64,000 bases of DNA from Streptomyces himastatinicus ATCC 53653 (GTDB lineage Bacteria > Actinomycetota > Actinomycetes > Streptomycetales > Streptomycetaceae): assembly GCF_000158915.1 (NCBI RefSeq), contig NZ_GG657754.1:7234707-7298706 (forward strand), written 5' to 3'. Within the stretch, counting starts at the first letter, position 1; the number at the start of each line of letters is the position of its first letter. Under the pieces are notes generated by a model. That model had not been told where the DNA came from. It saw only the letters and a program-made list of their open reading frames with translations, and ran no database searches. A program made the translations under genes and the position numbers. Shown one piece after another: positions 1 to 64,000 of the stretch.

Positions 1-195
1 GAGGCGTACGCGGGCGAGCAGCTGGTGAGGGTCCGCCAGGCCGCCGTCAACCACCGCATCACCGAGGTCCAGGGCACCCTCCAGCGCCTGGGTCAGCGCG
101 CCGACCCGGCCCATCTGGCCGCCGTCCAGAACGAGCTGTGGGTCCTCCAGCAGTACGCCCAGTCCCTCCAGACCCAGGGCGCCGCGGCGCTCTAG
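1..195 (+). CDS. dnaG: DNA primase DnaG, C-terminal end (partial)
   Basis: The window opens inside a reading frame that ends with TAG at 193-195. About 64 codons are visible. They encode a helical Gln/Leu/Ala-rich tail with the segment VNHRITEVQGTLQRLGQR, typical of the C-terminal DnaB-interaction region of actinobacterial primase. DnaG makes RNA primers at the replication fork. The catalytic TOPRIM part lies upstream of the window. The assignment rests on this tail and on the neighbouring hrdA-type sigma gene, an arrangement I recall from Streptomyces chromosomes. Another helical C terminus cannot be excluded from so short a piece. Confidence 0.7.
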   Translation, partial: EAYAGEQLVRVRQAAVNHRITEVQGTLQRLGQRADPAHLAAVQNELWVLQQYAQSLQTQGAAAL

Positions 196-309
196 CCCAG
201 CCGTAGCCGTGCCGTAGCCACCCCGTGGCCGTGCCGTATCCGCGCCGTAGCCAGGCGTCGCGGACGTCGCGTAACCGGGCGGTCACCGGCCGCTGCGTAA
301 AAAGTGCCC

Positions 310-333
310 GCACGCCCCTCGTGGCGGGCGTGT
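310..333 (+). terminator. Hairpin after dnaG
   Basis: CACGCCC (311-317) pairs with GGGCGTG (326-332) about 115 bp after the dnaG stop. There is no T-run, as is common in Streptomyces, so this is a probable but unproven terminator. The rest of 196-510 shows no gene and presumably carries the hrdA promoter. Confidence 0.4.
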
Positions 334-510
334 GCCGTACTCCACACTGGTTGCGGTGCCTGAGTCCTCGGAGCGCGGCGGTGTTGGCCGGGTAGGCCGG
401 GACCCCCCGCAGATCCGCTCATGATGTACGGGACGGACGGCGGCGTGGCCGGCGCATCCGTACCCGATCGTTCTGCCGCCTCAGCAGCGATCACCCTGGA
501 GGTCGCCCCC

Positions 511-1755
511 GTGCAGACCCAGACCCTCACCGACGCGGCCCCCGTGGCGCCGCCGAACCCCCTGGCGCCGTCGGCCGCGGAGCCACCGGAACCGCCCCCG
601 CTGCCCGACGCGGCCCGCGCCCCGGAGCCCCCGGGCGCCCCGGAGCCGCCGGAACCCCCCGAGCCGCCGGAGCCCCCGGACGCGGCCGACATCCTTCCCA
701 CCGACCAGGACCCCGAGACCGCGGACCCCGAGACCGCGGACCCCGAGACCGCAGCCACCGAGGCGGACGCCGAACCGGACACCGAACCCGACGCCGAGGC
801 GGACAGCGGCCCCGCCGAGCGCCCCGCACGCGCCGAGACCACCGGGCCCTCCTCCGACCTCTTCCGCCAATATCTGCGCGAAATCGGCCGGATTCCGCTC
901 CTCTCCGCCGCCGAGGAGGTCGAGCTGGCCCGCCGGGTCGAGGCGGGCCTGTTCGCCGAGGAGAAGCTCGCCTCCGCCCCCGACCTCGACAGCCAACTCG
1001 CCCTCGACCTCGACCGGTTGGTCGTCCTGGGCCGCATGGCCAAGCGCCGGCTGATCGAGGCCAACCTGCGCCTCGTCGTCTCCGTCGCCAAGCGCTACGT
1101 GGGCCGCGGCCTGACGATGCTGGACCTCGTCCAGGAGGGCAATCTCGGCCTGATCCGAGCGGTCGAGAAGTTCGACTACGCCCGTGGGTACAAGTTCTCG
1201 ACGTACGCGACCTGGTGGATCCGGCAGGCCATGTCCCGCGCCCTCGCCGACCAGGCGCGCACCATCCGGGTGCCGGTCCACGTCGTCGAGCTGATCAACC
1301 GGGTCGTCCGCGTCCAGCGCCGGATGCTCCAGGAGCGCGGCTACGAACCCACCCCCGAGGAGGTCGCGATCCACCTCGACCTCACCCCGGAGCGGGTGAG
1401 CGAGGTGCTGCGCCTCGCCCAGGAACCGGTGTCGCTGCACGCGCCGGTCGGGGAGGAGGACGACGTCGCGCTCGGCGACCTCATCGAGGACGGCGACGCC
1501 GCCTCACCGGTCGAATCCGCGGCGTTCCTGCTGCTCCGCGAGCACCTGGAGGCCGTGCTGTCGACGCTCGGCGAGCGCGAGCGCAAGGTCGTGCAGCTGC
1601 GCTACGGACTCGCCGACGGCCGTCCCCGCACGCTGGAGGAGATCGGCCGGATCTTCGGCGTGACCCGGGAACGCATCCGCCAGATCGAGTCCAAGACCCT
1701 CAACAAGCTCCGCGACCACGCCTTCGCCGACCAACTCCGCGGCTACCTCGACTAG
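511..1755 (+). CDS. hrdA: RNA polymerase sigma factor, sigma-70 group 2 (HrdA-type)
   Basis: This sigma factor directs RNA polymerase to promoters of the housekeeping class. I chose GTG 511 because GGAGG (498-502) sits 8 bases upstream; the frame stays open back to an ATG at 421, but that start has no such site. From GTG the protein is 414 aa. Residues 1-110 are a Pro/Glu/Asp-rich acidic tail with small internal repeats. Region 1.2 ([19 protein letters not shown]) begins near residue 114. Regions 2.1-2.4 ([17 protein letters not shown] to [14 protein letters not shown]) lie around 180-250. Region 4.2 ([17 protein letters not shown]) is near 383-401. A short acidic N terminus instead of the long one of HrdB, plus the dnaG neighbour, points to HrdA. 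Which non-essential Hrd factor it is remains an inference. Confidence 0.85.
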
Positions 1756-1761
1756 GCCCCG

Positions 1762-3226
1762 CTACGGCTGCGCCTCGAACGCCCCCGGGTGCGTCTGCTC
1801 CCGTACCGCCACGTACTGCTGCCGCACCGCCTGCCCCACCGCCAGGTCGTCGCCCGGCTCGAACACCTGGCTGGCGGCCGCGGGCCAGCGCGGCGGCTCG
1901 TGCGGGGACAGCGTCCCCTGCGCGGCGCCCAGCGCCCACGCGGCCTGCCGGGCGGCGCCCAGCGCGGCGTAGTCGGCCGGCTGCGGCACCACGATCTGCG
2001 CGCCCAGCAGCGCGGGCGCGATGGCCCGTACCGCCTGGAGATCGGCCGCCGGGCCCAGCAGGAACACCCGCCGCACCCCGACCCCGCGCCCGCGCAGAAT
2101 GTCGAGCGCGTCGCCGAGCCCGCACAGCATGCCCTCGAACGCGGCCCGCGCCAGATGCTCCGGCTTCATCGACTCGCGCCGCAGCCCGGTCAGCGTCCCG
2201 GCGGTGTGCGGCAGGTACGGGGTCCGCTCGCCCTCCAGGTACGGCAGCATCACCATCCCGTACGACCCGGGCGTGGACTTCAGCGCGAGCGCCGACAGCC
2301 CCTCCAGGTCCGTGCCCAGCAGCTCAGCCGTACCGCGCAGCGCCCGCACCGCGTTCAGCGTGTGCACGACGGGCAGATGCATCCCGGTGGCGTCGGCGTA
2401 CGACAGGATCGTGCCGGTGTGGTCGGCCAGCGCCTCATGGTGGATGGAGAAGACCGAGCCCGAGGCGCCCAGCGAGATCACCGCGTCGCCGACCCCCACG
2501 CCGAGGCCGAAGGCCGCGGCCATGGTCTCGCCCGTACCGGCCGATATCAGCAGCCCCTCCGGCGTCTGCCCCGCGGCCTGGGCCGGTCCGATGACCTCCG
2601 GCAGCCGCACCTGGTGCCCGAGCGCCAGCTCGACCAGATCCGGCCGCCAGGCGCCGGTCGCCGCCGACCAGTAGCCGGTGCCGGAGGCCGTACCGCGGTC
2701 CGTCGTACGCCGCAGCGGCCGCCCGAGCAGCTGCCACACCAGCCAGTCGTGCGGCTGGAGCACCTCGGCCACCCGGCGCGCGGCGTCCGGCTCCGACCGC
2801 GCCATCCAGCGCAGCTTCGCCACCGCCTGGGCGGCGGTCGGCACCGCGCCCACGGCCTGGGCCCACGCCGCACGCCCGCCCAGCGTCTCGATCAGATCGG
2901 CGGCCGCGGACTGCACCCGCCCGGTCGTTGCCATCTGTGCGGGGGCGCACCAGCGCCCCGTTACCGTCCAGCGCAAGCAGCCCGTGCTGCTGCGCCGACA
3001 CGCCGATGGCCTGCACCCCCTCCAGCAGCCCGCCCTCGGCGGCCTCCCCGAGGGAGAGCAGCCATGCCTGCGGGTCCACGTCATTGGGCGAGCCCCCGGA
3101 GGACGGCGCCGGGTGCGGCGCGTACCCCTGCTTGAGTACGGCACCCGTATCCGTATCGCAGACGACGATCCGTGTGCTCTCGGACGAACTGTCCAACCCG
3201 GCGACTATCCCCATGGACCAGATCAT
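1762..3226 (-). pseudogene. FGGY-family carbohydrate kinase (xylulokinase-like), frameshifted
   Basis: The gene phosphorylates a sugar or polyol, most likely D-xylulose or a relative. The N-terminal part reads GIVAGLDSSSESTRIVVCD (FGGY nucleotide-binding start) and continues to a conserved GALVRP. The frame then shifts and continues as QSAAADLIETLGG to the end, including PYLEGERTPYLP and the C-terminal ATP-domain helix. The shift falls at a run of five G (2941-2945, plus strand). Removing one base restores a single frame, so either a sequencing error or a recent mutation is possible. The ATG at 3226 is 14 bp after the stop of the upstream YtxH-like gene, suggesting co-transcription; ATG 3214 is an equally good start. 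The 3' end faces hrdA with only 6 bp between the stops. Confidence 0.75.
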
Positions 3227-3239
3227 GCCACCGCGGCGG

Positions 3240-3512
3240 CTAGGTGTTGCTGGTGCCCCAGTCGTCCTCCTCCGCCGCGGAACGCGACTCCCGCTGCGCG
3301 ATCTTGTCCCGCAACGGCCGCACCTTGCCGAGCGCCTTCGTGGCGGCCTCCCGGCCGCCCAGCGCGGCCGATTCGGCGGTGTTGCGGACGGCCGGATTCT
3401 GCGCGAGCCGCTGCGCGCACGCACGCAACTGCTCGTACCGCTCGCGGCCGGCCCGCGTGCCGAACACGTAACCCACAGCCAAACCGGTCATGAACGTCAG
3501 CCGGTAGCGCAT
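3240..3512 (-). CDS. YtxH-like small membrane-associated protein
   Basis: A 90-aa protein starting MRYRLTFMTGLAVGYVFGTRAGRERYEQL. The hydrophobic N-terminal stretch with Gly residues followed by GTRAGRERY is the signature of actinobacterial YtxH-type proteins; the rest is a charged amphipathic helix and an acidic tail. Function is not established; relatives are linked loosely to stress or the cell envelope. It is the first gene of a likely two-gene transcript with the FGGY kinase, which starts 14 bp after its stop. Confidence 0.7.
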   Translation of the reverse strand: MRYRLTFMTGLAVGYVFGTRAGRERYEQLRACAQRLAQNPAVRNTAESAALGGREAATKALGKVRPLRDKIAQRESRSAAEEDDWGTSNT

Positions 3513-3716
3513 CGACCTGCCCTTCTGGTTGTCCTTCGCATCGGACCCCGGAGTCGTTCCGCACGTCTACCCGCACGCGCCGCAGATCACCCTCCGATCA
3601 CCCGCGGCCATACCGATTGGCGGAGCACCCCCCTGCTTGCGCTAATGTATGTGTCGCAGCGAACGCACGCCCTCCGGGAACCCCGGACGGGGGCGCGGTC
3701 GAGGCACACGGAGCAA

Positions 3717-3789
3717 TCCCCTGTAGCTCAATTGGCAGAGCAGCCGGCTGTTAACCGGCAGGTTACTGGTTCGAGTCCAGTCGGGGGAG
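3717..3789 (+). tRNA. tRNA-Asn (GUU)
   Basis: A 73-nt cloverleaf. Acceptor strands TCCCCTG (3717-3723) and CGGGGGA (3782-3788) pair, with discriminator G at 3789. The D arm is TAGCTCAATTGGCAGAGC, the anticodon stem is GCCGG/CCGGC with anticodon GTT at 3750-3752, and the T arm contains GGTTCGAGTCC. CCA is not encoded. Confidence 0.95.
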
Positions 3790-3794
3790 CTCGG

Positions 3795-3867
3795 TCCCCT
3801 GTAGCTCAATTGGCAGAGCATTCGGCTGTTAACCGGAGGGTTACTGGTTCGAGTCCAGTCGGGGGAG
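3795..3867 (+). tRNA. tRNA-Asn (GUU), second tandem copy
   Basis: Starts 5 bp after the first tRNA-Asn and is nearly identical to it. Acceptor TCCCCTG (3795-3801) pairs with CGGGGGA (3860-3866), anticodon GTT is at 3828-3830. The anticodon stem differs (TTCGG/CCGGA, one G-U pair), so the duplication is not brand new. The two are probably one transcript ending at the terminator at 3879. Confidence 0.95.
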
Positions 3868-3878
3868 CAGCACGGGAG

Positions 3879-3902
3879 AGGACCCCTGGTGGGGTCCTTT
3901 TT
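3879..3902 (+). terminator. Rho-independent terminator of the tRNA-Asn pair
   Basis: Perfect 8-bp stem AGGACCCC (3879-3886) / GGGGTCCT (3891-3898), a 4-base loop, then a T-run (3898-3902). Confidence 0.9.
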
Positions 3903-4047
3903 CATGCCCTCATCCCCTGATTACGGGCCTCTCCACCCCTGATCCACGGCATGCGGGCACCCAACATCGGCCCGCCGAAGCAACAGATCGTATGAGCGGC
4001 TATGCTGCGGCAGACGGCGCGCACAGATGTGCACGACGCGCCGTTAC

Positions 4048-4124
4048 GGGGCGGTAGCTCAGCCGGTTAGAGCAGCGGACTCATAATCCGTCGGCCGTGG
4101 GTTCGAGTCCCACCCGCCCCACCA
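4048..4124 (+). tRNA. tRNA with CAU anticodon (tRNA-Met or tRNA-Ile2)
   Basis: Acceptor GGGGCGG (4048-4054) pairs with CCGCCCC (4114-4120), discriminator A 4121, CCA encoded at 4122-4124. The anticodon is CAT at 4082-4084 in the loop CTCATAA. It is not obviously the initiator, because the acceptor is fully paired at position 1-72. Elongator Met and lysidine-modified Ile2 cannot be separated by eye. Its 3' end is repeated exactly at 28937-28961, so it served as an integration site. Confidence 0.93.
4100..4124 (+). repeat. attL-like 25-bp direct repeat (tRNA 3' end)
   Basis: The last 25 bases of the CAU tRNA, from the T arm through CCA, occur again without mismatch at 28937-28961 in the same orientation. 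This is the classical footprint of a tyrosine integrase that uses a tRNA gene as attB. The segment from here to 4414 carries no gene. About 10 bp downstream, TGACCTGCGGAAACG begins a flank that is also found after the other scars. Confidence 0.8.
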
Positions 4125-4414
4125 GGCAGGTCTGTGACCTGCGGAAACGTCTCAGCGGGCGTGCGGATTCGGAACGTTGGTCCAACGGATTGAATCCGCT
4201 GCTCGCGACTTCGATGATGGTTCCCTATTCGATGGTTGGCCCTCGTCTGACCTGCGCCGACGCATGTGTCCAGAGGTCCGTGCATACCTTGGCGGGCTGT
4301 TTGTCCGGCTGGTGAGGTCCCGAGTCGGGACGCTGATGGGACACAGGGATCAGGAACGGTCGGTGCTGGCCTCACAGGTCATGGCGACGGAGCCCCGCTA
4401 CAGGCGGCCTGGGC

Positions 4415-5683
4415 TCATCGGATGTGCTTCGTCGGCTTGGTGGCGGCGTTGAGCAGGTACTCCAGGGGGCCGCGGCGGAAGGAACGGGACCAGATCGCGG
4501 CGAACAGGGTGGCCCCGAGGATGAACATGAGCAGCGGTACCCATGATTGCTGGGTGCTGGTCCCGGCTGGCAGGGACAGCGCGGACTGTGCGATGAAGTG
4601 GCCGACGTAGGCGGTCAGGGACATGGTGCCCACGGCGATGACCGGTGTGGCCAGGCGGCGCAGTCGCGGCAGGCGGTCCATCGCCACCGTTGCGCCCACG
4701 ATCAGGAGGATCGCGACTCCGACGCTGCCGATGATGTCGAATGTGGTGCCGCTGTGCGGCCCGGCCGTCAGGAGCGACGACGCCGGCATATCGGGGAACG
4801 ACCCGCCGTCGAGGGGTGCCGACCCGCTGTCGAGGGGCAGTGACCCGGAGCTGCCGGACGACGGCCCGTCTTCCGCCATGCTCCGCAACGCGTCCTTGCC
4901 GGCGAGCAGCAAGGACATGCCGTACGCGGTCACGGTGAGGGTGGCACCGAGCGCGGCCAGGCGCCGCTGGACGGTGCCGGAGGACAGGTCGAGGCGGCCC
5001 AGCGCCATGCCCGCGATCACGAACGACATCCACGTGAGTGCCGGGTAGAAGCCGGTGAGCAGCAGATCGAGCACTCCCACGTCGCTGAGCCGGTGGAGCG
5101 GGTCGTAGGCGTTGATGCTCTGCCGGACCGACTCGGTGAGCAGCGAGTTCAAGGCGAACGCCAGCTGGGGTGTGACGAGGGCGAGGGCGGCCGCGGTGAT
5201 CGCGAGTGTCCTGGCGCGCAGTCGCACCAGGGGCAGGGCGAGCAGGAAGTAGACCCCGTAGAAGCCGAGGATGATCACTCCCCCGTACTCCATAGCCATC
5301 GCGGTGCCCAGCGCCAGCAGGACCACGGCGCGGATCGTGATCCGCGCCTTCGCCTGCCGGCCGGCCAGGCCGGTCTTCGGCTCCCGGCGGCCGGCGATCA
5401 GCATCAGTGAGAACCCGGCGAGGGTGGCGAACAGGACCGACGAGTGACCGTCCGCCAGGTACCGGATCCAGCTGGCGACGCCGTCCGTGGCCGACAGCGG
5501 GGGGCCGATGTGCACGACGTACATGCCGAACACCGCCAGCGCGCGGGCCAGGTCCACCCCGACGAGGCGTCCCATCGAGGGACCGGGCGAGGCCGGCACG
5601 GCGGACTCGGGCGGGGTTCGGGGCTGCGGAGGTGAGTTCTCCTGGGGAGCTGACGTCTCCTGCGGTGGCTGCGACTTTGTCAT
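4415..5683 (-). CDS. DUF418/acyltransferase-like polytopic membrane protein
   Basis: A 422-aa integral membrane protein. After a Pro-rich cytoplasmic tail of about 35 residues comes GRLVGVDLARALAVFGMYVV, the first helix typical of the DUF1624/DUF418 group. Roughly ten hydrophobic helices follow, and the C terminus has the DUF418 signature FRRGPLEYLLN. Members are predicted membrane acyltransferases or transport accessory proteins; no substrate is known. A paralogue with the same first helix and end lies at 10530-11732, so the two flank the ABC exporter and the two-component system. This copy has a distinctive Ser/Gly/Asp-rich loop (DSGSAPLDGGSFPD) before the last helices. Confidence 0.8.
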   Translation of the reverse strand: MTKSQPPQETSAPQENSPPQPRTPPESAVPASPGPSMGRLVGVDLARALAVFGMYVVHIGPPLSATDGVASWIRYLADGHSSVLFATLAGFSLMLIAGRREPKTGLAGRQAKARITIRAVVLLALGTAMAMEYGGVIILGFYGVYFLLALPLVRLRARTLAITAAALALVTPQLAFALNSLLTESVRQSINAYDPLHRLSDVGVLDLLLTGFYPALTWMSFVIAGMALGRLDLSSGTVQRRLAALGATLTVTAYGMSLLLAGKDALRSMAEDGPSSGSSGSLPLDSGSAPLDGGSFPDMPASSLLTAGPHSGTTFDIIGSVGVAILLIVGATVAMDRLPRLRRLATPVIAVGTMSLTAYVGHFIAQSALSLPAGTSTQQSWVPLLMFILGATLFAAIWSRSFRRGPLEYLLNAATKPTKHIR

Positions 5684-6186
5684 ACGGAGAATCTCGCGTG
5701 GACGTCAGGGGGCGGACCATCCGGCAGGCTTCGGTAACGGCCCCGCCGATCGGCGGGTACCGCCCTGCCGACCGGCGGAGTCTCGTCCCCGGCCGGTCCG
5801 GTGCGACCGGACGGCTGTCTTCTTCAGCCACTTGGCGGGGGTGGATACGACGGTTGCCGGATGGGCGCGGGGTGGACGGGGTTCCAGGCTGGAGGCGTGA
5901 CACACCATGCGCGACACATCGAGCGGGAGGACTTCCTCGGAACATCGGCCGACGTACCGGGCCGTGACGCCGTCCCTGGCAGGGGCGAGTTTCTGGAGTT
6001 CCTCGGTCTGACGCTGGCGGCGGGCGCCTCGTCGTGTTCGTCGTCCGCCCTGAGGTAACCGAAGCATTGGTGCACACCCTCGCCACGAGCACAGCCGGAC
6101 TCGTCCACTGACCTGACACATGCTCACGCCCTGGTGTGCCGGACCGCCGATGCGGTGCCCGGCAGACCGCAGAAGAAAGGAACGCC
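5684..6186 (+). other. Divergent intergenic region, no gene recognised
   Basis: About 500 bp between the DUF418 gene (minus) and the ABC exporter (plus). It should hold both promoters. A short open stretch on the plus strand (about 5890-6057) encodes DFLGTSADVPGRDAVPGRGE, which looks protein-like but matches nothing I recognise; it may be a gene remnant. Confidence 0.4.
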
Positions 6187-7981
6187 GTGAACACCGCATC
6201 CGCCCCGACGACGGATGAAACGTCCCTGTCCGCCCGAGAAACGGTCAAGGCAATGGGCGCGTACGTCCGGCCGCACCGGTGGGCCGTCGCCCTCGGTCTG
6301 CTGTGTGCCCTGGTCGGGGCCGCCGGGGGACTGCTGCAGCCGCTGGCCACGAAGGCCCTGGTGGACCGGCTCGCCTCCGGTGAGACCATCGCCGGGATTC
6401 TGCTGGCGCTCAGCGCGCTGGTGGTGCTGGGCACGGCGGTCGAGGCGTTCGGCAGGTATGTGCTGGAGCGGACGGCGGAGTCGGTGGTCCTGGCTGCGCG
6501 GCGCACCCTGGTGGTGCGGTTGCTGCGGCTGCGGCTGCGGATCGCGGAGTGGGAGCGGATTCCGTCGGGTGATCTGATGTCCCGGGTCACCTCGGACACG
6601 ACGCTGCTGCGGGCGGTCAGTACCCAAGCGGTCGTCTCCGCGGCCACGGGCGCGGTGGCCTTCGTAGCGGCGATCGTGATGATGGTGTTCCTGGACGTCG
6701 TGCTGCTGGGTGTGACGCTCGGTGTGGTCGTGCTGGTCGGCGGGGCCGCCGCGCTGGTGATGCCGAGGATCGCGCGGGCCACCGAGCGGTCGCAGGAGGC
6801 GGTCGGGGAGATCTCCATCGCGCTGGAGCGGGCTTTCGGCGCCTTTCGCACGGTGAAGGCGTCCGGTGCCGAGGAGCGGGAGACCGCCCGGGTGGAGGCG
6901 GCGGCGCGGCGGGCGTGGCGGCACGGTGTGAAGAGTGCGAAGTGGGAGGCCGTGGCAGGCTCGGCGGACGAACTCGCCGTGCAACTGGCCTTTCTCGCGG
7001 TGCTGGCGGTCGGCGGGGCGCGGGTGGCGTCCGGGGCGCTTCCCGTGTCCACCCTCATTGCCTTCCTGCTGTACCTCTTCTACCTGATCGAGCCGGTGGC
7101 CAAGCTGGTCGACGCCGTGTCCTCCTATCAGGAGGGGGCGGCCGCGATCTCGCGGGATCGCGCAGGTCGAACGCCTGTCGACGGAACCGCCCGCCCGGCA
7201 GCAGGACGCTCTGCCCAGGCAGGGGACAGCAGTGCCGGGCCCGGCGTCGGTCCGCTTCGAGGACGTGGCCTTCCGACACCGTCCGGGCCTGCCGTACGTC
7301 CATCAGCAGGTGAGTTTCGAGGTACCGGGCACCGGGATGACGGCCTTCGTGGGCCCCTCGGGCGCGGGCAAGTCGACGGTCTTCGCGCTCATCGAGCGGT
7401 TCTACGAGGCCACCGGCGGCCGGGTCCTGGTCGACGGCAAGGACGTACGGGACTGGTCACTGCCCCAACTGCGGTCCGCCATCGGGTACGTGGAGCAGGA
7501 CGCGGCCGCGCTGGCCGGCACGCTGCGCGAGAACCTGGTCTTCGCGGCGCCCGGCGCGACGGACGACGAAATCCGCGACGTCCTGGCCCGGACGAAGCTT
7601 GACACCCTCGTCGAGCGCCTGCCCCACGGCTGGGACACCCCGGTCGGACACCGCGGCTCGAAGCTGTCGGGCGGCGAGCGGCAGCGCATTGCCATCGCCC
7701 GCGCTCTGCTGCGCAAGCCCCGGCTGCTGCTGTTGGACGAGGCGACCTCGCAGCTCGACGCCGTCAACGAGCTGGCGCTGCGGGACGTCATCACGGAGGT
7801 GGCCCGCGAGACCACCGTGCTGGTGGTGGCCCACCGTCTGTCGACGGTGACCGGCGCCGACCGGATCGTCGTTATGGACGCCGGCCGGGTTCGGTCGGTG
7901 GGCACTCATGAGGAACTGGTGGGCCAGGACCGGCTGTATGCGCAGCTGACGGCCACCCAGCTCCTGGCTCCCGCGCGATGA
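6187..7981 (+). pseudogene. ABC exporter, fused membrane and ATPase domains, one frameshift
   Basis: A half-size type IV exporter of the MsbA/LmrA kind. GTG 6187 follows GAAAGGA. The first 330 codons give the six-helix membrane domain (RPHRWAVALGLLCALVGAAG through [19 protein letters not shown]). The frame breaks at a GGG run (7154-7156); removing one G continues as [16 protein letters not shown] into the ATPase domain. That domain has Walker [10 protein letters not shown], signature [16 protein letters not shown], Walker [13 protein letters not shown] and the switch His in VAHRLST. All catalytic motifs are present, so the break may be a sequencing error; as written the protein would be truncated. 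A histidine kinase/response regulator pair and DUF418 proteins surround it, an arrangement typical of drug or peptide detoxification. Confidence 0.8.
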
Positions 7982-7989
7982 CCCACCAC

Positions 7990-8043
7990 ACGCAGGGTTG
8001 TCCGGTCGTCCACTGGCCCATGCCCGGCCGGACAACCCTGCGT
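7990..8043 (+). terminator. Long inverted repeat after the ABC exporter gene
   Basis: ACGCAGGGTTGTCCGG (7990-8005) and CCGGACAACCCTGCGT (8028-8043) form a perfect 16-bp stem with a 22-base loop, 9 bp after the stop. There is no T-run. It is probably a strong terminator, bidirectional by symmetry, insulating the exporter from the facing kinase gene. Confidence 0.65.
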
Positions 8044-8555
8044 ACCGGTACCCACGGAAACCGAGACCGCCCTGTATGCACACCGGTCACGCCTGCCAGA
8101 TCGCACCCCCCCCGCGACGCGCACGGCCATCATCCCGGCCTACGGGGTGTAATGCGTGCCATGAGGACGATCCGTCAGGATCGGCTGTACCGGCGCGCTC
8201 CTGGGAGTGGCCGTCGCATTGGTCAGCACATTGCTGAAGTGACGCGGCGACTTGTCACAGATGCCGGTGAGGAGGGCGTGACCGATGTGGCTGAGTCGCG
8301 TATCGGCCCTGTCCGGCCTCCGTCCAGCAACTGACGTAGGCCGGGGCCGTCGGCGAGCCCGCGTACGAGAGCCACGCCGATAAGTCGACCGACCGAGGAC
8401 ATCCAGCCACCACCACGGCATGTGGTCACAGCCGCGGACGGACCGTCGTCAAGCTCCCGTCGTCCCGTGAGCCGGCCCCCCCGACGGGACAGCATGAGGT
8501 GGCGTGCCGTGGCCAGCAGCCGGGCGGCGGCCGGGCCGTCCGGCCGCCTGGCCGG
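8044..8555 (+). other. Intergenic region, no gene recognised
   Basis: About 510 bp between the exporter hairpin and the end of the histidine kinase. Open frames on both strands are arginine-rich shadows without a start site or recognisable motif. Confidence 0.4.
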
Positions 8556-9673
8556 TCAGTCCGCGCTGAGGGGAATCCGCAGCCGCACCCGGTAGCCGCC
8601 CTCCGTGGTCGGGCCCGCTTCCAGGGTGCCGTGCAGGATCTCGGCCCGTTCCCGCAGACCTACCAAGCCCTGCTGCGAACCGGGGAGGGAGAGGGAGGGA
8701 CGCGTGGGCGGGGTGTTGGTGACGGTCACTCCGACGTCGCCGCCGTCCTGCCACAGCTCGACGCAAGCGGTGGCGCCGGGTGCGGGATGCAGGACGAACG
8801 CGGCGCCTCCTGGACCGTGCGGTAGAGGGCCCGTTGCGCGGGTGTGCCCACGGTGGGCGGCAGCTCACCCGTCAGCTCCGCGTGTGTGCCGCTGGATTCC
8901 ACCAGTTTGCGCAAGTCAGCCAGGGTGGGCTGAGGAGTCAGCTCGGTTGTGTGGCCGCCGGAGGCGCGCAGCAGCGTGACCATGGTGCGCAATTCGTCGA
9001 GCGTGGTGACGCTCAGCGAACGGATCGTATGGGCGGCCTCCTTGGCGTCCGCGTCCTTGGTGGCGACCTGCAAGGCTCCGGCCCGTACGGCGATCAGGCC
9101 GACCTGGTGGGAGACCACGTCGTGCATCTCACGGGCCAGCTGGGCGCGTTCGCGGGCGAGCACCGCCTGGGCGTGCAGTGCCCGCTCGTGCTCCCTGGCC
9201 TCCCCGATCTCGACAAGCCGCCGCGCCAAGACCCGATGCGTCTGGAGAAGTTGTGCGATGAGGACCGGTGCGGCGGCGGTCGCCAGGCAGTACACGAAGG
9301 TGATCAGCGTCATGGTCCGGCCAACCTCGGTGAGGCCGGCCAGGGGCCACGGAGTGCTGTTCGCGACGGCGGTCAGGGCGACGCACACCGCGAGGAGAGG
9401 ACGGTTCCGGGAGCGTTCGGCCAGCGTGAACAGCGCCGCGAGCGGAGCGACGGCGACGGGCTGCGTCAGCGCGATGGGCAGGGTGAGCAGGAACACACCG
9501 AGCGGGAACCTGCGCCGGAAGGCCAACGCGGCGCAGCCGAGCGTGGCCAGCGCGACGCCGAGGCGCGTGTCGTCCCACAGGTTCAGCCGCAGGTCCACGG
9601 CCGCTGCCACCACCAGAACGAGGTCGACGGCCGGCGCGGGCACACGCTCCCACAGCGCGCGGGCGCCATTCAT
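8556..9673 (-). pseudogene. Sensor histidine kinase (NarL/HisKA_3 type), frameshifted in ATPase domain
   Basis: The N-terminal third has four or five membrane helices with very short loops. The dimerisation/phosphorylation helix reads AREMHDVVSHQVGLIAVRAG, with the phospho-accepting His after REM. The HATPase domain starts with RTVQEA, but then the frame shifts by one base (about 8805-8815). In the corrected frame it continues HPAPGATACVELWQDGGDVG and ends GLVGLRERAEILHG ... RLRIPLSAD at a stop at 8556. Total length is 1118 bp, one short of a multiple of three, consistent with a single lost base. The ATG overlaps the response-regulator stop (ATGA at 9670-9673), so the two are translationally coupled. 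Confidence 0.8.
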
Positions 9674-10341
9674 CGCCCGGCCTCCGGCCGCGGGTGCTCG
9701 TCGAGCAGTCCGGCTCGCTGCGCCAGCAGCGCGGCCTGCACCCGGCTCGTCACCCGTAGCTTGGTGAGCATCGCGCTGACGTGGTCCTTGACCGTGCCGA
9801 CACCCAGGTGGATGCGCGCCCCGATGTCGGCGTTCGACAGCCCCTCCGCCACCAGGACGAGGACGTCGCGCTCGCGGGCGGTGAGCAGCCGGACGCGGGC
9901 CGCCTTCTCGTCGACGACCGCCTCGGTGCCGGGGTGGCTGTGCAGCAAGGTCCGCGACGCCTTGGGGGAGAGCACCACGCCGCCGGCGGCCAGGGTGCGC
10001 ACCAGGTGGGCGAGCTGCTCCGGCTCGGTGTCCTTGAGCAGGAAACCGGCCGCGCCGGAGTGCAGCGCGGTCAGGATGTACTCGTCGGCGTCGAACGTCG
10101 TCAGCATCGCCACTACCGGCGGATCCGGCATCGTTCGCAGTTCGCGCAGGACGGTGAGCCCGTCGACGTCCGGCATCCGTATGTCCAGCAGCACCACGTC
10201 GGGCCGCTCCCGGCGGACGGTTTCCAGGGCCTCGCCCCCGCTCGTGGTCGCGACGACTTCGATGTCCTCGGACGCGCCCAGAATGAGTTCGAAGCCCGAG
10301 CGGATCAGTGCCTCGTCGTCCACTACCACTACCCGGATCAC
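9670..10341 (-). CDS. LuxR/NarL-family response regulator
   Basis: A 223-aa two-domain regulator. The receiver domain has the acidic pair in VVVVDDEALIRSGF, the phospho-accepting Asp in DVVLLDIRMPDVDGL, and the conserved Lys in FLLKDT. The C-terminal LuxR helix-turn-helix is LTARERDVLVLVAEGLSNADI...GTVKDHVSAMLTKL. I prefer GTG 10341 because AAGGTGAGG lies just upstream; an in-frame ATG at 10365 would add MNEGEAQR. It is the first gene of the pair with the kinase at 8556-9673. It probably controls the adjacent ABC exporter and DUF418 genes, which is inferred from position only. Confidence 0.9.
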   Translation of the reverse strand: MIRVVVVDDEALIRSGFELILGASEDIEVVATTSGGEALETVRRERPDVVLLDIRMPDVDGLTVLRELRTMPDPPVVAMLTTFDADEYILTALHSGAAGFLLKDTEPEQLAHLVRTLAAGGVVLSPKASRTLLHSHPGTEAVVDEKAARVRLLTARERDVLVLVAEGLSNADIGARIHLGVGTVKDHVSAMLTKLRVTSRVQAALLAQRAGLLDEHPRPEAGR

Positions 10342-10529
10342 GCGCTGCGCCTCACCTTCGTTCATGCCGTCCGGCCCATGCCGACTCGACCCTAAAGCCA
10401 TGCAGAGCCCCGGCGGCCCGACGAGCGGCAGCTCCAGCCACACGGCAGGGCAGCACCCTCCAGTCGGCAGGGAGACCCCAGCCTTCTGCCGGATACTCCG
10501 TGATCAGCCCGGTCTCCAGCCTGAGTGGC

Positions 10530-11732
10530 ATGACACATCACGCGGACTCCCCGCCGACCGCACCGTCCCCCGCACGCGAGCGCAGTGAGCCCTCGACGGG
10601 TGCGCCCGGCGTGGGCCGACTGATCGGGCTGGACTTGGCCCGCGGCCTGGCCGTCTTCGGCATGTACGCGGTCCACGTGGGGCCCGCCCCGAGCCAGGGC
10701 GGTGTCATCGGCTTCCTGATGGAGCTGGCGCAAGGACGCTCCTCCGCCCTGTTCGCCGTCCTGGCCGGCTTCGCGGTCGCTCTCATCACCGGGCGTCGCA
10801 GGCCGAAGACAGGCCTGGCCGGCCGCCAGGCCGTCGCCAAGGTCGTCATCAGGGCCGTCATCCTGTTGGTCCTCGGCACCGCCCTGACCATGACCGGCAC
10901 CCCGGTCGTCCCGATCCTCGCCTTCTACGGACTGTTCTTCCTGCTCGTGTTGCCGCTGCACCGACTGGGCGCCAAGCCGCTGGCGATGATCGCCGCAGGA
11001 TGGGCGCTGGTGGGCCCGCAACTGCTGTACCTGTTGAAGCCGGTGGTCGGCGGCCGCGAATTCCCCACCGTCGGCCAGGCCGACGGCATCGTCTCGCTGC
11101 TCTTCACCGGTGGCTATCCGGCCCTGACCTGGATCCCGTTCGTCATCGCCGGTATGGCTGTCGCCCGCTTCGACCTGGCAGCCACGGCTGTCCGGATACG
11201 CCTCGCCCTCACCGGCGCCGCCCTTGCCGTCACCGGCTATGGCGGCTCCTGGCTGGCGCTGCGTCTCGTGCCCGGTGCCGCAGAAGCCATCCGGGAAGCT
11301 GCGGGGGGATCGGGCATGCCGTCCATGTCGTCCGCACCGCCCGGCAGCGATGGCATCTTCGGCGACACCTCCGCCGGGATGCTGGTCGCCTCCCCGCACA
11401 GCGAGGCGACCCTGTCCATCGTGGGCCACACCGGTGTGGCGATCCTGGTGATCACCGCGTGTCTGGCCGCCATGGACGCCTTCCCTCGGCTGCGCCGCTT
11501 GGCCAAGCCCGTCATCGCGGTCGGCTCGATGTCACTGACGGCGTACGTCTACCACATCGTCGCCATTTGGCTCCTGGATACCGAGGAACTGGTTGTCCCG
11601 CCGCTGTACGTCCTGCTTGGCTTCATTGCGTCCGTCACCGTCCTCGCCACCCTCTGGTCCCGCTTCTTCCAGCGGGGGCCGCTGGAATGGCTGATGGGCA
11701 GGGCGACCGGGATCGCCCGACGCATTCGATGA
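10530..11732 (+). CDS. DUF418/acyltransferase-like polytopic membrane protein (second copy)
   Basis: A 400-aa membrane protein paralogous to the product of 4415-5683. Both share GRLIGLDLARGLAVFGMYAV-type first helices, the RRPKTGLAGRQA loop, FxGFYPALTW-like and SLTAYV segments, and a C-terminal RGPLEWLMG. About ten membrane helices are visible. It has a Gly/Ser/Met-rich loop (GSGMPSMSSAPPGSDG) where the other copy has its own low-complexity loop. The gene is divergent from the response regulator, so the intervening region (10342-10529) is a likely regulated promoter. The biochemical role is unknown. Confidence 0.8.
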   Translation: MTHHADSPPTAPSPARERSEPSTGAPGVGRLIGLDLARGLAVFGMYAVHVGPAPSQGGVIGFLMELAQGRSSALFAVLAGFAVALITGRRRPKTGLAGRQAVAKVVIRAVILLVLGTALTMTGTPVVPILAFYGLFFLLVLPLHRLGAKPLAMIAAGWALVGPQLLYLLKPVVGGREFPTVGQADGIVSLLFTGGYPALTWIPFVIAGMAVARFDLAATAVRIRLALTGAALAVTGYGGSWLALRLVPGAAEAIREAAGGSGMPSMSSAPPGSDGIFGDTSAGMLVASPHSEATLSIVGHTGVAILVITACLAAMDAFPRLRRLAKPVIAVGSMSLTAYVYHIVAIWLLDTEELVVPPLYVLLGFIASVTVLATLWSRFFQRGPLEWLMGRATGIARRIR

Positions 11733-12081
11733 GGCCATCGGAAGCGGCACGGGCCGCAAGATCCCGCCTTTGTCCCCTCGTTGCCCCATCACGTAGATCA
11801 CTCCGGCTGGCCCACCACGGACTGGGGCGTGAACCGGTCGGGCGCAAGCGCAGGCCCTCCTTGGAGGTCAGCTCGCCTGCGCCCTGACCTTCGTAACGTC
11901 TTGGCCGAGCACGCTGGTCATAGAGGCTCCGTCCCCAGTTCCGGGACCGCGGGCGGCTGGGTGGTCGCGAGTTTTGAGGGAACTGGGGCCCTGCCGGCGC
12001 GGAATGGAGGCGCTCCTGGCGAAAACCGGGTCATGCTCCACATGTCGAAGGTCGGGCTGGTCCGCAGGGCTGTGTAGCCAT
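11733..12081 (+). other. Intergenic region, no gene recognised
   Basis: About 350 bp between two convergent genes. No convincing frame, tRNA or transposase remnant was seen. GGGAACTGGGGCC (11970-11985) and the near-complementary CCCCAGTTCC (11933-11942) could form a weak hairpin. Confidence 0.35.
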
Positions 12082-12849
12082 CTACGTGTTGGTGTGCGCC
12101 ATGAGCAGTGGCTGGAAGAAGCCTGTCTCCTGCGGCATTCGCCATTGGGGGTCCGCGAATCCCGCGTCGGTGACGAGGTCGGTCAGTCGGTCCCGGCCGA
12201 GCGCCCAGTAGGTGGTCCGGCGGACCTGGACGTGCCATTCTCCGCCGGTCGGCAGGAGTTGGAAGTGCTCCAGATCGTAGTGCTCGCCGTCCTGGTGCCA
12301 GCGCCACAGCTGGAAGGTGACGGTCCGTTCTCCGCCGTCCGCGGGCCGGTGGACCTGCGGAGGTGTCGAGGCGGGGCGGTTGCGCAGCAGGTCGTCGTAG
12401 GGGCGCGTGCTGACCAGCAGCAGACCGCCGGGACGCAGCACGCGGCGCATCTCTGCCAGGGCGGCGTGGGCGTCCTGCTCGGTCAGAAGATGGGGCAGGG
12501 AGTTGTCGGCGCAGACGACGGCGTCGAACCGGGCGTCGGAAAACGGCAGGCGCCGCATGTCGGCGGCGGCCGTGCGCAGCGTCACCTTCCGGTGGGCGGC
12601 CTCTCGGGCGGCACGAGCGGCGGCGCGGGGGCTGAGGTCCGTTCCGGTGACGCGGTGCCCGTGCAGCGCGAGGCCGACGGCCTGCGTGCCGATGCCGCAG
12701 GAGCAGTCGAGCACTGCCGCACTGTCCTTACCTATGACGGCGTCCAGGGCCTCACCCTGCCGACGCACGCTCGCGTCCCAGTCTGCGTAGATCAGGTGGT
12801 AGTCGTCGGCCAGTTCGTCGTAGAAGTGCGCCACCGAGGTATCGGGCAT
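12082..12849 (-). CDS. Class I SAM-dependent methyltransferase
   Basis: A 255-aa Rossmann-fold methyltransferase. Motif I is LDCSCGIGTQAVGLALHGH, motif II is GTDLSPRA, the acidic loop is AAADMRRLPF, and motif III is LRPGGLLLVSTRPYD. The protein starts with VAHFYDELADDYHLIYADWD, the usual N-terminal helix of methyltransferase-25/11 family enzymes acting on small molecules. A glycine- or sarcosine-methyltransferase-like role is possible but the substrate cannot be read. The gene stands alone between convergent and divergent neighbours. Confidence 0.85.
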   Translation of the reverse strand: MPDTSVAHFYDELADDYHLIYADWDASVRRQGEALDAVIGKDSAAVLDCSCGIGTQAVGLALHGHRVTGTDLSPRAAARAAREAAHRKVTLRTAAADMRRLPFSDARFDAVVCADNSLPHLLTEQDAHAALAEMRRVLRPGGLLLVSTRPYDDLLRNRPASTPPQVHRPADGGERTVTFQLWRWHQDGEHYDLEHFQLLPTGGEWHVQVRRTTYWALGRDRLTDLVTDAGFADPQWRMPQETGFFQPLLMAHTNT

Positions 12850-13314
12850 GGCCCGACGCTACTGTGTCGGCTCCTCCGGAGGCGCTGGAGGTGTTCCCTC
12901 TCATGGTGCAGGCTGTCCCCGGTCCCGCCACCGTGTCCTCCGATGCAGGGCCCTCCTTGCCCGTCGATGCCGGGAGCGGTCACGGACAGCTGCGCCGCCC
13001 GGCTGGGTACAGGGCGAAGGGTTCGTGGAACCGGACCCGCCGGAGGAGTACGCGCTCCTGAGGAGGTGGCGCATGCGGCGTCGCCCGGGCTGTTGCGCAA
13101 CGGGCCAGTCTGCGACTGGCCCACCGCGCAGGCGCTGGGGCCCGCATCGCCTGGCGCCGAGAACCTCCATCCATGGCCTCACCTGCGGATGCGCCTTAAG
13201 GTTCCGTCATCTTGACGGGCTGTGATCTATGGTGGTGTGGGGCTCCGGGGGAAGCACCGCTCCGGAGGAAGCGTCAGTTCATGCGGTGCGGTTTCGTGAC
13301 CGGGGAGCGGGCGC
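12850..13314 (+). other. Intergenic region upstream of toxin locus
   Basis: About 460 bp without a convincing gene. It should contain the promoter of the polymorphic-toxin locus; a TTGACG hexamer at about 13214 followed by an AT-richer GATCTATGG is the only promoter-like stretch I see. Confidence 0.3.
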
Positions 13315-13497
13315 ATGAAGGTCGACGCGAGCGGCATCGGCTCGACCACGCTACTGAGGGCAGCCAGTATGCGTTGTGGTGAGCCGGCCGTCGGACACAG
13401 CAGCCTGGCTCAGCGGACGGAATGCGGGAAGCGCAGCGCCATCGGCTTCCGCGTCTCTTGGCTCGGACAGTTCGGGAGCCACGGGGCGGCATCATGA
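13315..13497 (+). CDS. Small hypothetical protein coupled to DUF6177 gene
   Basis: A 60-codon frame starting ATG (MKVDASGIGSTTLLRAASMR). Its TGA overlaps the start of the DUF6177 gene (ATGA at 13494-13497), a typical coupling arrangement, and GGGGAG lies upstream. The first residues resemble the start of WXG100-like proteins, which often precede such loci, but the remainder does not. It may be a truncated WXG100 gene or a chance frame. Confidence 0.3.
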   Translation: MKVDASGIGSTTLLRAASMRCGEPAVGHSSLAQRTECGKRSAIGFRVSWLGQFGSHGAAS

Positions 13498-14915
13498 CGA
13501 AGGACGTCATCGCCCTCACCACGAAGCTTCCCGATCCGCGGACCATTGCCGCCGCTATGCTCTCGGGGGGACCTGACCTGCGGTTGCAGACCCTCGGCGA
13601 GGGAGCTGTGGTGCAGTTGACCGATGACGAGGGGCGTCCGCTGGTCTCCATCGAGTCGCCGATGCTGCTGGCTGTGCCGTACGAAGCGCAGCGTCTTCTG
13701 GGTGTGCGGGCGGATCAGCTGGGTGAGTCGGTGTGGTGGACGGAGGTCCGTGCGACGGCCGCCACGGACCAGGCGCGGCGTCTTGCCTCGGTGGCGGCCG
13801 GGCGTCTGGTGGCCATGCTGGGCGGTGTGCTGTGGCCGCCGGAGGCCGTGGGAGAGGGGATCGGCGTCGTCGACACCCGCGGCGCCCAGGTTCCTCCTTC
13901 GCCCCATCCTGAACAGCCCGCGGTGGATGTCCTGACCGACGCCGCGGCCGTCCTCTTTCAGGACCGTCCGGTTCTCGGGCTGTCCTCGTGGCTGGGCAAT
14001 GCGCTGCTCTCCGCGGTGGCTGAGGAGCGCCATGCGCAGATCGTCACCCCGCCTCATACGCTGCTGACGCTCCCCGCCCGCCTCGCACTGGCCGAAGTTG
14101 AGGGGCGTTGGGTGGTGCGGGAGGAGTCCGGGGACTATTACGACGGTCTGACCGGGGCGGTGCTGTGCTGGCAGGGTGATTCCTTCGTCCCCGTCTCGGA
14201 CAGCTTGCCGGAGGCCGGTGGAACGGGCACGGCGGCGGCTTTCGCTCCGGTGCCCAACCCGGATGAGCGTCAGCTGCTGCTGTCCATCCGTACCTGCCAC
14301 CGGGCTGACGAACACCTGCTGCTGGGCGGAGCGCTGGAGGCTGCCTGGCAGCATTTGACCGGGGCCGATCCGGCCGCCTGGGGCACGGCCGAGCCGGCCG
14401 GCCTGCCGTGGTCCCGGCGTAACCTCACCGACTTCGCGCGGGAACGCGCTCCGCGGCCGACCAGACTGGTGGTTGTCGGCGCGCCCGATCGCCCGGCTAT
14501 CGCTGCCCTGAACATCCTGCGCACCGCGGATGGCGTGGAAGAGGACATCAACCTCGGCATCGGTTACGGCAAGGACGAGGAACCGCCCTTTGACGCGCTC
14601 GTCGGTCTCGCCGATGACCTGGCCTCCCATCACGGTCTTCGCTCGGCTCTTGTTCATGTGCGGACCGGGCGGCGGGATGTGAACGCTCCGGCGAGTTTCG
14701 AGACGCCGCCCATTCCGCTCGCGTTGGCCCTCGGCGCGGAGGAAGCCCAAAGGGCCGGGGCTCGAAGTGACATGGTGCCGACTCCGCAGCCGCCGCAGGC
14801 CATCGGAGCGCGACGCCGACCGGGCAGGTACTACTGCCTGGGGGAGGCCGACTCCCCGTCCAACTGGGCGAGGTTGCGTTCGCTCCTGGAGCACTTGCGC
14901 GGCCGGGACACATAG
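13494..14915 (+). CDS. DUF6177 family protein
   Basis: A 473-aa protein without signal or membrane segments, starting MTKDVIALTTKLPDPRTIAA. The N-terminal part contains the conserved VQLTDDEGRPLVSIESPMLL, WWTEVRA and GGVLWPPEA segments that I recall from the streptomycete DUF6177 family. That family is found beside WXG100-like proteins and polymorphic toxins. A second half (PTRLVVVGAPDRPAIAALNI onward) forms another alpha/beta domain. Its function is unknown; a role as chaperone or secretion accessory for the downstream toxin is inferred from position. It is followed by the DUF6507-like gene after 87 bp. Confidence 0.7.
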   Translation: MTKDVIALTTKLPDPRTIAAAMLSGGPDLRLQTLGEGAVVQLTDDEGRPLVSIESPMLLAVPYEAQRLLGVRADQLGESVWWTEVRATAATDQARRLASVAAGRLVAMLGGVLWPPEAVGEGIGVVDTRGAQVPPSPHPEQPAVDVLTDAAAVLFQDRPVLGLSSWLGNALLSAVAEERHAQIVTPPHTLLTLPARLALAEVEGRWVVREESGDYYDGLTGAVLCWQGDSFVPVSDSLPEAGGTGTAAAFAPVPNPDERQLLLSIRTCHRADEHLLLGGALEAAWQHLTGADPAAWGTAEPAGLPWSRRNLTDFARERAPRPTRLVVVGAPDRPAIAALNILRTADGVEEDINLGIGYGKDEEPPFDALVGLADDLASHHGLRSALVHVRTGRRDVNAPASFETPPIPLALALGAEEAQRAGARSDMVPTPQPPQAIGARRRPGRYYCLGEADSPSNWARLRSLLEHLRGRDT

Positions 14916-15002
14916 CGCGAAGGACCTTTTACCGCAGACATCAGGGGCATGAAGCAGAGCACATTCGACGCGGCGTGCTCCGGAGGGGAATCGGGGGGAA
15001 TC

Positions 15003-15389
15003 ATGGCGAAATGGAACATCGACGTGGCCGGTGTGGGCCGCATCGTCGGGGAAGCCGGACGCACTGCCGGGCATTTCGAGGGGGAGCTGAAGTCCATCAG
15101 CTCTCACCTGGAGAGTGCGATGAAGGCGGCCGGGACGCTGGACTTCGGGGGTGAGAGTCAGACGCCTGAGGTCGGTCTGGTGGGGATGACGCTGGGGCAG
15201 TACGCCACGGCCCAGCAGTCGGACCTCGCCTTCATCGTGGCTCGCGCGGACAAGTCGCTGCAGGGCGCGGTGGACGCGACGGAGGAATACAACAAGGGGG
15301 CGTTGGACATGGCGGCCAACGCGCAGGGCGAGGCACTCAAAGCGCCCTACATCGATCTCGACAGCCCTGAGAAGAAGGGCGCCAAATGA
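15003..15389 (+). CDS. DUF6507/WXG100-like small helical protein
   Basis: A 128-aa, mostly alpha-helical protein beginning MAKWNIDVAGVGRIVGEAG. ATG 15003 is preceded by GGGGGAA. The length, helical content and small polar N terminus fit the DUF6507 family, which resembles the ESX/WXG100 helical hairpins that pair with toxin N termini for type VII secretion; there is no strict WXG motif. Its stop overlaps the ATG of the toxin gene (ATGA, 15386-15389), so the two are translationally coupled and probably made in matched amounts. Confidence 0.65.
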   Translation: MAKWNIDVAGVGRIVGEAGRTAGHFEGELKSISSHLESAMKAAGTLDFGGESQTPEVGLVGMTLGQYATAQQSDLAFIVARADKSLQGAVDATEEYNKGALDMAANAQGEALKAPYIDLDSPEKKGAK

Positions 15390-18145
15390 TCGACCCCCAT
15401 GCCATACCGCAGTTCAAGGGCGATTTGGAGCAGCTGGAGAAGGATGCCACTGCGCTGAAGAAGCAGGCGGGGAAGTTCCGCACTACCGGCTCGGATGTCC
15501 ACTCCAAGTTCCAGAGCCTGTCGGGTGTCTACCACGCGCCCGAGGCGCAGCAGCTCTTCGACACCACCACACCCGTGCGTGACATGTCCGATGTCATCGC
15601 CGACGATCTGGAGAAGATCGCGGCAGCGCTGTCGGCCTACGCGGACGAAGTGCGCCCCGTCAAGAACAAGTTGCGGCGGCTCAAGCACCAGGCTGCGGCC
15701 TTCGTGGAGAAGGTCAAGGACGACGAGCACTGGAAGGACGACGAGAACAAGATTGCCGAGCACTCCGGCCTGCTGCACCAGGTGAATGTCGCGGTGGCGG
15801 CCTTCCAGGCGGCCGAACGCCGCGCGGCCAACAAGATCGGCGAGCGCTTCTTCGGTTCCACCCACTACACCGTGGACGACGGCTCCGGTAAGCGGGGGGC
15901 ATACGGGTATCGGGCCGGTGATCTGGACAAGGCGAAGGACCTGCCCTGGGGCACCCCGGAGAAGGAGACCCACCGCTTCTGGGAGCTCGACCACTGGGGT
16001 GCCAGCGCGGCCAAGGGATTTGGCATCGACGGTTTCGGCGGCGACGTCGACGGGCTTGCCACTCTGGTCGGCTGGCACGGGGGCGACAAGGCCTCCGAGG
16101 CATGGAGCGCGCTGGGGGACACCTTCAGCGGCCTGGGCCAGTACACGGCCTGGCCGTATGAGTGGGCGATGTCCAAGACCATCGGCGGGGGCAACGGCGA
16201 CAACAAGGAAAAGAAAGCATTCCGCGAGGCCCTCAAAGGCTTCGTGGCGTGGGACGAGTGGGACAAGGACCCGGTCCGTGCAGGAGGCCAGGTCCTGTAC
16301 AACGTCACGCCCTTCGGTGTGGCCTCCAAGCTCGGCAAGATGGCCAAGGGCAGCCACCTGGCCGAGGTCACGAAGGTCACCAAGGTCGTCGATTCCGTCA
16401 CCGCCGGTACCAGGGCCGCTCGCGCCGCACTCCCGAAAGCCTCTGAGGTGCTGGCGGCCGTCAAAAGCCTCCCACATTGGGGCGATGCACCTCACCTGGA
16501 CCGTACCGTGGACGCCGCGGACGACCTGGCCCACCCGCGCGACGCGGGCGTACGCCTGCCGGACGGGGACGGCCAGCCTCCGACGGTCCTGGACAACGAC
16601 GGAAACATCCGTCATGCGGAAAACGGCGAGATCATCCACCGTATCGAGGACGCCAGGAAGGAAGGCGACCACCCGCAGCAGTCCTTGCCCGAGGACCACA
16701 CCGCACACGAGAGAGCTCCGGAACGCGAGAAGGCCACGGTCGGGGGCGGCGCGGACCACCAGCCACCACGCGCCCACGCACACACCGGCGACGGGCCCTC
16801 CGCCCACCATGAGCCTTCCACCGGCCGGCACGGCGGCGGCCCTGGTGCCGGCGGGCACAACGGCCCGTCGGCCGGCGGTCACGGCGACGGGCCCTCCGGC
16901 GGCCATGGTGATGGCCCCTCCGGCGGTCACGGCGCCGGGCGCAGCACAGGCGGACACCACGGCTCGTCAACCGATAACCCTGGCAGCGGTCCTGACACGC
17001 CTGCGCACGACGGGGCAAGCAGTGGCGGCCACACGGACACGCCGTCCACGAGTGGCGGCCGCGATCTCTCTGGCGGCTCGACGGCCGACAACGGTCTCCC
17101 TGGCTCCGGCCACCCGGATACCCCGGGCACCGAGGGCCTGGACGACATGGCCCGCGAGGGCGACGACGCAGCTCACGGCGCGGACGACGCGGCGGGAGAC
17201 GCGGGGCGCGCGGGCGATGACGCGGACGCGCCCGCACACCAGGCGGACGAGGGAACCGGAACAAGCGATCACGGCAGCGTCGGAGAGCGAGAGCTGACAG
17301 CGGCCGAGCGGAAGAAGCTCCAAGACAAGCACGTGTGGTTGGCAAACAACAACGATGCGTGGTTCAACGAGCACTACCGGGGCAGCGACGGCCATCGTTG
17401 GAGCAAGACCAAAAAGGTGGACGGGGTTGAGCTACCCATCCTGAAGGAACGTTCCGGCGGCGGCTGGGTAGCCAAGTACGATCTGCCGCACGGACCGTCT
17501 GAAGTCAGGCACGGCCGGACTCCTCTCAAGCCGGATTCCGCCGACGCCGCGCACCTTCCGAAGCTTAATGAGGCAGCGAAGAACAGCAGGGTGAGCGTGG
17601 ATCTCACCAACGCGGAAATGGCATTCAAGGAGCATCCGTCGGTCGAGAATCAGGCTGCTCTCGATACTGCGCGGGATGCGTATCATGATCAGCTCGGTGA
17701 CGTACCTAACAATAGCAAGCACTCCGAGAAGCTTGGGGAGCAGGCGTCCAGGCGCCACGCCATCCCGGAGTTGTTCAGGGACAGGAACCCCGAATGGATC
17801 CGACTTCCGAAGACGCCTAATGGCGCCAACATGCTCGACGACCTTTATAAGCTCGGCGATGACGGCCATTATCTCGTCGTCGAGCAGAAGGGGCCGAAGG
17901 CGAATCTCAATCCTCCCCGACTTGGTGCCGGGCCTGCTGCGAACATGATGGTCAAGCAAGGCACCAAGCCGTACCTCGAGACGATCTTCCATGAGATGTG
18001 GAAGCGAGGCGGAAAGGACAGGGAACTCGCGGATGCCCTCTTCGACGCACTCGAGGACGGGAAGCTGCAGTACGTCCTGGTCAAGGGGAAGGAGAGCGGG
18101 GGCTCTTACGATGGTGCCGTGCTGGAGCATCTTCAGATCTACTAG
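15386..18145 (+). CDS. Large polymorphic toxin with nuclease-like C-terminal domain
   Basis: A 919-aa three-part protein. Residues 1-170 are helical and coiled-coil rich (DLEQLEKDATALKKQAGKF), like the LXG/WXG leader of type VII effectors. Residues about 170-400 are a less recognisable globular part. Residues about 450-620 are a low-complexity linker of GGHGDGPSGG-type repeats. The C-terminal 280 residues form the toxin. There YLVVEQKG (E833-Q-K835) resembles the ExK of PD-(D/E)XK nucleases, Asp825/826 lie just upstream, and VKQGTKPYLETIF (Q858) matches the QGT-Y helix seen in REase-fold toxins. DNA cleavage in a target cell is inferred from these motifs. The Imm49-type immunity gene follows after 12 bp. 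Confidence 0.7.
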   Translation: MIDPHAIPQFKGDLEQLEKDATALKKQAGKFRTTGSDVHSKFQSLSGVYHAPEAQQLFDTTTPVRDMSDVIADDLEKIAAALSAYADEVRPVKNKLRRLKHQAAAFVEKVKDDEHWKDDENKIAEHSGLLHQVNVAVAAFQAAERRAANKIGERFFGSTHYTVDDGSGKRGAYGYRAGDLDKAKDLPWGTPEKETHRFWELDHWGASAAKGFGIDGFGGDVDGLATLVGWHGGDKASEAWSALGDTFSGLGQYTAWPYEWAMSKTIGGGNGDNKEKKAFREALKGFVAWDEWDKDPVRAGGQVLYNVTPFGVASKLGKMAKGSHLAEVTKVTKVVDSVTAGTRAARAALPKASEVLAAVKSLPHWGDAPHLDRTVDAADDLAHPRDAGVRLPDGDGQPPTVLDNDGNIRHAENGEIIHRIEDARKEGDHPQQSLPEDHTAHERAPEREKATVGGGADHQPPRAHAHTGDGPSAHHEPSTGRHGGGPGAGGHNGPSAGGHGDGPSGGHGDGPSGGHGAGRSTGGHHGSSTDNPGSGPDTPAHDGASSGGHTDTPSTSGGRDLSGGSTADNGLPGSGHPDTPGTEGLDDMAREGDDAAHGADDAAGDAGRAGDDADAPAHQADEGTGTSDHGSVGERELTAAERKKLQDKHVWLANNNDAWFNEHYRGSDGHRWSKTKKVDGVELPILKERSGGGWVAKYDLPHGPSEVRHGRTPLKPDSADAAHLPKLNEAAKNSRVSVDLTNAEMAFKEHPSVENQAALDTARDAYHDQLGDVPNNSKHSEKLGEQASRRHAIPELFRDRNPEWIRLPKTPNGANMLDDLYKLGDDGHYLVVEQKGPKANLNPPRLGAGPAANMMVKQGTKPYLETIFHEMWKRGGKDRELADALFDALEDGKLQYVLVKGKESGGSYDGAVLEHLQIY

Positions 18146-18157
18146 AGGAGAGAAACA

Positions 18158-19027
18158 GTGATCACGAGCGTTCCCCGCCATGGCTTCCCAGCCCAGGCAA
18201 CCCAGGAGGACATGGCAGCGCTCATGGAGAGCACCAGGCGGGTCATCGGACGTCTTGAGCAATCGGAGATGTCCCGCTCCCGGGCTCTCGACTCCACCTT
18301 GACCGTGGCGATGTCGTGCTGTGCGGCCGATCCCCAGGCAACGAAGTTGGAGACGTGGGAGGCGTGGGTCACAGCCATGCAGGTCGGCTCCGCGCTGTTT
18401 GATTCGGCTGTGGCGGCGGAAGGCCCTGTGCCGTGCCGCATCGGGATCGCCGGGGAAGTAAAACATCTCCCGGCGACCGGGCCGACCTCCTACACGCATG
18501 CCGGAGCTTGGCTCACCGCGGTCTACCTGGCGACGATCTGCCGTGACAACGAGCGCCTCGCCCGGCTCATGCAGGTGCCGGTGTCGTTCCTCCGTGAGTC
18601 CGGCGCCATGTTTGACGAGTACGTCTACAGCTGGGTGGAGGCACTGCAGAGCTATTGGTTCCGCCGGGCAGACGACATGTGGAACACGCTGGTCGAGGCG
18701 ATTGACGGCGCCAGCCCCCAGGCCGCCCGGATCGCTGACGAAGAGACGTTGCTGAAGATTCTTTATCCGCCGCTCGAGCTTTTTCAACTCTATAACCGCG
18801 GGGAGGCCGAGGAATTCAATGCCTCGCTGGCCGAATTCCTTACCTGGCACAAGCAGTACTGGACCGGCGACGAGGCTCGATCCCTGAACAGTGACGGGCT
18901 GGTAGCCCTCGCCCCTCTCGCCATTGCATGCATGGCCTACGACAACGACTTCTCGATCGAGGTCGATTCCGAGTACCTGCCCAAAGAACTTCTGCAGTTC
19001 GGCTGGGTCGGCGAGGTCGATGCCTGA
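18158..19027 (+). CDS. Imm49-family immunity protein
   Basis: A 289-aa soluble helical protein starting at GTG 18158 with GAGGAG (18145-18150) upstream, 12 bp after the toxin stop. VPRHGFP near the start, ETWEAWVTAMQVGSALF, ATGPTSYTHAGAWLTAVYLA and ALAPLAIACMAYD are features I recognise from streptomycete Imm49 proteins. These bind and neutralise the toxic domain of the adjacent polymorphic toxin. The close spacing and single transcript ensure protection of the producer. Confidence in the family is good; the pairing with this toxin is inferred from adjacency. Confidence 0.8.
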   Translation: MITSVPRHGFPAQATQEDMAALMESTRRVIGRLEQSEMSRSRALDSTLTVAMSCCAADPQATKLETWEAWVTAMQVGSALFDSAVAAEGPVPCRIGIAGEVKHLPATGPTSYTHAGAWLTAVYLATICRDNERLARLMQVPVSFLRESGAMFDEYVYSWVEALQSYWFRRADDMWNTLVEAIDGASPQAARIADEETLLKILYPPLELFQLYNRGEAEEFNASLAEFLTWHKQYWTGDEARSLNSDGLVALAPLAIACMAYDNDFSIEVDSEYLPKELLQFGWVGEVDA

Positions 19028-19574
19028 GCTACGGTAGGCCGATCACAGAACTCGTGCCACTCAAATACCACATGCCTACCACTCGATGACGGCCGAGGAT
19101 ATCTATTCGTGGATGGATGACAACACTGGCCCCAAGGGCGGCCGCCACTACCACCGATGCGAGCGTTGAGTTCCCGCCTCGTGAGTGCGCCGGTCGGCCC
19201 GTCGTCCGGCGGGCACGGTGGCGGCCCCTCCGGCGGCCACGGCGAAAGTTGTTGGGGTGCCGGTGCGCCGCTGATTGTTGTGGGCTTGCACACTTCCTCC
19301 GGACAGGGCGCAGGTGGCGTCTTGTGGGGAGATGGCCAGCGTGGCGGGGCCGGCGTCGAGGGATTTGCTGAGTTCGTGCCCTGCCAGGTAGTCGAGCACT
19401 TGACGCAGATCGGACCCCGTGAGCTCGGCTCCGGGCGAAGGGTGATGTGGGTGTCGACAGGAGCAGAGTCGGGTCGACGGGCGCCTAGTGGTCGGCGGTG
19501 TCGAACAGCCATCGTAGGAAGGGGCCCGGACGGCCGCGGGCGGCCCGGGAGCGGGGCGCGTGACCCACAGTGGA
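19028..19574 (+). other. Remnants downstream of the immunity gene
   Basis: No intact gene. A short frame at 19086-19160 encodes MTAEDIYSWMDDNTGPKGG, and 19190-19245 encodes GPSSGGHGGGPSGGHGE, the same composition as the toxin linker. This suggests a broken extra toxin cassette. On the minus strand, about 19280-19430, GSDLRQVLDYLAGHELSKSL looks protein-like but has no start or recognisable family. Confidence 0.45.
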
Positions 19575-19700
19575 GTGTCCGTCCATCCAGTCCGCTCACT
19601 GCGACTCGCTGGGCCCGAGAGTTGGTGAGGCAAATGCCTCACCGCGCCGGATCGAGCGGGATCGAAAAGGGCTCAGCGGGATCGAATGGACCGGCACGAG
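19575..19700 (+). repeat. Island repeat, copy A, with palindrome
   Basis: A segment similar to 28790-28936, 39845-39984 and 44725-44800. Its core is the palindrome GGTGAGGCA-AA-TGCCTCACC (19624-19643), followed by GCGCCGGATCGAGCGGGATC. Copies A and D share the preceding CACTGC...TCGCTGGGCCC stretch. Confidence 0.75.
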
Positions 19701-19782
19701 TGAGCGTCCCCGCTACGTGAGTGAGACTGACTAGCTGGTCAGGGCTGCCCTGTGGCCTGCCTCGCCACGGCGGAGCGTGTGA

Positions 19783-20031
19783 TCAGTAGTGGTACCGGAC
19801 CTGGACGATGATCAACTCGTCGTCGGTCGGCTTGTACACGAGTCGGTGCGTGTCGTCGATCCGTCGGGACCAAAAACCGAGAGGTCGCCCTTCAGGGGCT
19901 CCGGTTTGCCGATGCCCTTGGAGGGGTCACGCATCGTGTCGTCGATCAGCTTGTTGATGCGCTTGATCATCTTGCGGTCGTTCTCGGCCCAGGAGGTCCT
20001 CCCAGGCGTGTGACGTGAACGAGATCCTCAC
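19783..20031 (-). pseudogene. YoeB-type toxin, broken copy
   Basis: Very similar to the intact toxin gene at 44993-45247, with start GTG 20031 and the same end (RYHY). Compared with that copy it lacks 5 bp near 19990-20000 and 1 bp near 19876. Reading from GTG 20031 gives VRISFTSHAWED and then an out-of-frame stretch that stops after 34 codons. The ribonuclease would therefore not be made, while the antitoxin next to it is intact. The two deletions together equal 6 bp, so they would restore frame only after the premature stop. Confidence 0.85.
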
Positions 20032-20291
20032 GCATGCTCCGCGTCGGGGTCGATCAGCTCACGCTGCTGGGTCTGGCCGCCCTCGGCCTCGGTGATGGAG
20101 TCGAGCAGACGGCGGGCGTTCTTGGGGGAGCGCAGGAGGTGCACCGTCTCCGTCCAGGAGGTGAAGTCCTCTTCGGACATCAGGACGGCGTTGCCCTTGC
20201 GGGAGGTGATGTGGACCGGAGCGTGGTCCTCGTTGACCTGCTCGATCAGCGGGAACAGGTTCTGGCGCGCCTCGCTGGCGGTGATGGACAT
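20028..20291 (-). CDS. yefM: YefM/Phd-family antitoxin (partner toxin broken)
   Basis: An 87-aa antitoxin, MSITASEARQNLFPLIEQVN, with the typical Phd/YefM N-terminal DNA-binding fold and an acidic C-terminal toxin-wrapping tail (DPDAEHA). GGGAGG precedes ATG 20291, and the stop overlaps the toxin GTG as GTGA. It differs at only a handful of residues from the antitoxin at 45244-45507. With its own toxin broken, it may persist as an orphan that could cross-neutralise the second YoeB; that is inference. Confidence 0.9.
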   Translation of the reverse strand: MSITASEARQNLFPLIEQVNEDHAPVHITSRKGNAVLMSEEDFTSWTETVHLLRSPKNARRLLDSITEAEGGQTQQRELIDPDAEHA

Positions 20292-20309
20292 GGCTGCCTC
20301 CCCTCTTGA

Positions 20310-20319
20310 CTTGTACAAG
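20310..20319 (-). promoter_or_regulatory. YefM operator palindrome
   Basis: CTTGTACAAG, 19 bp upstream of the antitoxin start. The TGTACA core is the established recognition core of YefM/YefM-YoeB autorepression in E. coli. The same palindrome sits upstream of the second locus at 45526-45535. Confidence 0.65.
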
Positions 20320-20394
20320 ATATGGTACGACTCCTGCGGGTGTCCACCGATCGCGGCCCGCAGGTGACGCAGGGCGCCGGTCGCACGCAATGAC

Positions 20395-20530
20395 TCGGGG
20401 GTTGAGATTTGATTCTCGCCCGCCCCACTGTGCAGGCTTCTGACCTGCGGAAACGTCCCTTCGTGAGTGCGGATTGAGGACTTTGGGCCAACGGACTCTG
20501 AATCCGCTGCTCACTGGTTCAACGGCATTT
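20395..20530 (+). repeat. Degenerate tRNA-end/attachment scar
   Basis: CGCCCGCCCCAC (20417-20428) resembles the tRNA 3' end at 4110-4122. After it comes TGACCTGCGGAAACG, then a stretch (GGATT...CCAACGGA...GAATCCGCTGCTC) closely matching 4132-4205 downstream of the real tRNA. It reads as an old, diverged attachment site inside the 4.1-28.9 kb island. The remainder to 20769 has no gene. Confidence 0.6.
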
Positions 20531-20787
20531 CGTACACAAGGTTTGGCGCTTCGCTGACCTGCGTATTTGGTTTTCCGTATGAATCGCGGAGGGTGTCAGG
20601 CGAATGACTCTCCGGCGCGCGGCGGATTCAGGACGTCGGCAGGACGGTCGCACGACGACCCGCCCCTCGCCGCGTTGCGGTCAGCGGCTGTTCCGGTGTG
20701 GTGTTCCGTTCGGTCTGTGGCGGCGGGCTCCGCAACATCTTCCGCGGGTAGGCTGGCCTGATCAGGCAAATGCGGCGGGGACGAGGC

Positions 20788-21852
20788 ATGGGCGGGGTCG
20801 ACAAGACGCGGAGTGGCGGGGCTGAGCGGGCGACCTCGCGGGATGTCGCCCGGCTTGCCGGGGTGTCGCACACGGCCGTGTCCTTCGTCTTCAACGGGCG
20901 TGCCCGGGGCAACCTCTCCGCCGAGACGCAGGAGAAGATCCGCAAGGCAGCCGCACAGCTCGGCTACCGGCCGAACGCGGTCGCCCGCGGCCTGCGCCGA
21001 CGTCGTACCGCCGTGATCGGTCTGGTCACGGACGAGATCGCCACATCGCCGTTCGCGGGGCGGCTGCTGCGCGGGGCCATGGACACGGCCTGGAACAGTG
21101 AGCATCTGGTGCTCACCGTCGACTCCGGGCAGGACCCGGTCACCGAGGACGCGGCCGTCGCCGAACTGCTCGACCGGAGGGTCGACGGGATCATCTACGC
21201 CGCGCTGTCGTTGCGCCGCGCCCGAGTCCCCGAAGGCCTGCACCGCACGTTCGCCGTGCTCGCCAACTGCCTCCCCGAGGACGGCTCCCTCCCGGCCGTC
21301 ATCCCCGCCGAGCGGGCCGGTGGCCGCAGCGCCGCGCGCGTCCTCCTCGACGCGGGCCACCGCCGTGTCGCCCTGGTGGGTGGTCTGGACGACATCGCGA
21401 CCGCGGAGCGGCTGCGCGGTTTCCGGGACGCGCTGCGGGCGGTGGGGCTGACCGCCGAGAGGGACTGGATCATGCGGACGGGAGGGGAGATCGCCGCCGG
21501 GTACGAGGGAGCGTTGCGGTTGCTGGACGGCGTTCCCGTAGACCGGCGGCCCACGGGGATCGTCTGTTACAACGACCGGGTCGCCGCGGGCGTCCTCCAC
21601 GCCGCCGCGCGTCTGGGCCTCGACGTCCCCGCCGATCTGTCCGTCGTCGGCTACGACGACCAGGAGCACATGGCTGCTTTCCTCAACCCGCCCCTCACCA
21701 CGGTGGCTCTGCCCCACCGCGCGATGGGAGAGACGGCCGCCCGCCTGCTCCTGGACGCCCTCGACAGCGGGACGGCGCCGCCCGTCACCACCCGGCGGCT
21801 GGAGTGCCCCGTCGTCATGCGGGGCTCGGTGGGACCAGCGCCCAGCCCGTGA
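20788..21852 (+). CDS. LacI-family transcriptional regulator of the fructan cluster
   Basis: A 354-aa repressor (ATG 20770 would add six residues). The N-terminal helix-turn-helix reads ATSRDVARLAGVSHTAVSFVFNGRARG with the hinge LGYRPNAVARGLR. The periplasmic-binding-like sugar domain follows (IGLVTDEIATSPFAG ... SVVGYDDQEHMAAFLNPPLTTV). Its last 38 bp overlap the 3' end of the convergent GH32 gene. Co-localisation makes it the likely repressor of the GH32/ABC operon and the secreted GH32 gene, with a fructo-oligosaccharide or derivative as inducer; that is inference. Confidence 0.85.
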   Translation: MGGVDKTRSGGAERATSRDVARLAGVSHTAVSFVFNGRARGNLSAETQEKIRKAAAQLGYRPNAVARGLRRRRTAVIGLVTDEIATSPFAGRLLRGAMDTAWNSEHLVLTVDSGQDPVTEDAAVAELLDRRVDGIIYAALSLRRARVPEGLHRTFAVLANCLPEDGSLPAVIPAERAGGRSAARVLLDAGHRRVALVGGLDDIATAERLRGFRDALRAVGLTAERDWIMRTGGEIAAGYEGALRLLDGVPVDRRPTGIVCYNDRVAAGVLHAAARLGLDVPADLSVVGYDDQEHMAAFLNPPLTTVALPHRAMGETAARLLLDALDSGTAPPVTTRRLECPVVMRGSVGPAPSP

Positions 21853-23221
21853 CCTCGACGTCCCTCCCCGACACGGCAAGCTCCGGGACGTCGTCGTCCC
21901 GTCGGTACACCCGTTCCGTGGCCATCGCCCGGTCGCCCGCGAACAGTTCCAGAAGGGAGCCGTCCACGAGGATCCGTACGGTGACGGTCTCGCCCCGCGG
22001 GGTCGGCAGGACCAGGGGGGCCGTGCCGTCCGGGCGGGAGCGTGGCCAGGCCGTGCGGTTCAGGGTCACGGTGCCGGACCCCGGGTCGAGCCGCACGGTC
22101 AGTTCGCCTCCGGACGCGGCCCGCAGCAGACTCAATGTCGCCGCCGACCGGGCGGTCACCAGCAGGTCGTACGAGAGGGGGAGCGGCCAGTGCGGTCCGG
22201 GTGTGGCGGTGAACGGGACGGCCGCTCGAAGCAGTTCGAGCTCCGCAGCCGGTACGACCCGCAACGTGCCGTCCTCATGGGTGTCCACCACGCGTGGTGC
22301 CGTGAGAACTCCGGACCAGCCGGCGCGGTCCACCCCCTCTCGGGGACGTGACTCCCAGGACCAGCCCCACAGCAGGGCGCGGCCGGACTCCATGTCCTGG
22401 AGGACGGAGGGGGCGTAGAAGTCGCGGCCGAGGTCCAGGGGGCCGCCCGTGCCGACTCCGAACCTCAACGCACCGTCCCCCTCTTCCAGCAGATGTCCTG
22501 TCAGGTAAGCCGTGTTCAGCGGGTCGCCGTCCCACAGCGCCACCGCCAGCACCCAGTCGCCCCTGGCGGTCTCCCACATCTGCGGGCATTCCCAGCCGAT
22601 CGCCCGCGTACCGAAGGCGCGGGCCGCCGCCGGGTCACGGCCGTCCAGCAGGACCCCGGCGAACCGCCACGCGTACAGGTCCTCACAGTCGTACACCAAA
22701 ACGGACGGGGTGCCGTCGGCGTGGCCCGCGCCCACCAGCGCCCAGCGACGTCCGGCGAAGCGGAAGACGAAGGGGTCCCGGAACATCGTCACGTCCATGC
22801 CGGGTGGCGGGCCGGCGACCACCGGCACCGGCAGTTGCTTCCACTCCTCCAGGCCATCGTCCTCGGCCACGGCGAGACAGATCGTGCTCAGGCCCTGGTG
22901 ATCGTGGTCGATTCCGGAGTACACCGCTGTCGGTACACCACCGTCGTCCACCACGCAGCCGGACCAGCAGCCCGCTTCGTCCGGGCCGCCGGGTATCGGC
23001 CGCAGGGCGATCCCGTGGTCGTCCCAATGGGCGAGGTCGGGGCTGGAGGCGTGGCCCCAGTGGATGTTCGCGTGGACGGGGGCGTCGGGATTGTGCTGGT
23101 AGAAGAGGTGGTAGCGACCTCCCCAGCGGAACGGCCCGTTCGGGTCGTTCATCCAGTTGGTCGGCGGGCGGACCCGGAAGCGCGGGCTCTGGGCGTCAGT
23201 CGACCGGCTCACGGAACTCAA
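21815..23221 (-). CDS. Glycoside hydrolase family 32, cytoplasmic (fructosidase)
   Basis: A 468-aa GH32 enzyme without signal peptide that releases fructose from fructans or sucrose-type sugars. All three catalytic blocks are visible: PPTNWMNDPNGPF (nucleophile Asp), TMFRDPFVF (transition-state Asp), and GWECPQMWE (acid/base Glu). A C-terminal beta-sandwich follows (TVRILVDGSLLELFAGD). I chose TTG 23221 because AGGAG lies 7 bases upstream and the codon overlaps the permease stop (TTGA); GTG 23212 is an alternative. As last gene of the binding protein-permease operon it should hydrolyse the imported oligosaccharide. Confidence 0.88.
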   Translation of the reverse strand: MSSVSRSTDAQSPRFRVRPPTNWMNDPNGPFRWGGRYHLFYQHNPDAPVHANIHWGHASSPDLAHWDDHGIALRPIPGGPDEAGCWSGCVVDDGGVPTAVYSGIDHDHQGLSTICLAVAEDDGLEEWKQLPVPVVAGPPPGMDVTMFRDPFVFRFAGRRWALVGAGHADGTPSVLVYDCEDLYAWRFAGVLLDGRDPAAARAFGTRAIGWECPQMWETARGDWVLAVALWDGDPLNTAYLTGHLLEEGDGALRFGVGTGGPLDLGRDFYAPSVLQDMESGRALLWGWSWESRPREGVDRAGWSGVLTAPRVVDTHEDGTLRVVPAAELELLRAAVPFTATPGPHWPLPLSYDLLVTARSAATLSLLRAASGGELTVRLDPGSGTVTLNRTAWPRSRPDGTAPLVLPTPRGETVTVRILVDGSLLELFAGDRAMATERVYRRDDDVPELAVSGRDVEVTGWALVPPSPA

Positions 23222-24108
23222 CGATTGACTCCTGCGGAGGTGATGCCCTCGCGCAGAGGGCGCTGGCCGACGACGAACACGACGACGGCGGGGATCATGG
23301 AGAGGACGACTCCGGGCGAGGACGACGGAGATCGAGCCGGTGCCGAGGTTTGCCCTGGAGGGAGACCAGACCCCAGCGGCAGCGTGAGGTTCTCGGTGGA
23401 GGTTTCGAGGATCAGCGGCCGGAAGAACTCGTTCCAGTGGTAGTTGAAGGCCAGTACGCCGACGATGGCGAGACCGGGGGCCGCCAAGGGGGCGTACACG
23501 GACCGGAAGACGCGCCACGGGCCCGCGCCGTCGATCATCGCCGCCTCGCCCAGGTCCTTCGGCATGCCCAGGAAGTACTGGCGCATCAGGAAGGTACCGA
23601 AGGCCGTCGGGAAGGCCGGGATGATGAGGCCGAGCAGGGTATCGGTCAGACCCATCGCCTTCAGCTCCAGGAAGACCGGGACGATCGTGACCTGCAAGGG
23701 CACCATCATCGTGGCCAGGACCAGCGCGAACAGCGGCTTCTTGAAGCGGAATTCGAGGCGGGCGAAGGCATAGCCCGCCAGGCCCGCGGTGATCATCTGG
23801 CCGACCGCGATCAGCGCGGTCACCAGGGTGGAGTTCAGCGCGTACAGCCAGACGTCGATCTGGTCGAACACCCCGCGGTAGGCGACGACGGTGGGGTCCG
23901 TGGGAATGATCTTCGGCGGCAGGTCGAAGGACTTCGCCGGTGTGTGCAGCGACGTGGACACCGTCCAGATGACCGGGCCGAGCGTCAACAGGGCGCACAG
24001 CGCCAGGCCGGCGATCCGGGCCCAGGGCGCGAGGCCGTGCCGTACACGCGACACGGCGGGGCTCGGGAGGGATCCCGACGCGGAACCCGGCAGGGAACTC
24101 GTACTCAT
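23218..24108 (-). CDS. ABC sugar permease, MalG type (segment scrambled by three insertions)
   Basis: A 296-aa inner-membrane permease with six helices. The EAA loop is GEAAMIDGAGPWRVFRSVYA, which docks the ATPase. Between NLTLPLG and VVLSMIPAVVVFVVGQR the written sequence is SGLPPGQTSAPARSPSSSPG. Removing single bases at about 23314-23316 (G), 23349-23351 (T) and 23370 (A) yields LVSLQGNLGTGSISVVLAG, the expected conserved end. The three insertions sum to 3, so the frame survives but about 26 residues are altered. This looks like sequence error more than biology. It is the partner of the MalF-type permease at 24124-25098. Confidence 0.85.
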   Translation of the reverse strand: MSTSSLPGSASGSLPSPAVSRVRHGLAPWARIAGLALCALLTLGPVIWTVSTSLHTPAKSFDLPPKIIPTDPTVVAYRGVFDQIDVWLYALNSTLVTALIAVGQMITAGLAGYAFARLEFRFKKPLFALVLATMMVPLQVTIVPVFLELKAMGLTDTLLGLIIPAFPTAFGTFLMRQYFLGMPKDLGEAAMIDGAGPWRVFRSVYAPLAAPGLAIVGVLAFNYHWNEFFRPLILETSTENLTLPLGSGLPPGQTSAPARSPSSSPGVVLSMIPAVVVFVVGQRPLREGITSAGVNR

Positions 24109-24123
24109 TTCGGCTCACCCGGC

Positions 24124-25098
24124 TCACTGGTAGTGGACATAGCGCCGGCTGAGCCGGAACTGGAGGGCGGTGACCGCCATGATCAGGACGAAGAGCAGGA
24201 CGCCCACGGCGGACGCCTCGCCGAAGCGGAGCTGCTCGAAGGCCGTCTCGTAGATGACCATCACGACCGTGCGGGTGGAGTCGCCGGGACCGCCGGCCGT
24301 GAGAACGTACGGCTGCTCGAATACCTGGAGGGCGTTGATGATGCCGACCACAGACGCCACGAGCAGTGTGGGCGACAGCAGCGGCAGGGTGATGGCGAGG
24401 TGCTTGCGCAGGCCGCTCGCGCCGTCGAGCGAGGCCGCCTCGTGCACCTCCTTCGGGATGTTGTTCAGTCCGCCGACGAACAGCAGGAACGAGAAGCCGA
24501 ACTGCTGCCAGACGTATGCCAGGACCACGGCCGCCATCGCCCCGTTCTCCGAGGTCAGCCAGGGGACCGAGGGGATGCCGACCGTGCCCAGCAGCCAGTT
24601 CACGGGGCCGAAGTCCTGATTGAACAGGTACTTCATCACCACCGAGATGGACGCGGCGGACAGCACCAGCGGGAAGAAGAAGGCCGAACGGAAAACTGAC
24701 CGCAGCCACTTGGGCATCCGGCCGTTCACCGTGATCGCCAGCACGAGCGCGAACAGCAGCTGGAGCGCGACCGCGAGCACCATGAAGACGAGCGTGTTGC
24801 GGAAGGAGACGAGGACCGTCGAATCGGTCAGGATCTTCCGGTAGTTGGCCACTCCTGCCCACCGCGGGTCCTCGATCACGTCCCACTGGAAGAGGCTGAG
24901 GACGACCGAGCCGACGATCGGTAGGACCGTGAAGACGACGATGCCGACGACGGTGGGCGCGAGGAACAGCGCGGCGAGCAGGCGGGTGCCCCGGCCGCGG
25001 GCGGTGGTGGCCGCGCGCTCGGACGCCTTACGGCTCTGACGGGTCTTGCGGGTACGGACGGACTCCGGTCGTGCGGGCCTGATCTCGGTGTTCGTCAT
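24124..25098 (-). CDS. ABC sugar permease, MalF type
   Basis: A 324-aa permease. After a basic N-terminal tail (TRKTRQSRKASER) come six helices, beginning LLAALFLAPTVVGIVVFTVL. The EAA motif is EVHEAASLDGASGLRKHLAI. It forms the heterodimeric channel with the MalG-type permease 15 bp downstream and receives sugar from the binding protein, whose stop overlaps this ATG (25095-25098). No ATPase gene is nearby; streptomycetes commonly use the shared MsiK ATPase for such systems. Confidence 0.9.
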   Translation of the reverse strand: MTNTEIRPARPESVRTRKTRQSRKASERAATTARGRGTRLLAALFLAPTVVGIVVFTVLPIVGSVVLSLFQWDVIEDPRWAGVANYRKILTDSTVLVSFRNTLVFMVLAVALQLLFALVLAITVNGRMPKWLRSVFRSAFFFPLVLSAASISVVMKYLFNQDFGPVNWLLGTVGIPSVPWLTSENGAMAAVVLAYVWQQFGFSFLLFVGGLNNIPKEVHEAASLDGASGLRKHLAITLPLLSPTLLVASVVGIINALQVFEQPYVLTAGGPGDSTRTVVMVIYETAFEQLRFGEASAVGVLLFVLIMAVTALQFRLSRRYVHYQ

Positions 25099-26504
25099 AC
25101 CTCACGCTCCATGGCCTGCTCCAGGTCCCCCTGCAGCCGTCGCAGCGCGGGGCGCACCGTGCGGGGGCTCGCGAGGGCGGTTCCGGTGTGCTTGATCAGC
25201 AGCTGCTCAACTTCGTTGACCTGCGGCGGGGCCGGGATCGGGCCGGTGGTGGGGATCTTGTCGAGGGTGTCGTAGAAGACCTGCCAGTGGGCCGGGCCGG
25301 TCTTCCGGTAGCGGGCCGCGTCGACCATGGAGCGGCGGGCCGGAGTGGTCTGGTTGGCTGCGAAGAGCTGGGTCATCACGTCCTTGCGGGTGGTGTACTT
25401 GATGAACTCCCAGGCCTCGTCCCGCATCTTCGACGTGCGCAGCAGCGCGTACCCTGCGGCGCCGAACTGGTGACGTCGCGTGCGCCAGCGCGGGAAGTAC
25501 CGGACGTCGTAGTCGGTCGGTTTCATGCCCGCGAGGTGCAGGCCGCCCGCCCAGAAGCCGCCCGCGGGCGTGACGCCGACGCGGCCGGTGGAGAACACGC
25601 CGACGAGGTTCCGGCCGTCGCCGCCCTCCGGGCGGGTGCACAGGTCCTCCTGGATGAGGGAGGCGAGGTAGTCGTACACCTCCGCGACGCGGTCGGAGTC
25701 GGCCTGGGGTGTCGTCCATCGGTAGCCGCCGCCCCGGCCGCGCCGCTGCGCCTCGGAATAGAAGGAGTTCCAGAGCCACTCACCCCCGGGGGCCTTGGAC
25801 TCGGCGAGGAGATTGGTTCCGTTGGCGAAGAGCCAGGGGACCACTCCGCCCCACAGGCGGTTGGTCCAGAAGTAGGGGGTGAACCGGGCGCCGTTGCTGC
25901 GCTTCATCGCGCGCAGCAGCGTCGTGAAGTCGTCGCGGGTCCAGTCGGCGTCGGGTAGGCCGCCGCCCGCCCGCTCCAGGACCCGGTTGTTGACGTACAT
26001 GTCGGCCGCGTTGAACTCGACCGGCAGCTGGTAGAGGCTCCCCTCGTACATCATCGACTCGACCAGCGAGGGGTGGACATCGGCGAAGTACGGGCGCAGC
26101 TCGGCCGCGTCCCGCTTCGCCCACCTGTCCAGCGGAACGCCGAGCCGTTGGGCGAAGAGCTGCACGCCCTCGGTGGCGACGTACACGAGGTCGGGTGCGG
26201 TGCCCGCGGCGATCTGGGTGAGGATCTTGGAGAAGAAGTCCGACCAGTCGGAGGCCTGTACGGCGTTGATACGGATCTTGATGTCGGGGTGGACCTCGCG
26301 GAACCCGTCGCGCAGGGCGCGTTGGGCCTCGGGGGTGAGGGCGGAGCCGAGGGTGGCGATGACGAGCGAGCCGTCGTCGCGGCCGGGGATGTCGGCGGCG
26401 GTGAGGCGGTCCCAGCCGGCCGCGACGCCGGCGAGAGCGGCGGCTCCGGCGCCGTACGCCCCGTAGCGCATCAGGCCCCGGCGGGAGAGGAGCGAGTCGG
26501 TCAT
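25095..26504 (-). CDS. ABC transporter sugar-binding protein, Tat-exported
   Basis: A 469-aa extracellular solute-binding protein, family 1. The N terminus has a twin-arginine signal (SRRGLMRYG followed by a hydrophobic Ala/Gly stretch) but no lipobox Cys, unusual because most streptomycete sugar-binding proteins are lipoproteins. The mature part begins SLVIATLGSALTPEAQRALR and contains ILTQIAAGTAPDLVYV and LPVEFNAADMYVNN, typical of the family. It starts the operon binding protein-MalF-MalG-GH32 and is divergent from the secreted GH32 gene. The ligand is inferred to be a fructo-oligosaccharide. Confidence 0.88.
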   Translation of the reverse strand: MTDSLLSRRGLMRYGAYGAGAAALAGVAAGWDRLTAADIPGRDDGSLVIATLGSALTPEAQRALRDGFREVHPDIKIRINAVQASDWSDFFSKILTQIAAGTAPDLVYVATEGVQLFAQRLGVPLDRWAKRDAAELRPYFADVHPSLVESMMYEGSLYQLPVEFNAADMYVNNRVLERAGGGLPDADWTRDDFTTLLRAMKRSNGARFTPYFWTNRLWGGVVPWLFANGTNLLAESKAPGGEWLWNSFYSEAQRRGRGGGYRWTTPQADSDRVAEVYDYLASLIQEDLCTRPEGGDGRNLVGVFSTGRVGVTPAGGFWAGGLHLAGMKPTDYDVRYFPRWRTRRHQFGAAGYALLRTSKMRDEAWEFIKYTTRKDVMTQLFAANQTTPARRSMVDAARYRKTGPAHWQVFYDTLDKIPTTGPIPAPPQVNEVEQLLIKHTGTALASPRTVRPALRRLQGDLEQAMEREV

Positions 26505-26512
26505 GGGCGAGC

Positions 26513-26526
26513 CTAACTCGTGTTAG
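26513..26526 (-). promoter_or_regulatory. Putative LacI operator before the binding-protein gene
   Basis: CTAAC-TCGT-GTTAG inverted repeat, 8 bp upstream of the binding-protein start. The ten bases CCTAACTCGT (26512-26521) recur inverted at 26631-26640 in front of the other divergent gene, which supports a shared operator. Confidence 0.6.
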
Positions 26527-26544
26527 TCACAGTTGATTCCCTGA

Positions 26545-26573
26545 TGATGAGAATCCCGTTACTGCCCTGTCAA
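26545..26573 (-). promoter_or_regulatory. Promoter of the binding-protein operon
   Basis: On the minus strand, TTGACA (26573-26568) is followed after 17 bp by TCATCA (26550-26545). The -35 is consensus and the -10 is weak. The putative operator at 26513-26526 lies just downstream, over the likely transcription start. Confidence 0.5.
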
Positions 26574-26620
26574 GGGATGTGTGTGGTGGGGAAGTCGCTG
26601 AACGAACTGTGTGCGAAGGC

Positions 26621-26648
26621 TTGACCTTTAACGAGTTAGGTATACGGT
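26621..26648 (+). promoter_or_regulatory. Promoter and operator of the secreted GH32 gene
   Basis: TTGACC (26621-26626) and TACGGT (26643-26648) are spaced by 16 bp. Between them lies TTTAACGAGTTAGG (26627-26640), which contains ACGAGTTAGG, the inverse of the half-site before the binding-protein gene. A repressor bound here would block the polymerase directly. Confidence 0.55.
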
Positions 26649-26701
26649 CCGGTCCACATGAGCCGCGTCCCGACGACGACGTCGGGGAAGGGAGTCGCAC
26701 G

Positions 26702-28291
26702 ATGTGTGGCATGTCGAGGAGTTCGCTGGATCCGAGCAGGACTCTGTCCAGGCGGTCGCTGCTGGCGGCCTCGGCCGCCGGCGCCGCCGGTGCTCTGCTG
26801 CCGGTCCCCGCGAGACCTGCGGAGGCGGTGTCCGGCGAGGCTACGGCCGCGTGCACGGGCAGCTACCGCGCCGAGTATCACTTCACGGTCCCCGACCAGT
26901 GGATGAACGACCCCCAGCGCCCGATCTGGATCAACGGCGAGTACCACTACTACTACCTCTACAACCCCGACTACTCGACGGGCGGCACGACGGCAGGTAC
27001 TGCCTGGCGCCTGGCCACCAGCACCGACCTCGTCTCCTTCACCGACAAGGGCGTCGCCGTGCCGAAGGACACGACCCCCAACGGCGATGTCTGGTCCGGT
27101 TCGGCGGTGGTCGACACGGACGGTACGGCGGGCTTCGGCGCGGGCGCGGTGATCGTCATCGCCACCATGGCGCCCGACGAGGTCACCCAGGCGCAGTACC
27201 TGTACTACTCGACGGACGCCGGCCGCACCTTCACCCACCACGGCACCGCCCCAGTCCTCCCCAACCCCGGCGTACGGGACTTCCGCGACCCCAAGGTGAT
27301 GCGCGACGAGGAGCGCGGGCGGTGGGTGATGACGCTTGCCGAGAACGACAAAGTGGGCTTCTACCACTCCGCCGACCTCAAGGCGTGGACGTACGTCAGC
27401 GGCTTCATCAAGGGTGGCATCGGCGTCCTGGAGTGCCCCGACCTGTTCCGCATCAGGGCGGAGGACGGGGCCTGGAAGTGGGTACTGGGCGTCAGCGCCA
27501 ATGGCAAGGGCTCCGGGCTGCCGAGCACGTTCGCGTACTGGACGGGCTCCTTCGACGGCACGACCTTCACCGCCGACGTATCCGATCCCCAGTGGCTGGA
27601 CCACGGCTGGGACTGGTACGCGGCGGTCACCTTCGACAAACGCGACGCGAACGGGGCCCTGGACCCGGCCGCACGGTACGCGATCGGCTGGATGAACCAC
27701 TGGGACTACGCGAGCACCACCCCCACGATCGAGTGCGACGGTTTCAACGGCACCGACTCGATCGTCCGCGAGGTGCGGCTGAAGCGTACGCCGTCGGGTA
27801 CGTACTACCTGGCGTCCCAGCCGGTGGCGGCACTGGACGACCATGTGTCGCGTACGGTGAACCTCGGCGACATCACCGTCGACGGCACGCGACTGCTCGA
27901 CTACACGGGTACGGCGTACGAGCTGACCTGCGAGATCACCTGGGATCAACTGGTTGGTGCCGGGCTCCAGTTGCGGCGGTCTCCGGACGGTGGGCGGCAC
28001 ATCGACGCGGGGATCTACGGCGGCTACGCCTTCGTCAATCGCGGTTACACCATCAGCCCCGACACCTCCGGCCGCTGGCAGGAGAGCCGTACGCCCTTCG
28101 ACCAGTCCGCCCGCACGGTCCGCCTGCGCATCCTCGTCGACCGTTCGACCGTCGAGATGTTCGTCGGCGACGGCCGGTACGTGCACTCGACCGAGGCCTT
28201 CCCCGACCCGTCCGACACAGGGCTGGCCCTGTTCACGATCGACGGGCAGGCGGTGTTCCGCAACACCGTGATCCGGGAATTCACGGTCTGA
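26702..28291 (+). CDS. Secreted glycoside hydrolase family 32 (levanase/inulinase-like)
   Basis: A 529-aa GH32 enzyme with a twin-arginine signal (LSRRSLLAASAAGAAGALL) ending near AEA, so it should act outside the cell on plant or bacterial fructans. Catalytic blocks: DQWMNDPQRP (nucleophile), VRDFRDPKV (Arg-Asp-Pro) and VLECPDLFR (acid/base Glu). A C-terminal beta-sandwich ends with RLRILVDRSTVEMFVGDG. ATG 26702 follows GGAAGGGAG. It pairs with the ABC importer and cytoplasmic GH32 across the divergent promoter region. Endo versus exo action and levan versus inulin preference cannot be read from sequence. Confidence 0.9.
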   Translation: MCGMSRSSLDPSRTLSRRSLLAASAAGAAGALLPVPARPAEAVSGEATAACTGSYRAEYHFTVPDQWMNDPQRPIWINGEYHYYYLYNPDYSTGGTTAGTAWRLATSTDLVSFTDKGVAVPKDTTPNGDVWSGSAVVDTDGTAGFGAGAVIVIATMAPDEVTQAQYLYYSTDAGRTFTHHGTAPVLPNPGVRDFRDPKVMRDEERGRWVMTLAENDKVGFYHSADLKAWTYVSGFIKGGIGVLECPDLFRIRAEDGAWKWVLGVSANGKGSGLPSTFAYWTGSFDGTTFTADVSDPQWLDHGWDWYAAVTFDKRDANGALDPAARYAIGWMNHWDYASTTPTIECDGFNGTDSIVREVRLKRTPSGTYYLASQPVAALDDHVSRTVNLGDITVDGTRLLDYTGTAYELTCEITWDQLVGAGLQLRRSPDGGRHIDAGIYGGYAFVNRGYTISPDTSGRWQESRTPFDQSARTVRLRILVDRSTVEMFVGDGRYVHSTEAFPDPSDTGLALFTIDGQAVFRNTVIREFTV

Positions 28292-28437
28292 TCCGACGTG
28301 AGGTGGCCGGGGCGGACAAGGCTGCGGCGCGCCAGGGCTCTCATCTCGAGGCAAGCGCGACATCTGCACTGCGGAAACGGGCACGAGGGGTCCACGTTGG
28401 TAGTCGTGGTGGAGCTTCGCCCGTCGGCCTCACCGTC

Positions 28438-28686
28438 ATGCGGGTCATGCTCCGGGAAGTCGGCATCACCGTCGCTCTCGCGGTGACCCTGGGCGCCCTG
28501 GTGTGCGCGGCCATCCTCAGACCGATGAGTCCGGCCCTCACGGGTTCGGCGGCATCGGTGATATCGGCCGGTCATGTCCTCGTTGTGTTCGGCGGTGCGG
28601 TGGTCCTTGGGCTCGTCACGGTGCTGCTCACCACCGGCCTGGCGTTGCGTCCTGACCCGGCGAGGGTGATCGGGGCCGGACGCTAG
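28438..28686 (+). CDS. Small two-helix membrane protein, hypothetical
   Basis: An 82-aa frame from ATG 28438 (or 28447). It contains two clear hydrophobic helices, VGITVALAVTLGALVCAAIL and VISAGHVLVVFGGAVVLGLV, and a short polar tail. No ribosome-binding site is evident and I recognise no family, so it may be a fragment of a larger membrane protein. It lies between the GH32 gene and the right attachment scar. Confidence 0.4.
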   Translation: MRVMLREVGITVALAVTLGALVCAAILRPMSPALTGSAASVISAGHVLVVFGGAVVLGLVTVLLTTGLALRPDPARVIGAGR

Positions 28687-28789
28687 CAGGGTCGGGTCAC
28701 GTGGTCCGCGAGGGTCGGTCGGCGGTACACCGCACTCCGGGAAAAACGACAACTGTCAGACCAGGATGTTCGTCGCTCCAACCTGATCA

Positions 28790-28936
28790 GCCGACTCGCT
28801 GGGGCCTCTACAGGCGGTGAGGCAAGTGCCTCACCGCCTCGGGTCGGGCCGGATCGAGGGGGACCCAGCGGGATCGAATGGGATGGAGGTGTCCGGCTCT
28901 CGGGCAAAACCGCAAGTGAGATGGGTCACCGGTTGA
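28790..28936 (+). repeat. Island repeat, copy B, with palindrome
   Basis: Similar to copies at 19575, 39845 and 44725. The palindrome AGGCGGTGAGGCA (28812-28824) / TGCCTCACCGCCT (28827-28839) has perfect 13-bp arms. It continues with GGGATCGAATGGGATGGAG, GGCAAAACCGCA and GAGATGGGTCACCGGTTGAG, which directly adjoin the attR-like repeat. Copy C at 39845-39984 shares all of these parts. Confidence 0.8.
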
Positions 28937-28961
28937 GGTTCGAGTCCCACCCGCCCCACCA
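28937..28961 (+). repeat. attR-like 25-bp direct repeat of tRNA 3' end
   Basis: Exact copy of 4100-4124 (T arm, 3' acceptor strand and CCA of the CAU tRNA) in the same orientation, with no tRNA 5' part. It marks the distal end of a 24.8-kb insertion at the tRNA. Downstream, TGACCTGCGCAAACG (28974-28988) matches the flank found after the true tRNA. Confidence 0.85.
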
Positions 28962-29004
28962 AGAAAATCGATCTGACCTGCGCAAACGCGCTTGGAGCCT
29001 TCGA

Positions 29005-29077
29005 CCCCCTTGTGGCGCCTGGGTTTTGGGCGACACCTGGGTGAGATCCGTGGTTGACGCTCCCACGGCCGCGGCAA
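29005..29077 (+). repeat. Scar flank repeat, also at 45577-45650
   Basis: About 73 bp beginning CCCCCTTGTG, through GGGTTTTGGG and GATCCGTGGTTGA, to CGCGGCAA, with roughly 85 per cent identity by eye to 45577-45650. No gene is recognised in 28962-29186; a Ser/Pro-rich frame (29100-29180) has no family. Confidence 0.65.
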
Positions 29078-29186
29078 GCGGTACCCCACCTGAACCGAGC
29101 ATCGACTCGTCGTCATCTCCACCCGAGCACGCCAGAGGAGGTCGGGGCGGCCCGACAAACGCTGCTCCTCAACGTGAACGAAGCCG

Positions 29187-30752
29187 CTAGTTCTTCTGCA
29201 GGGTGCGGGTGACACCCGCGATGACGGCGGTCGTCAGCACCCAGCCGAAGGCGATGAGGAGGTAGGCCAGCCACTGGAGGCTGTCGTTCGACCAGTACCA
29301 GGTCGTGCGCTGGCCCAGCCCCCCGATGGGGATCAAGAGGTCGAGTGTGTAGACGAGGGGCTGGAACGGGGCGCCTTCGCCTTGTTTGACCGGGGTGGGG
29401 GAGTCGGTGCCGAAGGACAGTGTGCCCAGCAGGATCAGCGCGAGGAGCCAGATGCCGGCCAGCCAGGGGCGGTAGCCGTAGCCGACGGTCACGTCAAGGA
29501 GATGGCCCCATGCACGGGTTGCCGGGGGCAGGGCGCGGCGCCGGTGGCGTTGCTTGGCGAGGAGGACGCGGCGGGCGTCGTCGTCGTGCCCGGCCTTGCG
29601 GTACCAGGCCGCCAGTTGCTCGTACGGTTGTGGGTTGTAGCCCGGGCTGCTGCGTATCCATGCCACGCGTCGGGCCACGGACTCCCGGTCGCCCACGGTC
29701 TCGTGGCGCTCGTCGTTCGCGTCCGCCGTCTTGATGGAGCCGTAGACGAAACCGTCCAGCTCCACTCTCTGCGGCCAGCTGTGCTCGTTCTCGTGGAGGT
29801 ACGACACCTGGGCACCCCGCAGATCGAGGGTGCCGGATGGGGGTCGGGCGAGGGTGAGATCGAGGTCGACGGCTTGCAGGTGCATGGCGATCAGGGCCGG
29901 GGCGTTTCCGTCGTCGGTGGGCGGGCCGTTCAGGACGGCTCCGTCGAAGGTCACGTTGTCCGTGACGTGGGTGCCGCGCAGCCGTACCGTGCCGTTCGCG
30001 GTGAATCCCTCGGAGAACTTGAGCGACGAGGCCGTGGCGTTGTCGAGGGTGAGGGCCACGCCGCGTGGGCCGGGTCCTTCCAGCCGGGCACCCTGCATGA
30101 CCAGAGTGCCAGGCAACTGCGCTCCCATCAGCCGGACTTCCCCGTATGCGACGAACCCGTTTCGGCAGAAGATGCCCCCTTCCATGGCCAGGCCGCCGGC
30201 CGACAGGGCCCACCCGTCCGGTGCGATCAACGTGGCCCCGTTGAGGAGCAGTCCGCCGCTCACCCGGGCGTCAGTGAGCGAGAGGGCGGTGCTCACGCGG
30301 TTGAAGGGAGTGGGGGCGCCGCCCTCCACCACGGAGTGCCGCAAGGAGAAGTTGCCCTCGATGCGGGCCGAATCGGCCTCGATGCCGGGTATCCGGCTGC
30401 CCGTGAACACGAGGGTCTGCGTCGACGCACCGAGGAGATTCACCGCCTCCTCGAACCAGCATGCCTCCAGCCAGAGGGCATGGGCGATCTGCGCGCCGGC
30501 CAGGTCCAGGCGTCCGGAGATCCGTGCCCCGGTGAGGCTCAGACGCGCCACCGCACCCGGTTGCCCGGTGTTTGCGCCCAGCAACAACGCGGCGACGACC
30601 GCCGCCCGCACCGTTCGCTCAGGTCCCCACCGTCCGCCGTCGGCGACCCGGTCCTCCTCGGGCGTGCCCGTACGCAGGTCCACCTGCCGCCCCTCGGGGA
30701 ACGCGTCCCACAGCTCACGCTCAGGTGAAGTCAACTCGTCGTAGGAAAGCAC
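29187..30752 (-). CDS. Membrane-anchored beta-helical protein (annotated elsewhere as membrane oxidoreductase)
   Basis: About 521 aa from GTG 30752 (LSYDELTSPERELWDAFPEG). Most of the protein consists of recurring segments such as LSLTGARISGRLDLAGAQI and LRGTHVTDNVTFDGAVL, spaced like a right-handed beta-helix related to pentapeptide repeats. A basic helical linker follows, then two membrane helices near the C terminus (WLAGIWLLALILLGTLSFG; LAYLLIAFGWVLTTAVIAGV). Streptomyces annotations often call such proteins membrane-associated oxidoreductase, but I see no cofactor motif. The start is uncertain: GAAGGAG lies 17 bp before this GTG, and a TTG at 30794 is also in frame. Function unknown. Confidence 0.7.
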   Translation of the reverse strand: MLSYDELTSPERELWDAFPEGRQVDLRTGTPEEDRVADGGRWGPERTVRAAVVAALLLGANTGQPGAVARLSLTGARISGRLDLAGAQIAHALWLEACWFEEAVNLLGASTQTLVFTGSRIPGIEADSARIEGNFSLRHSVVEGGAPTPFNRVSTALSLTDARVSGGLLLNGATLIAPDGWALSAGGLAMEGGIFCRNGFVAYGEVRLMGAQLPGTLVMQGARLEGPGPRGVALTLDNATASSLKFSEGFTANGTVRLRGTHVTDNVTFDGAVLNGPPTDDGNAPALIAMHLQAVDLDLTLARPPSGTLDLRGAQVSYLHENEHSWPQRVELDGFVYGSIKTADANDERHETVGDRESVARRVAWIRSSPGYNPQPYEQLAAWYRKAGHDDDARRVLLAKQRHRRRALPPATRAWGHLLDVTVGYGYRPWLAGIWLLALILLGTLSFGTDSPTPVKQGEGAPFQPLVYTLDLLIPIGGLGQRTTWYWSNDSLQWLAYLLIAFGWVLTTAVIAGVTRTLQKN

Positions 30753-30833
30753 TCGTGCAGAGTAGTGATCTCCTTCGTGGCCGCCTGGTCCCAATGCGCC
30801 CGGAGTGGAGGAGGCCCATTCTGTTGGGAGTTC

Positions 30834-31060
30834 TCAGTCCTCCAGACCCTGGGTCAGGTCGGCCAGGTCGAAGGTGCCGTTCGCGGGCGGGGCCTGCACC
30901 GTGACCGGCTTGTTGATGTCGCGAGGGCCCCTGGCCTGCCGCGTCGGCGCCGCCCTTGCCCAGGGCCGAGGCGTCGGTCGCGAGCCAGCTCTTGTCGTCG
31001 AGCGGGAGGAGGACTCCTTGTCGAGCCCGCCCTTGACGGCGCCGCCGGGCCTGTCCTGGT
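30834..31060 (-). pseudogene. Decayed copy of the lipoprotein at 38786-39703
   Basis: The end reads DINKPVTVQAPP...FDLADLTQGLED, almost the same as the end of the intact lipoprotein. Upstream, ATDASALGKGG-type sequence and the preceding stretch also match, but roughly 115 codons between them are deleted and the frame is broken. The start and signal peptide are missing. It is a clear remnant of a duplication. Confidence 0.8.
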
Positions 31061-31118
31061 ACGGGACACCGATAGCGAGGGACCGCCGATAGCCCGTCAG
31101 GATCTGGGTGGTGTGTAG

Positions 31119-31142
31119 TTGCACATGCCGTAGCGGCATGTG
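31119..31142 (+). promoter_or_regulatory. Palindromic operator of the MerR regulator gene
   Basis: Perfect 9-bp arms CACATGCCG (31122-31130) and CGGCATGTG (31134-31142) around TAG, overlapping a TTGCAC -35-like hexamer (31119-31124). The site lies 42 bp upstream of the MerR gene. MerR proteins typically bind such dyads inside a long promoter spacer and autoregulate. Confidence 0.55.
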
Positions 31143-31183
31143 GTGTCGTCGAGGGCACCACAGCACGAAAGGCCCTGTCTGCG

Positions 31184-32026
31184 ATGTACCCCTCCGTCAC
31201 GCCTCCCCGCGAGGTCAAGATCGGTGATGCCGCCGCCTTCGCCGGGACCACCCCGCGCGCCATTCGCCACTACCACCAGATCGGTCTGCTGCCGGAGCCC
31301 GAGCGAGGCGGAGACGGACGCCGCCGCTACGGCTACGACGACATGATCCGCCTGCTGTGGATCCGCAAGATGTCCGAGGCCGGCATCAGCCTGGACGACA
31401 TGCGGGCCGCCTTCGACGAAGCCCGGGACATTGAGGACGTCCTGGGCCGGCTGGAGGAGACCCTGGCCGCCCAGGAGGCCGACATCAAGCGTCAGCGCGC
31501 GGCAGTCCAGCGCCTGCGGGGCGTGGGCAGCCCACTGGGCCTGCTCTCCCCATTGGTCACGGACCGGCTCAGCCACCTGCCTTCTGGCGCACTGCGCCCC
31601 TCCGACCTGGACACCCTGCTGGTCACGGAACGGATCTTCGGGCCGCTGGGAGCCGCGATTCAGGCCAGCGTGTTCATCACCCTGGCCACCCACCCCGACC
31701 TACGGGACGAGGCAGACCGCCTCGACGCGGCCGACGCCGCCCTCGATGACACCGTCGACCCCCACGACCCGCAGGTCGAGGAACTCGCCGCGCAGCACTG
31801 CGCCCACCACAAGGCCCTGCTCCAGGCCATTGAAGCGGCCGGACTGGACGCGGCCGAGGAGAAGCTCTTCGAGATCGACGACGCCGAGGCGAGCGGCGAG
31901 GAGGACGCCCGGATGAACGCCTTCGAAGCGGTCACCAAGATGCCCTACGGCTTCTCCGCGGCCCGGACGCGGTGCATGGAACTCACGGCACAGCTCCTTG
32001 ACGGGGACCTCTCCGCAGGCAGCTGA
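31184..32026 (+). CDS. MerR-family transcriptional regulator
   Basis: A 280-aa regulator. The N-terminal winged helix reads VKIGDAAAFAGTTPRAIRHYHQIGLLPEPERGGDGRRRYGYDDM, the MerR signature, followed by the dimerisation helix (RLEETLAAQEADIKRQRAAV). The C-terminal 150 residues form a helical effector domain without the Cys pattern of metal-sensing MerR proteins, so a small organic ligand is more likely. A palindrome at 31122-31142 is the probable autoregulatory site. No obvious target gene lies next to it. Confidence 0.88.
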   Translation: MYPSVTPPREVKIGDAAAFAGTTPRAIRHYHQIGLLPEPERGGDGRRRYGYDDMIRLLWIRKMSEAGISLDDMRAAFDEARDIEDVLGRLEETLAAQEADIKRQRAAVQRLRGVGSPLGLLSPLVTDRLSHLPSGALRPSDLDTLLVTERIFGPLGAAIQASVFITLATHPDLRDEADRLDAADAALDDTVDPHDPQVEELAAQHCAHHKALLQAIEAAGLDAAEEKLFEIDDAEASGEEDARMNAFEAVTKMPYGFSAARTRCMELTAQLLDGDLSAGS

Positions 32027-32189
32027 TCGCTGGTGCGGCCGCGCGTGAGGATCCCGGATTGGCCACCGACACGAAGCCGGCGTCTCGACGTCTCGACACG
32101 GCCCGCACATTCCCCATCAGGAGTGGTTGTCGCAGGTGGTGGACCTTGGCCCAGTACCGGCGCCGCACTGATTCGTCGGCGAATCAGAT

Positions 32190-32554
32190 GGCCTAGACCG
32201 CGGCCAATCAGCTCTGCCTCGGAGAGCTCGTTGAGTACGAGGCGGTGCAGGCGGTTCCTATACCCCGGGGCTTGCCAGGCCCGCAGCCGTCGCCAGGCTG
32301 TGTGCCCAGAGCCGTAGCCGAGTTGAGGCGGCAGGTCGCGCCAGCGACAAGCGGTGTGCAGCACGAACACTGCCCTCTAACGCGGCCCGCTCATCGACTC
32401 GCGGACGCCCGCCTGGCCCTTTCGGCCCAAGCCGCGGTGGCAGCAGCGGCTCGATCAGATCCCAGAGCCGGTCTTCGACCACCCGCTGTGCCGCATTCCT
32501 CGCCACGACGGGGCACGATCGCGGATCAAGGGGGCTCCACCCAGATTGGGCCAT
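32190..32554 (-). mobile_element. IS5-family transposase remnant
   Basis: The minus strand encodes DRLWDLIEPLLPP followed by GPKGPGGRPRVDERA, the N terminus of streptomycete IS5-group (DUF4096) transposases. The frame then shifts and continues VFVLHTACRWRDLPPQLGYG and HTAWRRLRAWQ. The DDE catalytic domain is absent and no terminal repeats are visible, so it is a dead fragment. The segment 32027-32189 has no gene. Confidence 0.8.
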
Positions 32555-32570
32555 CCGATAATTTGCTGGT

Positions 32571-33107
32571 GTGGACCAGGGACTCGCTGCACTGCTCGGT
32601 GCTTTCGTCGGGGTCGTCGGGACTACCGCATCTGCGGTGGTCGCGGGCCGGTACCTACGTCAACAGGCACGGGACCAAGCCCACATCGACCATGCACGAT
32701 GGCGCCGAGAGATCCGCCAAGAGGCCTACGCGGCGGCGCTTGTCCCCATCAGCGAGGCACGCGAAGTCGCGCGGCAGGCGTACCGTGCCCTTGTCCAGGA
32801 GCAGGCTGAAGTTGATGTGGCAGGCCTGTTGGGCCAGTTGGACAAATTGATCCGGACGATTCAGGCCTCCTGCGCTCGTTTGTACTTGGAGGGCCCTCAA
32901 GAGGTGGCTGCGGCTGGGGAAGCAGTGCTCACGGCACTGCGAGTAGTCGACAACAATCTGGTGACCTGGAAGCAGAGTCGGGCATCGTCTCCTGAGTCCC
33001 GGGCGGCCGAGTACATCGAGCGCCACACGGTGAAGGCTGCGGACCTCGCCGACTCGATCAATGGCTTCGCGAATAAAGCCAGCAAAGCGCTGGACGCCAC
33101 CGGATAA
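32571..33107 (+). CDS. Hypothetical protein with N-terminal membrane anchor and coiled coil
   Basis: A 178-aa protein from GTG 32571. The first 25 residues form one membrane helix (LAALLGAFVGVVGTTASAVV). A charged helical region follows (RQQARDQAHIDHARWRREIRQEAYAAAL) and continues as a long coiled coil. Many streptomycete proteins share this design, but their function is unknown. It abuts the IS5 remnant, and no ribosome-binding site is clear. An intact length and good codon use support a real gene. Confidence 0.6.
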   Translation: MDQGLAALLGAFVGVVGTTASAVVAGRYLRQQARDQAHIDHARWRREIRQEAYAAALVPISEAREVARQAYRALVQEQAEVDVAGLLGQLDKLIRTIQASCARLYLEGPQEVAAAGEAVLTALRVVDNNLVTWKQSRASSPESRAAEYIERHTVKAADLADSINGFANKASKALDATG

Positions 33108-33309
33108 CAGCCCACGGCTACCCTGGGGCCGCCGCTGGTTGTGTGGCGCATCCGGTGAGCGGCAAGTCAGGGCGGCAGCAGTGGTGTCGTGTACGGAAGC
33201 CTCATCGTCGGTGCGTTGGTGGAGTGCTTCCGAAGGCGTATTCGCCGACACCAAAATCAGCCGTGATAAATGCCTCAGCCCGTATGCGTGGGAGCGATGT
33301 TCTCCGTCG

Positions 33310-33509
33310 TCCTGACCGACAGCGAGACCGAAGCCGCCAAGGGCATCGCCGTGGCCGCCAGCCGCGTCGGCTCGGCAGCCAGCACGTTCCGGCTGCCCGT
33401 GGTCGAGGACAGCTACGGCACCACCACCGCGCTGGGCGGGTGCGTCGTCGTCCTCCTGCTCGGCGGCTTCGTCTGCTGGGCGTGGGCACCGGAAACCAGC
33501 AGGGAATAG
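33310..33509 (+). pseudogene. Fragment of an MFS transporter C terminus
   Basis: The frame reads ETEAAKGIAVAASRVGSAAS, STFRLPVVEDSYGTTTALGG and VVVLLLGGFVCWAWAPET. This matches the last two helices of metabolite:proton symporters (RG.AVG.A.A.SRIGA...TF..P...D..G). The first ten helices are missing. It is a gene relic between the hypothetical gene and the TetR gene. Confidence 0.55.
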
Positions 33510-33567
33510 AGGTGCGCGCCGGCGCACCAGGCTGGTGCGTCTCCGAGCCTCCGTTGTCGGGTACTGA

Positions 33568-34173
33568 CTACGGTCCGGCCGTGCCGACAGAGTTTCCAGA
33601 GGGGTGGGCGACCTCCCAGGCCGCCTCGATCATCCGGAAGATCTCGTCCACCGCGGTATCCGGATCGGCCGCCTCGCGGGCCAGTGAATAAGCGTCGATC
33701 ACGAACCTCGCGATCGTCCGGCAGGCCGTAGTGGTCCGTGACAGGTCGGGGTCGGCGGCGATGGCCGTTGCCAGCGACTCCGCATGGCGCAGCCTCATCG
33801 ACTCCTCGTACTCCCGCAGGGCGGGTGATGCGTCGATCATGCGCCAGATCGGGGCGGCGCTGTCAGCCGTGCAATGTCGCACCAGGGCCTGGATCTCGCG
33901 GCGGAGCGCGGGGATGAGCGGTTCGTGTGGCGCCCGGCCGGTGACCGTCTGCGTGAGGCGTTGCTCGAAGTCGTCGTCCTGCTCGAACACCAGGGCCTCT
34001 TTCGAGGCGAAGTGGGAGAAGAGCGTGGTGACGGCCACGTCGGCCTCGGCGGCCACGTCACGGATGCCCACCGCGTCGTACCCGCGTTCCAGGAAGAGTC
34101 GCAGGGCGGTGTCAGCGATCTTCTGGCGGGTCGCGGCCTTCTTGCGCTCACGGCGTCCGGTCGGCACGGTCAT
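33568..34173 (-). CDS. TetR/AcrR-family regulator
   Basis: A 201-aa repressor. The helix-turn-helix is TRQKIADTALRLFLERGYDAVGIRDVAAEADVAVTTLFSHFASKEAL, followed by a helical ligand-binding domain of the MftR-like type (DDDFEQRLTQTV ... EYEESMRLRHAESLATAIAAD). It is transcribed away from the zinc-free quinone-oxidoreductase-type gene at 34244; the 70-bp gap carries inverted repeats. It most likely represses that gene and itself. Confidence 0.9.
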   Translation of the reverse strand: MTVPTGRRERKKAATRQKIADTALRLFLERGYDAVGIRDVAAEADVAVTTLFSHFASKEALVFEQDDDFEQRLTQTVTGRAPHEPLIPALRREIQALVRHCTADSAAPIWRMIDASPALREYEESMRLRHAESLATAIAADPDLSRTTTACRTIARFVIDAYSLAREAADPDTAVDEIFRMIEAAWEVAHPSGNSVGTAGP

Positions 34174-34216
34174 CCTCTCACGCTATCAGATGCAAACATG
34201 AAGTCGTTCCTAAAAG

Positions 34217-34236
34217 CTAACCGTTAGTGTTACGGT
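34217..34236 (+). promoter_or_regulatory. Putative TetR operator in the divergent gap
   Basis: CTAAC-C-GTTAG (34217-34227) is a perfect 5-bp inverted repeat. It overlaps ACCGT-N7-ACGGT (34220-34236). It lies between the divergent TetR and oxidoreductase genes, 8 bp before the oxidoreductase ATG, where TetR operators usually sit. Confidence 0.6.
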
Positions 34237-34243
34237 CGGTCGC

Positions 34244-35137
34244 ATGAAGAAAGTGAGCTTCGCCGAGTTCGGCGGTCCGGACGTTCTGCAACTCATGGAT
34301 GCCGAAGAGCCCCACGCGGGCCCCGGTCAGGTACGCATCGCCGTGCGGGCGGCGGGCGTGAACCCCGTCGACTGGAGGGTTCGTGAAGGCCAGGTTCTGG
34401 GGGCCCATCCGATCGAGTTGCCCTCCGGAGTCGGGCTGGACGCCTCCGGGGTGGTGGACGAGATCGGCGAGGGTGTCGAAGGGGTCGAGGTCGGCGACCG
34501 CGTGTTCGGCGAAGGCTCAAGTACCTATGCCGAGTTCGCCGTGCTGTCGGCCTGGGCCCGTATGCCCGAGGGGCTGACGTTCGAAGAGGCGGCCGGATAC
34601 CCCTCGGTGGTGGAGACCGCACTGCGCATCATCCGGGAGGTCGGTGTGCGGTCCGGGCAGACGCTGCTGGTCAGCGGCGCGTCCGGGGGAGTCGGATCGG
34701 CGGTGCTACAGATCGCCCGCGACCGCGGCATCACGGTGATCGGCACGGCTGGGGCCGCGAACCAGGACTATCTGCGGAGCCTGGGTGCCCTCGCCACGAC
34801 GTACGGCGAGGGCTGGCCCGAGCGGGTGCGGCAGCTCGGCCATGTCGACGCGGCTCTCGACCTGGCCGGCTCGGGTGTGATCCGCGAGCTGGTCGAGCTG
34901 ACCGGGGATCCGCGGAAGGTGATCTCCATCGCCGATCTCGGTGCGCCGGAGCTCGGTGTCCGATTCTCCGGCGTGGCCGGGAGCGTGCCGGAAGCGCTCG
35001 CCGAGGCCGTCGGCCTCATCTCGCGGGGGAAGCTCCGCATCCCGGTGGAGAAGTCGTACACGCTCGCCGAGGCCGCGGCGGCGCACGTCGACAGCCGTGC
35101 TGGTCACACGCGCGGGCGCCGGGTCCTGGTCGTCTGA
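34244..35137 (+). CDS. NADPH:quinone oxidoreductase-like MDR enzyme
   Basis: A 297-aa medium-chain dehydrogenase/reductase of the zeta-crystallin type. The N-terminal catalytic fold contains AGVNPVDWRVREG and SGVGLDASGVVDEIG. The nucleotide-binding motif is LLVSGASGGVGSAVLQIA, with GASGG preferring NADPH. Zinc-binding cysteines are absent, so it should be a quinone or enone reductase. Divergent TetR control suggests induction by an electrophile or quinone. Confidence 0.88.
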   Translation: MKKVSFAEFGGPDVLQLMDAEEPHAGPGQVRIAVRAAGVNPVDWRVREGQVLGAHPIELPSGVGLDASGVVDEIGEGVEGVEVGDRVFGEGSSTYAEFAVLSAWARMPEGLTFEEAAGYPSVVETALRIIREVGVRSGQTLLVSGASGGVGSAVLQIARDRGITVIGTAGAANQDYLRSLGALATTYGEGWPERVRQLGHVDAALDLAGSGVIRELVELTGDPRKVISIADLGAPELGVRFSGVAGSVPEALAEAVGLISRGKLRIPVEKSYTLAEAAAAHVDSRAGHTRGRRVLVV

Positions 35138-35772
35138 AAACCGGGTTGCGCGTCGTCCTCAAGCGGGAGTTGAGGACCACGCCATCCGCGGTACTTGTGG
35201 GCTCTCGTATCCAACTGCCGCCGGTTCCCCCAGGGGCCACGCGGGTAATCGTCAGTGGCGGGTCTCCCGCCAAAGGATGAGCAGGGTCACTGCGCCACTA
35301 CCGAACTTGTACGCTGCGCCCGGCAGGAACTCACCCGGCACGCTCAGTCCTTGCCCGCCAACCCATTCCGCAGGTGCCCGTCTTGTCCGTACGCGACCTG
35401 CCGCGACGGGTCAGGCGCCTCCGCCAGCGGGGAGCGTACTGCGGGTGGCATGCTGCGTGGCCACCATGATGCCGCTGGTGGGCTCGCGATCCTGGGTCGC
35501 AGAGGACGTTCCGGTCCGGATCTCATGGTTTCCGGCTCCATGGCGGACATGCACAACCGCCCCGATCGCGGCGGTACCGGCCATCGACGGTACGGGCCGG
35601 TCGGGGCGGCGCTTCTTCGGATTGACGTCGGTGAAACTCCCGCTGGTGTCGGTGTCATGATCCGTTCCAGGAGCCGACGGAGCTTCCCATACGCGATTTG
35701 TCAGACCGTGGCCTCATTTTCGGGCTACCGTCGGACACACCGTGTTGCCCACGCACCCCGAGGAGTAATCCT
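35138..35772 (+). other. Intergenic region, no gene recognised
   Basis: About 635 bp. No start-site-supported frame or known motif. GTACTTGTGGGCT and GTACTGCGGGTGG are the only repeated-looking bits. AGGAG at 35761-35765 belongs to the next gene. Confidence 0.35.
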
Positions 35773-36309
35773 GTGTCGTCGCCCTGTGACCCCCAGTACG
35801 CTCCCGTTGGCGATGTGGGTGCCGCGCTCATGGTGATTGACTCTCGGCTCAAAGCCATTTACGACGGCAAGGCGGAGACCGACCCCGAACAGCAGCAGCT
35901 GAGCGACCAATTCGCCGCGTCACTCGGCCCCGACGAGGCCAAGGACATGCTGGATGGTGCGTGCACGCTCATCTACATGTTCATGCAGTGGCTGCGGATG
36001 GCCCACGAGGACCACGACAGGGACGTCATCGAGTACGTCGTTCCCAGCTTCGTGGCCTCGATGCGCATGATGCCCAAGAGCATCTGTCCCGAGGTCATCC
36101 CCACCATGACCGGCCTGGTCGTCGCGGCCGGCACCGGCCTTAGCCCCAATCTGTGGCGCAAGCAGTACGGCGACTGGAGCGAGGCCGAGATGAATCCCCT
36201 GGAAGCCACGGCCGTGCTGCTCGCGGAGCACATCAACCGGCTCACCGACGACCGCGACTTCGCCACTCGCATGATCAGCGAAGCCCTGTCCAGCTCTCCA
36301 GAGGCATAG
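35773..36309 (+). CDS. Hypothetical acidic helical protein
   Basis: A 178-aa protein from GTG 35773, preceded by AGGAG with good spacing. It is acidic and helical (VGDVGAALMVIDSRLKAIYD; LTDDRDFATRMISEALSSSP), without signal, membrane helix or known motif. I recognise no family. Full-length frame, clear ribosome-binding site and codon use support a real gene. It is followed by a hairpin at 36450-36476. Confidence 0.65.
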   Translation: MSSPCDPQYAPVGDVGAALMVIDSRLKAIYDGKAETDPEQQQLSDQFAASLGPDEAKDMLDGACTLIYMFMQWLRMAHEDHDRDVIEYVVPSFVASMRMMPKSICPEVIPTMTGLVVAAGTGLSPNLWRKQYGDWSEAEMNPLEATAVLLAEHINRLTDDRDFATRMISEALSSSPEA

Positions 36310-36703
36310 AGGTGCGGTGGCCGAAGGTCGGCTACCAGAGGCTGAGCGGTCGGCCTGCTGTGACTGCCGCTTGAATGCGGAGCGCAATCTCCTGTTCGGA
36401 TTCGCGGTTCGCCCGGCCGACGCGAATGCCGTGCCTTCATGCCTCCGGCGGGCCCTCTCTCGGAGGGGGAGGGCCCGGCCGAGCGGGTGCGGGTCGAGGA
36501 GGGGGCCGGCCGAAGCTGCGCGTGTCTGTGGGTTCGCCGACTCCGCCACCGAACCCGGGAGCCAAGAACGCTGACCTCATCCCGACTTCGAGGGCGCCAG
36601 CGACAACGCCTCGTGACGTGACCTGAATGGGAGGGGCGATCGGGGATCCGGGCGCCTAATCTGAGGATCCTTTGATCGCACGCCACCCCCAAGGAGCGCG
36701 CAC
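36310..36703 (+). other. Intergenic region with hairpin
   Basis: No gene seen. GGGCCCTC (36450-36457) and GAGGGCCC (36469-36476) form a perfect 8-bp stem, a possible terminator for the hypothetical gene. The M1 peptidase promoter must lie between here and 36692. Confidence 0.4.
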
Positions 36704-38118
36704 GTGACCCGCCGCCACATACGCACCGCCGTCCTCGGCCGCGGAGCCGTCGCCGCCACCGTGCCGGTCGCCGTGGCGGCCCTGCTCGCGGCGGCCGGAC
36801 CCGCCACCGCTGCCGGGCAGGTGGGCGCCCCCGGCGTCGGCGACCCCTACTTCCCGCTCGCCGGCAACGGTGGCTACCACGTCGCCCACTACGGACTGAC
36901 GCTCGGTTACGACCCGTCGAGCCGTCATCTCACTGGCAAGGCAGTCCTCACCGCCCGCGCCACCCAGCGCCTGACCCGCTTCGACCTCGACCTCAAGGGC
37001 CTGAAGATCACCGGTCTGACCGTCGACCGGGCCAGGGCGGCGTACAAGCGTAGCGGTCAGGAACTCGTCGTCACGCCCCGGCGTGCCCTGCACAAGGGGC
37101 AGACGTTCCGCGTCACCGTCACCTACCAGGGCAAGCCTGCCCCGGTCACCGACCCCGACGGCTCCCTCGACGGCTGGATCCCCACTGACGACGGCGCGTT
37201 CGTCGCCGGCGAACCCCAGGGCGCCATGACCTGGTTCCCCGCCAACAACCACCCGCTCGACAAGTCGTCGTACGACATCACCATCACCGTCCCCAAGAGC
37301 CGCACCGCCGTCGCCAACGGCGTCCTGCTCGGCCAGCGCACCCGCAACGGGAAGACCACCTTCCGCTGGCGGCAGAAGGAACCCATGGCCGCCTACCTCG
37401 CCACCGCGACCGTCGGGAAGTTCAAGGTCAAGCAGTACACGACCCGTAGCGGCCTCAAGGTCTACGACGCCGTCGACCCGCGCGAGGCCACCGCCTCCGC
37501 ACCCGTGCTGAAGAAGCTGCCGTCCGTGCTGGAGTGGGAGAGCAAGCTGTTCGGGCCCTACCCGTACCGCGCCGCCGGCTCCATCGTCGACCACGCGCCC
37601 AACGTCGGCTACGCCCTGGAGACCCAGACCCGGCCCGTCCACGGCAGCGCCCCCGGCCTGGGCACCCTCGTCCACGAGAGCGCCCACCAGTGGTTCGGCG
37701 ACTCCGTCTCCCTCACCTCCTGGAAGGACATCTGGCTCAACGAGGGCTTCGCCAGCTACGCCCAGTGGCTCTATGACGAGCAGCACGGCGGCGCCAGCGC
37801 CCAGGAGAGCTTCGACGACCTGTACGCCACCCCCGCGGGCGATCCCGGTGGGCGTTCCCACCCGGCAACCCGGGCAGCGGCGCCAAGATCTTCGGCCGCC
37901 CCGTCTACGACCGCGGCGCCATGGCCCTGCACGCCCTGCGCACCGCCGTCGGCGACCGTATCTTCTTCCGCGTCCTGCGCACCTGGGCCGTACAGCACCG
38001 CCACGCACACGGCACCACCGCCCAGTTCGAGCGCCTCGCGGAACGGGAGTCCGGGAAGAACCTCGGTCCGCTGTTCAACAAGTGGCTCTACGCTCAGGGG
38101 AAGCCCCGCACCCCCTGA
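36704..38118 (+). pseudogene. Secreted M1-family aminopeptidase, frameshifted near the C terminus
   Basis: A zinc metallopeptidase that removes N-terminal residues from peptides outside the cell. GTG 36704 follows AAGGAG. A signal peptide (AVAALLAAAGPATAA) precedes the beta-sandwich and catalytic domains. Zinc ligands are H324 and H328 (HESAHQWFGDS) and E347 in LNEGFASY, 18 residues later as required. At 37844-37846 one C seems missing: the sequence shifts after DDLYATPAGD, and in the +1 frame continues FPPGNPGSGAKIFGRP and ends FNKWLYAQGKPRTP at 38118. All catalytic residues lie before the break, so even the truncated product may be active. An assembly error is equally possible. Confidence 0.8.
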
Positions 38119-38329
38119 CGGCCACAACCGTCCCCCCAAGCTGACAAGTTCCACACGACTGTCGGCCAGGGCACATCCTCGTCAGGGCTTGGTGCGGCGC
38201 GGTTCTGGTGTGCGGGTGGTGGGCAGGTCGTCGCGGATGCCGTCTTCGGTGAGGGTGTGCGCTGGCAGGCGCCAATAGCGGTGCACAGCAATTCCGTGGC
38301 TCCCCCTCGGTGACCTACCTGCGGTTCCG
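38119..38329 (-). other. Intergenic stretch with a minus-strand fragment
   Basis: No intact gene. The minus strand at 38182-38290 encodes HRYWRLPAHTLTEDGIRDDL and then a basic tail to a stop, which looks like the end of a lost gene I cannot name. Confidence 0.35.
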
Positions 38330-38673
38330 CGGCTGCTGGAGATGATGATGACCTCCGGCGCGCCCGGGCAGGTCCGGTCGGCGACCACCATGCGCGATAC
38401 CTACAGGGTGTCGCTGGGGTACCCGGTGATCGGCCCCTTCCTGGCGTACAAGTGCCTGATCGACCTCAACTATGCGCAGCAGACGCCGTTCTCGGAGATG
38501 GATCACGTCGTGCCCGGCCCCGGCGCACGGGACGGGTCGAGGCCGAGTACGCGCGGGTGGCACACCCCGAGATCACCGGGATCAGCGAGCGCAGCCGCAT
38601 CAAGCAGTCCTGTCGCCTGGATGCCGCTCCCATGAGGGCCTGGTTCCCGCCCGAGTGGGGCCTGAACGACTGA
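38330..38673 (+). pseudogene. Fragment of a thymine-pyrophosphorylase-like (aGPT-PPlase) protein
   Basis: The plus strand encodes YPVIGPFLAYKCLIDLNYAQ and FSEMDHVVPGPGARDG, which resemble the glycosylase-like fold of alpha-glutamyl/putrescinyl thymine pyrophosphorylases, enzymes tied to modified DNA bases in phages. The frame then breaks (about 38530) and continues ERSRIKQSCRLD...FPPEWGLND. Start and N terminus are missing. Assignment is from memory of the GPFLAYQ...DLNY...VAGPGA pattern and needs a profile search. Confidence 0.45.
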
Positions 38674-38785
38674 CCGCCGTCCCGCGGCCGCTCATCAGGG
38701 GCTGGCGGACACGAGGCCTGTCACTTGGTGGCCGCCCTTCACCGTCCGCGGGGCCCTCGGGGGCCGGGGCGCCTGGAACCGGGCC

Positions 38786-39703
38786 TCAGCCCTCCAGGCC
38801 CCGGGTCAGGTCGGCCAGGTCGAAGGTGTCGCTCGCGGGCGGGGCCTGCACCGTGACCGGCTTGTTGATGTCCTTGAAGGTGATCGTGATGTCGAGCCGC
38901 CCGCTGTCGCCCTTGCCGCGCGTGCGGAACCGCTTGGTGTGGCTGTCCTTGTCGATCCACATGTCCATGACCAGGCGGTCGACGCCCAGTTCCTCGTACT
39001 GCCGCAGGCTCTTCTCACGGCGCTTGCGGGTCGCGGCGTCCTCGTCCTCCAGGCTCGCGCGCATCTGGGCGAGGGTGACCGTACCACGGTAGTGGGTGGT
39101 CCGGGCACCGTCGATGGTCTCGTCGCCGACCCGTCGCACATTGTCGGCGTCGGAGAGGAAGGCGGACTCCTCGGCCGGATTCTTGTCGGCCCGGTTGGCG
39201 AGGGCGCCGCCTTGTCCCGCCGCGCCGGAGCCACCCTTGCCCAAGGCCGAGGCGTCGGTCGCGAGCCAGTTCTTGCCGTCGAGTTGGGAGGAGGACTCCT
39301 CGTCGAACCCGGCCTTGATGGCATCGCCACCGAGGTACAGCTTGCCTCCGGTGAGCCGGAACTCCACCGACGCGTCCGCGCCCTGGTCGAGCGAGCGCGT
39401 CTTCATCCGCATCGCGGGCGGCTTGAAGGCTATGGCTCCTTCGCCCTCGAACCGGCCGTCCTCGGGCGTGCTGCCGGACATCCGGTAGCTCAGCGAGGTG
39501 AGCTTCTCGGTCTTCTTCGCCGCCGCTCGCACGGCCGCCGCGGGTGCCATATGCGGATCCTTCGCGCCGGACTTCCCCCCGCCGCTCTTCTCCGCACCAC
39601 AGCCCGCCGTCCCGGCGCACAGCAGCGCGGCGGCGACCACCGCGCCCGCCGCTCTGGTGCGTCTGCCTGGTCCGGTGCGCACGACGATGCCCATATACCC
39701 CAC
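38786..39703 (-). CDS. LppX/LprG-like secreted lipoprotein
   Basis: A 305-aa lipoprotein. The signal peptide AGAVVAAALLCAGTAGC ends in a lipobox with the Cys to be lipidated, followed by a Gly/Ser/Lys linker. The mature domain (LTSLSYRMSGSTPEDGRFEG ... VDRLVMDMWIDKDSHTKRF ... DITITFKDINKPV) has the half-barrel pattern of LppX/LprAFG-type and related streptomycete lipoproteins that bind lipids or act as envelope sensors. Ligand unknown. A decayed paralogue lies at 30834-31060. The gene stands alone and ends 140 bp before the island repeat copy C begins on its 5' side. Confidence 0.8.
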   Translation of the reverse strand: MGYMGIVVRTGPGRRTRAAGAVVAAALLCAGTAGCGAEKSGGGKSGAKDPHMAPAAAVRAAAKKTEKLTSLSYRMSGSTPEDGRFEGEGAIAFKPPAMRMKTRSLDQGADASVEFRLTGGKLYLGGDAIKAGFDEESSSQLDGKNWLATDASALGKGGSGAAGQGGALANRADKNPAEESAFLSDADNVRRVGDETIDGARTTHYRGTVTLAQMRASLEDEDAATRKRREKSLRQYEELGVDRLVMDMWIDKDSHTKRFRTRGKGDSGRLDITITFKDINKPVTVQAPPASDTFDLADLTRGLEG

Positions 39704-39844
39704 CCCTTGCAGAACTTGCGTTCGTTTCTGTTCGATGTCGGGACATTAGCGCACGGACGCGCGAGGCGCGGCCCGGATTTCTCCGGTGCTGCCCGGCAGC
39801 GACAGGCGGCTGGAGCCGCGTAGCGCACCAGCGATCCCGTCCGG

Positions 39845-39984
39845 GCATCGGCAGGCGGTGAGGCAAATGCCTCACCGCGCCGGATCGAGCGGGATCGAGG
39901 AGGACGCAGCAGGATCGAATGGGATGGAGATGTTCGGTTCTTCGGCAAAACCGCAGGTGAGATGGGTCACCGGTTGAGGTTCGC
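39845..39984 (+). repeat. Island repeat, copy C, with palindrome
   Basis: Nearly identical to copy B at 28790-28942 up to and including GGTTGAGGTTCG. There copy B enters the tRNA-end sequence while copy C continues into unrelated DNA, so copy C has lost the attachment core. The palindrome has arms GCGGTGAGGCA (39855-39865) and TGCCTCACCGC (39868-39878). Confidence 0.8.
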
Positions 39985-40538
39985 CGGGTCGGAGGTTGTG
40001 GCGGTTGGGTGTGTCGGTGATGTTCGATCCGATCGTTCGAGGCGCGGTGGCCGAGCCTGTCCGTGTGCGCGGACCGAGCGGCCAGGAGGGCCAACGCTGC
40101 CGAGAGGCCTTCATGCCTCGCCACCGGCCAACTCGCCCGATCCAGTGCCCCGTTCGAAGCGAACCGGCCACGCGAGCGGACGGAGAGCGTCCGGCGAGGG
40201 GCCGGGAACGGGTTGCCCCACGCCATGAATGCGAGGCACGAAAGGCACGCAAGTACCTTCCATCGTTACCGCGCACACCGTTGTCGGCTCAATGTCCCTG
40301 CGGCACGGTTGGCGCCAGTGAAGCGAGGTGACCGCAAGGGCCTGGAACGGCTCGGCTCGGCGAATCGCGTGCATGGTTCTCGAGGGCAGGCGCAATCCGT
40401 TCTTTCGCTCTCGTTCCTTGCCGAGTGTCTTCGTCACTGACATCGGCCGCCCATCCGCGGGCCCGGGAGATGTGTAGGGCCACAAACCTTCGTACGAGGT
40501 GCTCTCCACATCCGCACACCATCCCGTCGAGGACGACC
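39985..40538 (+). other. Intergenic region, no gene recognised
   Basis: About 550 bp after repeat copy C. No convincing frame. It must contain the promoter of the DUF485/symporter operon. Confidence 0.35.
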
Positions 40539-40904
40539 ATGGATTCCCGCGATCTCCCCCCTGGCCAAGGCCGGTCCGGCACCGCTGCGTCCCCGGAGTG
40601 CCTCCCCGGCTCCGGGTGGACCCGCGCACTGCGCGATCTGCGTGCCGTACGGCGCCGCCCGGCCCAGATCGCCGCCGCGGTCGTGGGTGCCCAGATGGCC
40701 GGCGTCATCCTGGCCAACGAGGCACCCGGTGTCATGGCGATCACCTGGGCGGGACCGCTGAACATCGGGCTCACCCTGGTCCTGGCTCAACTGGCGTTCA
40801 CCGGCTGGGCAGTCCTGTGGTACGTACGGTATGCGAGGCGCTGTGTGGAGCCCGTGGTCGAGCGTCACAGTGCTTCCTTTCCGCATCTGGAGAGCCACCG
40901 GTGA
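40539..40904 (+). CDS. DUF485 family membrane protein
   Basis: A 121-aa protein. ATG 40539 follows GAGGA. The N-terminal half is polar, then RRRPAQIAAAVVGAQMAG and two membrane helices (GPLNIGLTLVLAQLAFTGWA) with a C-terminal WYVRYARRCVEPVVE. This is the DUF485 layout. DUF485 genes characteristically sit directly before acetate/solute symporters and are thought to be their small partner subunit. The stop overlaps the symporter GTG (GTGA, 40901-40904). Confidence 0.85.
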   Translation: MDSRDLPPGQGRSGTAASPECLPGSGWTRALRDLRAVRRRPAQIAAAVVGAQMAGVILANEAPGVMAITWAGPLNIGLTLVLAQLAFTGWAVLWYVRYARRCVEPVVERHSASFPHLESHR

Positions 40905-42503
40905 ACTCTGTCCTCGCGCTCCCGGATTCCGGCAGGGCCTTCCCCGTTCTCGTTGTCTTCGGCCTCTGCGTCGTCCTTACGCTGTTCCTGTCGATCGGGT
41001 CGATCACCCACGAAAAGAACGAACTGAGCGGGTTCTACCTCGGCCAGCGACGGCTGCCGTCGCTTGTCAACGGGCTGGCCATCTTCGGCAGTTACATGTC
41101 CGCGGCAGGGATGCTGGGCAATCCCGGTCTGATCGCGCTCACCGGCTACGACGGGATCGCCTATGTGATGGGGCCGATGGTCGCCTGGTCCGTACTGGTA
41201 CTGCTGGTCGCTGAGCCGTTCCACAGCACCGCACGGTTCACCATCGGCGACTCCCTCGCCCTGCGGCTGCGCGCCCGGCCCGCGCACCTGGCGGCGGGCA
41301 TCGCGAGCGTGGTCGTCTGCCTGCTGTATCTGACCGCCCAGCTCGTCGGTGCCGGAGCGCTCGCTGTGAGCGTCCTGGGCATCGACGGAGACGCCGCCCA
41401 GCGGGTCGTGGTGGCAGCTCTCGGTCTTCTGATGGTCCTTTACGTCGTCATCGGCGGTATGCGCGCCGCGACCCTGGTGCAGAGCATCAAGGCCATGGTT
41501 CTCCTCGCCGCGGGCCTGTTCGTCGTGCTGGCGGTGCTCTCGGACGTGGGCTGGAGCCCGGCGCGTCTGCTGGATGCCGCCGTCCTGCACAGCGGCCTCG
41601 GTGACCCCTTCCTGGAACCCGGCATCCGCTTCCACGACCACACCAGCAAGATCGATTCGGTGAGCCTGCAACTCGCTTTCGTGCTCGGAGCGGCCGCTCT
41701 GCCGCACGTCCTGATGCGTATCGGAACGGTCTCCAGCGGACGCAGAGCCCGTAAGTCGGCCGCGTGGGCGGCCTGCCTGGTCGTCGTCTTCACCCTGTTC
41801 GAGGTGATCATGGGCTTGGGCTCTGCGGCGCTGATCGGTTCGAAGCCCATCGAAGAGGATGCTGCCTCCGGGAACCGGGCCGTGCTTCTGCTCGCCGAGC
41901 GCCTGGGCGGGTCCTTCCTGCTCACGGTGGTCTCCTGCGTCGCGTTCCTCACGATCGTGGGCGTTGTCGCCGCTCTCACGCTCACCGCGGCGGCGTCCCT
42001 GGCTCACGATGTCTACGGTGCGACGATCATGCGGGGCAAGGTGTCCGAGAAGAGCGAACTCCTCGTCGCCCGGCTGGGCGTCGGGCTGATCGGGGTGGCG
42101 GCGATCGCGTTGTCGATGGTCGCCCAGCATCTCAACATCGCCTTCCTGGTCAGCCTTGCCTTCGCCATCGCGGCCTCCGCGATTGCCCGCCCTGCTGTTC
42201 AACCTGTGGTGGAGGGGTTTCACGACCAGGGGAGCGATCTGGAGCACCTACGGCGGGCTGCTCGTCGCCGTGCTGTTGACCGCACTGTCCCCGGCGGTCT
42301 CGGGCAACCCGACTGCGCTGTTGCCCGGTTGGGACTTCGCGGTGTTCCCCTTGAGGAACCCCGGCATCATCTCCATCCCCGTGGGGTTCCTGCTCGCCTG
42401 GGCCGGCTCGGTCTCCGACCGGGGCCAGCCGGGCGGGGCGGACTACACGGATACCGAACTCCGCGTCCTCACCGGAACGGGCACGGGGCTTCGCGGCGAC
42501 TGA
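40901..42503 (+). pseudogene. Sodium:solute symporter (ActP-like), frameshifted
   Basis: A 12-13 helix SSS-family transporter for acetate or another short organic acid. The N-terminal two thirds run IGSITHEKNELSGFYLGQR, GSYMSAAGMLGNPGLIAL, and TAQLVGAGALAVSVLG, all typical of ActP relatives. At about 42180-42183 two bases seem missing: after AFAIAAS the frame becomes nonsense, while the +1 frame continues LPALLFNLWWRGFTTRGAIW and VSGNPTALLPGWDFAVFPLR to a stop at 42503. Total length leaves a remainder of one, as expected for a two-base loss. As written, the last two or three helices are replaced. Either an error or an inactivated gene. Confidence 0.82.
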
Positions 42504-42676
42504 GCCGGTGGGGGTTCTACCCCGACGCGGACGGCCAGTGGGAACGGGGGTACGAAGACGATCCCGATCAAGCCGTTCAAGACGTTCGGCAACCTCATCC
42601 GGGCCCGCGCGGCCGGAGGGCGGTCGCCCTTCCGATGCCGGGTGGCTACCAGTGACGGCGCCTGTTGAAAGCGCCC

Positions 42677-43672
42677 TCAGTTGCCGGCGCCGAGGCTGGA
42701 CATGAACGCGGACGGGTACCGGTCGCCGCGCGCCGCACCCGGCGGCACCGCCTTCTCGATCTCGGCGAGGTCGTCCGCGGTGAGGATCAGCTCCATCGCG
42801 GGCAGCGCCTCGGCCAGCCGCTCGCGGGTGCGAGCGCCGACCAGCGGCACGATGTCGTCGCCCTGTGCGGCCACCCAGGCGATGGCCAGCTGGGCGACGG
42901 TGCACCCCTTCGCGTCGGCGACCCGGCGCAGCGCCTCCACGAGGGCGAGGTTGTGTTCCACGTTCCCGCTCGAGAATCGCGGGCTGAAGCCGCGGCTGTC
43001 GCCGGGGCCGGCGGTGTGGCCGACGGCCCAGTGCCCGGAGATGAGGCCGCGGCTGAGGACGCCGTACGCGGTCAGGCCGATGCCGAGTTCCCGCAGCGTG
43101 GGCAGAATGTCCGCCTCCACCGCGCGGGAGATCAGCGAGTACTCGATCTGGAGGTCGGCGACCGGGTGCACGGCTTGCGCCCGGCGGATCGTCGCCGCGT
43201 CGACCTCCGAGAGGCCGAGGTGGCGGACGTACCCGGCGTCGATCATCTCCTTGATCGCGCCCACCGTCTCCTCGATCGGTACCGCCGGGTCCAGCCGGGC
43301 GGGACGGTAGATGTCGATGTGGTCGGTGCCCAGCCGGGTCAGCGAGTAGGCCAGGAAGTTCTTCACCGCCTCGGGACGGCCGTCCGTCCCACCGAACTCC
43401 GCGCCCGGCCCCCGCAGCATGCCGAACTTGACGCTCAGCTGGTAGTTGTCCCGATCCCGGCCGCGCAGCGCCTCGGCGAGCAGCAGCTCGTTGTGGCCCA
43501 TCGCGTAGAAGTCGCCGGTGTCGATCAGCGTGACACCGGTCTCCAGCGCGGCGTGCACGGTGGCGATGCTCTCCGCGCGGTCGGCCGCGCCGTAAGCGCC
43601 CGACATGCCCATCGCGCCCAGGCCCAGTGCGGAAGCGGCCGGGCCGGTGCTGCCCAGGGTTCGTGTCTGCAT
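42677..43672 (-). CDS. Aldo/keto reductase (AKR13-like, catalytic His replaced)
   Basis: A 331-aa TIM-barrel oxidoreductase using NADPH. ATG 43672 is preceded by AAGGAG. The catalytic Asp and Tyr are in LIDTGDFYAMGHNE and the Lys in LSVKFGML. The fourth residue, usually His in a YYQHRVDP-type strand, is replaced in DIYRPARLDPAVPIEETVGA. This variant occurs in a known subset of AKRs and may alter substrate geometry. Divergent from an XRE regulator, with an 8-bp inverted repeat between them. Confidence 0.88.
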   Translation of the reverse strand: MQTRTLGSTGPAASALGLGAMGMSGAYGAADRAESIATVHAALETGVTLIDTGDFYAMGHNELLLAEALRGRDRDNYQLSVKFGMLRGPGAEFGGTDGRPEAVKNFLAYSLTRLGTDHIDIYRPARLDPAVPIEETVGAIKEMIDAGYVRHLGLSEVDAATIRRAQAVHPVADLQIEYSLISRAVEADILPTLRELGIGLTAYGVLSRGLISGHWAVGHTAGPGDSRGFSPRFSSGNVEHNLALVEALRRVADAKGCTVAQLAIAWVAAQGDDIVPLVGARTRERLAEALPAMELILTADDLAEIEKAVPPGAARGDRYPSAFMSSLGAGN

Positions 43673-43728
43673 CGCGTTCTCCTTCGTCGTCGTTCTGTCG
43701 GCCACTGTGCGCCCGCGCCGCGACGTAC

Positions 43729-43763
43729 GGGAGCGGAGCGTTCATCCTGGGAGAGCCGCTCCC
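43729..43763 (+). promoter_or_regulatory. Inverted repeat between AKR and XRE genes
   Basis: GGGAGCGG (43729-43736) and CCGCTCCC (43756-43763), perfect 8-bp arms. Candidate operator for the adjacent XRE regulator controlling both divergent genes. Confidence 0.45.
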
Positions 43764-43798
43764 TGGATCGCCTCACCCGCCGCGAGGACCATGGGGAC

Positions 43799-44659
43799 AT
43801 GCAACGTGACCAGCTCGCCGACTTCCTGCGCCGCCGCCGCGAGGCGATGCGCCCGGCCGAGGTCGGGATCGCCGACGGCCCCCGCCGCCGCACCACCGGC
43901 CTGCGCCGGGAAGAGGTGGCCACGCTCGCCGGCATGTCGGTGGACTACGTCGTACGCCTGGAACAGGGCCGCAGCAGCCAGCCCTCGGTCCAGCTGCTCG
44001 GCGCGCTGTCCCGGGCGCTGCGACTCTCCGACGACGAGCGCGACCACCTGTTCCACCTGGCCGGTCACCGGCCCCCACCCGCCGACGGGGTGGCCCGCCT
44101 GGCCCGCGCCGGGCTGATCCGCATGCTCGACCTGCTCGGCGACACCCCGGCCCTGGTCCTGTCCGACCTGGGCGAGGTCCTCGCCCAGAACCGGACCGCC
44201 CTCCTGCTCACGGGCGACCACACCGGCTTCTCCGGCGACCGCCGCTACATCGCATACCGCTGGTTCACCGACCCCGCAGTCCGCGCCGTCACCCCGCCCG
44301 AGGAACGGGAACGCCACGCCCGCCAGCTCGTGGCCGACCTGCGTGCGGCCGCCGGCCGCCGGACCGGCGACACCATGGTCGCCGGACTCGTCGACCGGTT
44401 GCAGGCCGCGAGTGCCGACTTCCGCCGGATCTGGGCCGAGCACGAGGTGGCGGTCCGGCGCGCCGACCGCAAGACCCTGCTGCATCCGCGGGTCGGTCGC
44501 CTGCTGATGGACTGCGAGACCCTGGTCACCCCCGACCAGGGCCAGCAGCTGCTGGTGCTCACCCCGGCGGACGCCGAGACCCGCGAGCGGCTGGAGCTGC
44601 TGCGGGTCATCGGTATCGAGGAATTCCCCACGGGGGCAACGGGCCCGACGGCGCGGTGA
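43799..44659 (+). CDS. XRE-family regulator with MmyB-like ligand domain
   Basis: A 286-aa protein starting MQRDQLADFLRRRREAMRP. The helix-turn-helix is RREEVATLAGMSVDYVVRLEQGR, the classical streptomycete MmyB/XRE form. The C-terminal domain (LSDLGEVLAQNRTALLLTGD ... YIAYRWFTDP ... LMDCETLVTPDQGQQLLVLTP) matches the MltR/MmyB-like ligand-binding fold. This family commonly controls a divergent oxidoreductase; here the aldo/keto reductase fits. Confidence 0.9.
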   Translation: MQRDQLADFLRRRREAMRPAEVGIADGPRRRTTGLRREEVATLAGMSVDYVVRLEQGRSSQPSVQLLGALSRALRLSDDERDHLFHLAGHRPPPADGVARLARAGLIRMLDLLGDTPALVLSDLGEVLAQNRTALLLTGDHTGFSGDRRYIAYRWFTDPAVRAVTPPEERERHARQLVADLRAAAGRRTGDTMVAGLVDRLQAASADFRRIWAEHEVAVRRADRKTLLHPRVGRLLMDCETLVTPDQGQQLLVLTPADAETRERLELLRVIGIEEFPTGATGPTAR

Positions 44660-44724
44660 AGCGGCCGGCCATGGGCCCACGGGCGAACTCGGCGCCGCAG
44701 CAGTCCGCGCCCTACGTGATCCGC

Positions 44725-44800
44725 AGCGGAGTGTCCGTCGATCCAGTTCGCTCACTGCGCGTCGCTGGGCCCCGGGAGCCGGTGAGGCAATTGCCGGGCA
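44725..44800 (+). repeat. Island repeat, copy D, degraded
   Basis: Shares GGAGTGTCCGTC, ATCCAGT, CGCTCACTGCG and TCGCTGGGCCCC with copy A at 19575. The palindrome has decayed: GGTGAGGCAATTGCC keeps only one arm. It is followed by GGCCTGCGCAAACG (44813-44826), the flank motif also found after the tRNA and the other scars. Confidence 0.65.
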
Positions 44801-44821
44801 GAACCCTTCTGGCCTGCGCAA

Positions 44822-44857
44822 ACGTCGGGGTTTGGCCGTCTGGCCGAACCCCGACGT
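44822..44857 (+). terminator. Strong hairpin in the scar region
   Basis: ACGTCGGGGTT (44822-44832) and AACCCCGACGT (44847-44857), perfect 11-bp arms, with further TGGCC/GGCC pairing inside the loop. No T-run. It may end transcription entering from the left. Confidence 0.5.
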
Positions 44858-44992
44858 CTCACGGTTGAACGGTCATGGGCGGTGACGGTCGCCCGGCTGG
44901 GTCAAGGCGAACTACGCGGTCCTCTACCTCAGCCCCGCGGGTTTCGCCCCGGTGGCGCGCCCCGTGCGGACGAGAGCCGATGCCGACGAGTA

Positions 44993-45247
44993 TCAGTAGT
45001 GGTACCGGGCCTGGACGATGATCAACTCGTCATCGGTCGGCTTGTACACGAGCCGGTGCGTGTCGTCGATCCTCCGAGACCAGTAGCCCGAAAGGTCGCC
45101 CTTCAGGGGCTCCGGCTTGCCGATGCCCTTGAAGGGATTGCGCACGGTGTCCTTGATCAGCTTATTGATGCGTTTGACCATCTTGTGGTCGTTCTCGGCC
45201 CAGTAGGTGTAGTCCTCCCAGGCGTGTGACGTGAACGAGATCTTCAC
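44993..45247 (-). CDS. yoeB: YoeB/Txe-family mRNA-cleaving toxin
   Basis: An 84-aa ribonuclease of the RelE superfamily: VKISFTSHAWEDYTYWAEND, KLIKDTVRNPFKGIGKPEPL, SGYWSRRIDDTHRLVYK, ending ARYHY. The family catalytic Glu (GKPEPL), Arg (SRRI/HRLVY) and C-terminal His-Tyr are present. YoeB cuts mRNA at the ribosomal A site when released from YefM. GTG 45247 overlaps the antitoxin stop (GTGA), the usual antitoxin-first order. This copy is intact, unlike the one at 19783-20031. A YefM-YoeB system is experimentally established in Streptomyces. Confidence 0.92.
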   Translation of the reverse strand: MKISFTSHAWEDYTYWAENDHKMVKRINKLIKDTVRNPFKGIGKPEPLKGDLSGYWSRRIDDTHRLVYKPTDDELIIVQARYHY

Positions 45248-45507
45248 GCCTGTCCCGCGTCGGGGTCGATCAGCTCACGCTGCTGAGCCTTGCCGTCCTC
45301 CGCCTCGGCGATGGAGTCGAGCAGGCGGCGGGCGTTCTTGGGGGAGCGCAGGAGGTGCACCGTCTCCGTCCAGGAGGTGAAGTCCTCTTCGGACATCAGG
45401 ACGGCGTTGCCCTTGCGGGAGGTGATGTGGACCGGAGCGTGGTCCTCGTTGACCTGCTCGATCAGCGGGAACAGGTTCTGGCGCGCCTCGCTGGCGGTGA
45501 TGGGCAT
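45244..45507 (-). CDS. yefM: YefM/Phd-family antitoxin
   Basis: An 87-aa antitoxin, MPITASEARQNLFPLIEQVN, with GNAVLMSEEDFTSWTETVHLL in the Phd fold and a C-terminal tail that neutralises YoeB. It also represses its own promoter through TGTACA-cored operators. The start at 45507 is 19 bp from the palindrome CTTGTACAAG and is preceded by GAGAGGGGGC. It is almost the same as the antitoxin at 20028-20291; the two loci are recent duplicates or derive from related elements. Confidence 0.93.
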   Translation of the reverse strand: MPITASEARQNLFPLIEQVNEDHAPVHITSRKGNAVLMSEEDFTSWTETVHLLRSPKNARRLLDSIAEAEDGKAQQRELIDPDAGQA

Positions 45508-45525
45508 GGCTGCCCCCTCTCTTGA

Positions 45526-45546
45526 CTTGTACAAGATATCGTACGA
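45526..45546 (-). promoter_or_regulatory. YefM-YoeB operator and promoter
   Basis: CTTGTACAAG (45526-45535) plus TCGTACGA (45539-45546), two adjacent palindromes. The first has the TGTACA core. On the minus strand, TACGAT and TATCTT within the sites could serve as -10 elements. The first palindrome is conserved at the other locus; the second is changed there (TGGTACGA). Confidence 0.65.
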
Positions 45547-45576
45547 GTTTGTCCGCGTCCACTGATCACCCTCCGG

Positions 45577-45650
45577 CCCCCTTGTGACCTGGGGTTTTGG
45601 GTGATATCTGGGTGGGATCCGTGGTTGATGCTCCCACGGTCGCGGCAAAC
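45577..45650 (+). repeat. Scar flank repeat, second copy
   Basis: Matches 29005-29077 (CCCCCTTGTG...GGGTTTTGGG...GATCCGTGGTTGA...CGCGGCAA). It lies right after the yefM promoter and marks the apparent right limit of the repeat-rich accessory region. Confidence 0.65.
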
Positions 45651-45690
45651 GAACCCAGCCCTTTCGGTGCTGTCGGTGAGCTGGACCGGG

Positions 45691-46596
45691 TCAGCCTGCC
45701 AGCCGGGCGAGGGCCAGCGCGTGCGCGTGGTCGAGGGAGTCGGCGGCGGCGCAAGGGATGTCCGGCTGCACGCCGGTGCCCTCCCAGTTCGTGCTGGAGA
45801 CGGGGTTGACGGCGCGGCCGACCGGGATGGTGGCTTCCAGGTGTGGGTGCACGGTCCAGCCCTGGCACGGATGTGCGCCGCCGCGGGTGCGCTCGCCGAC
45901 GACTACGGCGCGGCCGAGCTGCTGGAGGTCGTACGCCAGCTCCTCGGCGGCGGAGAAGGTGCTGTCGCTGGACAGTACGTACAACGGCTTGCTGCCACCG
46001 AAGCGCGTGCCGGGAACGTGCGGCAGGCTCCAGGACTGCTCGCCGCGCTCGCCGCCGTGCCAGTGCATGGTGTTGAGGTGGGTGCGCTCGTCGAGCAGGT
46101 AGCTGCAGACGAAGGCGACCGTGTCCGGGTCGCCGCCCCGGTTGGCGCGGAGGTCCACGATCAGCGCCTGGGCGCGGGAGGCCAGCGTGAGCGCGGCGCT
46201 CAGCGGTTCGGCGGCCCACTCCAGCGGAAACAGCATCGGTGCCAGCTCCACCACGGCGACGCCTCCGCCGAGCAACTCCACCCGGGGCGCGCCGCCCAGC
46301 GAGGTGGCGAAGTCCCGGCGCATGGCGTCCCGGGTGGCCGCCCCCTGCTTCGGGGCGACCGGGTCGGCGTGGTGCTTCAGTCTCAGGTGCCGGTCGCCGT
46401 TGACGGACTGCAGGTCCGCGGTGACCAGGCGGGCGAGCTCCTCGGCGTCGTCGACGTCATAGGCCCCCTCGGCGAGGCGTCGTCGCAGCAGGCCGGCGAG
46501 CTGCTCGGCTATCTCGGGGAAGATGTAGTGCTCGGTCAGCAGCCGAGCTGTCTCGTCGATGACAGGGGCAGGCGGAAGCTTCGTCGGAGTCGTCAT
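45691..46596 (-). CDS. S41-family (tail-specific/IRBP-like) peptidase
   Basis: A 301-aa cytoplasmic protein lacking a PDZ domain. The N-terminal helical bundle (IDETARLLTEHYIFPEIAEQ) precedes the S41 catalytic core: ALIVDLRANRGGDPDTVAFV, then STFSAAEELAYDLQQLGRAV with the nucleophile Ser, then VGERTRGGAHP. The RxNxGGD and SAAEE elements define the IRBP-like subgroup. Substrate unknown. Divergent from an ArsR regulator with an inverted repeat between, so probably under its control. Confidence 0.85.
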   Translation of the reverse strand: MTTPTKLPPAPVIDETARLLTEHYIFPEIAEQLAGLLRRRLAEGAYDVDDAEELARLVTADLQSVNGDRHLRLKHHADPVAPKQGAATRDAMRRDFATSLGGAPRVELLGGGVAVVELAPMLFPLEWAAEPLSAALTLASRAQALIVDLRANRGGDPDTVAFVCSYLLDERTHLNTMHWHGGERGEQSWSLPHVPGTRFGGSKPLYVLSSDSTFSAAEELAYDLQQLGRAVVVGERTRGGAHPCQGWTVHPHLEATIPVGRAVNPVSSTNWEGTGVQPDIPCAAADSLDHAHALALARLAG

Positions 46597-46622
46597 GGCA
46601 GGGAGTAGAGCACCGCCCTTGC

Positions 46623-46650
46623 GAAAGCGTCAAAGAGTTTAGACACTTTC
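46623..46650 (+). promoter_or_regulatory. Putative ArsR operator
   Basis: GAAAG (46623-46627) and CTTTC (46646-46650), with inner GTC/GAC also symmetric (GAAAGCGTC...GACACTTTC). It fills the 57-bp gap between the divergent peptidase and ArsR genes and touches the ArsR start, as expected for an autorepressor site. Confidence 0.55.
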
Positions 46651-46653
46651 GGA

Positions 46654-47196
46654 ATGCGCGATCAGCCTTCCTGCCTGCCGCCGCCTGAGGCCGTCCTGGA
46701 GATCGGTGCGCCTGAGCAGTTCGCGGCGCTCTCTCACCCGTTGCGTCAGCGGTTGCTCTTCGCCCTGGGTCACCGGCCTGCCACCATCAGCCAGCTTGCG
46801 GCGCAGCTCGACGCGAAGAAGGGCAATGTGGCCCACCACCTCAAAGTGCTCCGCGAAGCCGGGCTGGTCCACGTCGCCGAGACCCGCCAGGTCCGCGGCG
46901 GCACCGAGCAGTACTACCAGCGCACGGCCCGCCACATGGTCGTCGCCGAACCCCAAGCGGCAGGCACCGCCGCGATGCTCGCCGCGGTCGCCCAGGAGCT
47001 GGACCTCTCTCCCGCTGAGACCCACCTGACACTGCGCCACCTGCGTCTCAACCCTGCGAAGGCAAGGGAACTCGGCGAGGCCCTCGCCAAACTGGTCGAC
47101 GAGGCCGAGGAAGACGCAGAGGACCAGCCCGTGCACGGTGTGTTGGTGGCGCTCTATGAGCAGGCTCCGCCGACCGGCACCACCAGTTCCGCCTAG
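46654..47196 (+). CDS. ArsR-family winged-helix regulator
   Basis: A 180-aa regulator. The winged helix reads QFAALSHPLRQRLLFALGHRPATISQLAAQLDAKKGNVAHHLKVLREAGLVHVAETRQVRGGTEQYY. The C-terminal 90 residues are helical and lack metal-binding Cys pairs, so it is unlikely to be a metal sensor. It probably regulates the divergent S41 peptidase gene. Confidence 0.88.
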   Translation: MRDQPSCLPPPEAVLEIGAPEQFAALSHPLRQRLLFALGHRPATISQLAAQLDAKKGNVAHHLKVLREAGLVHVAETRQVRGGTEQYYQRTARHMVVAEPQAAGTAAMLAAVAQELDLSPAETHLTLRHLRLNPAKARELGEALAKLVDEAEEDAEDQPVHGVLVALYEQAPPTGTTSSA

Positions 47197-47274
47197 CAGC
47201 ACCAATCGTTTCGTCGGGGTGTGCTCTGAGCGGCGATATTGCTTCGTGCACGGGGTTTGATCCAGCCCGGGAGG

Positions 47275-48303
47275 TCAAGGCCGATCGGCGATGCGGTGCG
47301 CCAACCAGGCAAGGGCGGGCGGCATCCGGTACTCGACGGCGTGGTGTCCACCCTCGAACAGCTCGAAATGCACGATGTCGTCGGCCACTCCGACTTCCGT
47401 AAGGGCATCGCGGAAGGCCAATGCGCCCAGGTCGAGGAACCACTCGTCGTGGGTGCCGGCGTCGATCCAGATGCCGCGCTGGGAGCGGAGGGCGTCGGCG
47501 TGCGTGGTGGCCATCCGTACCGGATCCCAGGCCAGCCAGCGTTGCCACTCGTTCTCGCGCAGGGCCCCGGTGCGGGGGTCGAAGGGAAGGGTGGGGGAGC
47601 CGTCGGGGCCTGGGGAAAAGCAGGCGGAGACGCCGAGGATCTCCAGGAGGTTCAGGTCCTCCTCCTTGATGAAGGCGGTCCGCGAGCGGAAATCATCCCA
47701 CCAGCGGAAGATGTCGCCGTCGTAGGGGCGCAGTTGGCGGGCCGCGGTGAGAAAGTGCGGGTGGTACTGGGCCTCGGACAGTGAGTCGCCGGAGTGGGTG
47801 GCGAAGGCGCCGAACAGATCTGGGCGGAGCATCGAGGTGACCGTGGCGCCGAGTCCGCCGCTGGACTTGCCCGCGATGGCTCGGTGGTCGCGCGCGGGGA
47901 GCGTGCGGTAGCGGGCATCGACGTACGGCACGACCTCTTCGCACAGGTAGGAGTGGTAGCGGCCGGTGCCGGGCGAGTCGATGAACTGGCTGCCGCCGTA
48001 GGTGGTCCAGGCGTCCACGAATACCAGCAGCATCCCGGGCGCCTCCCCGCGGGCGAAGATCTCGTCGGCGAGCTCGGGGACTGGCTTCCGGAAGGCCGTG
48101 CGGTTGCACCAGACCGGGAGCGTTCCCGCGTAGCCGAGGAGCAGATACGTGACGGGGTAGCGGCGTTCGGGCGCATCGTCGTAGCCCGGCGGGGTGTAGA
48201 CCCACAGCGGTCGTTGCGCCGGGTCGTCGAGGGGGTTGCCGCGGAGCAGCGCGCTGTCGATGACGTGTTCGTTGATGCGGTCGGCGAGCGTGAAGGTCGA
48301 CAT
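47275..48303 (-). CDS. Esterase D-type alpha/beta hydrolase
   Basis: A 342-aa cytoplasmic esterase starting MSTFTLADRINEHVIDS. The alpha/beta core runs PLWVYTPPGYDDAPERRYPVTYLL, with the nucleophile Ser in AIAGKSSGGLGATV and the His near the end in FELFEGGHHAVEYR. This resembles the enterochelin esterase/EstD group, which hydrolyses small acyl esters. The start at 48303 is only 2 bp from the divergent MarR start, leaving no room for a normal promoter between them. Confidence 0.85.
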   Translation of the reverse strand: MSTFTLADRINEHVIDSALLRGNPLDDPAQRPLWVYTPPGYDDAPERRYPVTYLLLGYAGTLPVWCNRTAFRKPVPELADEIFARGEAPGMLLVFVDAWTTYGGSQFIDSPGTGRYHSYLCEEVVPYVDARYRTLPARDHRAIAGKSSGGLGATVTSMLRPDLFGAFATHSGDSLSEAQYHPHFLTAARQLRPYDGDIFRWWDDFRSRTAFIKEEDLNLLEILGVSACFSPGPDGSPTLPFDPRTGALRENEWQRWLAWDPVRMATTHADALRSQRGIWIDAGTHDEWFLDLGALAFRDALTEVGVADDIVHFELFEGGHHAVEYRMPPALAWLAHRIADRP

Positions 48304-48305
48304 GC

Positions 48306-48737
48306 ATGCAGAGGCTCGTGCAGCACCTGCAGCAGAAGAAGGAGGCCGCCCTGGCGCGCCACGGCCTGAAGCTGTGGGAGTACGAGATCCTGTGGCGCCT
48401 GCGCTCGGCGGGAGAGCCCTACCGCATGGCACCTACACGTCTCGCTCAGGGACTCGGCGTCCACCCCGCCACCCTCACCAGCCGCCTCGACCGTCTGCAG
48501 TCGGCGGGCCTGATCACTCGCGAGCACGCACCTGAGGATCGCCGCAGCCTTCTCGTCGGCCTGACTCCCCAGGGAGCCGCAACGTGGGCAGCGGTGATCG
48601 ATGACCAGCGGGAGGCCGGGGCCACACTGCTCGCGCCCCTGGCCGAGAAGGAGCTGGGGCACCTGGCCGACCTCCTGCGGGTCGTGGCCCTCGCTGTCGA
48701 GGAGGACGGTCCGCCCCTCATGCCGCACGTCGACTGA
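48306..48737 (+). CDS. MarR-family regulator lacking its N-terminal helix
   Basis: A 143-aa protein: MQRLVQHLQQKKEAALARHGL, then the winged helix YRMAPTRLAQGLGVHPATLTSRLDRLQSAGLITREHAPEDRRSLLVGLT. Relatives usually have about 35 more residues upstream, ending in a helix that reads into QRLVQHL. Here an in-frame stop lies 15 bp upstream and the divergent esterase gene starts 2 bp away. The N-terminal dimerisation helix is missing, so the gene looks truncated by a recombination that brought in the esterase. DNA-binding residues are intact but dimer formation may be impaired. Confidence 0.75.
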   Translation: MQRLVQHLQQKKEAALARHGLKLWEYEILWRLRSAGEPYRMAPTRLAQGLGVHPATLTSRLDRLQSAGLITREHAPEDRRSLLVGLTPQGAATWAAVIDDQREAGATLLAPLAEKELGHLADLLRVVALAVEEDGPPLMPHVD

Positions 48738-49088
48738 ACCTCAGCACCACCACTCAGCCGGAGCATCGATGAGTTCCTCCACTCCGGAGGAGATCAGCGG
48801 GACTCCACGACGGCCCTCAGTCAGTTCACCGATCGGTGCGGTGCGACGGGACATGCAGGTCGCGCCTGTATGTCGTTCGCGTTGAAACGTCGACGCCTGG
48901 AAGGCCAAAACGGCCGCGTAGGGAACAGCCGTCCCGGCGGCACGGTTGCATCGACCGAGGGACCGGCGTCGCACGGCGGGGAAGGCGGAGAGCACGAGGT
49001 CGTCCGTCCACCAGGATCCGGGCCCCAGGATCGCGGTACGCCCGCCGCGCACTCGGATCACGACGTATTTCTACTGGAGGACTGTTTC
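48738..49088 (+). other. Intergenic region, no gene recognised
   Basis: About 350 bp. A minus-strand fragment (ELTEGRRGVPLISSGVEELI, ending about 48741) looks protein-like but has no family assignment. GGAGG at 49076-49080 belongs to the next gene. Confidence 0.35.
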
Positions 49089-49922
49089 ATGACTGACCGG
49101 CCCTTGACGCTCATGGCAGTGCACGCCCACCCCGATGACGAGGCCACCGGGACCGGAGGGGTCCTCGCGCGGTACGCGGCGGAGGGCATCCGGACGGTTC
49201 TCGTGACGTGTACCGACGGCGGCTGCGGTGACGGACCGGGGGGTGTCAAGCCGGGCGATCCCGGGCACGATCCGGCGGCCGTCGCCTTGATGCGCCGTCA
49301 AGAACTCAAGGCGAGCTGTGACGTCCTGAAGGTCAGCGACCTGGAGATGCTGGACTATCCCGACTCCGGGATGACGGGCTGGCCGAGCAACGACGCCCCC
49401 GGATCCTTCTGGCAGACCCCCGTGGAGGAAGGCGCCACCCGACTCGCGGCACTCATGCGGCACTACCGGCCCGATGTGGTCGTCACCTACGACGAGAACG
49501 GCTTCTACGGCCACCCCGACCACATCCAGGCCCACCGCATCACGATGGCGGCGCTGGAGATGACCACGCTGACCCCGAAGGTGTACTGGACGACGATGCC
49601 CCACTCGGGGATGCAGCGGTTCGGCGAGATCATGCGCGAGTTTCACGAGGACATGCCGGAGCCGGATCCTGCCGAGGCCGCCGCGATGGCCGAGATCGGC
49701 CTCCCCGACGATGAGATCACCACGTGGGTGGACACCACCGCGTTCAGCGGTCAGAAGTTCGACGCACTGGCCGCGCACGCCAGTCAGGGCGAGAACATCT
49801 TCTTCCTCAAGATGGGCAAGGAGAGGTTCGGCGAGCTGATGGGCATGGAGACCTACCTACGTGTCAAGGACGCCACCGGCGCCGCCGTACCCGAGAACGA
49901 CCTCTTCGCCGGGCTGCGCTGA
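49089..49922 (+). CDS. PIG-L/LmbE-family deacetylase (MshB/Mca-like)
   Basis: A 277-aa zinc-dependent N-acetyl-sugar deacetylase or amidase. ATG 49089 follows GGAGG. Metal-binding motif AVHAHPDDEATGTGG (His, Asp, Asp) and the second His in YGHPDHIQAHR are intact. The size and end (FGELMGMETYLRV) fit the MshB/Mca group that acts on mycothiol precursors or conjugates, but many PIG-L enzymes of secondary metabolism look similar. The gene stands alone, so the substrate is undetermined. Confidence 0.85.
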   Translation: MTDRPLTLMAVHAHPDDEATGTGGVLARYAAEGIRTVLVTCTDGGCGDGPGGVKPGDPGHDPAAVALMRRQELKASCDVLKVSDLEMLDYPDSGMTGWPSNDAPGSFWQTPVEEGATRLAALMRHYRPDVVVTYDENGFYGHPDHIQAHRITMAALEMTTLTPKVYWTTMPHSGMQRFGEIMREFHEDMPEPDPAEAAAMAEIGLPDDEITTWVDTTAFSGQKFDALAAHASQGENIFFLKMGKERFGELMGMETYLRVKDATGAAVPENDLFAGLR

Positions 49923-50134
49923 TCCGCCCTGCCGACCCGACACCGCGCCCGTCCCCAAACCACCTGGCAACCGCACAGGTGGGAGACCTGCCAGCCCGCG
50001 GCTACCCTGGGGCGTCTCCGATAACCGCTGTCAGGCGGTGTACAACCTCACCGCTTGGTGCTCCCGGCCCCTCGGCGGCGAAGATCGGCAGGGGCGGACC
50101 GACCACCGCCACAGCATCAAGAGGGGGAATGCCC

Positions 50135-51370
50135 ATGAGCGTGACAGGAATGGACGCGGACCTGGGGCGAAGACGTCCGCGGCCTGCTGCCGGTGGGCTG
50201 CTGGACGCGCGCGAAGCGCTGACCCGTGAGCTGGCCGACGTGCTGTTCACCTCGTTCGTCCGACGGGACCAGCGGGAGAAGGGCGAGCAGTACCTGCGTG
50301 GCCTGCTCAGGGCCCGTGGCCGCAAGTCCATCCGCAACGTCGCCGCCCATGTCGGTGGACCGGCCGCCGAACAGAGCCTCCACCACTTCATCTCCAGCTC
50401 TACCTGGGACTGGATGCCGGTGCGTGAGGCACTCGCGGCCCACCTGGAACAGGCCGTCGCCCCACAGGCGTGGGTGGTGCGGTCCATGCCGATCCTCAAG
50501 GCCGGCCACCAGTCCGTCGGAGTGGACCGCGTGTTCGACCCCTGCCTAGGGCACGCGTTCCGTGGGCAGCACGCCTTTGGGGTGTGGTACGCCAACGAGA
50601 AGTTCAGCGTGCCTGTGCACTGGCGGCTGCATCTGCCGGAGACCTGGGTGCAGGACGACAACCGGCGGCGCCGAGCCGATATCCCGGAGGCCGTCGGCGA
50701 AGAGACGGCGGAGGAGTGCGCCTCCGCTGCCGTCCTGATGGCGCTGACGTCCTGGCAGGTTCCGGTGCGGCCGGTGGTGCTCAACACGCACGTCACCCGG
50801 ATCGCCGCCACCGTCGGACGGTTCACCCAGGCCGGAGTGCCCGTCATCGTCCGGGCCGGCGGCGCTTCCCCGGTCACGGTGCGCGACCCCGCCCTGCCCG
50901 GCTACGGCGCCGGACCGCTCGGCGCTCAGCAGATCCTCGCGGCGGTGCGCGGGCTGGGCCGGCGGGTCGAGTGGACCGACCCCGCGAGCCCCTCCCGCAC
51001 CCGCTGCGACTCGGTCGCCGTCGCAGTCCGGGTGGGAGGCGCGGCCAGATCCGGACGGCCGGGCCGGGACGGCACCAGGGAGGGAGAGCTCATGCTGCTG
51101 GGAGAGTGGGAGAGCGGCAGCCATGTGCCCACGGCGATGTGGATCACCAACATGGCCTCCGTGCCGGTCGGCACGCTGCTGCGGATGACCAAGCTGGCCG
51201 GGCGGGCCCGCCGCGATCTGGCGGAGGTCGGTGAACATGTCGGACTCAAGGACTTCGAGGGGCGCTCCTTCAGCGGCTGGCACCGCCACATCACCCTGGC
51301 CTCCGCCGCCCACGCGGTCGTGGCCCTCGCGGGCAGTGGCAGCGCGCCTCACCTGGCTGACTCGGCATGA
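50135..51370 (+). CDS. IS701-like transposase homologue with degenerate active site
   Basis: A 411-aa protein. ATG 50135 follows GAGGGGG. The N-terminal region RREKGEQ-like RRDQREKGEQYLRGLLRARGRKSIRNVAAHVGG and SLHHFISSSTWDWMPVREAL match streptomycete IS701 transposases. In active members the next strand reads WVVDDTGFPK with the catalytic Asp pair; here it is WVVRSMPILKAGHQSVGV, without the Asp. The second catalytic Asp region is also altered (RPVVLNTHVTRIAATVG). No terminal inverted repeats were seen. It may be an inactive relic or a domesticated DNA-binding protein. A shorter relative lies at 54880-55262. Confidence 0.7.
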   Translation: MSVTGMDADLGRRRPRPAAGGLLDAREALTRELADVLFTSFVRRDQREKGEQYLRGLLRARGRKSIRNVAAHVGGPAAEQSLHHFISSSTWDWMPVREALAAHLEQAVAPQAWVVRSMPILKAGHQSVGVDRVFDPCLGHAFRGQHAFGVWYANEKFSVPVHWRLHLPETWVQDDNRRRRADIPEAVGEETAEECASAAVLMALTSWQVPVRPVVLNTHVTRIAATVGRFTQAGVPVIVRAGGASPVTVRDPALPGYGAGPLGAQQILAAVRGLGRRVEWTDPASPSRTRCDSVAVAVRVGGAARSGRPGRDGTREGELMLLGEWESGSHVPTAMWITNMASVPVGTLLRMTKLAGRARRDLAEVGEHVGLKDFEGRSFSGWHRHITLASAAHAVVALAGSGSAPHLADSA

Positions 51371-51374
51371 GCGC

Positions 51375-51885
51375 CTACCGCGTCCCTGCTCCTTCGCCGG
51401 TGTTGTCGGAGTGCCGGCGGACCGCGTCCCGGGCCCGCAGCAGGCGCAGCGCCAGCTGGATCTCCAGGGTGTTCGCGGGCTTCTGCAAGTCCGGGCCCAG
51501 CAGTTCGGTAATGCGCTCCAGGCGGCGTGAGACGGTATTGGTGTGCACATGGAGGTGTCCCGCGGCTCGCATCGGGCTGCTGCCCGAGGGGGTGAAGTAC
51601 GCCTCCAACGTGGCCACGAGATGGGTGGAACGCCTGCGGTCGTAGTCGACCACCGCGCCCACCGTGGATGCGATGCCTCCTGGTACACCTCGGCGACCGG
51701 GGCGAGCCCGGCGGCCGGGCCTGCTGCGTCGACGGTGACCGGATGCCCGAGGAAGCGGGAGAGCTCGTCGCCGACGGTCCGCGCCGCCCACGAGGCGTCG
51801 GTCCCGGGCAGCAGCAGGACCAGGCAGTCACCGCGGACGGTCTTCAGCCCGTAGTGCCGGTAGGAATACGACGAGGCCGCATGTT
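51375..51885 (-). pseudogene. PucR/CdaR-type regulator, C-terminal remnant
   Basis: The minus strand encodes [20 protein letters not shown] and then, after a frame break near 51680, [20 protein letters not shown] and MRAAGHLHVHTNTVSRRLER, the PucR C-terminal helix-turn-helix. The N-terminal sensory part is missing and the fragment runs directly into the start of the oxidase gene on the other strand. It is not functional as written. Confidence 0.75.
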
Positions 51886-52474
51886 CTCGCCCGCGTACGG
51901 CGTCGTCGAGGACGCGTACGGGCGGCGCATCGAGATCCTCCAGGGTGTCGACATCGCCCGACCCTCCCTGATGCTCGCCCGCACCAAGGGCGCCGGCGAC
52001 CTCCCCTTCCCCGAGTTTCATGCGCCGCCCGCTGACCCGGTGCCGCTGGTACGTGCCTGGTTCGATGAGGCCGTGCGCCTCGGCGTGCGTGAGCCGCGGG
52101 CGCTGGCGCTTGCCACCGCCTGCACCGACGGCCGCCCCTCGACCCGCATGGTGGCGCCGAACCGGATCGAGGACGACGGGTTCGTTTTCGCCACCCACAT
52201 CGGCAGCCGCAAAGGCCGCGAGATGACCGCCAACCCCTGGGCGTCCGGGGCGCTGTACTGGCGCGAGACCAGTCAGCAGCTCGTCGTCACCGGCGCGGTG
52301 GAGCGTCTCTCCGCCGCCGTCGCCGACCCGCTGCCCCGGCCCGAGGGCTACGTGGGCTTTCCGCTGCGCTTCGACTCCCTGGAGTTCTGGGCCAACGGCG
52401 CGGACCGGTTGCACGAACGCCTGGTCTACGAGCGCTCCGGCGCCGGCTGGCGCGCCCGTCGGCTCCAGCCGTGA
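51881..52474 (+). CDS. PNPOx/PhzG-like flavoenzyme with an internal deletion
   Basis: A 197-aa frame. The core ([61 protein letters not shown]) is that of pyridoxamine 5'-phosphate oxidase relatives such as PhzG, which bind FMN. After [11 protein letters not shown] it jumps to [20 protein letters not shown]. The usual stretch of about 50 residues with the HAMxTASHQS-type helix is absent, although the frame is kept. The first residues overlap the PucR fragment and may be chimeric. Activity is doubtful. Confidence 0.6.
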
Positions 52475-52648
52475 GCCGACCTGACATAGTTCCCCGTCGC
52501 TTGTGGCGGCCCCCCTGCGGGGCGCGCAGACTCACCTGTGCGACTTCCGGAAAACCGAATCCTCGCGGAAATGGAGAAGCCTCCGCATTCGGGCCCGTGC
52601 GGCTACCCAGATGGGCCGGGGAATTTCGCCGAAGACCAAGGAGATGCA

Positions 52649-52803
52649 GTGGTTGAGGACCCCGAAACGGTGGCGGCCGGCTATGTCAAGGCGTGGCGTT
52701 CGACGTGACGACTTGGTTCGACCTGCACACCACGCTCGCTGCGCCCACCCCGGTGGCCAACTGGATGCACGTCGAGAGCGGCCGGATCAAGGACGACCCC
52801 TGA
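52649..52803 (+). pseudogene. NTF2/SnoaL-like protein fragment
   Basis: VEDPETVAAGYVKAWRS runs to a stop, and TTWFDLHTTLAAPTPVANWM-HVESGRIKDDP follows. These are the two ends of a small NTF2-like protein with the middle deleted. No working product is expected. Confidence 0.55.
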
Positions 52804-53152
52804 GGACCTGGCCCGGATCTGGGTCGAACTGGCGAATTCCGGGGATGCCGAAGGGCTCGCGGATCTGTATGAGCCCGACGCCGTCATGGCTTTTCCGATC
52901 GGCAACACCATCGTGGGCCGAACAGCGATACGCGAGGCATTCGAGCAGATGCTGACGATGCAGTCGCACTACGAGTTGGAGGAGTCGCTGCCGACCTTGC
53001 ACCACGGCGACCTCGCCCCCACGTCGACGATCCCCGCCGACCACAGCGCCGGCCGATACCAGGTGGCGCGACGTCAGCCCGACGGCACCTGGCTGCGCAT
53101 CCTCCACTCCTCCGGCTACTTCGCCCGACCGGAAGGGCCCACCGCCGCATGA
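52793..53152 (+). CDS. SnoaL/NTF2-like small protein, start unclear
   Basis: The frame TTPEDLARIWVELANSGDAE, GLADLYEPDAVMAFPIGNTI, GRTAIREAFEQMLTM and RQPDGTWLRILHSSGYF is a typical nuclear-transport-factor-2/YybH-like cone fold of about 115 residues. No ATG, GTG or TTG precedes the domain in frame; the first ATG (52886) would remove a quarter of the fold. The beginning (ACG ACC CCT GAG after AAGG) looks as if the initiator has been lost to ACG or the gene has been fused to the preceding fragment. It could be a pseudogene. Confidence 0.5.
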   Translation, partial: TTPEDLARIWVELANSGDAEGLADLYEPDAVMAFPIGNTIVGRTAIREAFEQMLTMQSHYELEESLPTLHHGDLAPTSTIPADHSAGRYQVARRQPDGTWLRILHSSGYFARPEGPTAA

Positions 53153-53516
53153 ACGAGACCACCCTGACCGCCGAGGCATACGCCACCGGTCTGCTCAACA
53201 AGGACCGCCCACCGAGGTGAGCTGACTGCGGCTGCTGGAGCAGAGCCGGCGCCGGTTCCGTCGCGTACTGGCTCGCCGACCGGGTGCCGTACGGCGGTGT
53301 GGCGGCAGGCGCAGCGGGCCTGGCTGACCGCTCTCGCAGCACAGGGCATCGACCTGGCGTGGGCCCGCCGTACTCCGGCACGGTTCGCGCCCTGGTGGCC
53401 GACGTTCCGGCCCCGCCATATCGACCTTCCTCTACTCCAGTTGGGGCCGCCGCCCTACGGCCGACCGAGCCGTGGAGCCGGGCCCTCGAGACATCGAATG
53501 ATGTGAAAGGAAAACC
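53153..53516 (+). other. Intergenic fragments
   Basis: A 23-codon frame MNETTLTAEAYATGLLNKDR starts at about 53151 and stops. Another (about 53297-53500) reads RQAQRAWLTALAAQGIDLAW without a family. GAAAGGAAAA (53504-53514) is the ribosome-binding site of the next gene. These look like remains of lost genes. Confidence 0.35.
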
Positions 53517-54770
53517 GTGACACAGGCACAGAACACGACACACGGTCGTGCCCCCGCGTCCAGCACGGTCATCGCGTGGTTGGCGTTCGCGACCATGTTC
53601 GTCATCGGGACCGACACGTTCCTGGTCGCCCCGATGCTGCCCACGCTGGCGGACGAGTTCGACGTCTCCACTAGTACCTCCGGATGGATGGTCAGCGCCT
53701 ACGCCCTGGGGTTCGCGCTGTTCGCCCTGGTGGCCGGCCCGCTGTCGGACGGACGCGACCGGCGGGGCGTGCTCCTGCTGGGCTTCGCCGGGTTCGCGGT
53801 GGCCACCGCGCTGTGCGGCGTGGCGCAGGGCCTGTGGACGATGATTCTCTTCCGCTTCCTGGCCGGCATGTTCGCGGCGCTGTGCACCCCGCAGATCTGG
53901 GCGTCCATCCCGGTCCTGGTGGCCCGCGAGGCGATCATGAAAACGATGGGCATCGCCGGGGCGGGCATGTCCATCTCGCAGGTCGTCGGTGTCCCGGTCG
54001 GCGGCTGGCTGGCGGCCTCCTCCTGGCACGTGCCGTTCTTCGTGGTCGCCGCATTGTCGGGTGTCGCCTGGCTGCTGCTGTGGAAGGTGTTCCCATCCGT
54101 TCCATCGGCCCGGGCACAGGGCGCGGCCACCGGCATCGTCGGAACGTACACCGAGCTGTTCAGGTCGAAGACCTTCACGTGGTACTTGCTTGCCTACCTC
54201 GTTTACCAGACCGGTGTGTTCGAGACCATCTCGTTCATCGGCTCCTGGCTGCACAAGGACTTCGACTTGGGTGTCAGCGCCGTCGGCGCCGCGATGATGG
54301 CGCTGGGCGTCGGCATGGCCATCACGTCCATCTTCGGTAGCCGCCTGATCCGGAAGATCGGCGAACACCGCACGCTCGCCGTGGTGTTCACGGGACTGAT
54401 CGTCTTCTACAGCGCGGTGCCGTTCGCCCCCAACCTGGGTCTGGCGATCGCCGGTCTCGCGGCCGGGTCTGCCGTCCTCGGCCTCGGCTACCCGATCTTC
54501 ATGGCGATGCTGCTGGCCCAGACGACGGCCGCCCGCGGCACGGTGTCGTCGCTGTCGACGACCGCGCTGTACGCGGGTACGACGATCGGCGGTCTGGTCG
54601 GCGGTGTGCTGCTCACCGAGTTCGACGGCTTCAAGGGCGTTGCCGGGTTCACCGTGCTGGCGCTGGCCGTCTCAGCGGTGATCTTCGGGGCGGCAGGTGC
54701 CTTCCGGGCGCCGAAGCCGGCCGGGGTCACGGAGGGTGCGCCGACCGAGGCCGAGCCCACGGCGGCGTGA
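53517..54770 (+). CDS. MFS transporter (DHA1-type drug or metabolite exporter)
   Basis: A 417-aa, 12-helix major-facilitator protein from GTG 53517 with GAAAGGA upstream. Helix 1 is VIAWLAFATMFVIGTDTFLV, followed by the motif A loop GPLSDGRDRRGVLLLGF, helix 4-5 with GAGMSISQVVGVPVGGWLA (motif C-like), and a Pro/Ala-rich C-terminal tail. This pattern is that of arabinose/chloramphenicol-type exporters. The substrate is unknown. A strong terminator follows at 54804-54841. It sits between an IS701-like gene and an IS701 remnant, so it may have moved with them. Confidence 0.88.
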   Translation: MTQAQNTTHGRAPASSTVIAWLAFATMFVIGTDTFLVAPMLPTLADEFDVSTSTSGWMVSAYALGFALFALVAGPLSDGRDRRGVLLLGFAGFAVATALCGVAQGLWTMILFRFLAGMFAALCTPQIWASIPVLVAREAIMKTMGIAGAGMSISQVVGVPVGGWLAASSWHVPFFVVAALSGVAWLLLWKVFPSVPSARAQGAATGIVGTYTELFRSKTFTWYLLAYLVYQTGVFETISFIGSWLHKDFDLGVSAVGAAMMALGVGMAITSIFGSRLIRKIGEHRTLAVVFTGLIVFYSAVPFAPNLGLAIAGLAAGSAVLGLGYPIFMAMLLAQTTAARGTVSSLSTTALYAGTTIGGLVGGVLLTEFDGFKGVAGFTVLALAVSAVIFGAAGAFRAPKPAGVTEGAPTEAEPTAA

Positions 54771-54803
54771 CCTGACCACCGTACGAACGGGTGGGGTGTC
54801 GTA

Positions 54804-54841
54804 CCACCGGGCGGGCCCAGGGTTGTGGACCCGCCCGGTGG
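54804..54841 (+). terminator. Terminator after MFS gene
   Basis: CCACCGGGCGGG (54804-54815) and CCCGCCCGGTGG (54830-54841), perfect 12-bp arms, 14-base loop, 33 bp after the stop. No T-run, as usual here. Confidence 0.75.
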
Positions 54842-54879
54842 CACGGCACCACTGCTCGTCCGTATCTCGCTGCGCACAC

Positions 54880-55262
54880 CGGTCACCCCACGGGCGGGGG
54901 AGAGCACGGTCGGCGTCCACAAGCGCTTCTGCCCGGGTTACGGCCAGGTGCTCAACGCCCAGTACCTCGTGGGTCTGTGGGCCGCCTCCACACCCATGTG
55001 CTATCCGCTCGCCTGGCGGTTGCTGCTGCCGCCCGAATGGTTCCAGGATGAGGCGCGCCGAGCCCGTGCGGACGTGCGCGGTGTCGACATCCCCGCCCGC
55101 CTCGGCATCCGCGACTTCACCGGTCGTTCCTACGGCGGCTGGAACCGCCACGCCACGCTCACGTCGTGGCGCACGCGATCGCGCTGTTGAGGTCGGAAGC
55201 GGACGGCGAACGCCCCGGACCATGATCGGTCCCGGGTGAATCCAAGCGTCGCTGCCGGTCCA
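54880..55262 (+). pseudogene. IS701-like transposase remnant
   Basis: VGVHKRFCPGYGQVLNAQYL and PLAWRLLLPPEWFQDEARRA match the middle of IS701-type transposases. This is joined by a deletion to FTGRSYGGWNRHATL, the C-terminal end, and then a frame break (AHAIALLRSEADGERPGP in the next frame). The N terminus and most of the catalytic core are missing. Confidence 0.75.
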
Positions 55263-55315
55263 CCCTTCAGCCGTCGACGACACGTACCATGCGGCAATGG
55301 GCCATGCGACCGGGC

Positions 55316-56968
55316 TCAGAAACGGTCCGGGGCACGCTCCGGGAGCGGGGACCCGGGGAGCGCGTCCCGCTTCTGGTTCTTTCGTGCCTCCGCGTTCGAG
55401 CCGGCCGTCGCCTCGCAGGTCACGTCCTTCGCCGGGAGGTTGCCGGTGAGCAGGTAGTCGGTGACCGTGCCGTCCGTGCACGCGTTGCCGTTCGGGTAGA
55501 CGCCATGGCCCTCGCCGCCGAGGACGGTGACCATTTTCGAGCCCTTCAGGTCGGCGTGCAGGGCCTGACCGCTGGGCAGGGGGGTCTGCGGGTCCCACTC
55601 GTTCTGAACGACCAGGGAGCCGGCCGTGTTGTTCACCTTGGTTGCCGGTTCCACGGATTTTTCCCAGAACGCACAGGGCTTGATGCTGGACGCGAAGTCA
55701 CCATAGAGCGGGTAACGGCCCTTGTCCTCGATGGCGTCCTGCCGGTAGCTCTCGGGATCGCGGGACCACGCGGCCGAGTTGTCGCCGCACACCACGGCCC
55801 AGAAGCTCGCCGTCATGTTGTCGGACGGCGCCTCGGCGGCATCGGCGGCGGCGCGGGCCGTTCCGGTCCTCGTCCTCTCGGATCCGGCGAACGGGGCGAG
55901 CTTCTTCGTGGAGGCGGGCTCGCCGGCCGCGGCCTTCTTCAGCTCCACGACCGCCTCGGTGGCGTACTCCGGGGTGAAGACCGCCTGGCGCATACCGCTC
56001 CGGATGTCATCACCGGTGGTCGGCTGCCCCTCTACCTCGATGGGCTTCTCGTCGGCCTGCGCGACCAGGTCCCAGAGGGTCCGGTCGACCTCCTTCGCGG
56101 TGTCGCCGAGGCCGTACTTCTCCGAACGTTCGGCGGCCCACTCGGTCCACCGGTCGAACGCGGGCTCGGCGCCCTCCGCCCACCACTGGATCATCCCTCG
56201 CCAGGCGCGCGCCGGATCGACCGCGCTGTCCAGTACGAACCGGTCGGCCCGGCCCGGGAAGAGCTGGGTGTAGACGGCGCCCAGGTAGGTGCCGTACGAG
56301 TAACCCACGTACGAGATCTTCTTCTCACCGAGGATCGCCCGGAGCAGATCCATGTCACGCGCGGTGTTGCGCGTGGTGATGTGCGGGAGTGTGTCGCCCG
56401 CTTTCTCCTCGCACTTGTTCGCGACGCCGCGTGCCCAGGCGACGTCCTTGTCGAACGTCTCCTCCTTGTACGGCCGCAGCGGGTTCTCCTCCTCCGGCTC
56501 CAGGTCGCAGGAAACCGGGCTGCTCTTTCCCACACCGCGCGGGTCGAAGCCGATGAGGTCGTATTTCTGCTGTGCGGACTCGGGAAGCCTGTCCTGCATC
56601 CCGAGCGGCATGTAGAGCCCCTGCCCCCCGGGGCCGCCGGGGTTGGAGAACAGGACCCCGTGCCGCTTGTCGGGCGCGGTGCTCTTGATCCGGGATATGG
56701 CCAAGTCGATCCGCTTGCCCCCGGGAACCCGGTAGTCCAGCGGGACCTTGATCGTGGCGCACTCGAACTCCGCCGGAGAGTCGGCTTCGCACCGCTTCCA
56801 CTGCGGCTTCTGCTTCGCATAACGGTCCAGCGCGCCCTTGGCGGCGGACGAGGGGGCGGTCGACGGGGTGGCGGCCGGAGCGGCGGTGGCCGTCGAGGTG
56901 GCGAGCGCGGGAGCCAGCGTTGCCGTGACACTGACAGCCAACAGGGGCCCGAGACATCGTCTACGCAC
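55316..56968 (-). CDS. Secreted TAP/SlpD-type alpha/beta-hydrolase (tripeptidyl aminopeptidase family)
   Basis: A 550-aa exported peptidase. GTG 56968 follows GGAAGGAAC. The signal peptide is RRRCLGPLLAVSVTATLAPALA-type. Catalytic nucleophile Ser is in YVGYSYGTYLGAV, oxyanion residues in FSNPGGPGGQGL, Asp in VVQNEWDPQTP, and His in LGGEGHGVYP. The C-terminal TAP domain is present. Relatives release tripeptides or hydrolyse proline-containing peptides during mycelial growth. The gene has its own promoter region and no partner. Confidence 0.9.
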   Translation of the reverse strand: MRRRCLGPLLAVSVTATLAPALATSTATAAPAATPSTAPSSAAKGALDRYAKQKPQWKRCEADSPAEFECATIKVPLDYRVPGGKRIDLAISRIKSTAPDKRHGVLFSNPGGPGGQGLYMPLGMQDRLPESAQQKYDLIGFDPRGVGKSSPVSCDLEPEEENPLRPYKEETFDKDVAWARGVANKCEEKAGDTLPHITTRNTARDMDLLRAILGEKKISYVGYSYGTYLGAVYTQLFPGRADRFVLDSAVDPARAWRGMIQWWAEGAEPAFDRWTEWAAERSEKYGLGDTAKEVDRTLWDLVAQADEKPIEVEGQPTTGDDIRSGMRQAVFTPEYATEAVVELKKAAAGEPASTKKLAPFAGSERTRTGTARAAADAAEAPSDNMTASFWAVVCGDNSAAWSRDPESYRQDAIEDKGRYPLYGDFASSIKPCAFWEKSVEPATKVNNTAGSLVVQNEWDPQTPLPSGQALHADLKGSKMVTVLGGEGHGVYPNGNACTDGTVTDYLLTGNLPAKDVTCEATAGSNAEARKNQKRDALPGSPLPERAPDRF

Positions 56969-57189
56969 GTAATCGTTCCTTCCGGTCGCGTGATCGGACA
57001 GGAACGATCATTCTGGTGACGTGCGTCGGGAACATCAGCCGAGTGGCCCCAACTCCCCTCCGTCTTGGGAGTGATGTGACTGCGGCACATGATCCCCTGG
57101 TCGTAGGGGACGGTGCCCTGACGGGGCCCCGCGCCGACGGAGAGATCGCCGACACCGGCCCGGCCGTTCCACACCCGGTGGCGGTTCCG

Positions 57190-57483
57190 CACTTGGGTGA
57201 TGACGCCGGGGGGGCTTCTCAGGCTCGAAGCGAGGGGAAGGTTGTCGCTCGACGACAGCTTGAGAAGTGGCTGCCCGGGGTGGTGTGCGGTACGGGCTAC
57301 CGGCCCGAGCACATCACCGTGCGGCACCTGCTCAACCACACGAGCTGTCGGAGTTGCTCGACGCGGTCCCGGTCGACGGGGGCAAGGGGCACGGGGGCAC
57401 GTCCTGACCATGAACCGGAATGGCGACTGGGGGAGCAGAAGCTGGAGGACGCGGTGGTCGAGGCCGAGTTCTGCCAGGGCTGA
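57190..57483 (+). pseudogene. Serine hydrolase (beta-lactamase class C-like) remnant
   Basis: LLRLEARGRLSLDDSL in one frame and LEKWLPGVVCGTGYRPEHIT-VRHLLNHTS in the next are the region before the family's YxN motif. VLTMNRNGDWGEQKLEDAVV-EAEFCQG is the usual C-terminal end. The SxxK part and most of the domain are deleted. No function is expected. Confidence 0.7.
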
Positions 57484-57565
57484 CGTGCAGCCGTCGTATA
57501 TCCGCTGGTCAGGGCCTACGGCACGCTCTGTGCGGACGCGCGGGCGGCCGGGCTCGGGGCCGCGG

Positions 57566-57916
57566 TCAGCTGGGGGTGTGGGACCGGGGGTGGCTGTCGG
57601 GGGCCGTCTTGCGTTCGGCCTCGTCCTGGACGAGCCAGGAGAGCAGTGATGCCACGGTCAGCCCGGCTTCGGCCGGGTGGCGCAGTACTTTGCTCGGGTC
57701 GATCTGGTACGTGTTGGTGCGTCCTTCCCGGATGTGGGAGAGATAGCCGTCCCGCTCCAGGTCAGAAATGATCTTCTGGACGGCGCGTTCGGTGAGTCGG
57801 CAGTGCGCGGCGATATCGCGGATGCGGGCGTTGTGGTTGTCCGCGATGGCTGCCAGCACCCGTGCATGGTTGGTCAGGAACGTCCATCCGGTGTGTGACT
57901 CGGGCACTTCATCCAT
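57566..57916 (-). CDS. Winged-helix transcriptional regulator (MarR/IclR-like)
   Basis: A 116-aa single-domain regulator: WTFLTNHARVLAAIADNHNA, RIRDIAAHCRLTERAVQKII and SDLERDGYLSHIREGRTNTY. The recognition helix and wing are clear, and no sensor domain is attached. This architecture is common in streptomycetes and its ligands are unknown. The gene is divergent from the STAS-ANTAR gene 134 bp away, which is a plausible target. Confidence 0.8.
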   Translation of the reverse strand: MDEVPESHTGWTFLTNHARVLAAIADNHNARIRDIAAHCRLTERAVQKIISDLERDGYLSHIREGRTNTYQIDPSKVLRHPAEAGLTVASLLSWLVQDEAERKTAPDSHPRSHTPS

Positions 57917-58050
57917 GGTCCAACTCTAGAGACTGGTCATACGTGCATTCAAAAGCACGTAACGCATTTCATGTATTGGTTGACGTATGTGGGGCAGGTA
58001 GGTGAATCTGAAGGCCGAGGCTGGCGACCAGACAAGGGGAGGCCACCGCC

Positions 58051-58815
58051 ATGCCGGAACCTGCACAGCCCCTCATCGTGGAGGGCGCCGGGCACGCGGA
58101 GGGGGACGGCGAGTCGGCGGTGCTCATGCCCTGCTCGGTGGCCGTCGACGTCGTGCCGGACGGCCACCGGATGCGCGTGAGTGTGCGGGGGGAACTCGAC
58201 TTCGGCGGCCAGCTGCTCCGGCGCGACCTGGACGAGGCCCTTCGCCGGTCGGGCGGCGGCATCGACCTGGACCTGACCGCGTTGCAATTCTGCGACTGCT
58301 CCGGCCTCAACATCCTGCTCGGCCTGCGCCAGTGCGCCCTTGACCAGGGCAAGACCGTCGCCATCCGCGGAAGTAGCCCGGCCGTCGAGCGGCTGCTCGA
58401 GGTGACCGGTACCCGGGATCTGTTCGCTCACCCGGGCCCCGACGACGAAGCCGCCGAAGCCACCGCATCCGATGCTCGCCACGACGCGGGGCCGGGGCGG
58501 GAAACCGAGCAGGGCTTACGCACCGAAGTGACCCAATTACGCCGGGCCATGCGGACCCGGCCGACCATCGACCTGGCCCGCGGCATGTTGATGGCCTCCT
58601 TCGGTCTGAGCCCCGAAGCGGCCTGGAGAGTGCTGGTCACCATCTCCCAGAACACCAACACCAAGGTGCACCGCCTGGCCCGGGACCTGGTCGGCACGAT
58701 CCACGGAGGCAGGCTGCCCGAAGCGGTCCAGAAGCAACTGGAGGCCGCGGTCGCCGAAGCGAACCCCGCGCCCACTCCGCCGGCGCGGTCAGGGGAGCAG
58801 TTCGGAGGCGGGTAG
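58051..58815 (+). CDS. STAS-ANTAR two-domain regulator
   Basis: A 254-aa protein. Residues 30-125 are an STAS domain (MRVSVRGELDFGG ... IDLDLTALQFCDCSGLNILL) with the phospho-accepting Ser in DCSGL, as in anti-sigma-factor antagonists. Residues about 155-220 are an ANTAR RNA-binding domain (RRAMRTRPTIDLARGMLMAS ... AWRVLVTISQNTNTKVHRLA). STAS-ANTAR fusions link sigma-factor partner switching to transcription antitermination. The ribosome-binding site is GGGGAGG. Its RNA target and kinase are unknown. Confidence 0.85.
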   Translation: MPEPAQPLIVEGAGHAEGDGESAVLMPCSVAVDVVPDGHRMRVSVRGELDFGGQLLRRDLDEALRRSGGGIDLDLTALQFCDCSGLNILLGLRQCALDQGKTVAIRGSSPAVERLLEVTGTRDLFAHPGPDDEAAEATASDARHDAGPGRETEQGLRTEVTQLRRAMRTRPTIDLARGMLMASFGLSPEAAWRVLVTISQNTNTKVHRLARDLVGTIHGGRLPEAVQKQLEAAVAEANPAPTPPARSGEQFGGG

Positions 58816-58866
58816 GTCGCCGCGGAAGGCCGTACGGTCCTCTCCCCGGCCACCGTGACCTACGCG

Positions 58867-59313
58867 TCAGAGCGCGCTGCGCAGTGCCTGGACCGTACCG
58901 GCCAACTCCGGGGTGCCGCCTGCGGTGTTCAGCGCCGCGCTGAGGACCTCGGAGTAGGTGCCGCGCGCGTCGGCGTAGCGCTGCCTGCCGTCGTCGGTGA
59001 TGACGGCGTAGACACCGCGCTTGTCGTCGGGACACAGGTCCCGGACGGCGAAGCCGGCCGAGAAGAGCCGGCCCACCAGCCGGGTCACCGAGCTCTGTCC
59101 GAGGCCGATCTTGTCGGCGAGTTCCTGCATGCGCAGCTCGCCGTCCTTGGCCTGGACGAGACACTCCAGGGCGCGGAACTCGGAGAGCCCTATTCCGTGT
59201 TTGCGCTGGAGGACCTGGGTGAGCTGGTGTTCCACCTGTGCGTGCAAGGTGAGGATCCTGCCCCACATGGCCTGGTCGGACGAGGCGGTCGACGCGGGGG
59301 AAATCGTGGTCAT
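58867..59313 (-). CDS. MarR-family regulator of the SMR efflux pair
   Basis: A 148-aa complete MarR protein. The N-terminal dimer helix (AMWGRILTLHAQVEHQLTQV), winged helix (RMQELADKIGLGQSSVTRLVGRLFSAGF) and wing (DKRGVYAVITDDGRQ) are all present. GGGAG precedes ATG 59313. It is divergent from two small-multidrug-resistance genes, with inverted motifs in the gap; this is the classical efflux repressor arrangement. Confidence 0.9.
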   Translation of the reverse strand: MTTISPASTASSDQAMWGRILTLHAQVEHQLTQVLQRKHGIGLSEFRALECLVQAKDGELRMQELADKIGLGQSSVTRLVGRLFSAGFAVRDLCPDDKRGVYAVITDDGRQRYADARGTYSEVLSAALNTAGGTPELAGTVQALRSAL

Positions 59314-59365
59314 GGGGCGGCTCCCTCTCGGGCGGTCTCAGGCGGTGCGTTGACAACAAGATACA

Positions 59366-59432
59366 TGTGCATGCAAGCTTACTCCGCTTCAGTCCGCTCA
59401 TCGGGACTTCCTGCCATCTGAAAGCATGCACG
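59366..59432 (+). promoter_or_regulatory. Paired MarR-type sites between regulator and SMR genes
   Basis: TGTGCATGC (59366-59374) and the inverse-type GCATGCACG (59424-59432) flank a likely promoter in the 185-bp gap. Each contains the palindrome GCATGC, with TGTGCATG and CATGCACG as mirror images. Confidence 0.5.
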
Positions 59433-59498
59433 TACAAGCAAATATATGGGCGGTGTCATCCCGCTCCGCCTGACCGCAGTCTGAGACAAGGACTACGC

Positions 59499-59819
59499 AT
59501 GCACTGGCTCCACCTCGCCATAGCCGTCATCTTCGAGATCACCGTCGCCATCGCAGCAGGCAAGGCCGAGGGCTTCACCAACCGCCGGTGGACCATCGCA
59601 ACTCTGCTCAGCGGTGCCATCGCGACGTACTTCCTCAGCAAGGCGCTGCTCACCTTCGACGTCGGCGTCGGCTACGCCCTCTGGACGTCCGTTGCCGGAA
59701 TCGGCATCACCGTTCTCGGTGCGCTGCTCTTCGGTCAGCGCCTGAACTGGCGCAAGGCGCTCGGGATCGCCGTCGTCATCGCCGGGGTCGTCGGCCTCCA
59801 GCTCAGCGGTGTCGCCTGA
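59499..59819 (+). CDS. Small multidrug resistance (SMR) protein, subunit 1
   Basis: A 106-aa four-helix SMR protein. The active Glu is in the first helix (LAIAVIFEITVAIAAGKAEG), as in EmrE. The pattern YFLSKALLTFDVGVGYALWT and GIGITVLGALLFGQRL is typical. AAGGA precedes ATG 59499. It forms a pump with the next gene, probably as a hetero-dimer exporting cationic compounds. Confidence 0.92.
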   Translation: MHWLHLAIAVIFEITVAIAAGKAEGFTNRRWTIATLLSGAIATYFLSKALLTFDVGVGYALWTSVAGIGITVLGALLFGQRLNWRKALGIAVVIAGVVGLQLSGVA

Positions 59820-59866
59820 GGCTCCCGCGCCACCATCCGATTCATCCCGCGAAAGGACTCACGGAC

Positions 59867-60274
59867 ATGTCCAACACCCACCCCAACTCAGCACAATCCT
59901 GGCTCATGCTCCTCCTCGCCGGAGGGTTCGAGGTCGGCTACGCGCTCTCCGTCGGCGGAAGCCATGGCTTCACCCGCCTGACGTGGTCGCTGGTCGCTGT
60001 CGTGTTCTTCCTTCTGACGCTCTACGCGCTGAGCGTCGCACTGCGCACCATCGACGTCGGAATCGGCTATGCCGTCTGGGCGGGGATCGGCGCGGTCGGC
60101 GCGGCGCTCCTCGGTCCCGTCTTCTTCGACGAGACGCTCACCCCGGCCCGAGCCGTGTGTTTGGGCGTCATCGTCGCCGGACTGGTCTGGCTCAAGCTCG
60201 CCGACAGGCCGCAGAACCCCCAGGAGCCCGTGGACGGTCCGCAGGGCGTCCAGGGGGCCGTTGCCAGGTCGTAG
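59867..60274 (+). CDS. Small multidrug resistance (SMR) protein, subunit 2
   Basis: A 135-aa SMR protein with the helix-1 Glu in LLLAGGFEVGYALSVG and LRTIDVGIGYAVWAGIGAVG. A C-terminal tail of about 25 polar residues (DRPQNPQEPVDGPQG) is longer than usual. GAAAGGA precedes ATG 59867, 47 bp after the first SMR stop. The pair resembles EbrAB/YkkCD-type two-component SMR pumps. Confidence 0.92.
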   Translation: MSNTHPNSAQSWLMLLLAGGFEVGYALSVGGSHGFTRLTWSLVAVVFFLLTLYALSVALRTIDVGIGYAVWAGIGAVGAALLGPVFFDETLTPARAVCLGVIVAGLVWLKLADRPQNPQEPVDGPQGVQGAVARS

Positions 60275-60307
60275 GAAGCCCGACGGGCAGGACGGCAGGA
60301 CCTGACG

Positions 60308-60889
60308 TCACTCCTCGCCGACGTGGGTGATCCGGCTGTCGCCGAGGCGGTGTTGCACGTCGTGGAGGAGGCGGTGCAGCAGCGATGTGAGGTGGGCCTG
60401 CTCGTCGGGGGTCAGGCCGTCGATCAACTCGGACTCGCGGCCGAGCACCTGGTCCACGGTCGACTCGACCAGCTCGTGGCCCGCCGGGGTCAGGGTGACC
60501 TCGACCGTACGGAGGCGGCCTGGGACAGGTTGGCGGGTGACCAGGCCCTCGCGTTCGGCGCGGGCGGTGCGTTGTGAGATGGCGCCCGCCGTGACCAGGG
60601 AGCGACGGCTGAGCTCGCGGGTGCTGAGCGTGTACGGGGGACCGTCGCGGCGCAGGACGCTGAGCAGGTCGAGGGTGGCGGCGTCCACTCCGGCCTGGGC
60701 GAGGACCCGGCGCCGGTCGTCGCCGAAGAGCTTGGCCAGCTGCCAGATCGGCGTGACGATCCGGATCGAGGAGACCGGGGTTCCGGGGCGCTCCCGCTCC
60801 CAGGCGGCGGCGATGTCCCGCGCATGGTCGTGCTCGGTGTCGTCCACCGGCCGCTCGTTGTTGCCTCCCGCCCTGGGTTCGTTTGGCAT
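60308..60889 (-). CDS. MarR-family regulator
   Basis: A 193-aa MarR protein with a polar extension of about 35 residues. The DNA-binding part reads LSTRELSRRSLVTAGAISQRTARAEREGLVTRQ and the wing RLRTVEVTLTPAGHELVEST. GAGGAGAGG precedes ATG 60889. Divergent from an SDR gene; a palindrome at 60916-60927 lies in the 65-bp gap. Confidence 0.9.
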   Translation of the reverse strand: MPNEPRAGGNNERPVDDTEHDHARDIAAAWERERPGTPVSSIRIVTPIWQLAKLFGDDRRRVLAQAGVDAATLDLLSVLRRDGPPYTLSTRELSRRSLVTAGAISQRTARAEREGLVTRQPVPGRLRTVEVTLTPAGHELVESTVDQVLGRESELIDGLTPDEQAHLTSLLHRLLHDVQHRLGDSRITHVGEE

Positions 60890-60915
60890 GGCACCTCTCC
60901 TCAGATACGTTTAGG

Positions 60916-60927
60916 TCTAAATTTAGA
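60916..60927 (+). promoter_or_regulatory. MarR operator palindrome
   Basis: TCTAAATTTAGA, a perfect 12-bp palindrome, AT-rich against the GC-rich background, between the divergent MarR and SDR genes. The wider TTAGGTCTAAATTTAGATCT retains symmetry. Confidence 0.7.
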
Positions 60928-60954
60928 TCTGAACACGCGATCGGAGGCCAGCTT

Positions 60955-61674
60955 ATGTCACGCAACATTCTGATCACCGGCGGCGGTACGGGTATCGGCC
61001 GTGCGGTCGCCCGGCACTTCGCCGAGCGCGGCGAGCACGTGATCGTCACCGGTCGCCGCCCCGGCCCGCTCAAGGAGTTGGCGGACGAGGCGGGCGTCCA
61101 CGCCCTGGTCTGCGATCACACGGAGCCCGAAGCCCTCGTCGGGCTGCCGGCCGAGCTGCCCGACCGGCTCGACGTGCTGGTCAACAACGCGGGCGGCAAC
61201 ACCGACTTCGACGCCGACGGAAAGTCGGACCTCGCCTCCTACGCCCGTGACTTCCGCGCCAACCTCGACGCGAACCTCGTCAGCGCCGCGCTGACGACAC
61301 AGTGCGTGGACGGCCGGCTCGCTTCCGGCGGCGCGGTCGTGCACATCGGGTCGATCGCTGCCGACCAGGGGGCCGGTGCCTACGGCGCGTCCAAGGCCGG
61401 ACTCGCGGCATGGAACGTCGACTTGGCCGGTCGGCTCGGCCCGCGCGGAATCACCGCCAACGTGGTTTCCCCCGGCTACATCGCCGACACCGAGTTCTTC
61501 CGCGACCAGCTCACGGACGAACGCCGCGAGTGGCTGATCGCCTCCACCGCCACGGGCCGCCCGGGCTCGCCCACGGACATCGCGGAAGCGGTCGCCTTCC
61601 TCGCCTCCCCGGCGGCCCGCCACATCACGGGCCAGGTGCTGAACGTGAACGGGGGCGCTCACAAGACACGTTGA
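60955..61674 (+). CDS. Short-chain dehydrogenase/reductase
   Basis: A 239-aa classical SDR. Cofactor motif ITGGGTGIGRAVARHF, NNAG in VLVNNAGGNTDF, catalytic Ser in HIGSIAAD and YxxxK in GAYGASKAGLAAW. C-terminal SPGYIADTEFF and HITGQVLNVNGG are typical. GGAGG precedes ATG 60955. The adjacent MarR suggests induction by a small phenolic or similar ligand; the substrate is unknown. Confidence 0.9.
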   Translation: MSRNILITGGGTGIGRAVARHFAERGEHVIVTGRRPGPLKELADEAGVHALVCDHTEPEALVGLPAELPDRLDVLVNNAGGNTDFDADGKSDLASYARDFRANLDANLVSAALTTQCVDGRLASGGAVVHIGSIAADQGAGAYGASKAGLAAWNVDLAGRLGPRGITANVVSPGYIADTEFFRDQLTDERREWLIASTATGRPGSPTDIAEAVAFLASPAARHITGQVLNVNGGAHKTR

Positions 61675-61708
61675 CCAGACCCTGGCCGTGGCGTGTCCGG
61701 TCGACGGC

Positions 61709-62260
61709 TCACACCCCGGTGGAGCCGTCGAGGCACTCGCGCAGGAGATCGGCGTGGCCGATGTGCCGTGCGTACTCGGCGATCAGGTCCACCAGGATCC
61801 TGCGCAGGGAGATCGGCTCGCCGGTGCTCTTGCGGATCCCCGTTTCCTCCAGCGACGCGGCGGCAGCCGTGATCTGTCGGGAGCGCTCGCACTCCGCCCG
61901 CCAGACGGCGAAGGCTTCGCCGACGTCACCGTCCAGGGTGTCGAAGTCCTGGTCGGGGTCGTCGTCGGAGTAGTAGAGCATCGGAACGTCCTCGCCCGCG
62001 AACTGGATGCGGAACCACCAGCGTTCGACGCCCGCCAGATGCCGGACGATGCCGTGCAGGGACATGCTGGACGGCGGCACCGCCCGTTCGGACAGCCGCT
62101 CCGGAGGCAGACCGGCGCACTTGAGCTCGAAGGTTGCCCGGTGCCAGTCCAGGACGGCGCTCAGGGTCTCCCTTTCGCCGCCGACGCTGGGCGGGGTCGG
62201 GCGGGCGTCGCTGTCCCATCGAGGTGCGTAGTGCTTGGGGGCGGGTGGTGTGTCGGTCAT
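61709..62260 (-). CDS. DinB-family (DUF664) protein
   Basis: A 183-aa helical-bundle protein. ETLSAVLDWHRATFELKCAG, SLHGIVRHLAGVERWWFRI and LRRILVDLIAEYARHIGHAD carry the three-His metal site pattern of the DinB/YfiT superfamily. AGGAAGG precedes ATG 62260. Members include thiol-transferases dependent on mycothiol or bacillithiol, so a mycothiol-linked role is possible but unproven. Confidence 0.85.
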   Translation of the reverse strand: MTDTPPAPKHYAPRWDSDARPTPPSVGGERETLSAVLDWHRATFELKCAGLPPERLSERAVPPSSMSLHGIVRHLAGVERWWFRIQFAGEDVPMLYYSDDDPDQDFDTLDGDVGEAFAVWRAECERSRQITAAAASLEETGIRKSTGEPISLRRILVDLIAEYARHIGHADLLRECLDGSTGV

Positions 62261-62387
62261 CGTCTGCCTTCCTGGTCGGGGACGGACGGATCGAGCCTGA
62301 CAGGCACCACTGACATCGGGCCTGACGCCTGCGCGTTGTCGGCTCCGGCCAGGTCCGGGGCGGGCGGGGGTTGCGGGATCCGCCGCC

Positions 62388-63395
62388 TCACGGCCCCACT
62401 TCGCCCGTGCCTCGCCGGACGAAGGCGCTGGGGACGGTGACGGTGCGCGGCGGGCGGTCGGGGGTGGCGATCCGGTCGATGGCCAGGCGTGCCGCCTGTC
62501 GGCCGACTTCCTGCGGGTCGCGGACGACGGCCGAGACGCCGAGCCCCTTGGAGACGTCGGTTTCGTCGAGTCCGATGAAGGCGAACGCGTGCTGTCCGGC
62601 GAGCCGTTCGATGAGGACACCCGTGCTGATGCCGAGGTTGAGCGCGAGGACGGCCGTGGGGGGTGACGGCAGGTCCAGCAGGCGTACGACCGCTTCGCGG
62701 GCCTGCTGAGGGGTCGTGAGGTCGCCGACCACCAGCGGCGGTTCCTCCCGGACGCCCGATTCGGCGAGGGCGCTTCGGTAGCCGCCGAGCCGCTGCGTGG
62801 CGCGGAAGGAGTCCAGGCGGCCGGTGAGTGCGGCGATGCGGTGGTGGCCGAGGCCGATGAGGTGCTGGGTGGCCTGCTGGACGGCGTGGTCGTCGTCGGT
62901 CATGACGACGTCGGCGGCCAGGTCGGCGGCGGGGCGGCCCACCAGGACGACGGGGGTGCCGTGGGTGTGCTCGGGGGAGAGGAAGTCGCGGTGGTCGCCG
63001 TCGGGCATCATCAGCAGGGCGCTGACGCGGCGGTCGATCATGGCGCGGGCGAGTTCGGGTTCCCGTGCGGGGGTGTCGTCGGTGGAACCGATGATCAATT
63101 GGAGTCCCGCGTGGCGGAGTTCCCGTTCGGCCCCGGAGGCGACTCCGGCCTGGAAGAGGTTGGTGAAGCCGGCGGTGACCAGTCCGACGGCCGCCTCGCG
63201 GCGGCCGTACCGCAGATCGCGGGCGATGGGGTTGGGCGAATAGCCCAGGAGCTGGACCTGTTCCATGACGCGTCGGCGGGTCTCGGGCTCGACGCGGGGA
63301 GAGTTCTGGAGGGTCCGGGTGACGGTCGCGGTGCTCACACCGGCCGCCTTCGCCACGTCACGGAGGGTGACGCGCTGCTCTGCCCTGCCCGGCAT
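62388..63395 (-). CDS. LacI-family transcriptional regulator
   Basis: A 335-aa repressor. GGGAGGGG precedes ATG 63395. The helix-turn-helix TLRDVAKAAGVSTATVTRTLQNSPRV and hinge LGYSPNPIARDLR are followed by a sugar-binding-type effector domain (VGLVTAGFTNLFQAGVASG ... FIGLDETDVSKGLGVSAVVR). It is divergent from a lyase gene. Three 14-bp sites fitting the LacI consensus lie in the gap, so it controls both genes. Confidence 0.9.
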   Translation of the reverse strand: MPGRAEQRVTLRDVAKAAGVSTATVTRTLQNSPRVEPETRRRVMEQVQLLGYSPNPIARDLRYGRREAAVGLVTAGFTNLFQAGVASGAERELRHAGLQLIIGSTDDTPAREPELARAMIDRRVSALLMMPDGDHRDFLSPEHTHGTPVVLVGRPAADLAADVVMTDDDHAVQQATQHLIGLGHHRIAALTGRLDSFRATQRLGGYRSALAESGVREEPPLVVGDLTTPQQAREAVVRLLDLPSPPTAVLALNLGISTGVLIERLAGQHAFAFIGLDETDVSKGLGVSAVVRDPQEVGRQAARLAIDRIATPDRPPRTVTVPSAFVRRGTGEVGP

Positions 63396-63448
63396 CGTGT
63401 GCCCCTCCCGATGTGGTGACTGGGTGTCGCTGAGCGGTTTCATCGCCA

Positions 63449-63462
63449 TGTAACCGTTGACA
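63449..63462 (+). promoter_or_regulatory. LacI operator O1
   Basis: TGTAACCGTTGACA, a dyad with a central CG and TGT/ACA ends, the general LacI-family layout. It lies 54 bp upstream of the LacI start and probably serves autoregulation. Confidence 0.65.
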
Positions 63463-63494
63463 TGCCCCGGGGCGAGCCTAACACTGAGGGCCCG

Positions 63495-63508
63495 TGTTGA
63501 CGTTTACA
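63495..63508 (+). promoter_or_regulatory. LacI operator O2
   Basis: TGTTGACGTTTACA, central CG dyad, identical to O3 20 bp further on. TTGACG inside it may be the -35 of the lyase promoter. Confidence 0.7.
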
Positions 63509-63514
63509 TGGCCA

Positions 63515-63528
63515 TGTTGACGTTTACA
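63515..63528 (+). promoter_or_regulatory. LacI operator O3
   Basis: TGTTGACGTTTACA, an exact copy of O2 two helical turns away, on the same DNA face. AACGAT (63541-63546) is a possible -10 at 18 bp from its TTGACG. Confidence 0.7.
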
Positions 63529-63562
63529 TGACGCACATCGAACGATCATGCGGAGAGTTGCC

Positions 63563-64000
63563 ATGAAGCCCCTGCTCACCGATGGCCGACTGGGCGCGAG
63601 CCCGGCCGCGGCCCTCGTCGACCACGTCAACGCCGTCGAACTGGACGACGAAGTGGCCGCCGCGGAGCACTTCGCCAAGATCGACTTGGCGCACGCCCTG
63701 ATGCTCACCCAGCAGCGCGTCTTCGCCCCCGAGCAGGGGCGGCCGCTGGTGGCGGCGCTGCTGCGCCTGCTCGACGGGGACGCCGAGAAGGTGCTCGCCG
63801 GGGACGCGGCGGTCGGCACGATCACGCTGCAACTGGAACGGCATCTGGAGGAGGAGTGCGGCCCGGCGGGTCTTGACATCCAGCGCGCCCGCAGCCGTAT
63901 CGACCAGAAGGCCACCGGCGTCCGCATGGCCGACCGGGCCGCGCTGCTGCACGTCATGCGCGAGCTGCTGCGGCTCGGGGAAGTCCTGCTGGACGCGGGC
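63563..64000 (+). CDS. Argininosuccinate-lyase-like enzyme (partial, runs off the window)
   Basis: 146 codons are visible from ATG 63563, with GGAGAG upstream; ATG 63548 is also in frame. AEHFAKIDLAHALMLTQQRV followed by GTITLQLERHLEEECG and IQRARSRIDQKATGVRMADR corresponds to the N-terminal domain of the fumarase/argininosuccinate lyase superfamily, where GRSRNDQ is the conserved signature. Here it reads ARSRIDQ, so it is a divergent member and probably not the arginine-biosynthesis enzyme. Control by a LacI repressor suggests a catabolic or secondary role. The C-terminal active-site loop lies outside the window. Confidence 0.65.
   Translation, partial: MKPLLTDGRLGASPAAALVDHVNAVELDDEVAAAEHFAKIDLAHALMLTQQRVFAPEQGRPLVAALLRLLDGDAEKVLAGDAAVGTITLQLERHLEEECGPAGLDIQRARSRIDQKATGVRMADRAALLHVMRELLRLGEVLLDAG

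Follow-up and report, generated by a model that had tools for sequence, protein, structure and literature searches.

The stretch of DNA analyzed here (the window, 64,000 nucleotides of Streptomyces himastatinicus ATCC 53653) ends in what is most probably a self-contained catabolic cassette, in which a LacI-family repressor of its own is joined by a transporter and by a lyase with the argininosuccinate lyase (ASL) fold. This reading is built on features taken from sequence, namely the pairing of the genes, operators that are conserved, an ASL fold, transporters that differ between loci and ArgH-specific residues that have been lost, and the comparison covers ten orthologous loci in Streptomyces, Amycolatopsis, Lentzea, Arthrobacter and Paenarthrobacter.

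The lacI-lyase region of the host

The features of the region are given below; positions prefixed with L009 belong to the sequence to the right of the window.

62388-63395, minus strand: gene for a LacI/GalR-family regulator, of 335 aa when read from the ATG at 63395; an ATG at 63449 opens a longer frame
63449-63462, no strand assigned: LacI-type operator O1, TGTAACCGTTGACA, read from the sequence; of the O2 type but inverted
63457-63462, inside O1: TTGACA, the likely -35 box for the lyase gene
63480-63485, plus strand: AACACT, 17 nt past TTGACA, the likely -10 element for the lyase gene
63495-63508, no strand assigned: LacI-type operator O2, TGTTGACGTTTACA, over the expected transcription start
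63515-63528, no strand assigned: LacI-type operator O3, TGTTGACGTTTACA, the same letters as O2, 20 bp on
63552-63557, plus strand: likely lyase ribosome binding site, GGAGAG, read from the sequence
63563-64000 and on past the window to L009:3766, plus strand: ASL-family lyase gene, 498 aa, with PF00206 (Lyase_1) and ASL_C2
L009:3836-5140, plus strand: MFS carrier gene, the next gene after the lyase
L009:5192-6097, plus strand: Vgb_lyase-family gene (virginiamycin-B-lyase family), 51 bp after the MFS gene
L009:6110-7078, strand opposite to the MFS gene: nucleoside hydrolase gene, following the Vgb-like gene

The first-pass annotation of this DNA had described O2 and O3 as identical and 20 bp apart, and direct reading at both positions bears this out; start to start, O1 and O2 are 46 bp apart and O2 and O3 20 bp. 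When up to two mismatches are allowed, the O2/O3 14-mer is found in the window at two places only, namely O2 and O3, and 100 dinucleotide shuffles of the window gave a mean of 0.07 matches, none of them giving 2. O2 and O3 are also the sole exact copies of the 14-mer in the 11.0-Mb host genome, where a search at up to two mismatches returned 11 matches versus 3 for a backward control. The intergenic stretch between lacI and the lyase gene carries an exact direct repeat of 16 bases; 2000 shuffles gave at most 11. One copy of the operator with a single mismatch (L003, G000:C2:8888143-8888156, G000 being the host genome) falls where an open reading frame begins, close to an allantoinase-like gene named from its translation. 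This copy is probably due to chance and was left uncounted as a target, though a second target is conceivable.

Distribution of the lyase

The lyase cassette is rare and scattered among actinobacteria. A contig scan, which may miss members lacking the exact peptide words, yielded eight close relatives with 65-75% identity to the lyase in the best segment, and the other 72 of the best 80 kept of 576 confirmed relatives are 30-37% identical; genome searches added a further close locus (G252, 85%). All genome draws are samples. The lyase is present in 3 of 392 genomes of the host genus, host included (E limit 1e-120), and in 1 of 394 genomes of a class-wide sample, that one being the host itself (E limit 1e-90). 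Samples taken around other members (E limit 1e-100) contained known members only, 2/80 in the genus of L017, 2/395 in the family of L012 and 2/24 in the genus of L016. The plasmid records held no clade member, the best place of each of the 215 matching records being below 60% identity.

Conservation of the operators and of their regulator

A question arises, is the LacI control proposed for this lyase in the first-pass annotation seen outside the host? The comparison supports it, since lacI and operators are found together with the lyase in 10/10 loci. Operators are present in all ten divergent regions, with two sites in three loci and three sites in seven, making 27 operators of 16 bp (ATGTnnnCGTTnACAT), all of which have the central CG (27/27) and match TGTNRACGTYNACA at 13 or 14 of 14 positions. 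The palindrome is even and imperfect at its inner positions. Among the five loci with an MFS-type transporter, 13 of the 14 positions of O1 are invariant, and in the intergenic regions of these five loci the invariant positions amount to 35/42 within operators versus 17/125 elsewhere (Fisher p 1.7e-16, with positions treated as independent). The variable bases of O2 and O3 are alike as well in four of the five, TTGA in G000 and G252 and TCAT in L013 and L017, while L015 differs; the O2/O3 pair looks as if it had been copied or corrected together.

Searching the ten whole genomes with TGTNRWCGNTTACA, a pattern built from the very sites that it recovers, returned 29 matches, 26 of which are the cassette's own sites, as against 4 in all for the backward control. 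The remaining three matches are located in G767 (two) and G768 (one), and O2 of L011 falls outside the pattern. The picture that these sequence matches give is that of a local regulator with a single target region.

The regulator carries the features of LacI/GalR membership, a helix-turn-helix domain and a periplasmic-binding-type effector domain (PF00356, 61.4 bits, and PF00532, Peripla_BP, 67.6 bits, both over cut-off), together with an even, central-CG palindrome near its own gene. LacI orthologs, 67-84% identical, occur in 9/9 other loci, where they adjoin the lyase gene or the ABC-A transporter genes of the lyase, and the recognition helix STATVTR is unchanged in 10/10 proteins. The pairwise identities of the lyases and of the LacI proteins correlate with r = 0.93 over 45 non-independent pairs. 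In the available text of Ravcheev et al. 2014 (PMC4052901), a CG operator centre is reported for 1173 of 1303 LacI-family regulators and autoregulation for 72%. The host locus resembles the local LacI-family regulons of that study in its even central-CG palindrome near the regulator gene, whereas its target is an ASL-family lyase, and the term 'argininosuccinate' and words beginning with 'lyase' are absent from the main text of that paper.

Probable promoter architecture and mode of repression

O1 contains TTGACA in 10/10 loci, and in all ten the loose pattern NAnnnT is found 17 or 18 nt downstream of it, at no other spacing from 16 to 19. O2 starts 5-9 bases past NAnnnT in nine loci and 15 in L011. 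A stricter consensus promoter scan of 63380-63600 called no promoter; the likely assignment of the lyase promoter is founded on position and conservation. O1 had been noted earlier as lying on the regulator side. It does stand there, but it also contains, in TTGACA, the likely -35 box for the lyase gene.

With O1 at the -35 box and O2 at the expected transcription start, simple occlusion would suffice for repression, and the layout of the sites fits promoter occlusion, looping being possible but unneeded. The first-pass annotation saw the sites as suited to looping or cooperative repression, and two features agree with action through DNA looping or cooperative tetramers, in the style of the lac operon: the O1-O2 spacing is narrow, 42-46 bp from start to start or about four helical turns in 9/10 loci (53 bp in L011), and the O2-O3 step is constant at 20 bp in 5/5 MFS-type loci. 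Yet a third site 20 bp from O2 is absent in 5/10 loci, and the extra site of L012 and L014 is placed on the opposite side of O1, 24 bp beyond it. Likewise, a LacI-type tetramer tail is not evident, because the 335-aa regulator of the host matches E. coli LacI over residues 3-278 of 360 only. We consider looping improbable, and the earlier suggestion is not supported; the positions of O1 and O2 allow plain occlusion.

Fold and substrate-site residues of the lyase

The signature motif of the host lyase reads A109-R-S-R-I-D-Q115. The first-pass annotation had pointed to ARSRIDQ in place of GRSRNDQ in an ASL-like lyase, and the motif is confirmed; the A for G at its first position is ordinary, however, being shared by 4/5 ArgH proteins of a comparison panel of five hand-picked loci out of the 72, and the true departure is the replacement of Asn by Ile. 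RSRIDQ together with KNP[IM] is found in 10/10 clade members, versus RSRNDQ together with KNPD in 72/72 other relatives (the best 80 of 576 confirmed relatives having been kept). The QEDKE block with its flanks, strictly read, is seen in 41 of these 72, with QEDK itself retained in the other 31. Three replacements are thus clade-wide (10/10), Asn113 to Ile in RSRND, Asp to Ile or Met at 291 in KNPD, and the QEDK block, which we take, by residue role, to be a substrate-site motif of ASL. Ser281, His159, Lys287, Asn289 and Glu294 are conserved, Ser281 and His159 being presumably the catalytic residues, given the roles that we assume for Ser and His in ASL.

An AlphaFold2 model of the lyase (pLDDT 86.6) has ASL and ethylenediamine disuccinate (EDDS) lyase as its best PDB fold matches, with Z of 33-36 and the next family at 28. 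The top ASL structure is that of M. tuberculosis (6ig5; Z 36.0, rmsd 2.7, 450 residues aligned). EDDS lyase matches with Z of 34.9-35.1 over 459 residues and its alignment extends to model residue 495, whereas the ASL rows stop at 462-470. In a small tree, with ArgH represented by the panel of five, the clade separates from ArgH, EDDS lyase and XcbC with full support. Deep supports within the clade range from 0.07 to 0.74, and because these branches are weak no history of transporter swaps was drawn from the tree. Judged by its substrate-site residues and its genomic setting, the lyase is a distinct subfamily of the ASL fold.

Could the lyase be a second argininosuccinate lyase, one that still cleaves or makes argininosuccinate for its catabolism or as a backup of arginine synthesis? 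It shares with ArgH the fold (Z up to 36.0), the catalytic Ser and His and 30-35% identity to the aligned ArgH rows, and its score against the NCBIfam argH model (TIGR00838) is 273.3 bits, only 6 bits below the cut-off of 279.5. Furthermore, the genuine argH of the host, a separate gene at about C2:2.10 Mb (L093, G000:C2:2100177-2101542) that adjoins an argG-like frame (named from translation), is split over two overlapping frames in the assembly, owing either to a sequencing error or to a real lesion. However, Asn113 is Ile, the KNPD Asp is Ile or Met and QEDK is replaced in 10/10 loci, all of which set lacI and a transporter beside the lyase; none of the ten has an argG-like gene in the 9.7-17 kb that were fetched for it; and just 3/392 Streptomyces genomes have the gene. 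We find this explanation very improbable, and the substrate of the lyase is probably not argininosuccinate. A role in arginine synthesis was rejected, with the score below the argH cut-off and the RSRND, KNPD and QEDK motifs changed in 10/10 loci. A catabolic role, as the first-pass annotation had anticipated, is supported by the transporter as next gene and by a separate argH that adjoins argG at another place in the genome.

XcbC of coenzyme M synthesis is likewise ASL-like, and the pXAUT01 protein that we take to be XcbC is 31% identical to the lyase. The lyase reaches 250.9 bits against the XcbC model (NF052535), far under the cut-off of 575; the active-site letters differ, and the neighbors of the pXAUT01 gene are of the coenzyme M type with a LysR gene.

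A further comparison is offered by EDDS lyase of Chelativorans sp. BNC1 (PDB 6g3d, 6rx8), an ASL-fold C-N lyase with which the C-terminal stretch aligns. According to the available text of PMC12363623, the residues near its substrate are R112, N113, Q159, N288, D290 and Y320, and a D290M/Y320M variant has a slightly reshaped pocket for bulkier substrates. The clade keeps the equivalents of Arg112, Ser280 and Asn288, whereas N113 corresponds to I, Q159 to H and D290 to I or M; the aligned row is that of the D290M/Y320M variant, the D at 290 being taken from the title of 6rx8 and from PMC12363623, and Y320 has no safe alignment. Within the catabolic reading, one substrate class to consider would then be a metal-chelating N-substituted aspartate (EDDS, an aspergillomarasmine-like compound or iminodisuccinate), with the lyase acting as an aminopolycarboxylate lyase. 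EDDS lyase being among the nearest folds, with an alignment that reaches residue 495, and the Ile/Met of the clade at the D290 position, as compared with the bulkier-substrate variant, agree with this class. Set against it are Ile at Asn113 and His at Gln159, the mere 31% identity and the sugar-type transporters, so that we hold it possible but doubtful.

Transporters and neighboring genes

Reading rightwards of the window for transport or catabolic genes had been proposed, with arginine-synthesis genes downstream counting against a catabolic role, and the gene that follows the lyase encodes an MFS transporter, no arginine gene, so that the refuting outcome named beforehand did not arise. A transporter stands beside the lyase in 10/10 loci, of three types. 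MFS carriers are found in five (G000, G252, L013, L015 and L017), the other four being 70-83% identical to the host carrier P0002. The ABC-A importer is found in three (L010, L016 and L011), with its genes between lacI and the lyase and with the lyase start overlapping the permease stop by 4 nt in 3/3, by the start codons that we chose. The ABC-B importer is found in two (L012 and L014), with its genes after the lyase. ABC-A and ABC-B proteins are 23-30% identical, the middle permease of L010 and L016 being compared through longer open frames. The lyase and MFS genes may share one transcript, although the gap between them, 69 bp in the host, is either 221 or 266 bp in G252, according to which start codon is taken. 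A scan of the coding strand over L009:3700-6150 detected neither promoter nor terminator.

Among solved structures, sequence comparison (E up to 1) relates the MFS carrier solely to a sucrose transporter and to two chains of SLC45A4, the matches spanning 51-60 residues. The binding proteins of ABC-A and ABC-B are both SBP_bac_1 and match carbohydrate-transport models, all under cut-off; their best PDB matches are Lin1841 (102 bits) for ABC-A and the putative sugar-binding lipoprotein 3vxb (311 bits) for ABC-B. Three carbohydrate-type carriers beside one lyase and LacI suggest a carbohydrate-like substrate, transporter families being a weak guide. That the same lyase-LacI pair goes with different sugar-type transporters points to a food compound rather than to arginine synthesis. 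No shared second enzyme that would explain the fate of the leaving group was seen at the loci.

An operon centered on the downstream Vgb-like lyase and nucleoside hydrolase, for streptogramin or nucleoside breakdown, would account for a Vgb_lyase gene on the same strand only 51 bp past the MFS gene, with the nucleoside hydrolase next to it, on the other strand. However, a tblastn search (E 1e-5) of the flanks fetched for the nine other loci (for L011, 2.2 kb past the lyase) gave no match to either gene, and the Vgb-like protein, at 288.7 and 284.9 bits, is far below the resistance-gene cut-offs of 600. Such an operon is extremely improbable, and the two genes were rejected as its heart since they are not conserved in the other loci. 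Homoserine dehydrogenase and aldehyde-dehydrogenase-like genes after ABC-B (L012:11022-13476, Arthrobacter) were also dismissed, as chance neighbors absent from the frames listed for L014. Elsewhere in the window, at 59499-60274 on the plus strand, there are two adjacent genes for small-multidrug-resistance-type transporters, the first identified by PF00893 and the second named from its translation.

Discussion

How would the cassette work? In the mechanism that we propose, a ligand-free LacI dimer would bind each 16-bp operator, so that the repressor would sit on the -35 box at O1, on the transcription start at O2 and on the leader at O3. Bound LacI would shut the operon of lyase and transporter, and probably also lacI, which diverges from it, until it is released by a compound that the cell has taken up or by a product of that compound. 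The transporter would import a substituted succinate, and the lyase, with Ser281 as base, would eliminate the substituent, giving fumarate, which would enter the TCA cycle, and an amine, a sugar or another leaving group. The likeliest kind of substrate is a substituted succinate, perhaps carbohydrate-like, that yields fumarate. More specifically, a sugar conjugate of a C4 acid (Amadori-type fructosyl-aspartate or glycosyl-malate, for example, the named compounds being guesses) might be imported by any of the three carbohydrate-type transporters, sensed by LacI and split in one step by the ASL-fold lyase into fumarate and a free sugar or amino sugar, a proposal that we put forward as rather unlikely. 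The literature on fructosyl-aspartate, in the parts available, concerns mostly Salmonella, and no description of such a cassette is among the matches listed in our literature searches.

With scores only slightly below the argH cut-off, members of this clade could easily be taken for arginine enzymes. For work in which EDDS lyase serves to prepare N-substituted aspartates, an ASL-family lyase with a naturally altered amine pocket would be of interest. The conserved repressor and operators offer a direct route to the substrate, as the compound that releases LacI would be the substrate itself or one close to it.
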